This document shows, piece by piece, positions 1 through 64,000 of a stretch of DNA of 64,000 bases (within the stretch, counting starts at the first letter, position 1; each line of letters starts with the position of its first letter). This DNA is from Sodiomyces alkalinus F11. Lineage: Eukaryota; Ascomycota; Sordariomycetes; Glomerellales; Plectosphaerellaceae. The notes below the pieces were generated by a model, which was not told where the DNA came from, did no database searches, and saw only the letters and a list, made by a program, of their open reading frames with translations. Made by a program: the position numbers and the translations under genes. The stretch covers positions 3,894,274 through 3,958,273 of the forward strand of contig NW_021167079.1 of NCBI RefSeq assembly GCF_003711515.1, given 5' to 3'.

Positions 1-2600
1 TATATTAGGGGCCGACCCTTGTCTTATAGACGGCTAAGACATAGTAGGCTACTACTAGTCATATTACCGCGAGGTATAGTTTTCTTATATCCGCGAAGCT
101 ATACACCTACGCCCACTATACTAAGCTTTAGAGGGGTATAGGTTTAGATAGCGAGGCGGCTTTTTAGCTTTTTAGCGTGTTATCGGAAGTCGAGTTTCCT
201 GTTAAGCTAGACGCCTAGTAGGTATATCGCCTCCGTTACCGGTACCGAAGTAGTACTAAGGGGGAGCGGGGTAGATAAGGGTTAATACGCCTTTAAGAAC
301 GGAATATAGATATACTTAGCTAGTTTAAACTATAGTCCGCTCGTTATCTCCTAGTCTAGGTAAGTTCGTTACGTGGTAGTAAGACGGTACTATATCTATG
401 CCTCCGCTCTGCTAAAGGCGATAATATTCGTGTTATTAGTAAAACCTATAATTATTATTTTAGGGATTCTCTTTAGTTCCGCGTAGAGGCTAGAGATATA
501 GAGGATAAAGAGGATAGGAGAGATCGGGGAGCCTTATAGGATGCCCTCGTAAAGGTATCACGGGGGGGCCGTTTCGCTATCGAGTAGTAATTAGGCTGTA
601 TAGTCTTAGAGGAAACTGCTAATTAGGGTAGTAATCTACTAAGGGAACCCTTTCCTCTTAAGTATCTTAGGGAGATAGGAGTAGGGGACGGTATTAAAGG
701 CGTTTTTTATATCTAGTTAGAGTATCGAAGCGGTGCGGCTATAGGCTTAGCTCGCCCTTACGGCCTCCGTGACTTTATATACTACTATTTTAATACTTTG
801 CCCGGTTCGGTTACCTATTTATCTCTCCGGGAGAAGCTAATACTCCTCCTCGATAATAGTAATACGGTTAGCTAGTATTCCTGTAAGGACCTTACTTATA
901 GTGCTGAGGAGCGATATCGGTTATTACCCCTTTATTATTTTATAATCGGCTAGCGGCCGGCCTTCCTTCCTAAGGATTACTATAATAGTATAGCGGTACC
1001 TTTTCGGGTAATAGCTCGCTACGAGACACGCTATAAAGATAGTATTTAAGTCTTTAGTATAGGGGGGTCTCTAGGCCTTAAGGAGCCTTATATAGAGCCT
1101 ATTAGGTCCTAGCGCTACCTAGGGCTTAGTCTTCTTAAGGCGCCCCTATATATCCACTACGGTAATATTATAACGGATATCCTATCCAGGGGGGAAAGCC
1201 GTACCTAGAAGCCTAAGGGCGGTAANNNNNNNNNNNNNNNNNNNNNNNNNNGAAGAACTTCCGGCTAAGGATTTCGGCTTTCTCCCCGTGTATTATAGCT
1301 AGGTTATCACTATTGCTATTATCTTAGCGTAGCGCCGGCACCGATAAGGGGTCCGGTAGTATCTCGCCTTTTATCCGTGCTTATTTTCAGAGTTATTAGA
1401 GGAGATTATTATTCTTCCTAGTCGAATAGAGTAGGTGCTACTAGTATTAGCGCTTTGCTAACGCTACGACCTTATCCCGGTACCTCTCCGCCTCTTAGAA
1501 CTCGTCCTATCAGTTTCGGGACTTCCTAGTTATATATGTATAGTAGAGGTGCTTTACTTCCTAGGTAAGAGCGGTTAGGTCCGCGTTCTACTAAGGGGTA
1601 GGCAGGAGTCCGGGGGTATTAGTATAGCGTTACAAGAATACCTTATCGGCTAAGTCTATAAGGTCTTTAATTAGAGTATTTAGTGCTATATTAATATCTT
1701 CTACAATTATAAGAGGGCCGGCCTAGTATAGCTACATAGCGGTAAGTTAGGGGACCTATAAGGGGTCGATGTCTTTCTAGACCTACCTAGGCCGGTCCGG
1801 GTCCCGTAGTAATACTATTACGGTATCTATTACTATATAGATATAGGCTATCTATAAGTAATAGTCCAACACGATACTAGTTTTATCGGGGCCGCTATCA
1901 TCGTAGCGGAGCCCTTATATTACCTATATAAGATTAATAGTACTAGCTTACCGGCCTAGCCGGTACTATATAATAGTTTTAGGTAGGGTAATAAGGTCTA
2001 AGTTCTAGCGAGTTATAAGGTTAAGGAGGGTATCAGCTTTAGGGTAATACCGTAGTAGCTATAACTAAAGGGGATGGTGTAGATAAAAGTCCCCGGCGAG
2101 GATATATTAGCCCCGCGGTAATACTATATTAAGAGTATCCTGTAAGGGTGTATTCTAGGGTATACTAGCTAATTAGTAGTTCTCGGACTAGATAGACTAT
2201 ATTATAAGAGCGTTATCTCCGGTCCAGAATATAACCACGTAGGCGTTATCGTAGGCCCGCCACGTTTACTTATATAGTGGGTATCTGTTATATATATAAA
2301 GGAGGGCACGGCCTTCTCCCTAGACTAATCTGTATACCCCATAGGAGGGGTAGGCTAGGCTTTTCATAAAAGGGTTAAGGCCGGGTTCCTAAATCGCTAT
2401 TATATTATACTCGGCGTAGTACCGGAGCGGGAGCTCCCTCCACGCCTAATTCCTCTCTATATTCTATAAGAGAATATAGATACTTATTAGTTAGAAGAAC
2501 GGTATAGTTAGGCCGCTTTGATAGGCGCTTAGTCCGCGATAACCTCCGCTTTTCCCGAAAACCACCATTAATAAAGGGCCCTAGCTGGGTAAAGTTAGCT
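1..2600 (-). mobile_element. Tad1-like LINE ORF2 relic (endonuclease + reverse transcriptase), RIP-degraded
   Basis: Read on the minus strand this is the second ORF of a non-LTR retrotransposon. An exonuclease-endonuclease-phosphatase domain lies at about 1750-2560: IIAIQEPGLNP near 2372-2410 and LAGDFYLHHPL near 2075-2105. A LINE-type reverse transcriptase follows at about 300-1150: an LQLDIKNAFNTV block near 690-730 and a GIP.GSPISPI block near 520-545. The order endonuclease then RT, with no LTRs, is the Tad1/I-type layout. Stops are nearly all TAG/TAA where Gln or Trp is expected, as RIP predicts. The 3' part runs off the window, and a short assembly gap interrupts it at 1226-1251. The 5' boundary (about 2600) is where recognisable coding ends. 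The element cannot be active. Confidence 0.85.
1226..1251. other. assembly gap (26 N)
   Basis: Twenty-six N characters inside the LINE reverse transcriptase region. The sequence reads as LINE on both sides, so this is an assembly join and not a boundary. Confidence 0.99.
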
Positions 2601-3040
2601 TTTACTTAGTTAAAACCCGGCTTTGGATACATAAAAACCCACTAAAAACGGGCCTAAAACTGCATTAACGACCGCTATTCCTATTCCGGCTCTCCTATAC
2701 GTGATATAGTCTATCTTATCCTTTCCTGCCCCTTTTATAAAAACGGACAAAAAGCCCTACGAGAAGCCCTAGCAGGCTTACCGTTATCTCTGCCGCTATT
2801 ATTCGGTACTAAAAGAGAAATACAGGCTTTAGGGCTGCACGCGTATAATAAATACATAAAAGTAATACAAAAAGACCAGATAGTCTTTTTACTCGTAAGG
2901 TCAGTGACTTATAAATAGCTTTCTAAGCTATAGTCGTTTTCTTCTAACTCTCTTCCACCTCTAACCCTTACACGTTGTTATATAGCTTTATTCCACTTTT
3001 TGTAGCTATAGCTCTCTACCTCTAACTCGATTATACTATT
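2601..3040. other. AT-rich sequence between LINE and copia relic, no feature recognised
   Basis: CpA/TpG-poor sequence of the same RIP character as its neighbours. It may hold the LINE 5' end or first ORF, or an LTR of the next element. I see no conserved motif or matching repeat in the window. Confidence 0.5.
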
Positions 3041-6000
3041 AACGTATCTAATATCCCGAAGCTCTAAACCCGGGATATTAGATTAACTTGTTTTCAGCTA
3101 TACGTGGCTCTCCCTGTACTTTAGAGATATAGTATATACTCGATATTAATAACCCTAATCGCTCCGACGATATTCTATTAAAGAGTTTACCTCTTTTCGA
3201 GTAGTCTGTTTATGAAAAGCTATCTCGAACTAACACGGCCGGATACATAGTTAACCCTTCTTAGGACGAGCTTAATAAAGTAGTAAATAAAGCTTTTTAA
3301 AGCTCTGCTCTAAGAAAGAAGGAATACTAGCCTATTACTAAAAAGCTCGAAATTATCTTATTACTTCTTTATAAGATTATAGACCCTTCTAGTTTTAAGA
3401 TCGCTATCTCGGAAGCTTTCTAGAAAACCAAGACTAAACCTCTTATACCCTCGGTTTAAAACGATCGGTTCTTTTTTCCATAACTACTTAGAGCTATTTA
3501 AAGGAAATACGCCCCTTCTTAGCTAAACATCCTTATAATAATCTAAAATAATTATTAAGCTATTCTCCGTGCCGTGTAGAGTAGTAGTAAAAGGCCTAAG
3601 GCTTAGTACGAAGATTAGATTACGTAACTAATACGAGCTAAGGCTTACGGCTAAAAGGAAGTAGATAAGGTTCTTATAATTTAAGACTTTATTTAAGCAG
3701 TTAAATGATACGCTCCGGAGTAGTCTATAGCTAAGATACTCGAATTTAGTAAGTCTAAGCTAGCTAATAAGATACTAAATCTAATGTAACTCGGTTAATC
3801 CTTCCTTAATCATATTAATAACTCGAAAACGATTTTAAAAAACGGTATAGCAGTATACGCTATTCTCCTAGATTAGTTATATTAACTAAGGAAGCTTTAT
3901 ACCTACCTATATAAGCGTAAGTAGAATTATTATAAACCAAAGGACTACTATTTACTCGAATTCTCCTTTATAAGTAAAGTATTAGGGAAGCTTTCCGAGC
4001 CCTTTAAAGAGTAATACAATGAGATAATTAAAGAACTAGAGAAACTATACTAGAGCGCCTTTTATAGAAACCTAGCCGATACGGTGTGGATTAGTAACTC
4101 GGAAACCTTAAAGTAAAAGTATCTAGAATATATTATTATAGTTTATATAGACTTAGAGCTATTCGAAGATAATTCTATAGTATTTAGGGCTTTTATAACG
4201 ATAATAGCTGACGCGTATCCACTCTTAAAAAGTACTCTACTGGATTACTATTATACTTACTTAACTTAATTAATCTTCTCGAACATAACTCTTTCTAGTC
4301 TATAAATAACGACGTTATGAAAACTAATATAACTATCTTTCTAATTATTAGATATAGTACTTATATGCTTTATAGGAGTTTTAAGAGCTTTTCTAGAGAT
4401 ACGAAATACGATTGAACGGTAGAGAAAGTAGCGGTTATTAAAGGATTCTAGACGAATATTATTTCGGAGACGCTATTACGGAAATCTAGTATTTAGTATA
4501 ATAGTTACGATGATACCCTTCGCTTTAGGGTATTAGAGCAGAGCGAGGTTTTACTTAAGCTAACTCGAAGATATAATTTAATTCTCCTTAAGTATAAACC
4601 TTTCTAGTCCTATTACTACTCCTCTCCTAATACTATTCTATCTCATATCTTAGCCGATTCGTGTTAACTACTCGTAGTAGTATATCACTCTTATTATAGA
4701 CCTTCTTTTAATTCTTTAAAGCTAAGGCTTAGCAAAGGATAACTCTAATATCTTAAGGCTAGTTACCTTAGCCCTAAGGCGCTAAGGGCGCTAGTTAGCT
4801 ATATATATCATATAAGTATTAACTGAACTAAGCGGATCGAATATAAAAGCTACGCGATAACCTATACTAAGAAGGTTATATCGTAATAGCCCTAAGGTTA
4901 CTAGTCTTCTTGTCTATTTTCGCGTGTTTACTAGGAGTTTAGAGACTTTCTACGCGGTTATAACGGTAATTAATAGCTCCTTATTATTAAAGACGAGTTT
5001 AGCGGTTATATCGTTACGCGTATATTACCTAATAAAACCAGGGATACGATATTTCGGCATCTATACTAGTTTGATAAATAGGTTAAACATTAATTCGGAC
5101 TCTTGATCTATGTCCTATAATCTAATAATAAGACTACTATAATATACATTAATAAAAACACGTAGTTTAATAAGTAGCATAAGGATAAGGGTATTAACGT
5201 AGAAATAGTATTATCTTATACTTTTAAACTAAGCAGACCGATTAAACGTCTTATTAAGTAAATATATAGTAAGATTTATGTAATGCTAAATAAAGCTAGC
5301 GTATTATAAGAAATATAGGTTTAAACTGTAAATAGAATAGTCTATCCATCTTCTATAAGCCCTATAAAACGACTCTAATAGAAATCCCCGATTAAGATTC
5401 TTTAGTACTAGTTCTATAATCAAGCCTTACTACCGATAAAAGAGCCCTTAGCAGACCTAAGACTAGATTAAAGCGGCGTGTACGTATACAGGTACCGCGT
5501 CTATCTATTAAAGAAGGACTACGAGGCTATAATAAAGAAAAAAGACTTTAAGATTAACCCTAGGGCCTATATTAGATATCTAGTAGGTTATATTACTAAT
5601 AACCTATTTCGAGTATAGGTTCTAAAGCTCGAAAAGGTCTTCACGATAAGAAATATAAGGTTTAACGAAAACCTGTTCTATAATAGTAAGACGGAGAGCT
5701 TAGAGGCTTTAACTAAAGAGGAATCTACTAAGTAGATTGTTTAAATTAAGGAGAAAGACGATAAGACCTCGTAACTAAGACGTTCTTCAAACTAGCCTAG
5801 GACTATAAGCTTAGGGGTAATATAAGAACTATTATATTCAGAAATATCGAATATTTAAGATATATCTAATTAGCTTAGTATCGCCTAGTATATACCGACC
5901 ACGGGATCCACGGGCTTATACATACCGTAGCTAGCTCGTAAGTCGAATATAAGCGCGCCGGCTTAAAAGGCTAGTAGTAGTAGTAATAAGAATATAGCTA

Positions 6001-7348
6001 CTATATTCGAAAGGGCTATATTAGAGTAGACTAAAGTAGATCATAACCTCTTTTTACGGTAAGGCGACGGCTAAGCCAACTAAAAAGACTACTACTAAAT
6101 AAGTATTAATAGCGTGTAGAATTAGTAGTATAGCTATAAAAGCACTCTAGTAAACCGACAAGTAATAACTAGAGTTATAATCCTTAATAGTAAACGCTTT
6201 AGAACCTTTAATAAAGCGTTAAGGAAAACCACGAGGTTTATTAGTGGCTCCCTCGCGTTCTATGTTAAGAATTAAGAGTCGTAGGGTTTAGGGCAGAGTT
6301 ATAAGGATTAATCTTATTATCTTTTTTATAGATAATACTTTAGTTCTTAGCGATCTTAAATGACTTACTACCAACTAGGCAATTATTTAGGGACTAAAAG
6401 CTAAATATAAGCGATTAGATAAGGGAGATATAAAGTAGTTTCTAGGTATCCGAATTACTCGAAATTAACCTACGCGTAAGATCTATCTTTTCCTACACAA
6501 CCTATATCAAAAGAATAGCTACCCGATTTAGCTAGACTAATTATAATATCTACCCTACTATTCTAATCCCCGTTAAGGACTTTATAAAGCGCGAAGACTA
6601 AGTGATATCTTAGGAGATTAAATCCTATTAAGAGAAAGTCGGCTTACTACTTTATAGTACTATAATAATATAACCCGATATCACCTTTATAGCTTCCTTG
6701 CTATCTCGATTCCTTACTAACCTGAGTTCTAAGTATGATAAGGTAGTTAAATAAGCGATTCGATATCTTTATATTATACGCTACCTGATGATTTAAGACG
6801 GTTCTAATCCACGCTATAGAATGTAAGCGATACTAATTACAAGCGATACTTCTTTTACTAATAACCTAGAAACCCGTTATCACTTATAGAGCTAGTTGGC
6901 TAGCTTTGTGGGTAGACTAGTAATTTAGAAAGCCTCGAAATAATTCACGGTATTAACCTTATCGATAAAAGCTAAACTGCTCGCGTTATAAGAAACGGAG
7001 AAAGAGACTATATGCCTTAAAAGGTTATTTGCAGAAATACGCTTTGATTCTAAGTCTCCTTAGGATATAATATACGATAATCTATAAATAATTCGGCTTA
7101 TAGTTGAAAGGTGTACGCGAATAGAGACTCGATTACAATATATCAATATCTCAGGTATATAAATATGCCAGAAATACTAAAAAGACACCTTTTAAATTCT
7201 ATATATCCTAATAGCGAAGATATCTATAAACGGTCTTATAAAGTATCTTTCTAGGCAGAGGTTTTATAACGGCTTGTCAAAAGTTGTTCACGTATTAAGG
7301 CCGAAAATATAGATTATTCGAACTAAGGGAGGAAAGGAGAAAAGGAAA
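3041..7348 (+). mobile_element. Ty1/copia retrotransposon relic (copia E), RIP-degraded
   Basis: On the plus strand the conceptual translation shows copia landmarks in order. A gag-like region is at about 3100-4500. A C-terminal integrase block of the YLVGY..N.FRV type followed by the IRFNE motif is at about 5540-5690. RT with FFIDNTLVLSDL is near 6305-6360, followed by KGDIK.FLGIRI at 6400-6450. An RNase H end is at about 6950-7300, with ALQETEKETICL where the family usually has an SSTEAE-type motif. The first half of the RT is hard to find, so an internal deletion is likely. Stops replace Gln codons throughout. No LTR pair was identified, so both boundaries are approximate. Confidence 0.75.
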
Positions 7349-7468
7349 TGTCTGCGCGGTGTGTAGGCGGCTAAGTACGTATAGGATCGCACGGGCCTTA
7401 TTAGGAGGTCCGTGCTTCTTAGTCCTGGCTATTACCGGGGACTACTCCGCGGGTTATAGCCCGTAATA
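7349..7468 (-). repeat. putative 3' LTR of gypsy G2 with adjacent polypurine tract
   Basis: Read on the minus strand, the segment begins TATTACGGGC (a RIP form of TGTTACGGGC, the start shared with the gypsy G3 LTRs) and ends GCGCAGACA. Immediately upstream on the same strand is GGCGAGGGGGGTA, a good polypurine tract for plus-strand priming. At 120 bp it is short, and no partner LTR was found at the other end of G2, so it could be partial. Confidence 0.5.
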
Positions 7469-8179
7469 TACCCCCCCTCGCCGGAGGCAGGGAGGTTATA
7501 GTCGTGTCGTCGTGACCTTATATTACCCTAGTCTCCCCGTGTGTAATCTGAAAATAGCCTCCTTTATTCGATTCTATTAAAGGCTCCTTTAAAGGGAGGT
7601 AATCCGTAAGAGCTAAGATTCTTTTAGGGCTAAAGTAGTATAAAGGAGCGTTTATATAATAGTGCTATCGCGGGCTCCTCGCCGACGTGCGTGCTTATTA
7701 TAAATAATATACCTGCCGAATATATAACCGGGGGTTATTCCTTCTACCTAAATAACGTAGAAAGGGTAGTAAAATAAACCTCCTACTATTTCATATTTTT
7801 TACTATTTTCTTCCCTTTCTATAGCTTCCTTTTAAGTTATTTGTTTTTAATTAGATTTTTCTATACTATAAGTAGCCCCGAGATACTTTATAGGTCCCGT
7901 GGTAGTATAACTAATATCGCCGAGTAATAGCTTATTACTTAGGCTACATATATTCTCCGTATAGTGAGTTAGTACGCCCCTCGCCTATAGTTTAGTGCCG
8001 TAGCTAACTATTAGTAAATACCTAACTACGCCTCGCCTAGTAAACGCCCTTATAAAGGTAATAGCGATACCGATATAAGTTTAGCCCGTGTTACTATTAG
8101 TTACGAGGCTAGCCGTTACTAACGCTAAGTAGACCCCGACGCCCCCCCCTCCGAAGAAGCGCCGCGCGCCTAAGAACCC

Positions 8180-8738
8180 TGTTACGGCCAGTGGGCACTA
8201 ACACGAAGGATGCACTGGTATATAACGTACTAGGACGGTTGGCGCACCAGGACGTAACCAGAAGATGACTTAGGAAGAGGGATCACGTGCTCCGGCACGT
8301 GACCCCGCTGGGAAGAATATATTGGCACCACTGATAAGTATAGGCCAGGGCGCTATAGGGGCCACCTGGGTGGGCAACCTACTTCACGAATATTCACTAA
8401 CGGAGAAGTGAATAATAAGTAAACACCTAGTAAACGTTATAGGGTTATTTACTAGGGACCTGGTGAATAATAAGCTATATATACTAGAGTATCCTAGGTC
8501 TTACTTCTACTAGAGAATAAGATATCGATTAATCTAAGTCTTTACCTGGATTACTATTCTACGCTTAAACCTACCTTATAAAGAAGACGCCTAGTCTTTA
8601 CGACGTAACTACGACTAGACCACTACGAACGATAGTTACTGCTCTTTAGTTAATATCCTCTTCTTATTTTAAACTAAAACCTCGACGCTAGTCCCCTATC
8701 GTCTGCTATACTATAGAGGACCGGAAGCCGTCGTAATA
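8180..8738 (+). repeat. 5' LTR of gypsy G1
   Basis: 559 bp, beginning TGTTACGGCC and matching 15197-15764 along its length. It holds more CpA/TpG than the right LTR in its first 200 bp, so the two LTRs were mutated unequally. Confidence 0.9.
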
Positions 8739-8759
8739 TTTTGATCGATCCTATTCGGT

Positions 8760-10450
8760 AAGTAGACCTTAACACCTAATAAGCAGTACTCTCTCGGTAA
8801 GAACGATATATCGAATAACGCTAATACCACGGGTAACGCTACTAGTAACGCTAGAACGACGGCCACCGCGGCCGCCGACCTAATATAAGCTATACGTAAT
8901 CAAAGTATATAACTCTATCAAGAGAACTAGTCACTCCGAGCTTAGATTAAGGCACCACGTCCTAGTAACCTAAGGTATAAGTACCCGGAGCCACCTAAGT
9001 ATAATAGGACTCGAGGATAGCTATAAGGCTTCCTAACCTATCTCCGGGGGTATTTCTTATTCTATAGGGACACCCTTAACACGGAGGAGGCGAAAGTTCT
9101 TTACGCTATAGCACTCCTTACGGGAGACGCCTATAGATAGTTTAAGCTTATCCACAGGGACTATCTAGAGCACCTTAACGATCCTACCGAGAGGGAGGAC
9201 GATACTACGGCTATCTTCGGTGACTTCGAGGTCTTCGCTTAGCGACTCGGCGGTATCTTCGGGTAACCCGATAAGAAGAGGGTCGCTGCCTAATAACTTA
9301 AAAAGCTTCGATAGACTAAGTCGGTAGCCGACTATACCGCTAAGTTCTAATAAATCGCCTTAAAGCTTAACTATAATAATACACCCCTTATAGACTAGTA
9401 CTATTATAGACTTAAAGACGAAGTTAAGGACGAGCTATATAAACTTAACCGCCTAGAAGATTTTAGTATATTTATAGCTATAGCTATTCGGATCGATAAC
9501 CGATAATTTAAACGATAAATAGAGAAACGCTAGAACTCGAACACCACGATATATACTACTTACTATAGGAGGAACTAAGCTAATACTAGCAGGAAGTAGC
9601 TATACCTACGCTAATTCGGGAGTACCTTATATAGGTACTATAATAGTCCTATAAAGCTCGATAATATTAACCGATAGAATAATAAGCAGGGCAGGAAAGA
9701 TATAAGTAAAGTTAAATACTATAATTACGATAAAATAGGCGACTTCGCGCGTAATTACTAATAGTCTAAGAGAGAGCGATTATAATAATAGGCTAATACG
9801 ATCAGAAAAGAGAAACCCTAGAAGGAAATTAACGCTATTAGATACCTGGAAATTTATAAGGATAAAACACTACACGCTAACCTCTATTAGATAACCTACT
9901 ACGATAACTATTATCTAGTATACTAATTAGAGAAGGACGGAGCTAGATACTACCCTAAGAGACCCTAGAAGATACTCGCTATAGTATCTAGTAACGAGTA
10001 CGATAACGATTATAGTCTTAAAACCCCCGATTAGGATAATAATAGATTAGCTTTATAAATTACCGTAGAAATTCTATAGGAACGCGGATAGATAAAGGAA
10101 GAAGCTAAAAGATAGAAGCAGATCTTAGAGATCTAGAAGAAATAGGAAGTCCACACGAATACTAGTAGTGGAGGCTTTAGCGCCCTCTAGGAAGTAGGAC
10201 TTACTCCCGAAAAGAAATACTAGCTTAAGAAAGAGGATTATATATGTTATGTATAGGAGGAAATCGCTAAACTCGAAGAGTAAGATTAGGAAACGGAGTC
10301 TAACGGAATTCCGGATAATAACACGAACTTCCAGTATTAACTTATAGAAGTAGCCGACCTAACCGAAGAAGAAGCTATCTAGCTACGGATACTTAACTAG
10401 CTCGCGGAAGAACCCCTTAGATAAACCTACTAAGTCCGTTTCACTAAACT
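8760..10450 (+). pseudogene. gypsy G1 gag relic
   Basis: Plus-strand conceptual translation gives a gag-like polar protein. It ends in a zinc-knuckle remnant at 9717-9758 (YYNYDKIGDFARNY) in which the expected Cys positions are Tyr, as produced by TGY to TAY changes. RIP stops are frequent. The start cannot be fixed. Confidence 0.6.
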
Positions 10451-11099
10451 TAGCTTTAATAACGCTTACCGTAAAGCACCCACGGATACTAGCGAAGAAT
10501 AGTAACGAACTATATATTAGCGACCTTACTATATTTAGGAAGACTAAGATACCTTTACTAGCCTAATAATAAGCCTATAAGGACCGGACGATTAACTACC
10601 CGAGTACTAAATATATAAGAGAGGATAGATAATACACGCTAACTATCCAGGCTATAGCTTAATTCTTTAGGTAAATTATATTAGGGACGTATACCCTATA
10701 TATAAGAAATATAAATAGGCTAATAACTTCTAACCACGGAATAAAGAATAAACCCTAGAAGATAGAGTCTGTTTAAAAAGATAATATAACGATTAAGTTA
10801 TCACGGACATTAAGGATAAAGGATACGAGATTCGCCTTTAACTATCTAAAGACGACTACTACGAGTATCGGTTAAGCGAATTTAAAACTAATAGCTATAT
10901 AGTACACGCTACCGGAAAAATCCGATAACTAAAGTAAGACTAAGAAGCTTAGGAATCACGCTTCTAGGCACTTAATAAGCGTTTACGATAAATAGAATAG
11001 CTCTTAATCTAGTATAGGTTCTTAGATAAAGAAATATCCCTCGAATACTAAGCTAAATGGGTAAAAAACTAGGAGTATACTATTATAAGGAGTACGGGA

Positions 11100-14000
11100 G
11101 AGGCACTTAATAGATATACTCTATAACACGCAGTAGTATAGAGCACTACTACGTTAGAATACGACTTAATAAATATAAGATAAACGTATTATTAGATATA
11201 AGCGTAGTAGGAAACTTTATCTTACTAGTAGCCGTAGGAAAGTTCTTTATACCCTAGGTTAGAAAACACCTGGAAGACGAGTATAAAATTACTCCGTATA
11301 CAGGAAAGAACTAGTCCTAAGAAGAAGTTATTATTAGCTAGGAGACTATACACCTTTAGGTTAAAATTCAGAATAAGACTAAAGTAATAAAGTTCGATAT
11401 ATACGATATAGGCTATAAGGACATTATCCTTAGTAAGCTATAGTTTAACGAGTAGAATCCCGATATAGACTAGAAGCTTAGCTAGCTTTAGTGGAGATTA
11501 GAGAGTAAGTAAAAGACTATAAAGGAAACCTTACCCGATCCTAATATCCGTCGAAAATAGTAGAAAGACTTACCGACGAAGGAGCCTTAGGAAGACTTAA
11601 ATAGCCGCTAAAAGTTAGGGACTAAGGCGAGAAAAGACTAAAAAACGTTAAGATAATAGCGACGGTATAATAACCGACACGTAATAAATATTATTAAAGG
11701 AATCTATTAGATTATCTAAGTAGAGAGAGGACTCGTAGAAGGCGATCACGATAGACTCGCTAAGGTATTACCAGAATACCGTAAATACGGAAAGCTATTT
11801 ACCGAAAATCTAGAGACTGGATTACCGAAATATCGACACTACGATTATAAGATACCCCTTAAGGAAGGCACGCACCCGAAATTCTTTCTAATCTACGGAC
11901 TAAATCAAAAGGAATTAAATACCTTAGAAGAATATCTTAAAGAAATATTAGTAAAAGGCTATATTAGAGTATTATAGTCACTAGTAGGATACCCTATCCT
12001 ATTTATACTAAAGAAAAACGGTAAGCTACGGCTATATATCGACTATTAATAACTTAATAATATAATAATTAAGAACCGCTACCTATTACCTTTTATCTCG
12101 GAGATACGAGATTAGTTAGTTAGAGCGTAATAGTTTATAGCACTCGACTTAAAAGGAGCCTATAACTTAATCAGGATTAAGAAAGGAGAAGAGTAGAAAA
12201 TAGTATTCCGAATAAAGCGAGGATATTTCGAGTACCTCTTTATACCCTTTAGATTAATAAATACGCCGGTATTATTCTAAACGCTTATGAACGATATCCT
12301 AAAACAGTATCTAGACCACTTCGTTATAGTATACCTAGATAATATCCTTATTTTTTCTTAGATACTCGAAGAATATTAATAATACGTTTATATAATTCTA
12401 TAACTCCTATAAAACGCCGACCTACTAGTTAAACCAGAAAAGGTATAATTCTACACGTAAGAAGTTAACTTTTTAGGGTACACGATACGACCTAATAAAA
12501 TCTATATAGATAAGGCGAAAATCTAATACGTCTTTAAATAGCTATAGCCGTAGAATGTTCGCGATATTTAGTCTTTCCTCGGACTAGTTAATTACTATTA
12601 ACGATTTATTAAGGACTATAGTAAGATTACTATCCCCTTAACTCAAGTAACTAAAAAAGGGCTTAACTTCGAATAGAATAAAAGAATATAAGAAGTATTA
12701 TAAGCCCTTAAAGGAAGGGTTACTAGTAAACCTATCTTAGTAATACTAGACCCCGATAAAGAATATAAACTCGAAACAGATATATCCGACTAGGCTCTAG
12801 GAGTATAACTNNNNNNNNNNNNNNNNNNNNNNNNNNNNNNNNNNNNNNNNNNNNNNNNNNNNNNNNNNNNNNNNNNNNNNNNNNNNNNNNNNNNNNNNNN
12901 NNNNNNNNNNNNNNNNNNNNNNNNNNNNNNNNNNNNNNNNNNNNNNNNNNNNNNNNNNNNNNNNNNNNNNNNNNNNNNNNNNNNNNNNNNNNNNNNNNNN
13001 NNNNNNNNNNNNNNNNNNNNNNNNNNNNNNNNNNNNNNNNNNNNNNNNNNNNNNNNNNNNNNNNNNNNNNNNNNNNNNNNNNNNNNNNNNNNNNNNNNNN
13101 NNNNNNNNNNNNNNNNNNNNNNNNNNNNNNNNNNNNNNNNNNNNNNNNNNNNNNNNNNNNNNNNNNNNNNNNNNNNNNNNNNNNNNNNNNNNNNNNNNNN
13201 NNNNNNNNNNNNNNNNNNNNNNNNNNNNNNNNNNNNNNNNNNNNNNNNNNNNNNNNNNNNNNNNNNNNNNNNNNNNNNNNNNNNNNNNNNNNNNNNNNNN
13301 NNNNNNNNNNNNNNNNNNNNNNNNNNNNNNNNNNNNNNNNNNNNNNNNNNNNNNNNNNNNNNNNNNNNNNNNNNNATAGACTTCGTGATAGGATTTCCGA
13401 TATCTAAAGATCTAGTAATAAGAATCGCCTACGATAGCGTATTCGTAATTATCGATCGATTCACGAAATACACTCTTTATATTCTATATATTAAAAATAC
13501 TATAATAAAGGAACTAGCCAGTATCTTCCTCGACCGCCTAATCCGGGATTATAGTATACTATACGAGATTATTATAGATAGAGATAAATTATTCACTAGT
13601 AACTTCTAGAAAGTAGTTATAAGCCAGCTAGGGGCGAAATATAAGTACTTAATAGTATTTCACCCTATAGCCGACGGATAAACCGAAATTATAAACTAAA
13701 TCCTAGAATAATACCTATAATACTACGTAGGATACGAGTAAGATAATTAGGTATAGTACCTACCGCTTATATAATTCGTATATAATAGCTCGTTAAACGA
13801 GTTAATAAAGAAAATACCATTCGAAGTAAACTATAGATATAGTCCGATAGTATTCAGGAAACCTTTAGAAGGACTAGATACGCTAAAAGCAATAAAAACA
13901 GTTAAAAGTATAAATAAACTACACAAAGAACTACGAACTAACCTAGAGATAGTCAGAACACGAATAAGTAAGTACGCGAATCAATTAAGGATTAAGGGAC

Positions 14001-14430
14001 TAACCCTTTTAAGGGGGGACCGTGTTTACCTTATTCGAAAAAACATAAAAACATAACGACTAAGCGATAAATTAGATTTCAAAAAACTAGGACTATTCGA
14101 AATCCTAGAGAAAAAATTAGATACGAACTATATCCTATCCCTACCTCCGATAATAAGGATATATAATAATTTCTATATTTCACTACTTAAACCAGCACTA
14201 AAAAATACAAAAATAATATAAGACACGATTATAGTCGATACTAGCGACGTGTACGAAGCAGAACGAATCCTCGACTATCGAGAGACGCTAGATAGCACCG
14301 AATATTTTATTAAGTAGAAAAACTACGACCACGGCGATTATATATAGGAACCTAAAGAAAACCTAATCCACTATAAATAACTCCTAAAGTAATACCGATA
14401 AAACACTATTAGGACCCGGAACTAAACGCC
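11100..14430 (+). pseudogene. gypsy G1 pol relic (protease, RT, RNase H, integrase, chromodomain)
   Basis: Plus-strand motifs in order: a protease core NVLLDISVVGNFI near 11170-11215 (Asp kept, usual DTG altered); RT with KKNGKLRLYIDY near 12010-12050 and VYLDNILIFS near 12330-12360 (the catalytic DD is DN); RNase H start near 12740; assembly gap 12811-13375; integrase core with FVIIDRFTKY near 13440; and a chromodomain at about 14250-14385 (EAERILDYRE, then a TAG where Trp is expected in FIKWKNY, and WEP likewise interrupted). The changed catalytic residue and stops make it non-functional. Confidence 0.85.
12811..13375. other. assembly gap (565 N) inside G1 pol
   Basis: N run between the RNase H and integrase segments of G1. 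Both sides read as the same element, and the missing portion fits RNase H plus the integrase zinc-binding region. Confidence 0.99.
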
Positions 14431-14469
14431 GCGGTCTACGTAACATTAATATCCGAAAAATCACCTATA

Positions 14470-14830
14470 TCCTACGCTATAATTTAATTCTAATTAATCA
14501 CGCTAACCGTACTAGCCGCCTACGTAGCTAATGTAGCCTCCGACTCCGCACGACGGACCTCGGCTTCCTTCCGTTCTAACTCCTTAAGCTATTCTACGCT
14601 TATAAGGTCCTTACGTACTATCTCGACCCCTTTCTCGCGATGTAATCGGCGTATCTTTCGAAGGCGAAGTAAGCGGGCTAAGGCCTCGTTTATTTCCTAT
14701 TAAGCGCGGGCCTCGGCGGCCTTAAGCTCTCGACGGCGAGCTATTAAAACCTCCTCCGCCTACTCCTCCTCGCGCTCGAGACGACGGAGTTCGTCGTGAA
14801 TACGGCTAACTAAAATATACACGGTTAGGA
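14470..14830 (-). pseudogene. antisense coiled-coil ORF of gypsy G1
   Basis: On the minus strand, opposite to pol and just after the chromodomain, a frame encodes a charged, heptad-like helix. Segments include RIHDELRRLEREEE, EINEALARLLRLRK and LKELERKEAEVRRAE. It is interrupted by a few TAG/TAA codons, each readable as a mutated CAG/CAA. The composition (Glu, Arg, Leu, Ala) and the sharp contrast with the surrounding AT-rich sequence argue for former coding. From memory, similar coiled-coil proteins are commonly predicted in fungal genomes, but I cannot check this. Function is unknown. Confidence 0.55.
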
Positions 14831-15180
14831 AGGGAGTAAAGGGGAACAAAGAAAATAACCCACTAGAAGATATAAGAGCCCGCGAAAAGTTATAGGAACG
14901 ACCGATAGAGTAATAAGATAAGCAGCGCCCGATACCGTCTAGGATAAAATAAAGAATCGACCGGTCGAAATAACGCGAGTAAGGCGAAACCTCGAAACCC
15001 TAATCGGTAATAAGAGCGGAAGTTCGAACTCGGTCGAGAGAGGAACGAGAAGTGGCGGTTTTAGCAGAACGTTTCTGCACACGGTCGGGCATAATAGTTA
15101 GCCATAAAGAAAAGAAGAAAAGCAGGGAAGCACTAAACCTAGGGAAACGGCCTACTTATACGACTGCTAGGATAGCGCTT

Positions 15181-15196
15181 GGAAGAGGGGAGGTAA
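15181..15196 (+). promoter_or_regulatory. polypurine tract of gypsy G1
   Basis: GGAAGAGGGGAGGTAA lies directly against the start of the 3' LTR. This fixes the element's plus orientation and is the expected primer site for plus-strand DNA synthesis. Confidence 0.8.
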
Positions 15197-15764
15197 TGTT
15201 ACGGCTAACGGGCCTAATATGCACTAACATAAAGGATACACTAGTATATAATATACTAGGACGGTTAGCGTACTAGGACGTAACTAGAAGATAACTTAGG
15301 AAAAGGGATTACGTGCTCCGGTATATGACCCCGCTAGGAAGAATATATTAGCACCACTAATAAGTATAGGCCAGGGCGCTATAGGGGCTACCTGGGTGGG
15401 TAACTTACTTCATGAATATTCACTAACGGAGAAGTGAATAATAAGTAAACACCTAGTGAACGTTATAGGGTTATTCACCAGGGACCTAGTGAATAATAAG
15501 CTATATATACCAGAGTATCCTAGGTCTTGCTTCTACTAGAGAATAAGATATCGATTAATCTAAGTCGTTACCTAGACTACTATTCTACGCTTAAACCTAC
15601 CTTATAAAGAAGACGCCTAGTCTTTACGACGTAACTACGACTAGACTACTACGAACGATAGTTACTGCTCTTTAGTTGATATCCTCTTCTTATTTTAAAC
15701 TAAAACCTCGACGCTAGTCCCTTATCGTCCGCTATACTATAGAGGACCGGAAGCCGTCGTAATA
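15197..15764 (+). repeat. 3' LTR of gypsy G1
   Basis: 568 bp, direct repeat of 8180-8738, starting TGTTACGG and ending CGTAATA. It is followed by AGCCC, the probable target duplication of AACCC. Confidence 0.9.
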
Positions 15765-16619
15765 AGCCCCTCCGGACCTCGCTGCCTCGCCCTTTACGCT
15801 TAGTACGCTACCCGGTAGTGTAAATAAGAATATACCGTTAAGTGCTATTACTAGTTAGGCCCTAGCGCTACTCGCGTCAATACTAAATATTATAAGTACT
15901 TATACTATACGTATAAATACTCTAAGGTAAGTATACCGGTTATATATAGGGTAACCGTGACTAATAAGCGATATAGCTCCTATCCGCCGCCTATAACACC
16001 CCTAATACGTTATAGGATACCGCTTATACTATAAATAAGGATACTACTAATAAGGATATAAGTTTATACCTGCTTTTCGCTTAGGGGCCTTTATACTAAT
16101 TCTTCTATATAGAATCGCCGCTAATTCTAAGATATCTATAATCGCTTCTAGGTCGCCCTTAGCCTAGCTAAGTTAGGTAAAAGTATTACCGGTCCGTTAT
16201 AGTCCCCCGCTCCTACTATTACCGCCCCCCTTATCGCCGCTCCCGCTCCTCTTACTACTCCCGCTCTCGCCGCCACGCCGCTTACCGCTATCGCTACTTC
16301 TATACGTAGTATAGATAAAACGCTTAAGAATATATCGTAAAAACTAGAGGATAAGAATAACGATATTACTATAATATCGTAAAAGATTTATAACCTCTTT
16401 TACTCTATCCGCTAATTATGTAAGTATTACGTGGCTATAACTCCTTTTACCGCTAATAATAATTCGGGGGTTACTCCTAAGGTTATACTCGCCTTAGCTC
16501 CTTTTTAGGAGGAGTTATAGGTAAGTACTGCTAAGGATAGCGTGGCCTTATAAAAGGAGGAGCTAGAAGAGGGTAAGATTATAGGGGAGTAGGCCGTTTA
16601 TATTATTTAGGTTATTTCG

Positions 16620-19600
16620 GTAGTTTTTAGGATTTTACTTAGTTCTTTCTTACTTATAAGTTAAGTAGCGCGGGGGTACGCCCCTAATACGACTTTGCTC
16701 TTAGTTCTTATTATCCTCGCCGCCGTGTCGGCCTTCTTTCACGTCTATATCTCCTTTATATACTATTATAAAGACCTATTATTTAACTATACTCGGCCGT
16801 GCTTCTTCTTGAATTCGTCAAGCGCTTATATCTCCCGTATACTCTTAAGTAGTTCTTATATTAGTTTTATATAGCCCTTTTATCGTACTAATACCTCGCG
16901 AACCTTACCACGACCTTACCTTCGGGTACAGGCGTAAAGGACTTCCTTTACTACTTACTCCTCCTTTTTATTTAGCCTTTCACGGATTAGTAATAGCTAG
17001 GGGTCTTTTATCGTTTACCCTAATAAGGGGTTATAGTTGGCTTATTATAGGAGATCCACGTAGAAACGGTTATAAATCTACGAGGGGATATCTAGTTCTA
17101 TAATATAAGAGTTAATAACCTTTATAAATTTATACTTATAGTAAAGCTAGGTAAGCTTTTCTAAGGGTTATAGCGAGGAGTAATTACTGATATCTAACTA
17201 TATAAGGTTATCTTTTTTAAATCCTTTAGCAGGGTAGTGCTAACGGTTTACTAACTTCTTTTAGCAGAGTTATATAGCGGCTATTATAGTTTAGACGAAC
17301 TAGGTAGCTTCCTTAAAGCGGCTTAATAAGTTCTACGTGGAAGCCTTATACTTATCGGTCAGCGTAGTCTTATTAACTTAAAGAGGATTTATATAGTACC
17401 CGTATTATAGGAAGAATAGGCTTATTTAGATTATCGAGTTTACCCGGTTATTTAAGGCTAGCTACGCTACCGGTAATAGTGTATTCTAATCGTCTTAGAC
17501 GTAATAGGTATACGCTTATAAGAGGCTTAGACTTCCTAGTTAATATATTTAGGGCCTTTATCCGTTTAAGGGTAGTATACGGTGCTTAGTCGCTATTTAA
17601 TACCAATAAGTTTATAAAAGTATCGCTAAAAGCGGCTAGTTTAGTTTAACCCCTTATCCCTAATAATAGAGTTTAGTATTCTGTAGAACCTATAGTAGTA
17701 GAGTAAGAACCGTTTAGTATAGGCTTTAGTATTTATAGTATTTATCGGTTTTAGCGTTACTAATTTTAAGAGTCGGTCGGTAATTACCTATAGGTATTTA
17801 TACTTACCCTCGCGGGTAGGTAATTAGTCTATTATAAAGTCTATCACGATATCGTAGAAGATTCGCTTTAGTATAGGGAGTAGGCGTAGTAATCCCCTTT
17901 TTATACCCCTTTATATATAGCTAGCTTAGTATATATCGTAATGCCGCACGAATCTTCTAATATCTTAATTTATACCGGGCGAAAAGAACTAATAGGCGAT
18001 TAGGGTAATAGTATTATCCTTACTTAGGTATCCGCCGATTACTAAGTCGTGGATCGCTTATACGAGATAGCCTTATAGCGGGTAACTAATACTATTTTCG
18101 CTATCCCCTAATACCTATAAGCGGTCGCGAAGTATTAGCCGTCCTTAGTTAATTTTATACTCGGCGATCAATATTTTAAGCTCTAGCTTAGGGGGAAAAC
18201 TCCGTTCTCCCGCTACTATTACGGTAAAGGTACCTTAATAACGCCTATTATTAGCCCTAGCTTTATCCTATAATCGCTATAGGTTAGGGTCTACTTCGAA
18301 GACCGTGGTTAACTCCGGTAATATTACCCTTATTAGGTATACTCGGAGGGAGATAGCTATATCGGGGATTACCTAGATATACCTCCCCTGCTTTTAGATA
18401 TCGGAAGAATCCTTAGGTATATCCTACTCTTAAGATAAGAGCGTATCGGCTACGATATTATCGGCCCCTTACCTATACTTTAACACGAAGTTATATTAGC
18501 GAGCTTAGCTACTTAGCGACTCTAGCGCTCGGTTAGGGCTTTTTTAGTTATAAAGTATTTAAGCGTTTTATAATCGGAGTAAATCTAGAATCGGTCGCTA
18601 CTTATAAGCTTAGCTTTCTAAACTTATAGGTAATCTATAATCGCTAGTATCTCGTTATTATAAATCGGGTAGTTATACTTAACGGAGTTAAGATAGTATA
18701 AGTAGTATACGATAATATACCTATATCCTTATTTATCTTTCTATACGAATACGCTACCTAGCATAAACCCTAAGTAATCTATTTCTAGCTAGGTCTTCCT
18801 TCCGGGTTACTATTATTATAGGTAAGGCTTTTCTTAGAACCTCCGCTTTAGCTCCTTAAAGGCTACCTCTTATAGGGGGCCCTAGTAGAATAGAGTATTT
18901 TTCTATATTAGGGCTATAAGTAGCGCTATAATAGCTATAAAGTCGCGGATTAATATTCTATAGAAATTAGCGAACCCTAAGAAACTTTATACTCTAATCG
19001 CGGAGATTAGCGCTTTCTATTCTATAATAGCCTTAAGTTTCTCGGGGTTATAAGATATCCCTTTTTCCGCCGTGACGATAAACCCTAGGTAGTTAACCGT
19101 CTTAACGCTAAACTCGTACTTCTTCGGGTTAAGGTTTAGCTTAGCGTCCACGAGGGTACTAAGCACTCGCCGTACCTTCTCCTTATAGTCTTTATAAGAT
19201 CCGTCTAAGTAGATTAGGACGTTATCTATATACGCAGAGACGAAATCGTTAAGGAACTCCCGTAACGACGAGTTAATATATCGCTAGAACGTCGCGGGCG
19301 CGCCGGTTAACCTAAAAGGGTATACTAGCTACTTAAATAGTCTAAACCGAGTACGGAATACGGTCTTATACTTATGCCTAGGTGCTATCCGTATCTTATA
19401 GAAGGCGGCGATAACGTTTAATTTAGTAAACCACTTTGCTTTAGCTAGATTATATAGGGTTTTTATAATTAGAGGGAGTAACTAACGATGTCGCTAAATA
19501 ATCGTATTTAGGACGTAATAGTCGTAATAACATAGGAGGCTACCTCCAAGCTTCCTTATAAATAGTATAGGCGTGGCGGCAGCTAAGCTATTTATACGAA

Positions 19601-20200
19601 TGAATCCTTTATCTATTAGATCTATTATCGTTTTCCGTAATATAAGGAGCTCTTTACGTGATATATTATAGAGCGGGCCCTATAGTAAGGCTTATTTATT
19701 TCTATTACTATCCTTTGATAAATAGACCTTATATATTATTACCTATATCGAGTTAAGAACTTGATTTTTATCTATTACGGACACCGATACCCGTATCTAT
19801 AACCCTATCTCCTTGTGGCTCCGTAGGTAGTCTTCTTATACCCATTAGAGTAGGTGGCTATAAGGGTATAAGGGTATATCGCGAGGGTTTTTCGGGGGAG
19901 GAGGGAGGTCTTTACGATAAATCTTCGTAGCCGCCGGAGTAACCGCCGGAGCCGTGCTTCCCGAGGCTACCGCCGGGGTTATATTTCCCGAGCCTATTAT
20001 CGGGGCCGGAGATTTAAGTGGTTATAGTAAACGCTGCTATAGCGTTATAGTAGTAGTCCTTTTTAACCCTAATTTACTTAGCGGAGTCCTATCTAAGGTG
20101 CCTATATTTAGGGTATAGCGGCTAGCATTAAACGTAGCTACCTAAAAATCTCTTTTCTAGCTATCTCTTTACCGAATTAGTCGCGCTCCTCTATCTATAA
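16620..20200 (-). pseudogene. gypsy G2 pol relic
   Basis: On the minus strand: protease region near 20160-19870, then RT with FIRKLGGSL near 19560, PFRLTGAPATF near 19320-19290 and AYIDNVLIY near 19236-19210 (DD altered to DN), then SFLGFANFYR near 18986-18960, followed by RNase H and integrase to about 16650. The RT resembles that of G3, so the two belong to related gypsy families. Stops are of the RIP type throughout. Confidence 0.85.
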
Positions 20201-20339
20201 GGAGTCCTATAGCTGTAACTATAGAGGTATCGTAACACCGTAATCCTTTATCTATAAGAAATTCTACGGCTATAACCATAAAGGATTCACGATTTCTTAA
20301 TAGCACGGGTACTATTAGCGCTATAACCGATAACGGGGT

Positions 20340-21502
20340 TATCAATAGAGTAGGAAGTAGTGAACCGGGCGGCTATAAACGGTAGTTAAGCGTTATACCG
20401 GCTAAGTCACACTATTTATAACCTAAATCTTATCTATCTAGACTTAAGATAGCCTCCTCTGCCCCCTTATAGCCGGGTATTACGGATTATAACCTTAATA
20501 GTAATGCCGTCGAGGAAAAGGATCCGGGGGGAACTAGCTCCAGTAAGGGGTTAAATTCAAAATAAGCAGTTATATAAAGGGGGGGGTCCTTAGCTTATAG
20601 GTCTATAAACTGCCGTGAATCTCTAGCCCTCTCCTACTTAATCTAACTTATTAGATCTTTTATTTATTCCTCGGTTAATTAACGGAGGTTATCCTTAAAG
20701 GCATTAATATCGCTGTTAAAAAAGGCGTATTCGTTAAAGTATATATTACATATACGTATAATGCGGTTATAATAGTATAGGCTAGGCACCTAGATACGGA
20801 AGATATTAGTGGAGTCGTAGCCGACAAGGTAGCCAATATAGGTATAAGGAGCGATACGATTTCATAGCTTATTAGCGCTCTTTTAGACGTCCTTAGTTAT
20901 TACGTACGCTTTATAACTATTGGCTCGAAGATATAATAAAATCGGCGTCCTTTTACAGAGGACCTTATATAGCGTTTTCTAATCCTTATTATCATAATGC
21001 TTGCGTGATATACGGTTATAGATATACGCGACCGTGGGAATAGCCTTAGGCTATATAAAGGGCGGCAGTTTTACGTGGATATTTATCGTATAACTGTTTA
21101 AGATCACCACGGTAGTAGTACGTTCGGCTCCCCTGTTCTACGTTTAACTATTAGCAGCAGATACCTCTTGAAGAATACCCTCTTAGCGTAGGAATTAGGT
21201 GATATCGTGGGATTAAGTTGGCTTATTATTCGCTTCGAGAATACGCACTTTATAGCCTAATTAACGGTCTACCTAGGCGAGGAAATCCTTAATTATTATA
21301 AGGATATCCGTAGTAAGTTTACTCTTTATAACATAGATAGCCGTAAAGCTACTATAATAGTCGGTGAAAAATATAAACCGCGAATCGTTATCGGATATTC
21401 GTTTACAATCTATAAAGTCTATTACCCACTGTTCTCTTTTATAGGTAGGTACGGTATAAGGGCGCCTACTAATATACCATTTTATTTTTATAAGCTTATA
21501 GG
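20340..21502 (-). mobile_element. Ty1/copia relic D, downstream part (integrase C-terminal half)
   Basis: On the minus strand the translation shows a copia integrase end with GYLVGYDSTNIFRIWVPS near 20850-20790, followed by NIYFNEYAFF. It stops abruptly at 21502, where gypsy G3 begins. The missing upstream part (GAG-pre-integrase) is found beyond G3 from 28937. Copia RT is not seen to the left, so the downstream end is lost near the G2 border. Confidence 0.75.
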
Positions 21503-21717
21503 TATTATGGGTTGACCCCGATATAGAGGATGCGGCTATACTCCGGATCTTCCTAACTACACGCTTACTTAACGGACCTATATCGCTAAGTTATCACTAC
21601 CTCATAGCTAGCCTAGCGCTATAGACTTTTCTCCTTTTTCCTTCATTCTTCCTTAGTTCTAGATAATCTATTATTACGACCTTACTTAGTACCACGACCT
21701 ATAATTAGTCGTTTATA
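21503..21717 (+). repeat. 5' LTR of gypsy G3
   Basis: 215 bp. It starts TATTATGGG and ends TCGTTTATA, RIP forms of TGTTACGGG and TCGTTCACA as preserved in the solo LTR at 22732. Confidence 0.9.
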
Positions 21718-21724
21718 TATCTAG

Positions 21725-23300
21725 AACTTAGCGATACCTATACGCTACGCTAGCCATAGATTAGGATCCTAACACTACCGCCTAGTAACCTATTAGAATT
21801 AAATAGGTCGTAAAGTGGATAAACTAACGGTTCGAAGAAAACGACTAAGCCCTAAATATAAGGCTAGGCCCTCTTTATAAATAATATACCAATTTAACGT
21901 AAGACTCGCTCCGATATAAGAATATTACTCGGAAATACACTAGTTTATAGACCGATAACGCGCGAGAGAAAAAGCTAATAGGCGATAACGCCTATTAGTC
22001 AAATAGCTTATAGCCCGGCTCCTAGGATCGCCTACTCCGTAAAACCTAAGTATTCCGGCTACCTTATAGACCCCGATAATTCTTATACTAATAGAGTCTA
22101 CCCTATTACCGGTTCTATCGTTAGCGCTATAGCCGATAATAATAATAATCGCCCCGACCTTAACGGCGGCACCCTATAAGACTATTAATAGCCTAGTAAA
22201 GTTCTTAGGCAAGCGAGTATACTATAGCATATAGGCCTACACGATACACCAGAAACTTATAATCGATAGCGATTTATTCTAGAATAATACATAAGCTTAG
22301 TACACGATTTATAATTACCTAGAGCCCGAAGTATAATAGGTTATATCGCCCTCTATAAAAGCGATAGGCCGGGTAAGCTTATAGACCCTAACGACTTTAT
22401 AGCATATCTTAATCGTACTTACCTTAACCCTATAGAATAATCACAGGCTGCCTAAGCCTTACGTATAATTCGTTAATAAACCGATAAGTTATTCGCCGCC
22501 TTCCTACCCCGTTATAAAAGATAGATCGCCTTTACGGATAGTACTAAATAGAAAGCCACCGTATAGATTGTATTCCTTAAAGGAGCGATTACCTTATAAC
22601 TTAGGGATAAACTTATCTCCGCCCGAATCCTTATTAACCACTATACTACGTGGGTTAACGGCGTATAAGAGATCGCCGGGAAACTTAAAGGTTATTAGTT
22701 TAAATAAAACTACGATAAATACGCTTAAGATTGTTACGGGTTGACCCCGATACAAGGGATCCGGCTATACTCCGGATCTTCTTGACTGTGCGCTTAGTCA
22801 ATGCACCCATATCGCCTAGTCATCGCTACCTTGTAGCCAGCCTAGCGCTGCAGACTTTTCTCCTTTTCCTTCTTCCTTCCTTAGTTCTAGATAATCTATT
22901 ATTACGACCTCACTTGGTGCCACGACCAGTGACCAGTCGTTCACAAAGATTATATAACCGCGAAGAAGGATACAAATAGCGATATAAAGATAAGTAAAGT
23001 AAACCGTGTTAGCGATAGGAAGGTAAAGTAAAAGACTCGGATATACTATAACTATAATAAGAAGGGGTATATCGCGCGGAACTATAAAAAGCTAAAGGAA
23101 AACTAAGATATAGTCCGGAAGGGTTAAAGAGTCTTACGCGAAGGATTATAATAAAAGCGGGGATAAGTCGACTAATAAGGATAACTTAGAAAAAGAATAG
23201 CTTTACCGCGAAAATAGGTGTTAGAGCTAATAGCTATAATATAGCGGGAGTAAAAAGCGTTTAAAATATATATTAGTAATAACCCGGCACTTATAGTAGC
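21725..23300 (+). pseudogene. gypsy G3 gag relic, interrupted by a solo LTR
   Basis: Plus-strand gag-like translation at 21725-22726 resumes after the solo LTR at about 22951. The zinc knuckle is at 23044-23085 and reads YYNYNKKGYIARNY: all four presumed ligands (Cys, Cys, His, Cys) are now Tyr. TGY to TAY and CAY to TAY are both RIP-type changes, so one process explains all four. Confidence 0.7.
22732..22945 (+). repeat. solo LTR of the G3 family, with target duplication AAGAT
   Basis: 214 bp from TGTTACGGG to TCGTTCACA, flanked by AAGAT at 22727-22731 and 22946-22950. It keeps many CpA/TpG sites that are mutated in the two G3 LTRs. So it inserted after the main RIP episode, or was too short to be targeted. 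The solo form implies LTR-LTR deletion of a full element. Confidence 0.93.
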
Positions 23301-23439
23301 TAGAGTAGATAAATAGCGTATCCTCGCCCTTATCAATACTAGTTATAACTACTATACTATTATAAGCAAATAGTTTACCTAGAGACTCTAATTACTATTA
23401 GTCGATAAGACGAATCGATTACTAAATAGCTTCTTAGAA

Positions 23440-26400
23440 GCTACTAAGACTATTAGTAGTATAGGGATCGCTATTTATAAGCTTAAAATTGGCGGCTACC
23501 CGTAAATGATATTCGTATATATAATACCCGGGCTTAATTAAGACGTAATCCTCGGGAAGCCCTAGATAGAATAAAACGATATAATATACTACGCTAAAGA
23601 TAAATAGCTTTACCACGGAGTAGCCGGATTAAATATTTAACTTTATTATAAAAAGGAACCTACCGGAGTATAAGCTATCCACAACGCCTATTTAGTTATT
23701 AGATCTATATTCGCGGGTATTATTCGACGACTATAACGGAAGGGTAAGGAGGTCTTAATTTAGGGAGTAAGCTTAAAGAATATCCAAAAAGCGTTATATA
23801 AGAAATAATTAGCGGACCCGAAGGACTTTATACCCGAAGAGCTATTACGAGAATTCGGTGACTTATTTACGTCTAATAAGGCTAATTAATTACTGCTATA
23901 CTAACTAGGAGTTAACTATAAGGTAGACCTTCTACCCGGGAATAACGGTAAGGAATTATCATTTCCCTAAGGGCCGCTCTATAATATATTAAAAGAGAAA
24001 CTCCTAGTATTACGGAAAATACTTACCGACTTAATAGATAAGGGATTTATCCGTGCTAGTGGTTCGGAAGCCGTGGCTCCTATCCTTTTTATAAGGAAGC
24101 TAGGCGGAGGACTTCGATTTTATTACGATTATTAAGCGTTAAATATAATTACTAAGTAAGATTATTATCTACTCCCCCTAATCGATAAAATACTATAAAA
24201 CGTAAGCTAAGTAAAATAGGTTATAAAGCTTAACGTAATCGCCGCCTTTTATAAGATTAGGATAGCTTTAGAACACAAATATAAGACTATATTCTAAACT
24301 CGGTTTAGGCTTTTCGAATAGCTTATCTGCTTATTTAGCCTCAATAAGGCCCCCGTGACTTTTTAGCGATATATTAATAAAACGCTATAACGCTTCCTAG
24401 ATAACTTTATTACCGTTTATATTAACGATATCCTAGTTTACTCTAATAAGAGTTAGGCTAATTATAAGGCGAAGGTAAAATAAGTACTCCGCGCGCTTGC
24501 GGACGCCGGCCTAAACCTAGATCCGTTAAAGTACGATTTTGGCGTAAAGATAGTAAAATACCTAGGATGTATAATTACCACGGGGAAAGGCGTATTATAT
24601 AACCTAGAGAAGTTATATGTTATTTATAAGTAGGAAACGCCTATAACGGTTAAGGGTATATAAAGCTTTCTAGGGTTCACGAATTATTACCGAATCTCTA
24701 TTAAGGACTTTTCGGGGATCTCGGCCCTGTTAATAGTATTAACTAAGAAAGACTATATCTTTTGATAGGGTCCAAAGGAAAAAACGGCTTTTCGCGAGCT
24801 AAAGGCGAGGTTCTAAAAAGGACCGATACTATAATAGTAGGACCTAATAAATAAGATATTTATTAAGACGGATTATTCGGGGTTTACTCTTAGGGGTAGC
24901 CTAATATAAGAAGACGCGGATAAAAATCGCTATATAATCGTATACTACTTTTATAAACTTAATAGAGCGGAATATAATTACTTAATCTATAATAAGGAAA
25001 TACTAGCGATTATAAGTTATTTACTAATATAATAGGCTAAGTTTATTAGTTATACGTAATTTATAGTCCTCTCTAAGTATAAGGCCCTTAAATACTTTAT
25101 AATAAAGCGAATATTTACTAAACAACAAAGCTAATAGGCCGGCGAGCTTATATAGTTCGATTTTATACTTAAGTATTAGAAGAGAAAGGATAACGTGATA
25201 GCGGACGCCCTCTTATATTAATAGTAAAATAAGCCTTAAGATATAACAGATAAATAGTATTAATTCTATTATATTTAATTAATCCCTAATACCGCTATTC
25301 TACTTAGTATTTGCTATATTAATAGCAGTTAAATACTCTTTAAGGCGGACTAAGAGCTATAGTAATTATAGAATAAGACGCTCATAACCGATAAATAGTA
25401 TTAAGGAGCCTTATCCGCGGTTATTAAAAAAGAATAGTAGTTCTTACTATTATTAGAATTAAAGCTATAAATAGCCGAGTACTTAGTCTCTACGACTAGG
25501 TTATTACTATTCCGTGACCGAATTTAGATACCCGGGTCTATTAAAGGGTCGATATTATAAGGGAGGATCGTCTAGTTAATTTATAACTTAGTAATCGGAG
25601 GATACCCTAAATATAAAAACAGTATCGCCTTAGTAGTATATCGCTGTTTCTAGCTAAGGATACATTAGGATATCCGACGATTTATCCGGAACTACGATAT
25701 CTACGGAAAGGGGTATATATAGAGAAATATAAAATAAGGCCTTTTACGCCCCCTCCTAGTACTAGAATAAATATAGAGCGACCTATTAATAGACTTTATA
25801 ACGGACCTACTACTAGCTGGCGAGAAGAAGGCGTATTACTTTTAGCTTATTATAGACCGTTTAACTAAGGATATAATATTAGAAGCGATAGAGATAATAG
25901 AAGCCGAAGCTTACGCGGAATAGTTCCTATACTACTATCGCCGGTTCCACGGAATACCTAAGTTAATTATTAGTAACTAAGGTTCGAACTAGATAAGTAG
26001 GTTCTAAAAGCACTTTTACGAGCTTACACGAATATTACGTAAGCTTAGCACGGTATACTACCTCTAGACTAATAGAGTAATAAAGCGTATAAACTAAGAA
26101 GTATAAGCTTATTTATAAGCTTTTATCTATTACGTTTAGGATAACTAGGATCGCCTATTACCTATAGTATAATTAGTCCTAAATAACTATAAAAGCTCCA
26201 CGATAGGGTTTAGTCCTTTTTTCTTAGAATATAGCTACTACGTTAATCCAATTTAGATAACCGAGGAGCCCCTTATAGAACCTAGAGTATTAGCGGCCTA
26301 TAACCTACTATACTATTTATAGGAAACGACTATATTCGCCTAGGCCGTGATTATATTAATATAGCTTAGAAATAAGGAGTCTACTAACTAATATTGTATA

Positions 26401-26950
26401 CTAGCTAAGCGTTTTAATGTTAACGACTTAGTTTAGTTATTATTAGCTAATTATTCGACTCCGCCATTATTATAAAAGCTTAACTAGCTTTATTATAAAT
26501 ACTGAGTTATAAAGATAATTAGCCTATATATAATTAAGCTCGCTATACTATTATAGATCTACTCCTAATTCTATATAGACTTATTATATTATGCGGGCGA
26601 TAACCCCTTTCCAGGATAGGTAGTAGATAACCCCAAACTACCGCTTATTCGAGAAATAACTTATAGTAAAGAATAGGAAGTCGAGGCAATCCTTTACGCG
26701 AGGATAAAAAGGTAAGGTAGGGGATTAAGATATAAAGTACTAGTATAATAGGTAGAATACTATAAGCCTATATAGGAACCGCTAGAACTATTATCGTAAA
26801 CACGGGTATTTAATAAGTTTAAAGGGAAATTCGGGTTCGTAATAACGAATAATAGCCTAGTAGATACCTTCGCGCTATTACGATATAGGAACCAATATAT
26901 AAGCGATCGTATCGCGATAATTATAAGGGAGTAAGAGTCGGATTTAGTTT
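23440..26950 (+). pseudogene. gypsy G3 pol relic
   Basis: Plus-strand motifs: RT with FIRKLGGGLRFYYDY near 24090-24135, TVYINDILVYS near 24412-24445 (DD altered to ND), SFLGFTNYYR near 24667-24697, RNase H start near 24860, integrase catalytic region near 25780-26000 with LIIDRLTKDII, and a GFSPFFLEYSYY block near 26210. Substitution of a catalytic Asp and many Gln-to-stop changes make it dead. Confidence 0.88.
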
Positions 26951-26986
26951 AGGCCGGATAAGCCCCGCGCCTTAGCCACGCTTAAT

Positions 26987-28650
26987 ATAAGCCTAGATTG
27001 ATATCCTTAGCCTCGAAATCGCTATCCTCGAGATTATCGACTTCCGTAAAAGTCTTACCCTTATCGCCCCGTTATAGGTCGGAGTCTATCTCCTTAACCT
27101 TATTATAGTTTTTATCGTCGCCGTTATCGGGGATTATAACCGCGTTAGCGATAGTTATACCCGTAGGCGTAAAAGCCCGCCTACGCTCCGTGTATTATTA
27201 GAATTCGGAGATTACGATATTAGCGTAACCGAGTACGAGTATCTCCCTAAATAGCCGAGTATACTCCCTTAGCTCTATAAGACTAAGGCGTTTAAAGTCT
27301 TTATCCGATAATATCGACCCTAATAAGGGAGTAGGAGTAGTAGGATAGGCGTTCTTTTCCGCTACGATATTAGGAGGGACCGGGCCCGAAACTACCACCT
27401 TACCTATAACCTCGTAAAGAGAAGATAAGGCTAGCTATTCCGCCCTAATAATAACCTCCTCTAAAGGCGACACGTTTAGTCCTAACACTATCTTTTCTAT
27501 AACCTTTAAGGGAGGAGAAAAGACTAGCATAACCACCTCGCTAATAACCTCCGTTACCGGAGGAAGTAAGGCTAGTTTAGCTACCTCGTTAATAACCTTA
27601 GGAAAAGGTAATAAGGCTAACTATGGTGCTACCGCTTTTTAGACCTCCTAGGGAGGAGAAGGGGCTAACGCGATTACTATACCGGGAGCCTCCGCGGGAT
27701 ATATAGTTATAGGTAATATCGCTATTATTACTTCCCTAGCTATAAGGGTATCCTAGAACGCCGCATAGGCATTAAGATACGGTTCTTACTTCTAGAAGAA
27801 GAGTTAGCGATACTATCACGACCTTTTAGGGGGGAGGAAGTCTTATAGGGGCGTTCTCGTTATTATCGCTAATAAAAGCAGCCGTCTCGAATAACCTCTA
27901 CGTATAGCCTTTAAGGTACGCTAGAAGAGGAGTATACCGGTATATCTTCGTAGAGTATATATAGTATTTCTTCCCCCGACTAGTTTAGCTATAATAAAGG
28001 CGCTTATACTTCCTATCGGCGACGTCGCGCGTATAAAGGAGGTATAGCTCGGTATAAACGCTACAGGGAGGGTGCTTAGGAGGCCGACTACCCGCCGATT
28101 TCTTCTTCTTAAGCGGCGGGGAGGGCGATAACGCGAACTATTATACGGTTAGTATCGCCTTAAGACGTAAGAGTATTATACTTATATTATCGTTAGCGGT
28201 ACGCTTATTACTATTATTACCCTTATTATCGCCGGGGGCTAGCGCCGTCTATAAAAACGATATAATTTAGTAAAGGGTTCCTAATAAAAAGATCGCGAGC
28301 GGGAGACGGCTTACCTTAGACGGGGAACTCTTAAACTAGCCGAGTATTACTATTATTATCTAAGGACGGGTAATATTAGAGGAATCGTCGCTATAAGAAA
28401 GAAGAGTATATACGTAACCGCTATTACTATTATTATTATTATTAAAGGTGGGGAGGGGAATAGAGGAAAAGAGGGCCTATAAGGAAAACGGGGCCGATAT
28501 ATCTACGGATAGTATCTACGCGAGGGTGGCCTATATTATTGTTTCGGGCACGTGAATAAAGGTTAATAGGCTACCTTAGATTTCTTTAATATTGAGGTAA
28601 GGGCGAGGTAAGATAAAAGGACACGACTATTCCTTTATCACCGCGATATA
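26987..28650 (-). pseudogene. antisense ORF of gypsy G3 (basic, Cys-rich then Leu/Pro repeats)
   Basis: Minus-strand frame opposite to pol, between pol and the 3' LTR. It begins with a basic stretch PPLKKKKSAG near 28100 and PPKHPPC, then regularly spaced Cys/Tyr. Next come degenerate 23-25 residue repeats with a P..VI.EV core (about 27620-27400), then LSDKDFKRLSLIELREYTRL (about 27315-27255) and an acidic tail to about 26987. The part from 27398 to 27198 is open. The few stops elsewhere are TAG/TAA at Gln-like positions. It resembles the antisense frame of G2. No known domain was recognised. Confidence 0.5.
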
Positions 28651-28694
28651 AGGGGGAGCCGAATTATAACGGTGACGCGCGGTTATATAACCCC

Positions 28695-28716
28695 CGGAGG
28701 GAGAGGGGGGAGATAG
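28695..28716 (+). promoter_or_regulatory. polypurine tract of gypsy G3
   Basis: GGAGGGAGAGGGGGGAGATA lies directly before the 3' LTR start at 28717, confirming plus orientation. Confidence 0.85.
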
Positions 28717-28931
28717 TATTACGGGTTAACCCCGATATAGAGAATCCGGCTATACTCCGGATTTTCCTGACTACGCGCTTAGTTAACGGACCTATATTGC
28801 TAAGTTATCGCTGCCTTATAGCTAGCCCAGCGCTATAGACTTTTCTCCTTTTTCCTTCTTCCTTCCTTAGTTCTAGATAATCTAGTATTACGACCTTACT
28901 TAGTGCCACGACCTATAACCAGTCGTTCATA
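28717..28931 (+). repeat. 3' LTR of gypsy G3
   Basis: 215 bp, direct repeat of 21503-21717, followed by the target duplication ATAGG. Confidence 0.92.
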
Positions 28932-28936
28932 ATAGG

Positions 28937-30740
28937 CCTTATAGTTGATAGTTATTAGTCTCTTAATTTTAACCCCCTACGTCTGCTCTTCTAGGTGCCT
29001 AAGAGGTTTAGGGCCAGCGTGCCCTAGCCGCAGATACTATAAGATACTCTCCGTAATACTTGGATATCGTATTATCGATTGTTAGGTGAGAAGAAAAGCC
29101 TAGAAAAGCAGCCGTAGATTAGTTAGAGGGTATATATTTAATAACGGGTTGATTAAAGCGGTGACTTAGCTAGTATAATATAGATCCGTTAGCACGTCGA
29201 ACGGAGTTATTTAGTAGCTTCTAATCCTACTAATATCCTCGTAGTCGTAACCGTTAGTTTAAGAGTAAATTATAGATAAAGTCTTCGTAGTATACCACGT
29301 TTATGGGCCTAAATTTAAGGCCTTCTATTAATCCGTTTAATCTTATGGTCACGTTACCATAACCTTTAATAGATAATGATAAACTGCCTATAACGATATA
29401 GTCTCCTCGCGTTACGGGTATAAAATCAGAAAAGCAGAAAACGTTATTAAAGATGTAAATAATAGCGCTGGAATTAAGGATAGTAAAGGCTTAAAAAGGG
29501 TAGCTAGTAGTAGTGCTAACTGTAAAGCTAACGGTATAAAAGACGCCGTTATAGACACTACTATAGTCGAGTCACGCCTCTTTAAGCTATATAAAATCCG
29601 GGCCTATATCCTTCTTCACCTTTTTTACAGCGCGCAGTTCTTCTATTTCCGTGTGTATCGCGGGGTCGTATTTTAGGATCTATTAAACAGTTATTTTAGT
29701 GTTTTCGTAAGGGGTTAGCCGTTAAACGCTATCTCCGGAAAAATATAGTAATAGGCGTTAACATCGTGATAAGGCATAGCATATATATAATAGGGTTCGC
29801 CTTATTAAAGGGCAGATTAACGACGCTTAGAAGAAGAATGGTTAGCTAAAGTAGTAGAAGGTATAGCTATAGTATTCTTAGCTTTATTCTTCCTATGGCC
29901 TCCCTTCGTCCCGGGCTTAGCCATGGTATCTAAGGTATCTTCGCCCTTTTCGCTTCTAGTATATAGTGCCGAAAATACTATAGCGCGGTAGCTACCGCGT
30001 TTTCCTTAGTCTTTAAGTCTAGTCTCGATATATCGTTAACTAAGGGTATAAAGGCCCTCGGAGAGGACTACTTTCTTATCTAAAAGGCGTCCCTCGATTT
30101 CGGTCTAGTCGTGTCTAGCGATTATACGTATTCCTTTAAAGAAGTCTACTACCTAAATATATATTACGGGCTTCGATTAAACCTTTTAAAGGCGTAGTAA
30201 TAGCTCCTACTATCTAGATAACTACTCTTATAGCTTTTTTAGAATCATTAGCGCGTTATAGGCGTGGCGTTATATAGTAGTAGCTTACGGCTTTAGTTAA
30301 TAGTATTAGTTTACTAGGTTACAATAGTCCTATTACCCATAACGTACTTAGCGTAGTTATCCCTCTATATCTTCTAGTATTATATCGCTAAATCGTAGCC
30401 GTGTTACCTAGTAGGTATTAGATCTAACCACTATAAGGGCGTAGCTTTTATTTATAGGGTTATATACGAAGGCTAGAAGTTAGCGTAGGAAGGTAAAACA
30501 GGCTTTTAAAGAGGGGAAATAGGATTATTAGTGCGTAGATATTTCTAGACTTTATTATTAACGGCCGTAGTTTCGTAGTGGCTATACTAGAGCTCCTAAT
30601 CGCGGTGGGTTTTATAGGTAACTAGCTTATATTCCGATATCTTAAGGGTTATTTATAGATTAACACGCTATATCGGCGTAGCTAGATAGCTTCTTAATCG
30701 GTAGTAGTAAAAGGTAAAGGGTAGGTTTTTCACTTAGTAA
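28937..30740 (-). mobile_element. Ty1/copia relic D, upstream part (gag, protease, GAG-pre-integrase)
   Basis: On the minus strand: a gag-like N-terminal part with GKNKAK-type basic residues near 29900; a protease segment with GNVTIRLNGLIEGL near 29360-29310; and a GAG-pre-integrase block YLRLGHAGPKPLRHLEEQT near 29045-28985, running to 28937 where G3 interrupts. It continues in register at 21502. The 5' LTR was not identified. RIP-type stops are common. Confidence 0.75.
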
Positions 30741-30943
30741 GTAAGCCTCTTAATTATCAGATAAAACGTAGTCGAAATCGTTATAAAATAGGTTAAAAAT
30801 AAATTAAGGTAATTATGTATAATAATAACTATATCGGACCGTTAGGGAACCGCTGCCACCGTATTTTATATAGTGCAGATTCTGTAAGCGTCCACCCGGA
30901 TTATAATCTTAGCAATCCGGCCTGTTACGTAACCGAAAAGACT
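30741..30943. other. edge of the transposon block, nothing recognised
   Basis: Mixed composition with CpA/TpG reappearing towards the solo LTR. No gene or element boundary can be supported. Confidence 0.5.
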
Positions 30944-31218
30944 TGTCGCACGTCAAATAGCACTTGGATAATTAACTTAGTAGAGCAGAAATCTCGTGTG
31001 TATGTATTATATTAAGTTATATCTGTGTGAGTCTTTTATGCCCCTAATTTTGGGTGGTGAAGACTCTATTATGGGTACTATATTATTTGGATCCTATCCG
31101 GTCTTTTCCGGTATCCGCCCCTGTTATATCCTGATGCCCGAGGTCCGAAGCCCTTAGTTAGAGAGTGGATCCCCCCTGGATCCCCTATAGACCATGTCGT
31201 GGTCCTGCCTATGCGATA
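30944..31218 (+). repeat. solo LTR of the copia copy 1/2 family, TSD AGACT
   Basis: 275 bp from TGTCGCACGT to TATGCGATA, matching the LTRs at 38641, 44781, 51196 and 57197, flanked by AGACT (30939-30943 and 31219-31223). It is the least mutated copy in the window. Its 3' end lies about 495 bp upstream of the karyopherin start, so it could influence that promoter. Confidence 0.95.
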
Positions 31219-31713
31219 AGACTATCGTCTGTTCGATAAGCTCTGGCTAGCTGTTCGCCCCCTATTCGTGACATAATTAGGTACCCGCTATTAACAACTC
31301 CGTACCTTATTATGTACCATGTTGAGGCTAAGCTACTCCACTAACTTCGGGTGCCTCAACAGCATCTGATGCCTGGCTACGTTCGCCTTGCCTCCTCTCT
31401 TCGCATTCAACCTTCTGCTCTGCCTGCTCTTACTCACACCCCCGAAGGAAGCATGCATTGATTTCTGCTGCTGATGGGCCCGATATAAGCATCTCTTTCC
31501 ACAGACGATACAGCAGCTCATCCGTCGCTGCAAACATTCTCTCAGGCCTTGCCAACTCAAAATTGTCCTCCCCTCCCTAACGATACACACCTGTGCTTAC
31601 TACCTTATTTTTCTTCCTATAGGGCCATATGTGCTCATTCTGAGCTACTCGAGGGAGGGTTACTATCACGGGGGTGCTCTTGACGAATCACGTCGAGTCC
31701 ATCTTCGTTCGCC
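31219..31713 (+). other. upstream region of the karyopherin gene
   Basis: GC-balanced host DNA. The open minus-strand frame here has no recognisable content. The stretch before the start codon is pyrimidine-rich, as in many fungal promoters. No TATA box can be assigned with confidence. Confidence 0.5.
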
Positions 31714-34700
31714 ATGGCTGCTGCGAACCAGCAGAATGATGCGCCCGGCCTCAGTTCAGCTGATGCCCGAGATCCGGGTATATTGTCGAGGATTCATCAA
31801 GCACTTGAGGTTGTTCACAGCCCGCATTCTACCAACGATGACCGACGTGATGCGCAGTTCTTTCTCGAGGAAATAAAGAAAGACAAAGAAGCACCTTTTC
31901 ACGGCTACGCTCTCGCTTCGGACAAGGCACAATCGCCCGTTGTCCGACATTATGCGCTCTCCCTTCTCGACAATGCTATCAAACATACTTGGGCGGAATA
32001 TACAGAGGATCAGGCCGCAACCATTCGGGGCTGGGTACTTGAGCTCTCGCACGGCATCTCTCCAAGCGATCCCTCATATATCCGGAATAAGACGGCCCAG
32101 CTCTGGGTCGAGATTGCAAAAAGAAGCTGGGGAACTGAATGGATGAACATGGACGAGCTGTTGGTCCAACTTTGGCAGATACCCGACTCTGCCGTTCACA
32201 AGGAGCTCGTCATGACCGTTCTGGAGACTCTGGGGTATGAGACTTTCTACGGTGATGACGTTGTGGTGGCCATGAGACAAAGCGTTCTCTGCAAGGGCTG
32301 GACGGAGATTACCACACCGGCTTCGATTCTGGCGGAGGCCGTCAAAAACAGAACTGCAGCCTCTGACATGCGCTACGGTGACGACGGCTGGGTGGTTCGG
32401 ATGGTGGCATTGCTCGAACAATGCCTGAACGATGATCTGGATGGCAGCGCCGACGTCCGTTCGTGCGTCTCAAAAGCTCTGTCGGTACTCAGTGTCATCA
32501 TACCCTGCACCATACCTAAGGGCATGGCGGCCGGGGGAGTCCTACCCGTAACATGTAGAGCGCTTTCCACTCCATATGTCGCTATCCAGAAGGTGAGGGG
32601 TCTTCCTTTGCATGGTCGTCCGCAACTCGCCGTTACATTACTGGGCTGACTTCATCTTAGGCGGCCTTAGAGGTCTTGCATACGCTTTACTCGCGCGATG
32701 ATCTCTACGAGACGGAGTTCGCCGAACTCGTAGCTCCCATGTACCAAGGCCAGTCGGTTCAGTTGCTGAAGATGCTCTTTGAATGGTCCGTCGTAGACGC
32801 TGAAAACATTGATGACGACAAATACCAATTTGCAAAAAAGTTCTCAGAGGTTCGTACGCCATCCAATGCCGTCGCCACCTATCCCACAGTCCGGATTTGC
32901 TCACGAGATGTGTCAGATGTTATCTCTTCTGGGCAACTATCTCGACCGCAGATTTTCAGAAGTGCCGTCTGATTCGGACATTGATGGATTTCTCAAGCTG
33001 CTTCTTCTGGCGGTGCAGAGCCAGAGCCTCATCATATCTATTCCTGTCCTGGTCACATGGACTCGGCTTCTCAACAATCGCCTGGTCGGGCAACGCACTG
33101 CCAATTCGCAGCTGATCGGGCCTCTTCTGGAACTCTGTGCCTCGCGTCTCATTCGTTACGAGAATATGCTGGAGGACAGCCAAGATCCGACCTACCTTTT
33201 CTTAATGGAAGATACAGACACCATCCCAGAGCGCCACGCCTTCCTCGGAAACTATCGCCGTTACAGCGTTCAGGTCATTGAGACAATAGTCTGGCTGACG
33301 CCCACCGAGGCAATCTTACATATTTTGGGACAGACTGAATATGTGCTACAGCACCTTTACGATGGAGAGCGGCCTTTGGATGGTGAGTGCTTTGTCTCAG
33401 CATTCTGGCCACGACCTGACTGACACAACACAGCCGCTGCATACGTTAGGCATTCCATGCCTGTTCTACGTGCGGATGCCCACTTGACCGTCATAGACGC
33501 TGCTAACAAGGGCTACATGAAATGGCGGACTGCACCGCCCCAGGGTCATGACTTGGATCATGTGAGTTGTGTGCATTTTCCGACGCCTGCGGGTTTCCAT
33601 GCATTGTTAACCTAGAAAAGGAACGACAGCGAGTACATCTCGAGGAAGTTCTTGAAGCGTGGTGCAGCAAGCTTTTGGAGATGAAGTTCGAGGACCCCAT
33701 GATTCGAAAGCGAGTACTGCAGGCACTCGTATCATTTTCCACAACGGCGCTTGATCAGAAACCCGGCTTCATGCTCAAGGTTCTGGAGCACATCTTGATG
33801 ACATGGCCGGCTCAGCAGCCAGAACAGAGAGCGTTCAACGAGGCGATCAAGGAGTTTCAGTCGGAAAGCATGCAAGAACTCCAAAGACTAGCAACAAGAG
33901 TCCCTGACCATCTAGTCGCTGTTTATGACCAACTCGAAAGTCGGGTGAAAGAAATGGTTGCGTCGGGAACGCTTGACGAGAAACGCCAAATCGCCTATCA
34001 GACGTTCTTGTTCATCATCATCCACAGAGCAAACCATATCGATCCTTCGGTCAAAATGCAGCGTTTAAAGAGCTTCATTGATCCTATCAAGTCCCAGTGG
34101 GAAAGTCCTGATCTCCAAAAAGCCTTATCTTCCTACTCCAGCTTCTGTGAGTTAATGGGCTTGGATAAGGCCAAGAGCTATCTGACAAGCCGTCGTGCCC
34201 ACGAGATGACCGATTGGGGTGCATTCAAGCTGGATCCGGAAGGGCTTGCATTACAGGCGGAACTCGAAGAAAGGCAGAGGGTAGGCGATGTTTCTGTCCA
34301 AACGAAGCCTTATTGACCATTTTTTGGCTGACCCGAGGACCAGTTATTGCCCCTTCGCTTGACCAAGTCATTCATCTCCTATTCGGTCGAGAGGCTTGAC
34401 AAAGCCTCACCTGCTTTCCAGGCCTCCTATGGCCTGTGGAATGACGCCTTTCCAATCATCCTTCCATATCTTCTCCAGTTGCTCAGGTGAGTTTGGTGAT
34501 GGCCCAAACCGCAGTCTCTCTCTTTCTCTCTCTTTTTTCCTCTTCTGTTTTTTTTTTAACTCTCTATGTTAGCCATGCCCATGCCGCGCATAATCCTAGC
34601 AACTGGTCCCAATTCGAACCGGTAAAGGAACCCGTTGTCAAGCGGGTCATGACTGATCGCTTCTGGCAAGCTGGAATTTCCGAGGGCAGTAAAGATGACT

Positions 34701-36030
34701 TTTACGCGCGAGTTGAGGAAAGGAGAAACACTCTCGAAGGCCTTGCATCGTCCATTCGAGGGTCAGTTCGCAATGTCCGAGAGACGTGCTACGCGATTAT
34801 TTATTGCATGAGTCGGCTTGAGGTCTACTTCTATGGCTTCAGCGAGTTGCCAAACCCGCTCGCACAGGCGCTTTACAGCGATGCTATCCACTTATCAGCT
34901 CACCAGCAGATCAATCTTCTCAACTTGACGAGATACCTGGTCGACGACTGTCCTGTGGAACAACGCGAGCATTTCTTGGCCCCTCTCCTCTCATCATGCT
35001 TCCGACAAATCGACAGTAAGATCAATTCTGAATGGGAGAGGCTCGGCCGCCAGCAGTCGGTTGAAGCTGTGGGCGATGATTTGACAGAGGAGATGAAGTC
35101 GGAAAGCATCTTGAGGCAAGTCACTCATAATGCTGTCCTCATGTTGGCTGACCTTCTGGACCCAACCAAGAAAAGTAAGTGTTTTGTTGGCCCGGCATCT
35201 GACCCCCACTCTCCTTCTCGAAGACATAGATTCGAACAAGCCGCCTAGGGTTGCTAACGGGATGCCCAGATCCGCCGCCGTTGAGAGGCCACGACCAACC
35301 ACGACAGTACCCTACACTGCGGAAATTTTGCCTCGCCAATTCGGATGTCGTTGAGCCGCTGTTGTTGTTCTGTACTCACATCATTCGCGTGAGAGACACG
35401 CGGTGCTGTAGTATTATTCTGCGGGTTTTCCGGTCCATCATTCCTGATTTCCTCGCGGCGGAAACCCCAACTGCACCTGTGGCCCAGGGAGCGAACGATC
35501 CGGCCAATGGCGCGAGCCCGGATCCTTGGCTGGATACAAGCCCTATGCCGCCTCAGAAGGCGACACCGATACGAGAGTATATATCATCGGAGGTTTTGCG
35601 GGCTTGCATCACATCCTTCCACGAGCCTTACTTTGTGGACTTGCAGAAGGATTTGGCCAGCCTCATTGCGGCCATTGTTGTCTACTATGGCCCCATCACT
35701 AGCACACCGAGGGATGTCCTCCTGTCTCTGCCGAATGTGAGCGTCAAGGATCTAGACAGGTTGAGCGAGTTTTCGGCCAAACCAGGGTTCCAGGCACGTC
35801 AGCAGCGGGCTTTGGTGCTCCACTTGTTGAAAGACCTGAAAGGAGTCAGCATTGCCGAGATGGGGAAGCTTCCCAAGAGCAGCGTGCCCCCACCGCCGAA
35901 GAAACCCACACGCAGCAAGATGGCCCAGGAGTTCATGACACCTGGTAACGAGGGTGCTGCGAAGCAGCCCCCGACTGGTGGGGTAGACGATGAAGGGTTG
36001 GAGGGCTTGGCATCCCTCTTCGATGGGTAA
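31714..36030 (+). CDS. msn5: Msn5/exportin-5 family karyopherin (importin-beta superfamily)
   Basis: Predicted nuclear transport receptor that carries cargo between nucleus and cytoplasm under Ran-GTP control. In yeast, Msn5 exports phosphorylated regulators. Eight exons: 31714-32592, 32661-32849, 32917-33382, 33434-33561, 33621-34280, 34344-34486, 34573-35174, 35270-36030. The model gives 1275 aa, the usual exportin-5 size. Residues about 100-260 look like an exportin-1-like domain (NKTAQLWVEIAKRSWG). The block KRVMTDRFWQAGISEG and the all-helical composition fit the family; the C-terminus is Pro/Lys-rich (VPPPPKKPTRSK). The start has a good context (GCCATGG). Phases are consistent; introns are 51-95 nt with GTRAGT-like donors, except GTTCGT at 32850. 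For intron 2 the acceptor at 32916 is preferred over 32889, which would give only 40 nt. For intron 4 the AAAAG acceptor at 33620 keeps frame. The gene is intact and not RIP-affected. Confidence 0.92.
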
Positions 36031-36843
36031 CTACCTGGTGGTGTGTGGAAGGTCGGATGACTTTGGCCAAGGCACAGGTTGTCGGGACGGCTTCTAATTG
36101 TGATTACGAGGCTCCTTCTAAGTTCTCCCGAACGACCCCCTTTCTAACACCTGAAGACAGTCTTTGGGATCCGGTCCCGGCGACGGTTGAGGAGACCCCG
36201 CTGGGGGTTGGGGGAAGGGGGGTCCGCTGCAACTGCAAGGACCCCGGGACATGGGAAGGCGGTGACTGTTTACGAAAAGATGCCAGGAGTTTGGCACCAA
36301 TCAACACAATATATGGGACAGAAGTGCTTTTACTGCCCCCCAGAGGATGAGGCCACGCCCGATACGCATTGTGATAACACAAGTATCATGTCACGGTGTT
36401 TTGAGATTCGGATATTGGGAACATGGGGGTGTTGGGGCAGGGGGCTTTGCACGAAAATTAGAAACGAAAGAGCCGTTGCTGGTCAGTGTTCAAGTTCAAG
36501 TTGCTGAGCATGCCGTCTAGCCCAAGCCTATCCTATGATTCTTCTTTTTTATCCACCGCTCCCCGGATGTACTGTAGTTAAAGGGCATGGCTCAAGGTCA
36601 AGAGGTCCTGACGGCCAGTGCATTAGTGAGCGGCTAGGGACTTTGCCGTCCTCCCACCCCGACGGGTGTTGGTTTAAGTTGTCGTCAGTCTATTGTGGCT
36701 GTCACTTTGACGTTCGTTGGGTATCTTCTACATGGTGACTTGAAGGCCTGGCGGGCCCCATCCCCAACGTTTTGGACATTTCCATGGTTCTGATAAGACG
36801 GGTCCCAGCAAGAGATGCTGCCAACGAAGTCTATAACAGAGTA
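36031..36843. other. downstream region of the karyopherin gene, no gene seen
   Basis: Normal-composition DNA with the 3' UTR and spacer. Open frames on both strands overlap each other and show no domain or codon pattern. It ends at the TA target (36842-36843) of the pogo element. Confidence 0.6.
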
Positions 36844-36949
36844 AGTCAAACCACCCTAATCCGGCCACCCCCCTAATTTAGCCCACTTAACCGAGACGAC
36901 TCAATCCAAAAATAAATCTATTTTCACCCATAACGCAGCTATTCTAGTA

Positions 36950-38560
36950 GGAATTCTATATATATAGATTTAAATCTAGCTTCGTGCTCCCTAGGTAACG
37001 CGTTAATTAGCTTAATTAACGCCTCCCCCCTCTATCACGCCCTCGCGATTACCTCGATAAAGGCAAACCGTTAGTTTACCTCTAAAGGCACTTTTACCCT
37101 CTTTTTCGGCCTTTCCAGATCTAATTATACCTTTAAGTAACTAAGCTAGAACTACCTCTCTACTATTAAAACGTCTTTTTTATCTAGTACCTTTAGTACC
37201 TTTATAAATAGCCGCCGAGTAAAGCGGGTAGTAGTATAAGGGGTTCTTTGGCTATAAGATAGCTCTCCCTATATCTCCCGGAGATCCTATAAATCATAGG
37301 GCGTTACCTATTATTTTAGGCTAGTGCTAACTTACTCTAAAGGAGTTATTAGGCGGCTACGGGATTCCTTATCTAAGAGCTATAGGCTTAGAAGTGCCTT
37401 TGCCCGATTAACCGGCCACTACCCTAATACCCGTTATCCTGCCTTAATATTCTTCGCGATAATAGCGTCTTTTCGTGCCTTACCGTAGCAGGCGAGGAAA
37501 TTCCGCTTCCCAATGAGCGCGCTATCCGTAAGATACGATAGTTTCGCGAGGTACTTACGATAAGACGCCTTAAAAGGCCCGAACACGGATAGATTAAGCG
37601 GCTAGGTGATATATAATAAATAAGGAGGTAAAAACAAAAGGAGGATATTACTCTAATAATATTCCTATTAGAACTCGTCGGAGAGGTGGCTCCTATAGCC
37701 GTCTAGTAGTAGTAAACGTGGTAAACCTACTATATCTGCCTCTATTTTAGTACGGGCGTTAAAGATCTCTTTAAGCCACTTTATAGCTATTTTATTAAAG
37801 GTCTAACCGTTTTGAGAGGCAGTAAAGCGCTAGCTATTATAGTTATCCAGATCTTTAGGAAACTATTACTATTAGACCGATTTTCCCTTAAAACTAATAA
37901 GCGGAGGTAAGGATTAGCCCTTAGCAGAGATATACTCGATAATCGAGGTCTAGATCCGCGTGCTAGGCGTTTTAACGTAAATACTCCTCCTCTCCGCGTG
38001 CTCTATTACTAGGCTATTTATTCCTTACCCCTCTTATATCCCCGTTTCGTCTATATTATATCGAAATCGCGGTAGAATAGCCTTGATTTTCGGCTACTCG
38101 AGCAGGTTAAAGAATTCCTGTAAAACTTTAGCTATAACGCTCTTAAGACGGTAGCTCTAAATCCGTTTACCTTTTATAGTCTTTAAAGAGGGATTCCTAG
38201 CTAAAAAGCTAGCTATCTAACCCCTCCCTAAAGGACGTGTATTATTCTAAGTATATAAGATCTTCTAGGCAAATTCCTTAACCTATAAGTATAAGGGCGC
38301 GAACCCTAACACGGCCTATACCAGTACCTAATTAGTAAGAGATTACTCTTAAATAGGCGTAAGCCGTTCAAGATACCTATAGGCGGTTTTCTTAGGTTAG
38401 CTACCGTTTAAACGGTTATAAAGGGTAGTTTAAGGCACGCCCTAAACGCGTGAAGCGTGATAGACACTTACGTCCCACCGAATATTATAGAGAGCGAGTT
38501 AAAGGTCACTTTCCGTGTATTTTAGTATAGTACAACAGAATATATACTTCGATTAAGCGA
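36950..38560 (-). pseudogene. pogo/Fot1-type DDE transposase relic
   Basis: Minus-strand translation starts with a Psq/CENP-B-like helix-turn-helix (LQLALYNI, GVPQTTLYNRL near 38420). It then shows the first catalytic region YNIDETGI near 38060-38040, the second LLLDGYRSHLSDEF near 37715-37675, and SVFGPFKASYRKYLAKL near 37600-37550, before a C-terminal GWWPVNRAKALL block. This order is that of the DDE_1 (pogo) superfamily. It has scattered TAG/TAA stops and is dead. Confidence 0.85.
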
Positions 38561-38640
38561 TTTTTAATATTATATTAAGATATCGACGCGTTTTTATCCG
38601 AGGTGGTGGGTTAGATTAGGGAAAAATAGGTAGGCCAAAT

Positions 38641-38914
38641 TATCGCACGTTAAATAGCACTTGGATGATTAACTTCGTAGAGCAGAAATCTCGTGTGTGT
38701 GTATTATATTAAGTTATATCTATATAAGTCTCTTATACCCTTAATTTGGGTGGTGAAGACTCTGTTATAGATACTATATTATTTAGATCCTATCCGGTCT
38801 TTTCCGGTATCGGCCCCTATTATATCCTGATACCCGAGGCCCGAAGCCTTTAGTTAGGGAGTGGATCCCCCCTGGATCCCCTATGGACCACGTCGTGATC
38901 CTACCTATACGATA
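38641..38914 (-). repeat. left LTR (3' LTR) of copia copy 1
   Basis: 274 bp matching 44781-45054. The element reads on the minus strand, so this is the 3' LTR. The adjoining CCCCC tract at 38917-38921 is a G-rich polypurine tract on the minus strand. Confidence 0.93.
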
Positions 38915-38929
38915 TACCCCCTTAGTTAA

Positions 38930-41900
38930 GGTGGGTCTTCCTAGGTTAACTAACTAATTAGAGGCTTCGGTTTAAACTAAACACTCTTAGCTTTTCTATC
39001 GTAAAATCAATAGTTAAGGGGAAAAAAACGCCCTCGTAGAAAGGATCTAAATCCGCCCTATTTAACCATTTAATTTAATTCTATCTTAATTAGTTCCTTA
39101 ATCCTAATTAGCCGGATCTGCTTAATCGGATCTATATCTATCGGATCTACTACGCCCTTGGAGGCCGTCGTCGTTGTTACGGCTATAGCTTTAGCTACGG
39201 CTTTAGCGCGATTAATCTTTTTATACAGTTATTTCCACTACTCGATACGATCCTTTTAATCTGTTAAATTAAGCTATTACTATAGTCTTTTAATCCCCGC
39301 CTCCGGTAATACCTTCGTTAAACCGTCCACGATGATCTCCTTCGTGTTAACGTACGTAACCTTAAAGAGACCTTATTTTACTAACTAGCGCGCCTACTAG
39401 TTATATATATCGATATACCGTAGTCTTATCCGCAGGTGTTATGCCTTCTTATTAATAAGGTTAATAATCTACTAATTATCGTAGTATAGCTATAGCTATT
39501 ATTAATCTAACCGAAGCTCTAAATCCCTTAATATCCGACTAACGAATAACGTCTCTTTAGCGGCCCTTATAAGAGCGATTAGTTCCGATTCTATTAATAA
39601 CGTCGTGACCGTCGGTTATTTACCCGCTTTATAGTTAACGGTGCCACCGAAAAGCTTTATCGTATATCCTTATAAACTTTTACGGTCTGGATTATCCCTA
39701 AAGGACGCGTCGCTTACGGTTAGGAAGAGTCTATCCCCACCGAATTCCAGGTAATAATACCTCGTGTGGTATAAGAATAGCAGCACTTATTAAGCCCTCT
39801 TAAAGTGATTCGAGGAGGGGTTGACGTTATATTAGGAAAGTTTCGAATAGGCAAACGCGATATCGGGTCTTATCACGATAGTAGTATATAGGATAAAACC
39901 GATTATACCCTAATATTAACGGACCTTAGGAATTAACGCGCGTATACTATCGTATAGTATTAACGGCTTTATAGATAATAGGACCTTTAGTGGTTTTCGG
40001 CAGAGTATATCTAGGTAGTATTTAACCGCGATCTTCTTTATATAGGAGGATTATAATAGCTATAACCTATAGGTGGCTTTATCCCTTAGGACCTTAATTC
40101 CTAGGAATTAACGGATTTCTTCGCCTCCTAATACCCTATAGCTCCGCTTAAGGGCGGCCTTAAGGTTATTGGCGTTAGTCTTATAGTCCTTATAGTATAA
40201 AAATCCGATATTATCGACGTAGAAGAATAGGACTAAACCGTCGCGTTTATAATATAGGGGTTATTAGGTATAGCCATGAATTCTATTTTCTATAGCGTGC
40301 CGCTAAGTTCCTCTTACTATAGTAGTAGCGATACCCTTCGACCGAAGAGGGCTTTTCGTAGTAATAGGACCTTACCTAGTACCTTATAGCCTTACAGTAT
40401 CTTTATAAACATCTTTTATTTAAGGCTAGCGTTAACGAACGCGTTAACGGTATCGAACTACCTTATCTCTAGATTAAATCTGGTAGCGATCGCTATAAGT
40501 ATACGGAATAACCGCGATACTAGTGTAACGGCATAGTTATCTTTAGTCTTTAACCGTTTTTATTAATCCCCTCGCACTATACGGCGTGCCTTATACTTAA
40601 GGAGGGTGCCCTTCTTATTGAATTTATATATATATACCTATGTATAGGTAAGGGCTTATTACTTATTAGCCTAATCACCGCCTACCTCTTACTAGTAGCC
40701 TATTTATCGGTAGCCCTTAAGGTATTCCCCCTTAGCCTACAACCACCGCTTCCGTAACGGGTATAGACGTATATCGCGGTGGTAGTTTAGTAGAGGCGGG
40801 AGATCCTCGCGGGTTAGACACGATAAGGAGGCGTTAAAGGGAGAGGGATTTATAGTATTAGCGCCGGTAATATTACCGTTATTAATAGCTTACTTCCTCC
40901 CGCGTATAGGGTTATAAGTCCTTCTAGCGTTAAAGAACGCCTTCTAGGTATTATTATTCTATACCTTCTTAGTTATATATAGGCTTATAATAGTTCTCGC
41001 GATAGATAGGTGCGCGGCCAATAAGCGTGTGGCCGATAAGCGTGTAGCCGATAGGCGTGCGGCCGATAGGCACCCCTTAGGGCTATTTATAGCTATCCGT
41101 TAGTGGTTATCGTGTTCTTCTATCTTAGCGCCCCTAACCACCGCTAACGCTATAAGGAACCCGCGCGCGGGATCTTCCGGGGATATGAAAGGCGTGGGAA
41201 ATAGTTTAAACCTCGTAGTAGTAAACCGTGAAGTGTCCGTAGTAATAGCGGTGGCCTCTCCCGTAGTAATAGCGGTAGTATAGTCTTCTCCTATAGTAAT
41301 AGTAGTATCCGTAGTAATAGCGGTAATATAGTCTATAGTAATAGTAATAGCCTCTCCCGTAGTAATAACGGTGGTGTTAGAGTTACGAGGTTCTAAATCT
41401 ATAGCATAGGTATTAGGCTATAGATTTAAAACCTCGTCTATAGTAATAGTAGTAGCCTTTCTCGTAGTAATAGCGATAGCCTCGCCTTTATCCGTAGTAA
41501 TAGCGGTAGGGTCGCTTTTACCTATAGTAATAACGGTAGCGTTAGAGTCTTCCGACTCAAGATCTAATACCTCTATAGCTATACCCCTTAATAGTAGCCT
41601 ATTCGCGGTCTTATTAGATTAGGTAATATAGATAGATTATAGGCGTTCCCCAATTTCCTTAGCGGAAGCTATAGCTTATAGCGTTTTAATCCTGCTATTA
41701 AATATCTTATCTTCGTTAAAGACTATGTCTCTTATAGTAATAATATCCGTTAGGTGTAGTAGCTAAATACGGAAGCTATTTAAGGATTAGTATCCGATAT
41801 AATAACCGATCTATACGTTCGGTTTTAGCCTTTATAGGCGGTTCCTTTCAGCTTAGGTATCGCGTGTTTTTATAAAGGCTTTATAGCCATAAGCTTATAA

Positions 41901-44600
41901 GTGCGTAAGGTTAGGTTAACGGCCGTGTAGGCCTTTGTATAGCGTTCGCTAGTCGTTAATATATCGTGGCGTCCTATTATATAGATACACGGTAGTCTTA
42001 AAAATCTTAGGCTAGATAGATATAGGCAGATTAGCTCTAATCCTTATAGCCCTCGCCCTTCTCTTAATAATACCTCTAATCCGTTCTATAACGCCGTTTT
42101 AATTCTATAAATATAATACCGATAGCTAGCCTTCTACCCCCTTAGTAGCGAGGAAAATAACGACTTCTAGGTATTAAAATATCTCGGAATCGGCTTATAG
42201 GATATATAGCCGGATATGGAATTAGGTCTTAAGCAGAGTAAAAACGTCTTTTAACGCGTATAGGATAAAGCCTTAGTCTCTTTTCTATAGGTAGTAATCC
42301 TATATATAACTCATATACACGTCTATAACGAATATAACAGACTTATATAGGCCGCCTGCTAACGACTCCGCCTCTTTTAGATCGTGAAAGTTAATAGCTA
42401 GGGCCTCTCCGGGCTTTAACGGGTAAAAGGATAGTATCCGCCGGATCTACATAGGCACTTACGATTACCTATATGCGTTATAGTCTATTATATAAGGTCC
42501 TTTTATCTTTACCCCCTAAATAGCGTCAATAATCTTTGTGAGAGTATTAATGCTATAGTGGCTAAGGCGTTCGTGCTACTATTATACCGTAGTCTTCTAC
42601 GGTTATTGCGGTTATCGTAATCTCCCTTATAGGTTATCGCGCGGGTGCCTTACCGAGACCGCGAATACGGTGGCAGCTATAGCTTCCGCGCGCTCGATTA
42701 TATACTAGCCGTGGATATCTAGTAGCTTATAGATAGGCCGGTTATCGGCGGAGCTAATAATAGTATTATTTACGGTATCCTAGTAGTAACCTTATAGGCG
42801 TAGCTAGTATTATAAGATAATATTAGTAATAAAATCCTTATAGTATATAATATCACGGAGGCGTAATAGCCTCTTTATACCCAATAGGGATTATTCACGT
42901 AGCGTATTATCTCCGTATTCGAGGATAGAAGCCTTATAAGTACCTACCTAAAAGGATAAAGATAAAGTATTCGTGGGTAGTCTAATAGCCGTAAAACGGC
43001 CTTGATTATTAAAGATATAGATTAACGATCCTAAATCTAGGATCGCGTAGTATAATAGCGCTCTAGCTTAGTTAATAGAAAGGGATACCCCTTATCCTTA
43101 TTATAATCTTAATAGTATTATCGTATAATAACGCGCTACCCCTTAGGTTAGGTAGGCTCTTAGTCCTATCGCGGTGATAGATAAGTCTTTATAAACTATT
43201 ATAGTAGTAGGCGTAATATTATAGAGTTAATCTTCCTAGACATCCTTTATCTTATTAGCGGTAGTTGCTATTACTTCCCGCCTTTTCTATATCGCGGTGT
43301 CTACGCGGCTTTTAAAACTATAGTTACGTATTCTCTTTTCTATAACCTTCGTACTATCTTTACGGCCGTACTAAGTATAAAGGCGTATATCCGGCCTTAT
43401 ATATTAATAGGCGGCGGTAGTATAGGGGTTCTTATATATTTTATAGGGCCTCCTTATTATGGGAGGGATAGCCTTTACGGACGTATCGCTATAAGGACGC
43501 TTCTTATTATCTTTATTATTAGTAGTATCCTTAGTATTAGAGACGTTCCTAAGGGTATTAAAAGTGCCTCTCCCGACTCTAGGCTTTATAGTAAAGGATT
43601 ATAGGCTCTTTATATTACTAAGAACCGCCATTACAGCCTTTACGAAGTCGTTAATCGTTAGCTTATTTTCCGTAATCTTATCGTAGTTATTAACTAGGTA
43701 GTTATTACTCTATTCCTGGGTAATAGGTCTAATAGCTTTTAACGCGTTTTCCGCCTAATAGTCCGCGCTTAATAGCTTTAAAACGCCTATATATTTATAG
43801 TGTATTATCGCTGTTTTCTAGCTTACTACTAAGGCGTTTATATCCTTAGGTATAGCCTTTATAGGCGTGGTGTATCGTCGGTATAGGACTAGGGCTTCCT
43901 TATAGAGGTCTATAGGTATTAGTCCTGCGTACGCATATAGGAGGGTAATCTAAGCTTATAGGTTATTTATATTATCGTCCTATAGTTATACGAGGAGGTT
44001 ATATAATATAGTATAGACGGTCCTTTTAATATATAAGCGTACCTCGTTAAACCTTTTCTACTACGCGTTATAGTCTACCTTTTCCTCGCGGTATACACGG
44101 CGATCCTATAGGTAGCGTATACGCCTTTTTTTAAAGAGGTTATTAATAAATATAGGTATCCTTATCGGTGGTTCTTTTATTACGGCCATAACCTTCCGGT
44201 AAGCGGCCGTCTTCCTTTTACCGGTAGCCGTGGCTATTATAATACCGGCCGTGGTAGCTATAGCTATAGTATCCGTGGTATCCGTAGCCTTATCGCCCTT
44301 TAGCGTAATAGTGGAAAATAGAGTAGCCGTGATAATAGAAGATAAGGTAGCCGTGGCCTCCTCCGTATTAGGGTCTACGGCGAGGGCTTTATATTTACGG
44401 ATATTAGGTAGCGTAGGCTTAAGAAGCAGGTAAGTATCGGCCTCCTTATCGCTTAGCTTTAGATTAAGATAGTTTTCTTAGTAAGAGGTAGATTTACCGC
44501 GTATAGCGTGCTCTTATATTACCTAATCCCTTTAATTAATAAGGGTAATAGCGGCCGCCTTCTATTCGGTATTAGATATATTAGAAGATATCTTTACTTA
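38930..44600 (-). pseudogene. copia copy 1 gag-pol relic
   Basis: Minus-strand landmarks: gag with a KYKALAVDPN segment near 44400; GAG-pre-integrase HERLSHYSINTL near 42560; integrase part GVIERIRGIIK near 42090 and a VQIGYYIGY.SLNSFRI block near 41830; a Thr/Ile/Glu-rich linker at 41220-41560; RT with FDTVNAFVNASLK near 40450 and LVLFFYVDNIGFLY near 40232-40195 (DD altered to DN); then YRVLGGEEIRQFLGIKVL near 40140-40085 and RNase H to about 39000. Stops are RIP-type. Confidence 0.85.
41220..41560. repeat. short tandem-like repeat in the copia linker (GTAGTAATAGCGGT units)
   Basis: The unit GTAGTAATAGCGGT and variants recur about ten times with irregular spacing. On the coding strand they give a Thr/Ile/Gly/Glu-rich linker between integrase and RT. 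The same array is at 53710-53990 in copy 2. Confidence 0.75.
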
Positions 44601-44780
44601 TTTATTAGTTAATTAATTAATTAATAGGTAGATTAATAGGTTAATTAATCGCTTAATTACTCTAATTAGGTTAATAGTAATTATTTAAGAGTGCTTATAT
44701 AAACGTAATAACTTTTATAGTAGAATAGGGGTAGCCTTATTAATATCTATTATTTAGGCGTTATAAACCGGGCTTATAAC

Positions 44781-45054
44781 TATCGCACGTTAAATAGCAT
44801 TTAAATAACTAACTTAGTAGAGTAGAAATCTCGTGTATATATATTATATTAAGTTATATCTATATAAGTCTTTTATGCCCCTAATTTAGGTGGTAAAGAC
44901 TCTATTATGGGTACTATATCATTTAGATCCTATCCGGTCTTTTCCGGTATTCGCCCCTATTATATCCTGATACCCGAGGCCCGAAGCCCTTAGTCAGGGA
45001 GTGGATCCCCCCTGGATCTCCTATAGACTACGTCGTGGTCCTGCCTATGCGACA
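44781..45054 (-). repeat. right LTR (5' LTR) of copia copy 1
   Basis: 274 bp, direct repeat of 38641-38914. Its outer ~60 bp are nearly free of RIP changes, while its inner part is mutated. Confidence 0.93.
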
Positions 45055-45091
45055 CAAATTAGGGGGGTGGCCGGATTAGGGTGGTTTGACT

Positions 45092-46815
45092 TAGATTATA
45101 TGTACGCGTAAAGCTGGACGATTTCCTTGGCTCAAGTCCTTGCCCATCCTTCCCTTGGCCTTTTGTTTTCCCCATTTCCTGTTCTTTAATAGTAGCTTTG
45201 GTTCAAGAGATCTACGGAGCAATAAGAGTCGGTGAGATGACTATTCCGTGAGTTTTGCGGACATGTTATTTTTGATTAGGTTGATACTTAGTGCGAAAGT
45301 AAAGTCACGATCGCGACTGATGAGTAGGATGAGCGAGATATCCCGAGGTCTATCGCTTTTCCCAGGTTATTGGATTACTCAACAGGAACCTCGGCATGCC
45401 TAGGTAATTAAAACTTAATAAATGCTCTGGGAGGGTCGGTGGGATGCCATCTAGTGATCTGCGGCACTTGCTTGAACCATGCTCCTAGACCTCGAGAAGT
45501 AGCGGGGTAGGAAGTGACGGCTGAACAATACCTACAACGTACAACGCATGTACACAGTGGTGTGACATTACGGAGGGGGCCAAAGCGGGGGTTCAAAAGA
45601 TGTCGACAACTGGAGCCCCGCGAGGGAACGCTTGTACTCTATAGGTTTGGCTCACAGCAGCTTGATTTCCCCGGATTTCTCCGCGGACTGTAAGTACAGA
45701 GTTCGAATTATTATCCCGGACTCCAGTTCCCCGATCATTGTTCACACGTGGATAGTTGTCTAAATGAATAAGTTTAAAAAGACGTCAAGAAACGATAGGT
45801 AGAAGTATACTCCGCATGAAGTGACTTTGGTATTACTCTACAAGGTACTCCGTACAACGTACGAAGTAGTTAATACTAGCGGATTTATGACAGAACACGC
45901 TGCAGAATTCCTTAGGTCTTGATGCTTTGTGTGACTCCATGGTCCCGGGCGGGTGTCGCGACTTAAATCACCCCCTTAATAAATCGCCGAATTCGTACGG
46001 TGTGCTTAGGCCACGAAGACGATTTAGGCGGAATATCTGAGCGCAATTGCCAGGCCTGGCCTCATTTGTTGGATTGAGCCGTTCTGGGGTCCGATCGGAG
46101 GGGTATTCCCACTTTATAATCTCAAACGACGACGAAGCGCTCCAGAGTACCCTTGTACGTGTATGTACGTTGTACTCCGTACTTCGTAGTCATTGTTACT
46201 ACCTACCCGGGAGGGGTGGTTTCTAGGTCAGAGCTTGGACAGAGACTTTTGCTCTGACCAGAGCCAGGACAGAGAAATTTCTGTCGACATGATGTTCTAA
46301 GACTGTTAACAGATTGACCAGTTATCGGGCTCTGTCCTATACCCCCCCAAACCCGGGTAGGTACTTATCCCGTACCAAGACCCAAGCCCCAGACTAACAG
46401 CGCCTTGCATATTTGGTCACCGGCTGTTGCCCTTGATGAGAAACACCGATCAACTTATTGGTGTTTCTGGTTTTGCCATCCTTCTTCTCAACCCATCTTC
46501 TCATCGTCCCCATTCTCACCTTTTAATGAAGCTTAACGCTGCCGTCTCCCCCCACTCCCCAACCAACCTGACGCTGCTGTAAGAAGTATTATTCCGTACT
46601 CCGTGTCTTATTAGCTAAGGTACAGCACGTACTCCATACATGTAGCATCGTCTGTGGAGAATCTGTGGCCTTTTCGTCGTCCTCGCTGTGATCTTCAACC
46701 GATCCCTCCTTAAGCTTGTCTCTCTCACTTTCACTTCCACCTCGGCACCAGTTCCCGGAACTCGGTCTTTATTACATCCCCCTTCCCTCTCCCACCTCCC
46801 ACGCCAGCTGTCGCC
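45092..46815. other. host intergenic region upstream of the zinc-cluster gene
   Basis: GC-balanced, not RIP-mutated. No convincing gene. It contains repeated TACTCCGTAC-type motifs (45845, 46172, 46595) and a small TIR element at 46202-46361. The last 150 bp are pyrimidine-rich, as expected of a fungal promoter. Confidence 0.6.
46202..46361. mobile_element. small MITE-like element, TIR CCTACCCGGG, TA flanks
   Basis: 160 bp with perfect 10-bp terminal inverted repeats CCTACCCGGG...CCCGGGTAGG and TA on both sides (46200-46201, 46362-46363). GGACAGAG recurs inside in both orientations, so the element can fold. It has no coding capacity. Confidence 0.7.
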
Positions 46816-48758
46816 ATGGTATATTGTGGCAAGCCCTCTCGGGGCTGTCAAATGTGCAGGTCCCGACGGATCAAGGTGAGACGTGTCACATTTACCTGTG
46901 ATCTGTGTGGGATTCAACTTTGTATATCATCATTCTGACCACTATTTCCAGTGCGACGAGAATAAACCTACCTGCAACCAATGCGCTAAATCGCGCCGTC
47001 AGTGCCCAGGTTACAAGGACGAGTTCGATCTTGTCTTCCGCAATGAGACCAAGGCGACCGAGAGACGAGTCCAGAAAGCCAACCGCAAGGTCCTGACAAA
47101 ACCAAAGGACATCGATCCTTCATCCGCCACCCACGCCGAGGCCGAGGCCACCAAGGTTTTCACCTCAACGGCCGCCGCCATAGTGCCAACTCTGAGGCTA
47201 CCCGTCGAACAGACGGCGTCATGCCACTTCGTCGCTAACTACGTTCTCCTGCCCCGCCAGGATGGCACGCGAGGTTTCAACGAGTATATATTACCGCTAC
47301 TCAAGGCCGAGGCACCGGACGGCCATCTCCATCATGCCTTCAACGCCTGCGCCCTCGCTTCCTTGGGCAACCGGCCCAACGCCCCCGGGTCTGGCTCCGA
47401 TTTAATCTCTCGGGCCTTAGGCCACTACACCAAGGCCCTATCCGCCACCCACCTGGCCCTCCGGGACCCTGAACTGAGCAAGTCCGATGCCACCCTGGCG
47501 GCGGTGCTGATGCTGGGTCTCTTTGAAAACATCACAGCCAAAAAGATGGGCATGTTCGCCTGGGGCTCCCACATCGAAGGCGCCATCCAGCTCGTCAAGG
47601 TCCGCGGCCGTAAGCAGCTGCGGACGAGGACGGGATTCCTACTCTTCATCGCCGTCCGGACCCAAATGATCATCCACTCCCTCAGCACCGGCACCTCTCC
47701 CATCATGGGCGTCGAGTGGTGGCTGAGCGACGCCATCAGAGACGAGGGTGTCGCGCACTGTCAACGCCTCGCCATCAAGACGGCCGAAATCCGCGCCGAG
47801 TCGGCACGGCTCGCTTCCACCATCCCGCACAACCCGGAAAACATCGAAATCATGCTCGATATGATCCGGCGCGCCCAGACCATCGACCACGAACTGGTCA
47901 GCTGGCTGCAGAACCCGCCCAAGTACTTCGAATGGAAGACGGTCGCATGGGAAGACCACGTCCCGGGCGGCGACTACGAGAAGGCCGAGGTCTTCCCCGG
48001 AAGGGTCGACATCTACCGGGATTTCTGGATGGCGAGTGTCGTCAACCTGGCCCGCGTCTTGCGCCTTACCCTGGCCACCATCATCGTCCGATGCGCCGCC
48101 TGGGTCTGCAGCCCCGTCGACTACCGCACCACGCCCGAGTACGCCACCGCCGCGCGTACCTGCGTCGACACTATCACCGATATCATCGCGTCGGTGCCCT
48201 ACTCACTCGGCTGGCACCTGAAACGCCCCGAGATCATCAAGCGCGCCAACTTGTCTGGGTTTGCCTGCGGCGAAGAAGACAGCCCCAAGGGCTTGCCGGG
48301 TTACTTTCTCACTTGGCCCCTCGCCAATGTCTATGCCCAGGATTACGCCACCGACGCGCAGCGCGCATGGGTGGCCGGACGCCTCAAGTTCATTGGCGAT
48401 GAGCTGGGCGTGAAATATGCTCACTTGCTATCCCAGGTATGAATCATCGTTTACGGCTCTAATGATATCTTGCTGACCCATAACGCAGCTTAACCTGCGC
48501 GTTCCTTCCATGCTCATCCGTCGCGATGCCATGATGGCGAACTCACAAGGCCTCGACGCCCACCCGCTTCTTGCCGCCCGTCTGGCATCGCCCAGGCCTG
48601 CTTCTGGGGCTGATCTGCTCTCACAACTTCAGGCCATGCATCATGATTTGGCGGACCGAGACCAAAACAAGATTGAGCTACTGGTCAAGGCGACTGCGAC
48701 TGGCACGGCTGATCAGTCGTCGAGGCAGTGGGCGGCACGGAACGTGCAGACGCTTTAG
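46816..48758 (+). CDS. Zn(II)2Cys6 fungal transcription factor
   Basis: Probable nuclear DNA-binding regulator of 604 aa. Three exons: 46816-46875, 46952-48436, 48489-48758, all in phase 0, with GTGAGA/CCAG and GTATGA/GCAG borders. Splicing of the first intron completes the binuclear cluster: Cys11, 14, 21, 28, 31 and 38 in exact CX2CX6CX6CX2CX6C spacing (CQMCRSRRIK, then CDENKPTCNQCAKSRRQC). The intron immediately before Cys21 is a common position in this class. The rest resembles the helical fungal-specific transcription factor domain of C6 proteins, with GLFENI and IQLVKVRGRKQL blocks. The start is in good context (GCCATGG). No adjacent metabolic cluster shows its target. It is intact, lies between two copia copies, and is not RIP-affected. 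Confidence 0.9.
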
Positions 48759-49488
48759 TTCCCCGTGTTTCATTTCGATATGACCCACTCGCCATTTCCT
48801 AATGGTTTTCACTATTGGGCCCTTCGTGCTAGGCCGGTTTAAAAGGGAGATACCTTGGCGTTGTCGATGCAACGGGCGACGACGCCGGGAGTTAAGGGAT
48901 CACATTTGGGCGTCATGGCGTTGTCAACCTATTCTGGCTGGCGTTTTGATTTGTATTTTCCGGTGTGGTGCTCATTCCCGGCGAATGATTTGACGACGCC
49001 CATGAGCATGTGCAAAACTTGAAGTTGCACCAAAGGTTTTTGAAATTATGGATCAAGGGTTTTCGCAGACGGTCACGAAAGGCATTCTCAGTATTCTCAC
49101 TTATTCGGTACGATTCGTACCCCGTATAACAGAGCAAGACGACTCACGCGCATTGCATCTCCTAACCATTCTTCCATCCCTTCCATGGTCAGGCAGGCCA
49201 GGCGTGAAGAAGAAGAAAAAAAGGAAAAAAAAAGGAAAGAAAAAGGGGAAAGAAACCCCCAAGTTGTTAGGATCTTGTTGGATATGATAACCATCTGCCC
49301 TAGTCCGGTACGCCATATTTTTCCCAAAGCCCAAGCCAAAAGTCAGATTTATCGTCGAATCGTGTAAAGGTTGTTCGTTCAAGTTCGTATGTTACCGCCA
49401 CGGAGTGGCGATCCAAGCGGCCCTCCGCCCGCCGGTGACTTTCTACACCGTAGATCGAGGGGTTTGTTGTGAGGTACGAGTGGTTGTA
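48759..49488. other. convergent intergenic region, no gene seen
   Basis: Lies between the 3' ends of the zinc-cluster gene and the minus-strand membrane gene. It contains a purine tract (AAGAAGAAGAAAAAAAGG-like, about 49205-49255) and overlapping open frames without family features. Confidence 0.6.
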
Positions 49489-49921
49489 TTAGCACCTTTT
49501 CCGAGTCGACCTGGATAAAGCCGGCACAATGAGCCCCACTACCTTTCCAAGTCACTTGGCCACGGGACAAGAAAACATAGACGAAGAGTGAAGAATATGG
49601 AACGGGGAGATAGAATAGCTGGGGAAGGGAGACGTACTTGTCCTCGATCTTGCCGCCGGCTAGACTCCAAGCCTTGTAAACCCAGCCCTGCGTCTGGTCG
49701 ACATACTTTTCCGTTTCGACGTGCTTGACGCCGACACGGACCCCATCCTTTGTAAAGACGACGTTCTTCTTCTCCATACGCTGCGAGGCAACGTCTTGGA
49801 TCTTCACAACGGACAGATAGATCTGCCAACAGACCCAGGCGATGCCGCCGAGGACGATGAAGGTGATGATGAGCGGGAGGAGTTGACTGCGGCGTAGGGC
49901 GGTTCCAAAGAGGTCAGCCAT
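49489..49921 (-). CDS. small conserved single-pass membrane protein, 3' end uncertain
   Basis: Start ATGGCTGAC at 49921 (good context), preferred over an upstream in-frame ATG that lies before a poly-T tract in the leader. Residues about 13-33 (LLPLIITFIVLGGIAWVCW) form one transmembrane helix, followed by a hydrophilic domain with KKNVVFTKDGVRVGVK, Y.D.TQGWVYKAW and a GGKIED end. This looks like a small fungal family of about 100 aa whose function I do not know. A strong donor (GTACGT) at 49637 suggests exon 1 is 49921-49638. An acceptor at 49511 would give a short basic tail ending at 49489. Unspliced, the frame stays open to 49379 (180 aa), but the added part looks intronic. A transcript is needed to settle the end. 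Confidence 0.65.
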
Positions 49922-50729
49922 GATAGGGAATTTTTTTTTTTTGGAGGCGTAAGTCAGTGATTGTCGCACCCGAATGACACGGGCGGTCCTGCACGGTGCC
50001 TGCGTCCCTCAACCACCGACGGGAAAGACACGAGAAACAAGTCGGGGGAGTTGTTGGTGGTCGGACTCACCTCATCCTCGAGGATTGTTGTGGCTGGCTC
50101 CACGCCATGGTGCAACGATTGCTTTTTGTCCTTGTTGGATATGGAGATTGACCCGGATGATTGGCCGTCGTCGTCCGCTGGAGATGCAGAGGCTATGCGG
50201 AGCAGAGCTGCAACAGCCGCTTGGAGTAGGGTACGCGGTCGTCCAACTTGTATATCGTGGTTATCGAAGAGAGAATTGACAGGCGGGATTTGATGATAGT
50301 GGCAGGAGTAAAAGCACGGAGTATTTCGAGGTAATTAACAAAATATAACGGTGTATGTGGTCGGTACTCTGCAGTGCCGCGCGGCTTACCGACGGATCAG
50401 GAGGGAAGAAGGGGCAAAACGGCCGAGGAGTTGAAGCTTGACTCGTTCGTGGGTTTCGCTCCTTAGTGTCTCTTATACAGGAACAGACGCCGCAGTAAGT
50501 GAAGGACCGCAGTTTGGCAGAGGGCAAGAAGAAAAGAAGAAAAGCCCAGTCGAATTCGGCCTGTCCCTAAAAAAGAAAACAAAACGACAACGAAAACGGT
50601 ATCCCGATTGAATGTGGAAGTTTGCATGCGATGTAGATGTACCGGTACTCTGTGAGGTCCGAATGGCGGGGAGCTGCGTTTTGGGGCTGACCTGGTACTC
50701 CGCACAAATTTGCACCTGTCTCGGAGCTT
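49922..50729. other. upstream region of the small membrane gene, no gene seen
   Basis: Host-type DNA with a T-tract at 49931-49942 in the leader of the minus-strand gene. Several overlapping open frames, none with a recognisable domain. TACTC(C/T)G motifs occur at about 50363, 50645 and 50694. Confidence 0.6.
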
Positions 50730-50735
50730 AGAATA

Positions 50736-50773
50736 AGGGACTGACTCCCCGACATATACGTTTTGTCTCCGCG
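50736..50773 (-). mobile_element. terminal fragment of MITE A, separated from its body by later events
   Basis: AGGGACTGACTCCCCGACAT matches the TIR of MITE B (59988-60408) and of MITE A's body (58569-58967). It is preceded by AGAATA (50730-50735), whose reverse complement TATTCT precedes the other end of MITE A at 58563-58568. The first 22 bp (50736-50757) plus 399 bp at 58569-58967 give 421 bp, the length of MITE B. The last 16 bp (50758-50773) are the duplicated target of the SINE-like insertion. Confidence 0.85.
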
Positions 50774-50854
50774 GGGGATGGTGGAGTAGTACACCACCTG
50801 GACTAACCTCTTTTCTAATCCCTAAGAGGTCGTAGGTTCGAATCCTGCTCCCCC
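50773..50854 (+). ncRNA. tRNA-like RNA polymerase III head of a SINE-like element
   Basis: Contains a perfect A box TGGTGGAGTAG (50779-50789, fits TRGYNNARNNG) and a B box GGTTCGAATCC (50835-50845). It can fold cloverleaf-like: GGGGGA with TCCCCC, GGTGG with CCACC, CCTCTT with AAGAGG, GTAGG with CCTGC. The anticodon-like loop is 11 nt and an 8-nt linker follows the D-like arm, so it is not a standard tRNA. Confidence 0.7.
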
Positions 50855-51195
50855 TAACCTATTTTCCGATAGGTACGTACCTTAGGTAAAGGGGGCTAGT
50901 AGTGGCCCCTAAACCCCTGCTAAGTAGATAACCAATAGCCTGGGCACCTATCCTTATCGAGACAGCAGAATAGCCTAAAAAGGAAGGGGATTCCTTACTA
51001 AGCTACTACCGGCATAGGGTTATCATAAAGGGGGGGAAAAGGGTATAGGGCGCTACCGGGTACTCTTAGGTTTTTATCCGCAAGGTTTTTCCTAGGAGGA
51101 GATTTACTAAAGTGAAGGGGTTGGCGTATATGGCATTTCTTAGTAAATACTCCCACGCACTTTCCCTATCCCGAAAGTGGTAGTAGCGTGTCTTA
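50774..51195 (+). mobile_element. SINE-like element, 5' part
   Basis: Starts with the tRNA-like head, then an unrelated body of about 340 bp without coding, cut at 51195 by copia copy 2 (target TCTTA, 51191-51195). Its continuation is the reverse complement of 58968-59064, which ends in a run of A. Joined length is about 515 bp. No second copy was seen in the window. Confidence 0.65.
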
Positions 51196-51469
51196 TATCG
51201 CATGTGAAATAGCACTTGGATAATTAACTTAGTAGAGCAGAAATCTCGTATATATATATTATATTAAGGTATATCTATATAAGTCTCTTATACCCTTAAT
51301 TTAGGTAGTGAAGACTCTATTATAGGTACTATATTATTTAGATCCTATCCGGTCTTTTCCGGTATCCGCCCATATTATATCCTAATACCCGAGGTCTAAA
51401 ACCCTTAGTTAGAGAGTGGATCCCCCCTAGATCCCTTATAGACTCTATTATAGTCCTGCCTATACGATA
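51196..51469 (-). repeat. left LTR (3' LTR) of copia copy 2
   Basis: 274 bp, starts TATCGCATGT and ends TACGATA. It is followed by a CACCCCCCC tract, which is a polypurine tract on the minus strand. Confidence 0.93.
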
Positions 51470-51479
51470 CACCCCCCCA

Positions 51480-54400
51480 GTTAAGGTGGGTCTTCCCAGG
51501 TTAACTAACTAATTAGAGGCTTCGGTTTAAACTAAACGCTCTTAGCTTTTCTATCGTAAAATTAATAGTTAAGGGAAAAAACGCCCTCGTAAAAGGGATC
51601 TAAATCCGCCCTATTTAACCGTTGAATTTAATTCTGTCTTAATTAGTTCCTCGATCCTAATTAGCCGGATCTACTTAATCGGATTTATATTTATCGGATC
51701 TACTACGCCCTTAGAGGCCTTCGTAGTCGCTACGGCTATAGCTTTAGCGCGTTTAATCTTTTCGTATAGCCGTTTAGACTACTTAATACGATCCGTTTAA
51801 TCCGTTAAATTAAGCTATTATTATAGTCTTTTAATCCCCGCCTCCGGTAATACCTTCGTTAAACCGTCCGCGATTATGTCCTTCGTATTAACGTATATAA
51901 CCTTAAAAAGACCTTATTATACTAACTAGCGCGCCTATTAGTTATATATATCGACGTACCGTAGCCTTATCCGTAGGCGTTATACCTTTTTATTATCGAG
52001 GTTAATAGTCTATTAATTATCGTAGTATAGCTATAGTTACTCTTAGTCTAACCGAAGCTCTAAATCCCTTAATATCCGGCTAACGAATAACGTCTTTTTA
52101 GCGGCCTCTATAAAAGCGAGTAGTTCCGATTCTATTAATAACGTCGTGACTATCGGTTACTTACCCGCCTTCTAGTTAACGGTTCCCCTAAAGAGCTTTA
52201 TCGTATATCCTTATAAACTTTTACAGTCTAGATTATCCTTAAAGAACGCGTCGCTTACTATTAGGAAAAGCCTATCCCCGCCGAATTCAAGGTAGTAGTA
52301 TCTCGTATAGTATAAGAATAGCAGCGCTTATTAAGCCCTCTTAAGATAGTTAAAGGAGGGATTAATATTATATTAGGAAAGCTTCGAATAGGCGAACGCG
52401 ATATCGGGTCTTATTATAATAGCGGCGTATAGGATAAAACCGATTATACCTTAGTACTAGTGGACCTCGGGAATTAACGCGCGGGTGCCGTCGCGGGGTA
52501 TTACCGGCTCCGTAGATAATAGGACCTTTAATGGTTTTCGGCAGAGTATATCTATATAGTATTTAACCGCGACCTTCTCTACGTAGGAGAATTATAATAG
52601 CTATAGCCTATAAGTGGCTCTATCCCTTAGGACTTTAATTCCTAGGAACTAACGGATTTCTTCGCCTCCTAATAACCTATAGCTTCGCTTAAGGGCGGCC
52701 TTAAGGTCGTCGGTGTTAGTCCTATAGTCTTTATAGTATATAAGTCCGATATTATTAACGTAGAAGAATAGGATTAAACCGTCGCGGATTATAATATAAG
52801 GGTTATTAAGTATAGCCGTGAATTCTATCCTCTATAGCGTGCCGCTAAATTCCTCTTATTATAGTAATAGCGATACCCTTAAGCCGAAGAGGGCTTTCCG
52901 TAGTAGTAGTACTTTACCTAGCACTTTATAGCCTTACGGTATTTTTATAAATACCTCTTCTTTAAGGCTAGCGTTAACGAACGTATTAATAGCGTTAAAC
53001 TACCTTATCTTTAGGTTAAATCGGGCGGCGATCGCTATTGTATACGGAAGGACCGTGAGACTAGCGTTACGACGTAGTTCTCTTTAGTCTTTAACCGTTT
53101 TTATTAATCCTCTTAGACTATAAAGCATGCCTTATACTTAAGGAGGGTGCCCTCTTTATTATATTAATAGGTATATACCTACCTATAGGCGAGGACTTAT
53201 TACTTATTAGCCTAATTACTACTTACCTCCCGCTAATAGCCTATTTATTAATACCCCTTAAGGTATTCCCCCTTAGCCTATAATAACCGCTCCCGTAATA
53301 GGTAAACGCATATATTATGGTGGTAGCTTAGTAGAGACGGGAGGTCCTTACGGGTTATATACGATAACGATAGCGGCTAAGAGGTATAAGGGGAATCTAT
53401 AGCACTGATATTATTATTAATAGCTTACTTCCTCGCGCGTATAGGGTTATAAGTTCTTTTAGCGTTAAAGAATACCTTTTAGGCATTATCGTTCTATACC
53501 TTCTCGGTCTTATAGATACTTATAATAGATAGGCGCGTGGGTAATAAGCGCGTAGCCGACAGGCACCCCTTAAGGGTATCCCCGGCTATCCATTAATAGT
53601 TATTATATTCTTTTACCTTAACGCCCTTAACCACCGCTAACGCTATAAGGAACGCGCGCGCGGGATCTTCCGGGGATATTAAAGGCGTAGGAAACGGTTT
53701 AAACCTCGTAATAGTAAACTATAAAGTGTCCGTAGTAATAGCGGTACCCGTAGTAATAGCGGTAATATAGTCTATAGTAATAGTAATAGCCTCTCCCGTA
53801 ATAATAGCGGTAGCGTTAGAATTATAAGGTTTTAAATCTATAGCCTAGGTATTAGGCTATAGATTTAGAATCTTATCTATAGTAATAGTAATAGCCTCTC
53901 TCGTAGTAATAGCGACGGCCTCGCCTTTATCCGTAGTAATAGCGGTAGTATCGCCTTTACCCGTAATAATAGCGGTAGCGTTAAAGTCTTCCGACTTAAG
54001 ATCTAATACGTCTACGGCTATACCCCTTAATAATAGCCTATTCGTAGTCTTATTAGATTAGATAATATGGATAAATTATAGGCGTTCCCTGATTTCCTCC
54101 GCGGAAGCTATAGCTTATAGCGTTTTAATCCTACTATCGAATATCTTATGTTTATTAAAGAGTATATCTTTTATAGTAATAATATCTATTAGGTATAATA
54201 GCTAAATACGGAAGCTATTTAAGGATTAGTATCCGATATAATAACTAATCTATACCTTTAGTTCTAACCTTTATAGGCGGTTTCTTTTAGCTTAGGTATC
54301 GCGCGTTTTTATAAAGGCTTTATAGCTATAAGCTTATAGGTACGTAAAGTTAGGTTAACAGCCGTATAGGCCTTCGTATAGCGTTTACTAGTCGTTAATA

Positions 54401-56990
54401 TATTATAGCATCCTATTATACAGATACATGGTAGTCTTAAAAGTCTTAGGCTAGATAAATATAGGCAGATTAGCTCTAATCCTTATAGCCCTCGCCCTTC
54501 TCTTAACTATACCTTTAATCTATTCTCTAACGCAGTTTTAATCCTATAAATATAGTACTAATAGCTAGCCTTCTACCCTCTTAGCAGCGAGGAAAGTAAT
54601 AACTTCTAGGTACTAAAATATCTCGGAATCGGCTTATAGAATATATAGCTGGATACCGAATTAGGTCTTAAGTAGGGCAAAAACATCTTTTAAAACGTAT
54701 AGGATAAAGCCTTAGTCTTTTTTCTATAGGTAGTAATCCTATATATAACTTATATACACGTCTATAACGAATATAATAGACTTATACAGACTGCCCGCTA
54801 ACGACTCCGCCTTTTCCAGATTATAAAAATTAATAGCTAAGGCCTCTCCGGGCTTCAACGGGTAAAAGGATAGTATCCGCCGGATCTACGTAGGTATTAA
54901 TAATTACCTATACGCGTTATAGTCCGTTATACGAGGTCCCTTTATCTTTACCCCCTAAATAGCATCGACGATCTTCGTAAGAGTATCGGTACCGTAATAG
55001 CTAAGGCGTTCGTGCTACCGTTATACCGTAGTCTTCTACGGTTACCGCGGTTATCATAATCTCCCCTACGGGTTATCGCGCGGGTGCCTTACTAAGACCG
55101 CGAACACGGTAGCGGCTATAGCTTCCGCGCACTTAATTATATACTAACCGTGGATATCTAGTAGCTTATAGATAGGCCGGTTATTGGCGGAGTTAATAAT
55201 AGTATTATTTACGGTATCCCAGCGGTAACCTTATAGGCGTAGCTAGTATTCCGAGATAATATTAATAACGAATTCCTTATAGTATATAACGTTACGGAAG
55301 CGTAATAGCCTCTTTATACCTAATAGGGATTATACACGTAGCTTAACGTCTCCGTATCCGAGGATAGAAGCCTTATAAGTACCTACCTAAAAGGATAAGG
55401 ATAAAGTATCTATAAGTAGTCTAATAGCCGTAAAACAGCCTTAATTATTAAAGATATAAATTAACGATCCTAAATCTAGTATCGTATAGTATAATAACGC
55501 TTTAGCTTAGTTAATAAAAAAGGATACCCCTTATTCTTATTATAATCTTAATAGTATCGTTATACGATAACACGCTACCCCTTAGGTTAGGTGGGCTCTT
55601 AGTCCCGTCGCGGTAACGGATAAGTCTTTATAAACTATTATAGTAGTAGGCGTAGTATTATAAAGTTAATCTTCCTAGACTTCCTTTATCTTATTAGCGG
55701 TAGTAGTTACTACTTCCAGCCTCTTCTATATCGTATTATCTACGCGGCTTTTAAAACTATAGTTACGTATCTTCTTTTCCGTAGCCTTTATAATATCCTC
55801 GCGACTATACTAGGTATAAGAGTGTATATCCGGCCTTATATACTAATAGGCGGCGGTAGTATAGGGGTTCTTATATATCTTGTAAGGCCTCCTTATTATA
55901 GGAGGGATAGCCTTTACGAATATATCGCTACGAGGACGCTTTTTATTATCTTTATTATTAGTAGTATCCTTAGTATCGGGGAGGTTCCTAAGGGTATTAA
56001 AGGTGCCTCTCCCGACTCTAGGCTTTATAGTAGAGGATTATAGGCTTTTTATATTACTAAGAACCGCATGTAAAGCCTTTACGAAGTCGTTACTCGTTAG
56101 CTCGTTACCCGTAATCTTATCGTAGTTATTTACTAGGTAGTTGTTACTCTATTCCTAGGCAATAGGTCTAATAGCTTTTAACGCGTCTTCTACCTTAATA
56201 GTCCGCGCTTAATAGCTCTAAAAGGCCTATATATTTATAGTATATTATCGCTATTTTCTAGCTTACTACTTAGGCGTCTATATCCTTAGGTATAGCCTTT
56301 ATAGGCGTAGTGTATTATCGGTATAGGACTAAGGCTTCCTTACGGAGGTCTATAGATATTAGTCCTATATATATATATAGAAGAGTAATCCAGGCCTATA
56401 GGTTATTTACGGTATTATCCTATAGCTAGGCTAGGAGGCTACGTAATATAGTATAGATAGTCCTTTTAATATAGGAGCGTACCTTATTAAACTCCTTTTA
56501 CTACGCGTTATAGTCTGCCTTTTCTTTATAGTATACACGGCGATCTTAGAGGTAACGCGTATACCCCTTTTTAGAGAGGTTATTAATAGATATAGGCGTC
56601 CTAATTATTAGTTTTTTTATTACGGCTATAATCGTAACCTTTTAGCGGGCGGCCGTGCTTTTCTTACCGGCGGCTATAGCCGCTGTAGTAATAGCTATAG
56701 TAGCGGCGGTATCTGTGGCGTCCGTGGCCTTATCGCCCTTTAGCGTAATAGTAGAAGATAAAGTAGCCGTGGCCTCCTCCGCCGTATTAGAGTCCACGGC
56801 GAGGGCCTTATATCTATACATATTAGGCGGTATAGGTATAGGGAGGAGATAGGCGTTAGCCTCCTTATCACTTAGCTTTAGATTAAGATAGTTATCCTAG
56901 TAAGAGGTAGATTTACCGTGTATAGTATACTCCTATATTACTTAATCCTTTTAGTTAATAAGGGTAATAGCGGCCGCCTTTTATTCGGCG
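51480..56990 (-). pseudogene. copia copy 2 gag-pol relic
   Basis: Minus-strand coding collinear with copy 1. The RT catalytic block near 52776-52742 reads FYVNNI (both Asp of the YVDD-type box changed to Asn). Integrase, linker (53710-53990) and gag regions are in the same order. It carries more RIP stops than copy 1 in places and is dead. Confidence 0.85.
53710..53990. repeat. short tandem-like repeat in the copia copy 2 linker
   Basis: GTAGTAATAGCGGT-type units, corresponding to 41220-41560 in copy 1 but with fewer units, so unit number differs between copies. Confidence 0.7.
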
Positions 56991-57196
56991 TTAGATATAT
57001 TAGAAGATATCTTTACTAGTTTATCGTTTATCGGTTAGTTAATTAATAGGTAGGTTAATTAATCTCTTAATTACTCTAATTAGATTAATTATAGTTATTT
57101 AAGAGTGTTTATATAAATATAATTACTTCTTTATAGTAGAATAAGGGTAGCCTTATTAATATCTATCTTTTAGACGTTATAAGCCGGGCTTATAAC

Positions 57197-57470
57197 TATC
57201 GCACGTTAAATAGCACTTAGATAATTAACTTAGTAGAGTGGAAATCTCGTGTATATATATTATATTAAGTTATATTTATGTAAGTCTCTTATACCCTTAA
57301 TTTAGGTAGTAAAGACTCTATTATAGGTACTATATTATTTAGATCTTATCCGGTCTTTTCCGGTATCCGCCCCTATTATATCCTAATACCCGAGGTCCGA
57401 AGCCCTTAGTCAGGGAGTGGATCCCCCCTGGATCCCCTATAGACCACGTTATAGTCCTGCCTATACGATA
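57197..57470 (-). repeat. right LTR (5' LTR) of copia copy 2, inversion breakpoint
   Basis: 274 bp, starts TATCGCACGT and ends TACGATA. It is followed by GTCCG, the reverse complement of CGGAC that follows the inverted LTR at 59065-59338. Confidence 0.93.
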
Positions 57471-57667
57471 GTCCGTGCTAATCGATAATTATACTCTAGG
57501 ATAAAGCAAAGGCTCCTCCGCCTTATACAGCTTCTTCCTAAAAGTGGCACTGGTCGCCGTACTCCGCAGTTGCTGTCGGTCTGCACTTCTCTGTCCAGTC
57601 AAGTAATAACGGAGCAAGCAGACGGAGTCCTTGGGCACTATAAACGCAGTCGAAGACTAAAAAAAGG

Positions 57668-57674
57668 AAAAAAA
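57668..57674 (-). terminator. poly-T RNA polymerase III terminator of tRNA-Gln
   Basis: Seven T on the minus strand, 13 nt after the tRNA 3' end; a second T7 follows at 57659-57665. Confidence 0.8.
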
Positions 57675-57687
57675 GGCGGTATCATAA

Positions 57688-57758
57688 GGTCCAACCAGGA
57701 ATCGAACCTGGATTACGGGAATCAAAATCCCATGTCCTAACCATTAGACCATTGGACC
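57688..57758 (-). tRNA. trnQ: tRNA-Gln (anticodon UUG)
   Basis: 71 nt without CCA. All four stems pair: acceptor GGTCCAA/TTGGACC, D stem GTCT/GGAC, anticodon stem TGGGA/TCCCG with loop TTTTGAT (anticodon TTG, reads CAA), and T stem CCAGG/CCTGG with loop TTCGATT. No intron. It reads on the minus strand but would be on the plus strand in the reconstructed ancestral order. Confidence 0.96.
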
Positions 57759-58568
57759 TCTCTTTTTTCGAGGCGAAGAGCACAAGGCGCCAAGCTCGAT
57801 CATCTTCTGTGAAAATATTTCGTTTTTTAGAAACCTCGTAAGTATGAGAAGGGACTCGTGATCAAATCTTCTTGAATACCACGCGTAAGAATAAATACAC
57901 TTTCAAATGCGGACGGATAATTGCACCAGGGTTAGGAGTGGCGGCTCGTCCTTTGTCCCCTCGGTATTCGCTCGTGTCTACTTCTGTCGGTACCCAGATA
58001 GCTTAAAGAACGGTAAGAGCCTCTACGCGGGAGAATATGTGAGAATTTGGGAGATGCAGGGGTTAATAAGCGCGACAAGATAGCTATGGGCGAAGGGGTG
58101 AGCAGACGCGACCATCCAGCAAAAGAATAGCTTATGTGTTGGCCATCCGTCCGAACACCATCCCCCCAATATAACTACCGGCGTTGAGCTTTGCTTACTG
58201 CGTCGACTGCTTTCCCTTCTGCTTGTCGTTCAAATGTGCCCGTTGCCCGGCTCTCTTCATACGCCTGACGCAAGTGAAACGCAGGTTGGCCGATATGTAG
58301 GCGGAATCGATGAGCACTGTTGTATGTTAATATACGCGAGTTATTCATCAGCTTTCGACTTCTGTTCTGCCTACTGTACATCTGTTGTTTTGGAATTAAT
58401 AAGCTTTAATGCCTAAGTATAGAGATGTTAAGGCTCTGTGGGTGGCGGCCCAGAGACTACGGAGTAATTACAGAGGGTTGAAGGTCTTTGGCTGGGAGCT
58501 TGTTCTGGTACGCATTGTTTTGGTCTGTCCAGGTTAATAGGTGGTAATCCAGACCCTGTAGTTATTCT

Positions 58569-58967
58569 AGGGAATGACTCCCCGATATATAAGTTATGTC
58601 CCAGCGATATGTAAACCCACTTATAAGTGGGGCTATTAAGATAAGATTACCGTATATAAGTATCCTCTATAATCTGTATATTCAGCCCGAGTAGAATTCT
58701 AGGTATACTCGTTATTGTATTATATAGGGAAGGTTAGCCTGGTTAATTAGCGATATTATTAATATTATCGGTTAGCTTATTGAATTAACGATATAGCTAG
58801 TCAGGGCTTATATAATTATTAACGATATTATCGGCTTAAAATATAATAAGTATAAATCTCTAGGTACTTAAGCTATAGATATAGATTATATAGGATACTT
58901 ATATACAGTAATCTTATCTTAATAGCCCTACTTATAAGTGGGTTTATATATCGCTAGGATAAAACTT
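58569..58967 (-). mobile_element. MITE A, main body (one terminus displaced to 50736)
   Basis: The left end, AGGGAATGACTCCCCGATAT, is preceded by TATTCT. Subterminal inverted repeats include ACCCACTTATAAGTGGG. The interior matches MITE B (59988-60408) in opposite orientation. The right terminus is missing its last 22 bp, which lie at 50736-50757. Non-coding. Confidence 0.88.
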
Positions 58968-59064
58968 TTTTTTTTTTAAATTCAGGTTTATTAAAGTCCG
59001 TATACAACCCTAAAGTTATAATAGACTGTTCGGAGGTACCGAAAGGTATAAACTAGGTATAAGA
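58968..59064 (-). mobile_element. SINE-like element, 3' part with poly(A)
   Basis: On the minus strand it starts TCTTA (the duplicated copia target), runs 87 bp and ends in a run of ten to twelve A that abuts MITE A. With 50774-51195 it makes one element with a tRNA-like head and poly(A) tail. Confidence 0.65.
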
Positions 59065-59338
59065 TATCGTATAGGCAGGACTATAACGTAGTCTATAGGG
59101 GATCTAGGGGGAATTTACTCCCTAACTAAGGGCTTCGGACCTCGGGTATTAGGATATAATAGGGGCGGATACCGGAAAAGACCGGATAGAATCTAAATAA
59201 TATAGTACCTATAATAGAGTCTTCACCACCTAAATTAAGAGTATAAGAGACTTACACAGATATGACTTAATATATTACATATATACGAGATTTCTACTCT
59301 ACTAAGTTAATCATCTAAGTGCTATTTGACGTGCGACA
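59065..59338 (+). repeat. solo-type copia LTR in inverted orientation, inversion breakpoint
   Basis: 274 bp, reverse complement of the copy 1/2 LTRs (starts TATCGTATAGG, ends GTGCGACA). Flanks TAAGA and CGGAC do not match each other but are reverse complements of the two flanks of copia copy 2. Confidence 0.93.
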
Positions 59339-59391
59339 CGGACGAGCTTGAACGGTAGAATGTTATTCCAGCATAAATAAGGACTAAGGTA

Positions 59392-60631
59392 AGTCAGACC
59401 CCCCCTTTCTGGCCTATACCCCATTTTGGCCCCCTAAACCACACCAAAAAACGGGATTTCGTACCCCTGTTATTTCACTAACCGTAAAAGGAAACCCTAT
59501 AAAGTTAAGATATTATATAGATAGTTATACGGTTATTAGATATATAATATTATTCTTTCTATATACTAAAGCTATAAGCTAGAATTAGACTTAGAAGTTA
59601 GCTATTCTTATCTGTCAGTGTTGTCTAGTAATTTATTAGTTAACCTTAATCGAATAGAATATTCTATAATAAATTACTAGGACTAAAACACTCGAAGTAC
59701 TATATCTTAAAAATCTTACAAAAAGTCGATATAATCTATATATTAGGTCGATAGTCTATATTATATATTAGCTTCTAAGTTTTTTAAGAGAACCCTTTTT
59801 TTAATAAACTTTTATAGAGAAGAAACTTAATACTATTGTATAAGATTAAGTATAGTATATTATATAAGTCGGACTTTACTTTTAAATAGTTCGTAATTTA
59901 TACCTATTTTTAATATAAAATAGCTATAGTATACTACTTATCTTAATTTATTATAGAACTTTATCTGTTCTTAAGGTTTACTAGTAAAGGGAATGACTCC
60001 CCGATATATAAGTTTTGTCCCAGCGACATGTAAACCCACTTATAAGTGGGGCCACTAAGATAAGATTACCGTATATAAGTATCCTATATAATCTGTATAT
60101 ATAGCCCGAGTACCTAGAGATTTATACTTATTATATTTTAAGCCGATAATATCGTTAATAATTAAATAAGCCCTGACCGGCTATATCGTTAATTAAACGA
60201 GCTGACTGACGATATTAATAATATCGCTAATTAACCAGGCTGACCTTCGCTACGTGATACTATAACGAGTATACCTAGAATTCTACTTGGGCTATACATG
60301 CAAATTATATAGGATACTTATATACGGTAATCTTATCTTGATGGCCCCATTTATAAGTGGGTTTACATATCGCTGGGACAAAACTTACATATCGGGGAGT
60401 CAGTCCCCTAGTAAATCGCTAGATAATACGAATAGATTAAAACAGGTAACTTCTAAGTCTAGTTCTAGCTTATAGCTTTACAATATATAAAGAATAAAGT
60501 TATATATCTGATAACCGTATAATTATCTATAAAATATCTTAATTTTATAGGGTTTCCTTTTACGGTTAGTGAAATAACAGGGGTACGAAATCCCGTTTTT
60601 TGGTGTGGTTTGGGGGGCCAAAATGGGGTAT
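59392..60631. mobile_element. foldback element with arms over 200 bp, carrying MITE B
   Basis: 59416-59640 and 60412-60631 are inverted repeats of each other (for example ATACCCCATTTTGGCCCC and TTATTTCACTAACCGTAAAA on the left, reverse complemented on the right). The left terminus AGTCAGACC after TA resembles the pogo TIR at 36844 (AGTCAAACC), but the right end lacks this stretch. The outer ~120 bp are little mutated while the inner arms and loop are AT-rich. Non-coding. Confidence 0.8.
59988..60408 (+). mobile_element. MITE B (421 bp), TSD TAGTAA
   Basis: Complete element: left AGGGAATGACTCCCCGATAT, right ATCGGGGAGTCAGTCCCC, flanked by TAGTAA at 59982-59987 and 60409-60414. The long subterminal inverted repeats include ACCCACTTATAAGTGGGG. 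No ORF. It serves as the length reference for MITE A. Confidence 0.9.
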
Positions 60632-61058
60632 GGGACCTGGGAGATGTGGCCAGTGTGGCATCTGCTGCGCCGCTGTCTACCTAGGCAGTCACATTATGCT
60701 TCCCTGACGTTTTCTTCACGTTTTCTTCTTGGCTTTGTGGCTGAGGTCTGCCCCCACATCATACAACGCACCTACTCCAGACGTTGAAAGGCCACACATC
60801 CAACCGAGCTTCGAGTCGAAGCACGTTTCCCACCTCTGATAAGCTACCGTCCAACACGCCTCCTCCCCCAACCTTCCCACGTCGCACCGACTTCGCCTGA
60901 CTGCTGATTGCTTTCTCGACGGGCTTTGGACCTCGTCGCGGAGCAACACCTTTCGCGGTTGATTTTTCTCCACAGGGCATCAAATCATCAATCAACCCAA
61001 ACCAGACCCCTCTCCCCTCCCCTTCCTCTTCCTTCCTCTTCCATTCTCATCCTCCAAC
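60632..61058 (+). other. upstream region and leader of SEC24
   Basis: Host DNA, strongly pyrimidine-rich in the last 60 bp (CCCTCTCCCCTCC-type runs), a common fungal promoter and leader feature. No separate gene supported. Confidence 0.6.
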
Positions 61059-63983
61059 ATGTCTGCTCCCTACGACGGATATGGTCAACAGTCCCCGGCC
61101 GATGTAGCGTACGCCGGCCAGCCGCAAGAGGGCTTTGAGCAGGCCCCGGCGCCAACCGCGCCCGCTTCTGCCGCCGACCACGGCAAGAAGAAGAAGAGAG
61201 GCTATGCGGCGCAGGCCTACGATTTCGGTGCTGGCGCCAACTCCGCTGCCAACCCCCAGCCCGCCGCTGGCGCTCAACCGTATGGCGCCTATCCTCAACC
61301 TCAGACCCCTACCTACCCAGCCGGCTATCCGGGGCAAGAGCCTCAGCCTGTAGCCCCGACGTACGGTGCCGCTCCCGCTGATGTTGCCCCCCAGTACGGC
61401 GCACCCCAACCTCAGGGCCAGGGGTATGGTGGCTACCCAGCGCCAGATGCTGCCTATCCCGCTCCCGTCGCCGGCGGCGTTTCTGGCCCGGGAGTTCCTG
61501 GTGCTGCGGGCCTTAGCCAGCAGATGGCCGGCATGAACTTGGGTCCCGGCAGCCAGCCTCAAGCTCAACCGGGCCAGGCAGCCAGGCCCGTGGCTTTAAA
61601 CCAGCTCTACCCCACCGACCTTCTAAACCAGCCTTTCAACGTCTCCGAGTTGGATCTGCCTCCTCCGCCCATTGTTTTGCCTCCCAACGTAAGATGATCT
61701 CTTCCAGGCCCCGCTGCGGTCTATGCCTGGCTGACATTTCTATTTCTTCCATAGTCGAGCGTTACCCCCTCTCCAGATGCAAATTGCTCACACAGATACG
61801 TCCGATCCACGCTCAATGCCGTCCCGACTACGCATTCTCTCCTGAAGAAGTCTCGCCTGCCCTTCTCGCTCGTTATCCAGCCATACGGTGCATTGCACGA
61901 CAATGATGACCCTGTGCCGATCATCCAGGATCAGATCATCGCTCGCTGCCGACGATGCAGGACATACATCAATCCCTTCGTTACGTTCCTTGACCACGGT
62001 CACCGCTGGAGGTGCAATATGTGCCAGCTGACGAACGACGTCCCTCAAGCATTTGACTGGGATGCGGCCATGCAAAAGGCCACCGATCGATGGGCCCGCC
62101 ACGAGCTCAATCACGCCGTTGTTGAGTTTGTAGCCCCCCAGGAGTATATGGTTCGGCCTCCGCAGCCATTGGTATATTTGTTCCTCTTCGACGTCAGCTA
62201 CGCAGCTGTATCGTCCGGCCTCCTCGCCACCAGCGCGCGGACCATACTTGATAGCCTGAACAGGATACCCAATGCGGATCGGCGCACCCGCCTCGGCTTC
62301 ATCGCCGTCGACAGCAGCCTACATTACTTCTCTATCCCCAAGGATGACGACGAGAATGGCGACACCAACATGCTGGTTGTGAGCGACCTAGACGAGCCTT
62401 TCCTACCAGTGCCTCAAGACTTGCTCGTGTCGCTCAGCGAGAGCCGCCAAAGCATCGAGAACTTCTTGACCAAGCTGCCCGCGATGTTCCAGAACAACCA
62501 GAGCAACGGCTTCGCACTCGGGCCTGCTCTGCGGGCCGGTCATAAGCTCATCTCTTCCCTCGGCGGCAAGATGGTCGTTCTCGGTGCGTCTCTACCCAAT
62601 CTAGGAATCGGCAAGCTCGACATGCGTGAAGACAAGAAGCTGCTTGGCACGAGCAAGGAAAGCAGTCTCTTGCAGACTTCCAACAGCTTTTACAAGAGTT
62701 TCGCGGTGGAGTGCTCTAAGAACCAGGTCTCCATCGACATGTTCCTGTTTTCTTCTCAATACCAGGACGTCGCCTCACTTAGCAATCTGCCGAGATATAC
62801 GGGAGGTCAGACGTGGTTCTACCCCGGCTGGAACGCTGGCCGCCCTGAGGACGCCATCAAATTCGCGTCGGAGCTCAGCGACCATCTTTCGTCTGAGATC
62901 GGTCTGGAGGCGGTGCTCCGGGTGCGGGCGACGACGGGCCTGCGGATGAACGCGTTCTACGGCAACTTCTTCAACCGTAGCTCGGATTTATGCGCGTTTC
63001 CGGCGTTCCCCCGCGACCAGTGCTATGTGGTCGAGGTCGCTATCGACGAGAGTCTGACGAAGACCGTCGTCTGTCTGCAGACGGCCGTGCTCCACACCAC
63101 CTGCAACGGTGAGCGGCGTATCCGGGTAATGACTCTCGCTCTGCCCACTACGACAAACCTCGCGGACGTCTACGCGTCTGCCGACCAGCAGGCCATCGCG
63201 ACTTACTTCAGCCATAAGGCGGTGGAGCGTGCTCTGAGCGGCGGCTTGGATGCGGCGCGTGATTCGCTGCAGAACAAGCTCATCGAGCTTCTCCAGACGT
63301 TTAGGAAGGAACTGGCAGGCGGTAGCATGGGCGGCGGCCTGCAATTCCCCTCGAACCTCCGCGGCTTGCCGATGCTATTCCTCGGTCTGATGAAGAATGT
63401 TGGGCTGCGGAAATCGGCTCAGATTCCGTCCGACCTACGGTCGGCGGCTCTCTGCCTGCTTTCGACGCTTCCGGTGCCGCTGCTGATGCAGTACATCTAC
63501 CCCAGGCTGTATTCTCTTCACGACATGCCGGACAATGCCGGAACGCCGGACCCGGAGACGAGTCAGATTGTGCTCCCACCGCCGGTCAACCTCTCGTCCG
63601 AGCGACTGGTCTCGTACGGTCTGTATCTCATCGATGATGGGCAGACACAATTCCTGTGGGTGGGCCGGGACGCCGTGCCGCAGCTTCTGATGGATGTCTT
63701 CGGCGTGGAGGACCGGACGCAGATTCGCGTCGGCAAAGGCTCCCTGCCCGAGTTGGATAACGACTTCAACGAACGGCTGCGAGCAGTGATTTACAAGAGC
63801 AGGGATCACATGTCCAAGGGCGTCGGCAGCATTACCCTGCCGCACCTGTATGTGGTGAGGGAGGACGGCGAGCCCAGTCTGAAGTTGTGGGCACAAACGC
63901 TGCTGGTGGAGGACCGGGCAGACCAGGGCATGAGCGCGGCGCAATGGCTGGGAATTCTGAGAGAAAAGGTAAGCCAGAGATAG
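61059..63983 (+). CDS. sec24: COPII coat cargo adaptor Sec24
   Basis: Cargo-binding subunit of the COPII inner coat. It pairs with Sec23 on Sar1-GTP membranes at ER exit sites. Exons 61059-61688 and 61755-63983 with a 66-nt GTAAGA/ATAG intron in phase 0; 952 aa, close to yeast Sec24 (926). Order of parts: a disordered Pro/Gln/Ala/Tyr/Gly-rich N-terminus (1-190); [13 protein letters not shown]; a zinc finger with Cys275, Cys278, Cys297 and Cys300 (CRRC...CNMC); trunk domain starting [13 protein letters not shown]; beta-sandwich and helical domains; and a gelsolin-like end with [14 protein letters not shown]. The start context (CAACATG) is good. The last codons follow REK as VSQR-stop, but GTAAGC at 63969 could be a donor, with the true C-terminus in an exon outside the window. 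Codon use is normal and there is no RIP. Confidence 0.95.
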
Positions 63984-64000
63984 AGTGTTGTCTCTCCCCC

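Follow-up and report, generated by a model that had tools for sequence, protein, structure and literature searches.

Results

The window analysed here is a 64,000-nucleotide stretch of the genome of Sodiomyces alkalinus F11 (43.4 Mb in 22 contigs), in which repeats of RIP-like composition are accompanied by single-copy islands. The part considered below holds a Copia-family element (copy 2) with its two LTRs (L and R), a lone LTR in the opposite orientation (S), a MITE and a SINE that are each found in two pieces, and a gene for tRNA-Gln. All positions in Table 1 refer to the window.

Table 1. Features at and around the inverted segment.
Feature	Position	Strand	Evidence or remark
MITE A target-site duplication (TSD), left copy (TAGAATAA), 8 bp	50729-50736	+	Reverse complement of 58562-58569, 8/8
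First 23 bp of MITE A	50737-50759	+	Terminal inverted repeat (TIR) GGGACTGACTCCCCG...
SINE TSD, left copy (GTTTTGTCTCCGCG)	50760-50773	+	10/14 with reverse complement of 58952-58965
Left 422 bp of tRNA-headed SINE, ending in TCTTA	50774-51195	+	Rfam tRNA; 6 other genomic matches
TCTTA, left TSD copy of the insertion in the SINE	51191-51195	+	Reverse complement at 59060-59064
Left LTR (L) of Copia copy 2, probable 3' LTR in coding sense; putative crossover partner if 51470-59064 was flipped	51196-51469	-	92% to 57197-57470
Body of Copia copy 2, RIP-degraded, apparently minus-coded	51470-57196	-	Dinucleotide ratios; RVT_2 in sister copies
Right LTR (R) of Copia copy 2; putative crossover partner if 57471-59064 was flipped	57197-57470	-	Inverted repeat of 272 nt, 57199-57470 against 59065-59336, 93%; R and S in opposite orientation
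GTCCG, displaced duplication of the target site of the lone LTR (CGGAC)	57471-57475	-	
Inverted segment, 1,594 bp minimum; 51470-59064 equally compatible	57471-59064	-	Four duplications and SINE continuity on re-inversion
tRNA-Gln (TTG)	57686-57759	-	ARAGORN; Rfam 66.1 bits
MITE A TSD, second copy, inverted (TTATTCTA)	58562-58569	-	8/8
Remaining 396 bp of MITE A, inverted	58570-58965	-	89% inverted match to MITE B
Right 94 bp of SINE, inverted; poly-A tail is T12 at 58966-58977	58966-59059	-	8 other genomic matches
TAAGA, displaced right copy of the TCTTA duplication	59060-59064	-	
Lone inverted LTR (S), putative crossover partner	59065-59338	+	
CGGAC, undisturbed TSD copy of the lone LTR	59339-59343	+	

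The initial annotation of this DNA described copy 2 as bordered by TCTTA and GTCCG and the lone LTR as bordered by TAAGA and CGGAC, and these letters are present as claimed. The two duplications are exchanged between the elements, TCTTA matching TAAGA and GTCCG matching CGGAC reciprocally at 5/5 bases each, for which the naive probability by chance is 4^-10, or approximately 1e-6. A search for an element interior beside the lone LTR found none. When the segment is turned back, four duplications are restored: TCTTA (5/5), CGGAC on the right (5/5, a match that comprises five bases only), the MITE duplication TAGAATAA (8/8) and the SINE duplication (10/14). The inversion with swapped duplications, as originally proposed, is thus recovered, and those duplications that had been named are borne out; the SINE duplication had been missed, and 57471-59064 is not the sole extent that is possible, as a flip of 51470-59064 fits equally.

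On re-inversion the two pieces of MITE A amount to 23 + 396 = 419 bp, the same length as MITE B (59989-60407), which has a TIR of 124 nt with 92% identity. The earlier observation that the sum of the pieces equals the length of MITE B therefore stands, with the figures of 22 + 399 = 421 bp replaced, and the restored MITE duplication is 8 bp long rather than 6. The MITE match at 50736 overruns the missing end owing to the SINE TSD, which makes up the following 14 bases; likewise, the last 14 bp of the inverted MITE A piece (58952-58965) constitute the second copy of the SINE duplication. Duplications of 8 bp are also found in three of the four other near-full-length copies of the MITE (MITE B, L032 and L034), while in the fourth, L033, the left end is altered and no duplication could be read. 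An 8-bp target-site duplication is the rule in the hAT superfamily, and the duplications and TIRs together mark the family of MITE A and MITE B as putative hAT-type MITEs. MITE B itself lies in a long-TIR element at 59413-60634 (arms of 227 nt, 89% identity), where its insertion is marked by the duplication CTAGTAAA.

Taken as its reverse complement, 58966-59059 continues the left flank of copy 2, the two reading as halves of one SINE. Its head is matched by the Rfam tRNA model at 50772-50856 (31.3 bits), and a six-copy alignment displays a tRNA-like head, a poly-A tail, a TSD and dispersed copies, traits that mark the element as an apparent tRNA-derived SINE. Matches to the left and right parts together represent 8 distinct other genomic loci. 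We compared these loci with a joint query that put 60 bases from either flank together in uninverted order and kept one TCTTA, and the joint was contiguous at 7 of the 8; the eighth locus, L024, starts beyond the joint and gives no reading across it. L010 (contig C5) has 95.8% identity over 120 of 120 bases of the joined flanks and the same TCTTA. An uninverted order of TCTTA followed by TACCTAGTTTATACC had been predicted for related strains or species, and it exists with one base changed at this paralogous SINE. At the paralogue L014 a gap of 11 bases adjoins the joint, and the match is 75.8%. Queries built in the present order aligned over no more than the first 62 bases across the border of the SINE and the LTR (with the joint at 60), and over no more than the first 63 bases across the edge of the lone LTR. 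Re-inversion also pairs GTTTTGTCTCCGCG at 50760-50773 with GTTTTATCCTAGCG, the reverse complement of 58952-58965, at 10 of 14 positions, whereas the sequence as it now stands gives 3 of 14 when read directly. Short duplications directly after the poly-A were seen by eye in five aligned SINE paralogues. A second copy of the SINE that is split by a large insertion is present at L086 (C9:220900-228000), where the two parts are separated by ~6.1 kb with a Copia-type RVT_2 match inside; both parts lie on one strand, as expected where no inversion has taken place.

The segment was also said to carry a tRNA-Gln gene with its strand flipped. The gene is present, as detected by both ARAGORN and Rfam, and any inversion of the segment reverses its strand. 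It is the only one with the anticodon TTG among five genomic matches, the other four having CTG, and RIP-marked transposons lie on both sides of the 1.1-kb single-copy island that contains it. Apart from the four short tRNA-Gln paralogues, the sequence 57471-58562 has no other match in the genome. The segment shows no evident gene of greater length; four open reading frames of 56-68 aa overlap it, and we judged these to be products of chance. As tRNA genes have internal promoters, the flip need not alter the expression of tRNA-Gln.

Copy 2 (51196-57470) is RIP-degraded, with a TA/AT ratio of 1.69 and a (CA+TG)/(AC+GT) ratio of 0.18. Several sister copies that share the LTR of copy 2 contain RVT_2 domains (for example at C2:1000198, C3:4484875 and C17:95723); an RVT_2 domain of copy 2 is not among the matches listed, and a Pfam scan of six short pieces of copy 2, five from the minus strand and one from the plus strand, returned no match. 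The RVT_2 domains of the sister copies lie on the strand that corresponds to minus here, ~1.4 kb from the LTR equivalent to 51196-51469, and the minus strand of copy 2 includes a reverse-transcriptase-like YVNN stretch. Because of the strand of these domains and the minus-strand YVNN stretch, copy 2 was probably coded leftwards, with 57197-57470 as its 5' LTR. The sequence GTTATAAGCCCG that follows this LTR may then be the primer site, and the G-rich opposite edge may be the polypurine tract.

The LTR family to which L, R and S belong has 5-bp duplications and TG...CA edges, which in part appear as TA...TA, a RIP-type change. Two other members lie in the window, a solo LTR at 30944-31218 with its own duplication AGACT/AGACT (5/5) and a full copy, copy 1, at 38641-45054 with its own duplication CAAAT/CAAAT (5/5). 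Elsewhere in the genome, the LTR census drew on 40 listed members of 633 candidates. Partners were sought for 14 of 18 LTRs with a downstream interior and no listed partner, the census of pairs leaving aside the other 4 as well as 8 LTRs with an upstream interior. An LTR match was obtained for 6 of the 14, and at the remaining 8 of the 14 loci no partner LTR was found at the predicted place. One of the partners (L096, the partner of L075) is incomplete, which leaves 5 new pairs in addition to 4 already in hand. Both flanks were available for these 9 full-length pairs, and the duplication matches at 5/5 in 2, at 4/5 in 4 and at 1/5 or 2/5 in 3. For three more lone LTRs at the fetched loci the values are 5/5, 4/5 and 3/5 (the one below 4/5 being L007). 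In total, at least 4/5 is reached by 10 of the 14 insertions of the family other than those at the inversion (6 of 9 pairs, 2 of 3 lone LTRs and 2 of 2 in the window). In a control with flanks of LTRs that are not partners, 90 combinations, of which 9 were void as a flank was not recovered, contained no match of 5/5 and one of 4/5. Mismatched flanks alone are not rare in this family, but chance falls far short of explaining neighbours whose flanks match perfectly and reciprocally. No other pair of LTRs with exchanged flanks was seen by eye among the flanks of the fetched loci. The mismatched pairs are L004/L066 (C3:4481005-4486880; 1/5), L079/L100 (C17, from 94331; 2/5) and L063/L091 (C8, from 1184844; 2/5 with three transitions), and the first two may represent further ectopic events.

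L, R and S vary at 35 sites, 30 of which involve transitions only. There are 23 mismatches between L and R, 21 between R and S and 27 between L and S. Split at LTR position 137, these numbers are 10, 13 and 14 in the first half and 13, 8 and 13 in the second half. A crossover in R predicts that L and R are closest on the left and L and S on the right, and a crossover in L predicts that R and S are closest on the left and L and R on the right. Only the left-half prediction for a crossover in R agrees with the data, and a clean chimeric breakpoint was sought in this comparison of L, R and S and not seen. To identify the crossover partner, the rarer state at each site was scored against 37 other LTRs. 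The shared rarer states are split among L and R (positions 61 and 112), L and S (55 and 249) and R and S (43 and 84), and thus do not separate a crossover in R from one in L. All six sites are transitions, and the sharing could be a result of convergent RIP.

Discussion

The exchanged duplications, the restored nesting of four layers and the uninverted order of the SINE in its paralogues are direct observations, and we infer a crossover as their cause. In the proposed sequence of events, the MITE would have been inserted first, with the 8-bp duplication TAGAATAA, and would then have been split by the SINE with a duplication of ~14 bp. An LTR insertion of the Copia family would have split the SINE at TCTTA, and a second LTR would have been inserted in the opposite orientation at CGGAC. 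The split SINE would at this stage have been followed by ~1.1 kb of single-copy DNA with tRNA-Gln and by the second LTR. A non-allelic crossover between the opposed LTRs would finally have flipped the DNA between them. On the evidence of the sequence, we consider it very probable that such an ectopic homologous crossover, between one or the other LTR of copy 2 and the oppositely oriented lone LTR, inverted the intervening DNA. The crossover would have preceded most of the divergence of RIP type among the LTRs. Several findings count against a crossover. The chimeric pattern to be expected in the LTRs is not clean, and 4 of the 14 other insertions of the family lack a duplication of at least 4/5. 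In addition, L033 has no readable MITE duplication, the gap at L014 adjoins the SINE joint, and the restored CGGAC duplication comprises five bases only.

To call the inversion of 57471-59064 proven, as the initial annotation did, is slightly too strong, as two inversions fit the flanks equally and a misassembly would carry the same signature. If the right LTR of copy 2 took part in the crossover, 57471-59064 (1,594 bp) would have been flipped. If it was the left LTR that recombined with the lone LTR, the flip would have comprised 51470-59064 (7,595 bp), Copia body included; CGGAC would then at first have carried the full element, and TCTTA within the SINE a lone LTR. The outer flanks are identical in both cases, and the larger flip equally predicts the restoration of the MITE and the SINE. 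It is also consistent with L and R being no closer to each other than R and S, and with the rarer states common to R and S at 43 and 84, which lie in the first half of the LTR where they would be expected. However, L and R are the closest pair in that same half (10 mismatches) and have the rarer state in common at 61 and 112, whereas the state shared by L and S at 249 lies in the second half, as a crossover in R would lead us to expect; the state shared by L and S at 55 fits neither crossover simply. We therefore weakly prefer a crossover in the right LTR and regard a flip of 51470-59064 as possible but doubtful, this smaller expectation being one part of the confidence that we have in a crossover with either LTR of copy 2.

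The remaining explanations dispense with a crossover between LTRs. If the DNA between the inverted LTRs had been placed the wrong way round in the assembly, the same signature would be expected, and runs of N that may represent assembly gaps do occur in the window (26 at 1226-1251 and 565 at 12811-13375) as well as in other loci (10-25). There is nevertheless no N in 50600-59500, both joints would have to be affected by reciprocal errors, and the 274 sites of R and S include 21 differences and no identical run longer than 64 bases, so that reads of at least 100 bases should separate them; we consider such an artefact improbable. Aberrant transposition, or an inversion by break repair, could have occurred without LTR recombination, and the available text of PMC2775673 considers the former as an alternative in the case of DNA transposons. 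The model treated there concerns cut-and-paste transposons, both ends of the present inversion fall exactly at LTR edges, and the SINE and the MITE are restored without deletion or duplication, all of which makes this explanation very improbable. That unrelated flanks merely look exchanged could be argued from the 3 of 9 full-length pairs that fall below 4/5, but two matches of 5/5 combined with the 8/8 match of the MITE speak against coincidence and the unbroken SINE joint seen at 7 of the 8 other loci is decisive, which reduces chance to a negligible probability.

The ectopic crossover preferred here need not have been a single event. It is conceivable, although we think it unlikely, that the inverted LTR pair acts as a reversible switch, the tRNA-Gln segment flipping repeatedly by LTR recombination and both orientations segregating in the population. 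The lack of a clean single crossover point in the LTRs would then be due to repeated flips, and the switch would operate in a RIP-marked genome, where the divergence of repeats should suppress such recombination.

One genome here preserves the traces of four insertions (of a hAT-like MITE, a SINE, a Copia-family LTR and a second LTR) and of the inversion that came after them, and the paralogues of the SINE supply the ancestral order. From this locus it would appear that a length of 274 bp is enough for LTRs to mediate an inversion where the genome is RIP-marked, and that inversions can be revealed without a relative if the exchange of duplications is considered together with the continuity of nested repeats. 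No tRNA-Gln(UUG) gene other than that of the flipped piece occurs among the five genomic matches. A literature search for retrotransposon inversions with swapped duplications found none, by which we do not claim that none is in print, and a search for fungal SINEs found none under the terms tried.

The locus can be compared with three systems, one of which is Ty1 of yeast, a host without RIP. In the available part of the work on Galileo in Drosophila buzzatii (PMC2775673), exchanged duplications at opposite copies are treated as a mark of ectopic recombination. The Galileo inversions resemble the present one in having opposed element copies at the breakpoints and swapped duplications, and in being ascribed to ectopic recombination. 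Galileo is a DNA transposon, and according to the same part of PMC2775673 its inversion is chromosomal and polymorphic, with sequenced uninverted chromosomes and chimeric copies. In contrast, the S. alkalinus inversion involves LTRs of 274 bp and spans 1.6 or 7.6 kb, is known from the inverted arrangement alone, and has LTRs without clean chimerism. Rearrangements by homologous recombination between dispersed copies of an LTR element in a fungus are also described for yeast Ty1 in the accessible portions of PMC3102749 and PMC9879454; those are experimental, whereas the event described here is a fossil in a RIP-marked region. Cochliobolus heterostrophus is, like S. alkalinus, a filamentous fungus with RIP for which recombination between transposons has been inferred (PMC4112212). 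In the available text of that study the inference is statistical, made within element alignments with the RDP package, and no recombination is reported in the Copia-1 group, while here a single locus with exchanged duplications bears the evidence. Inversion by recombination between opposed repeats is a known process, of which the S. alkalinus locus is an unusually complete example.
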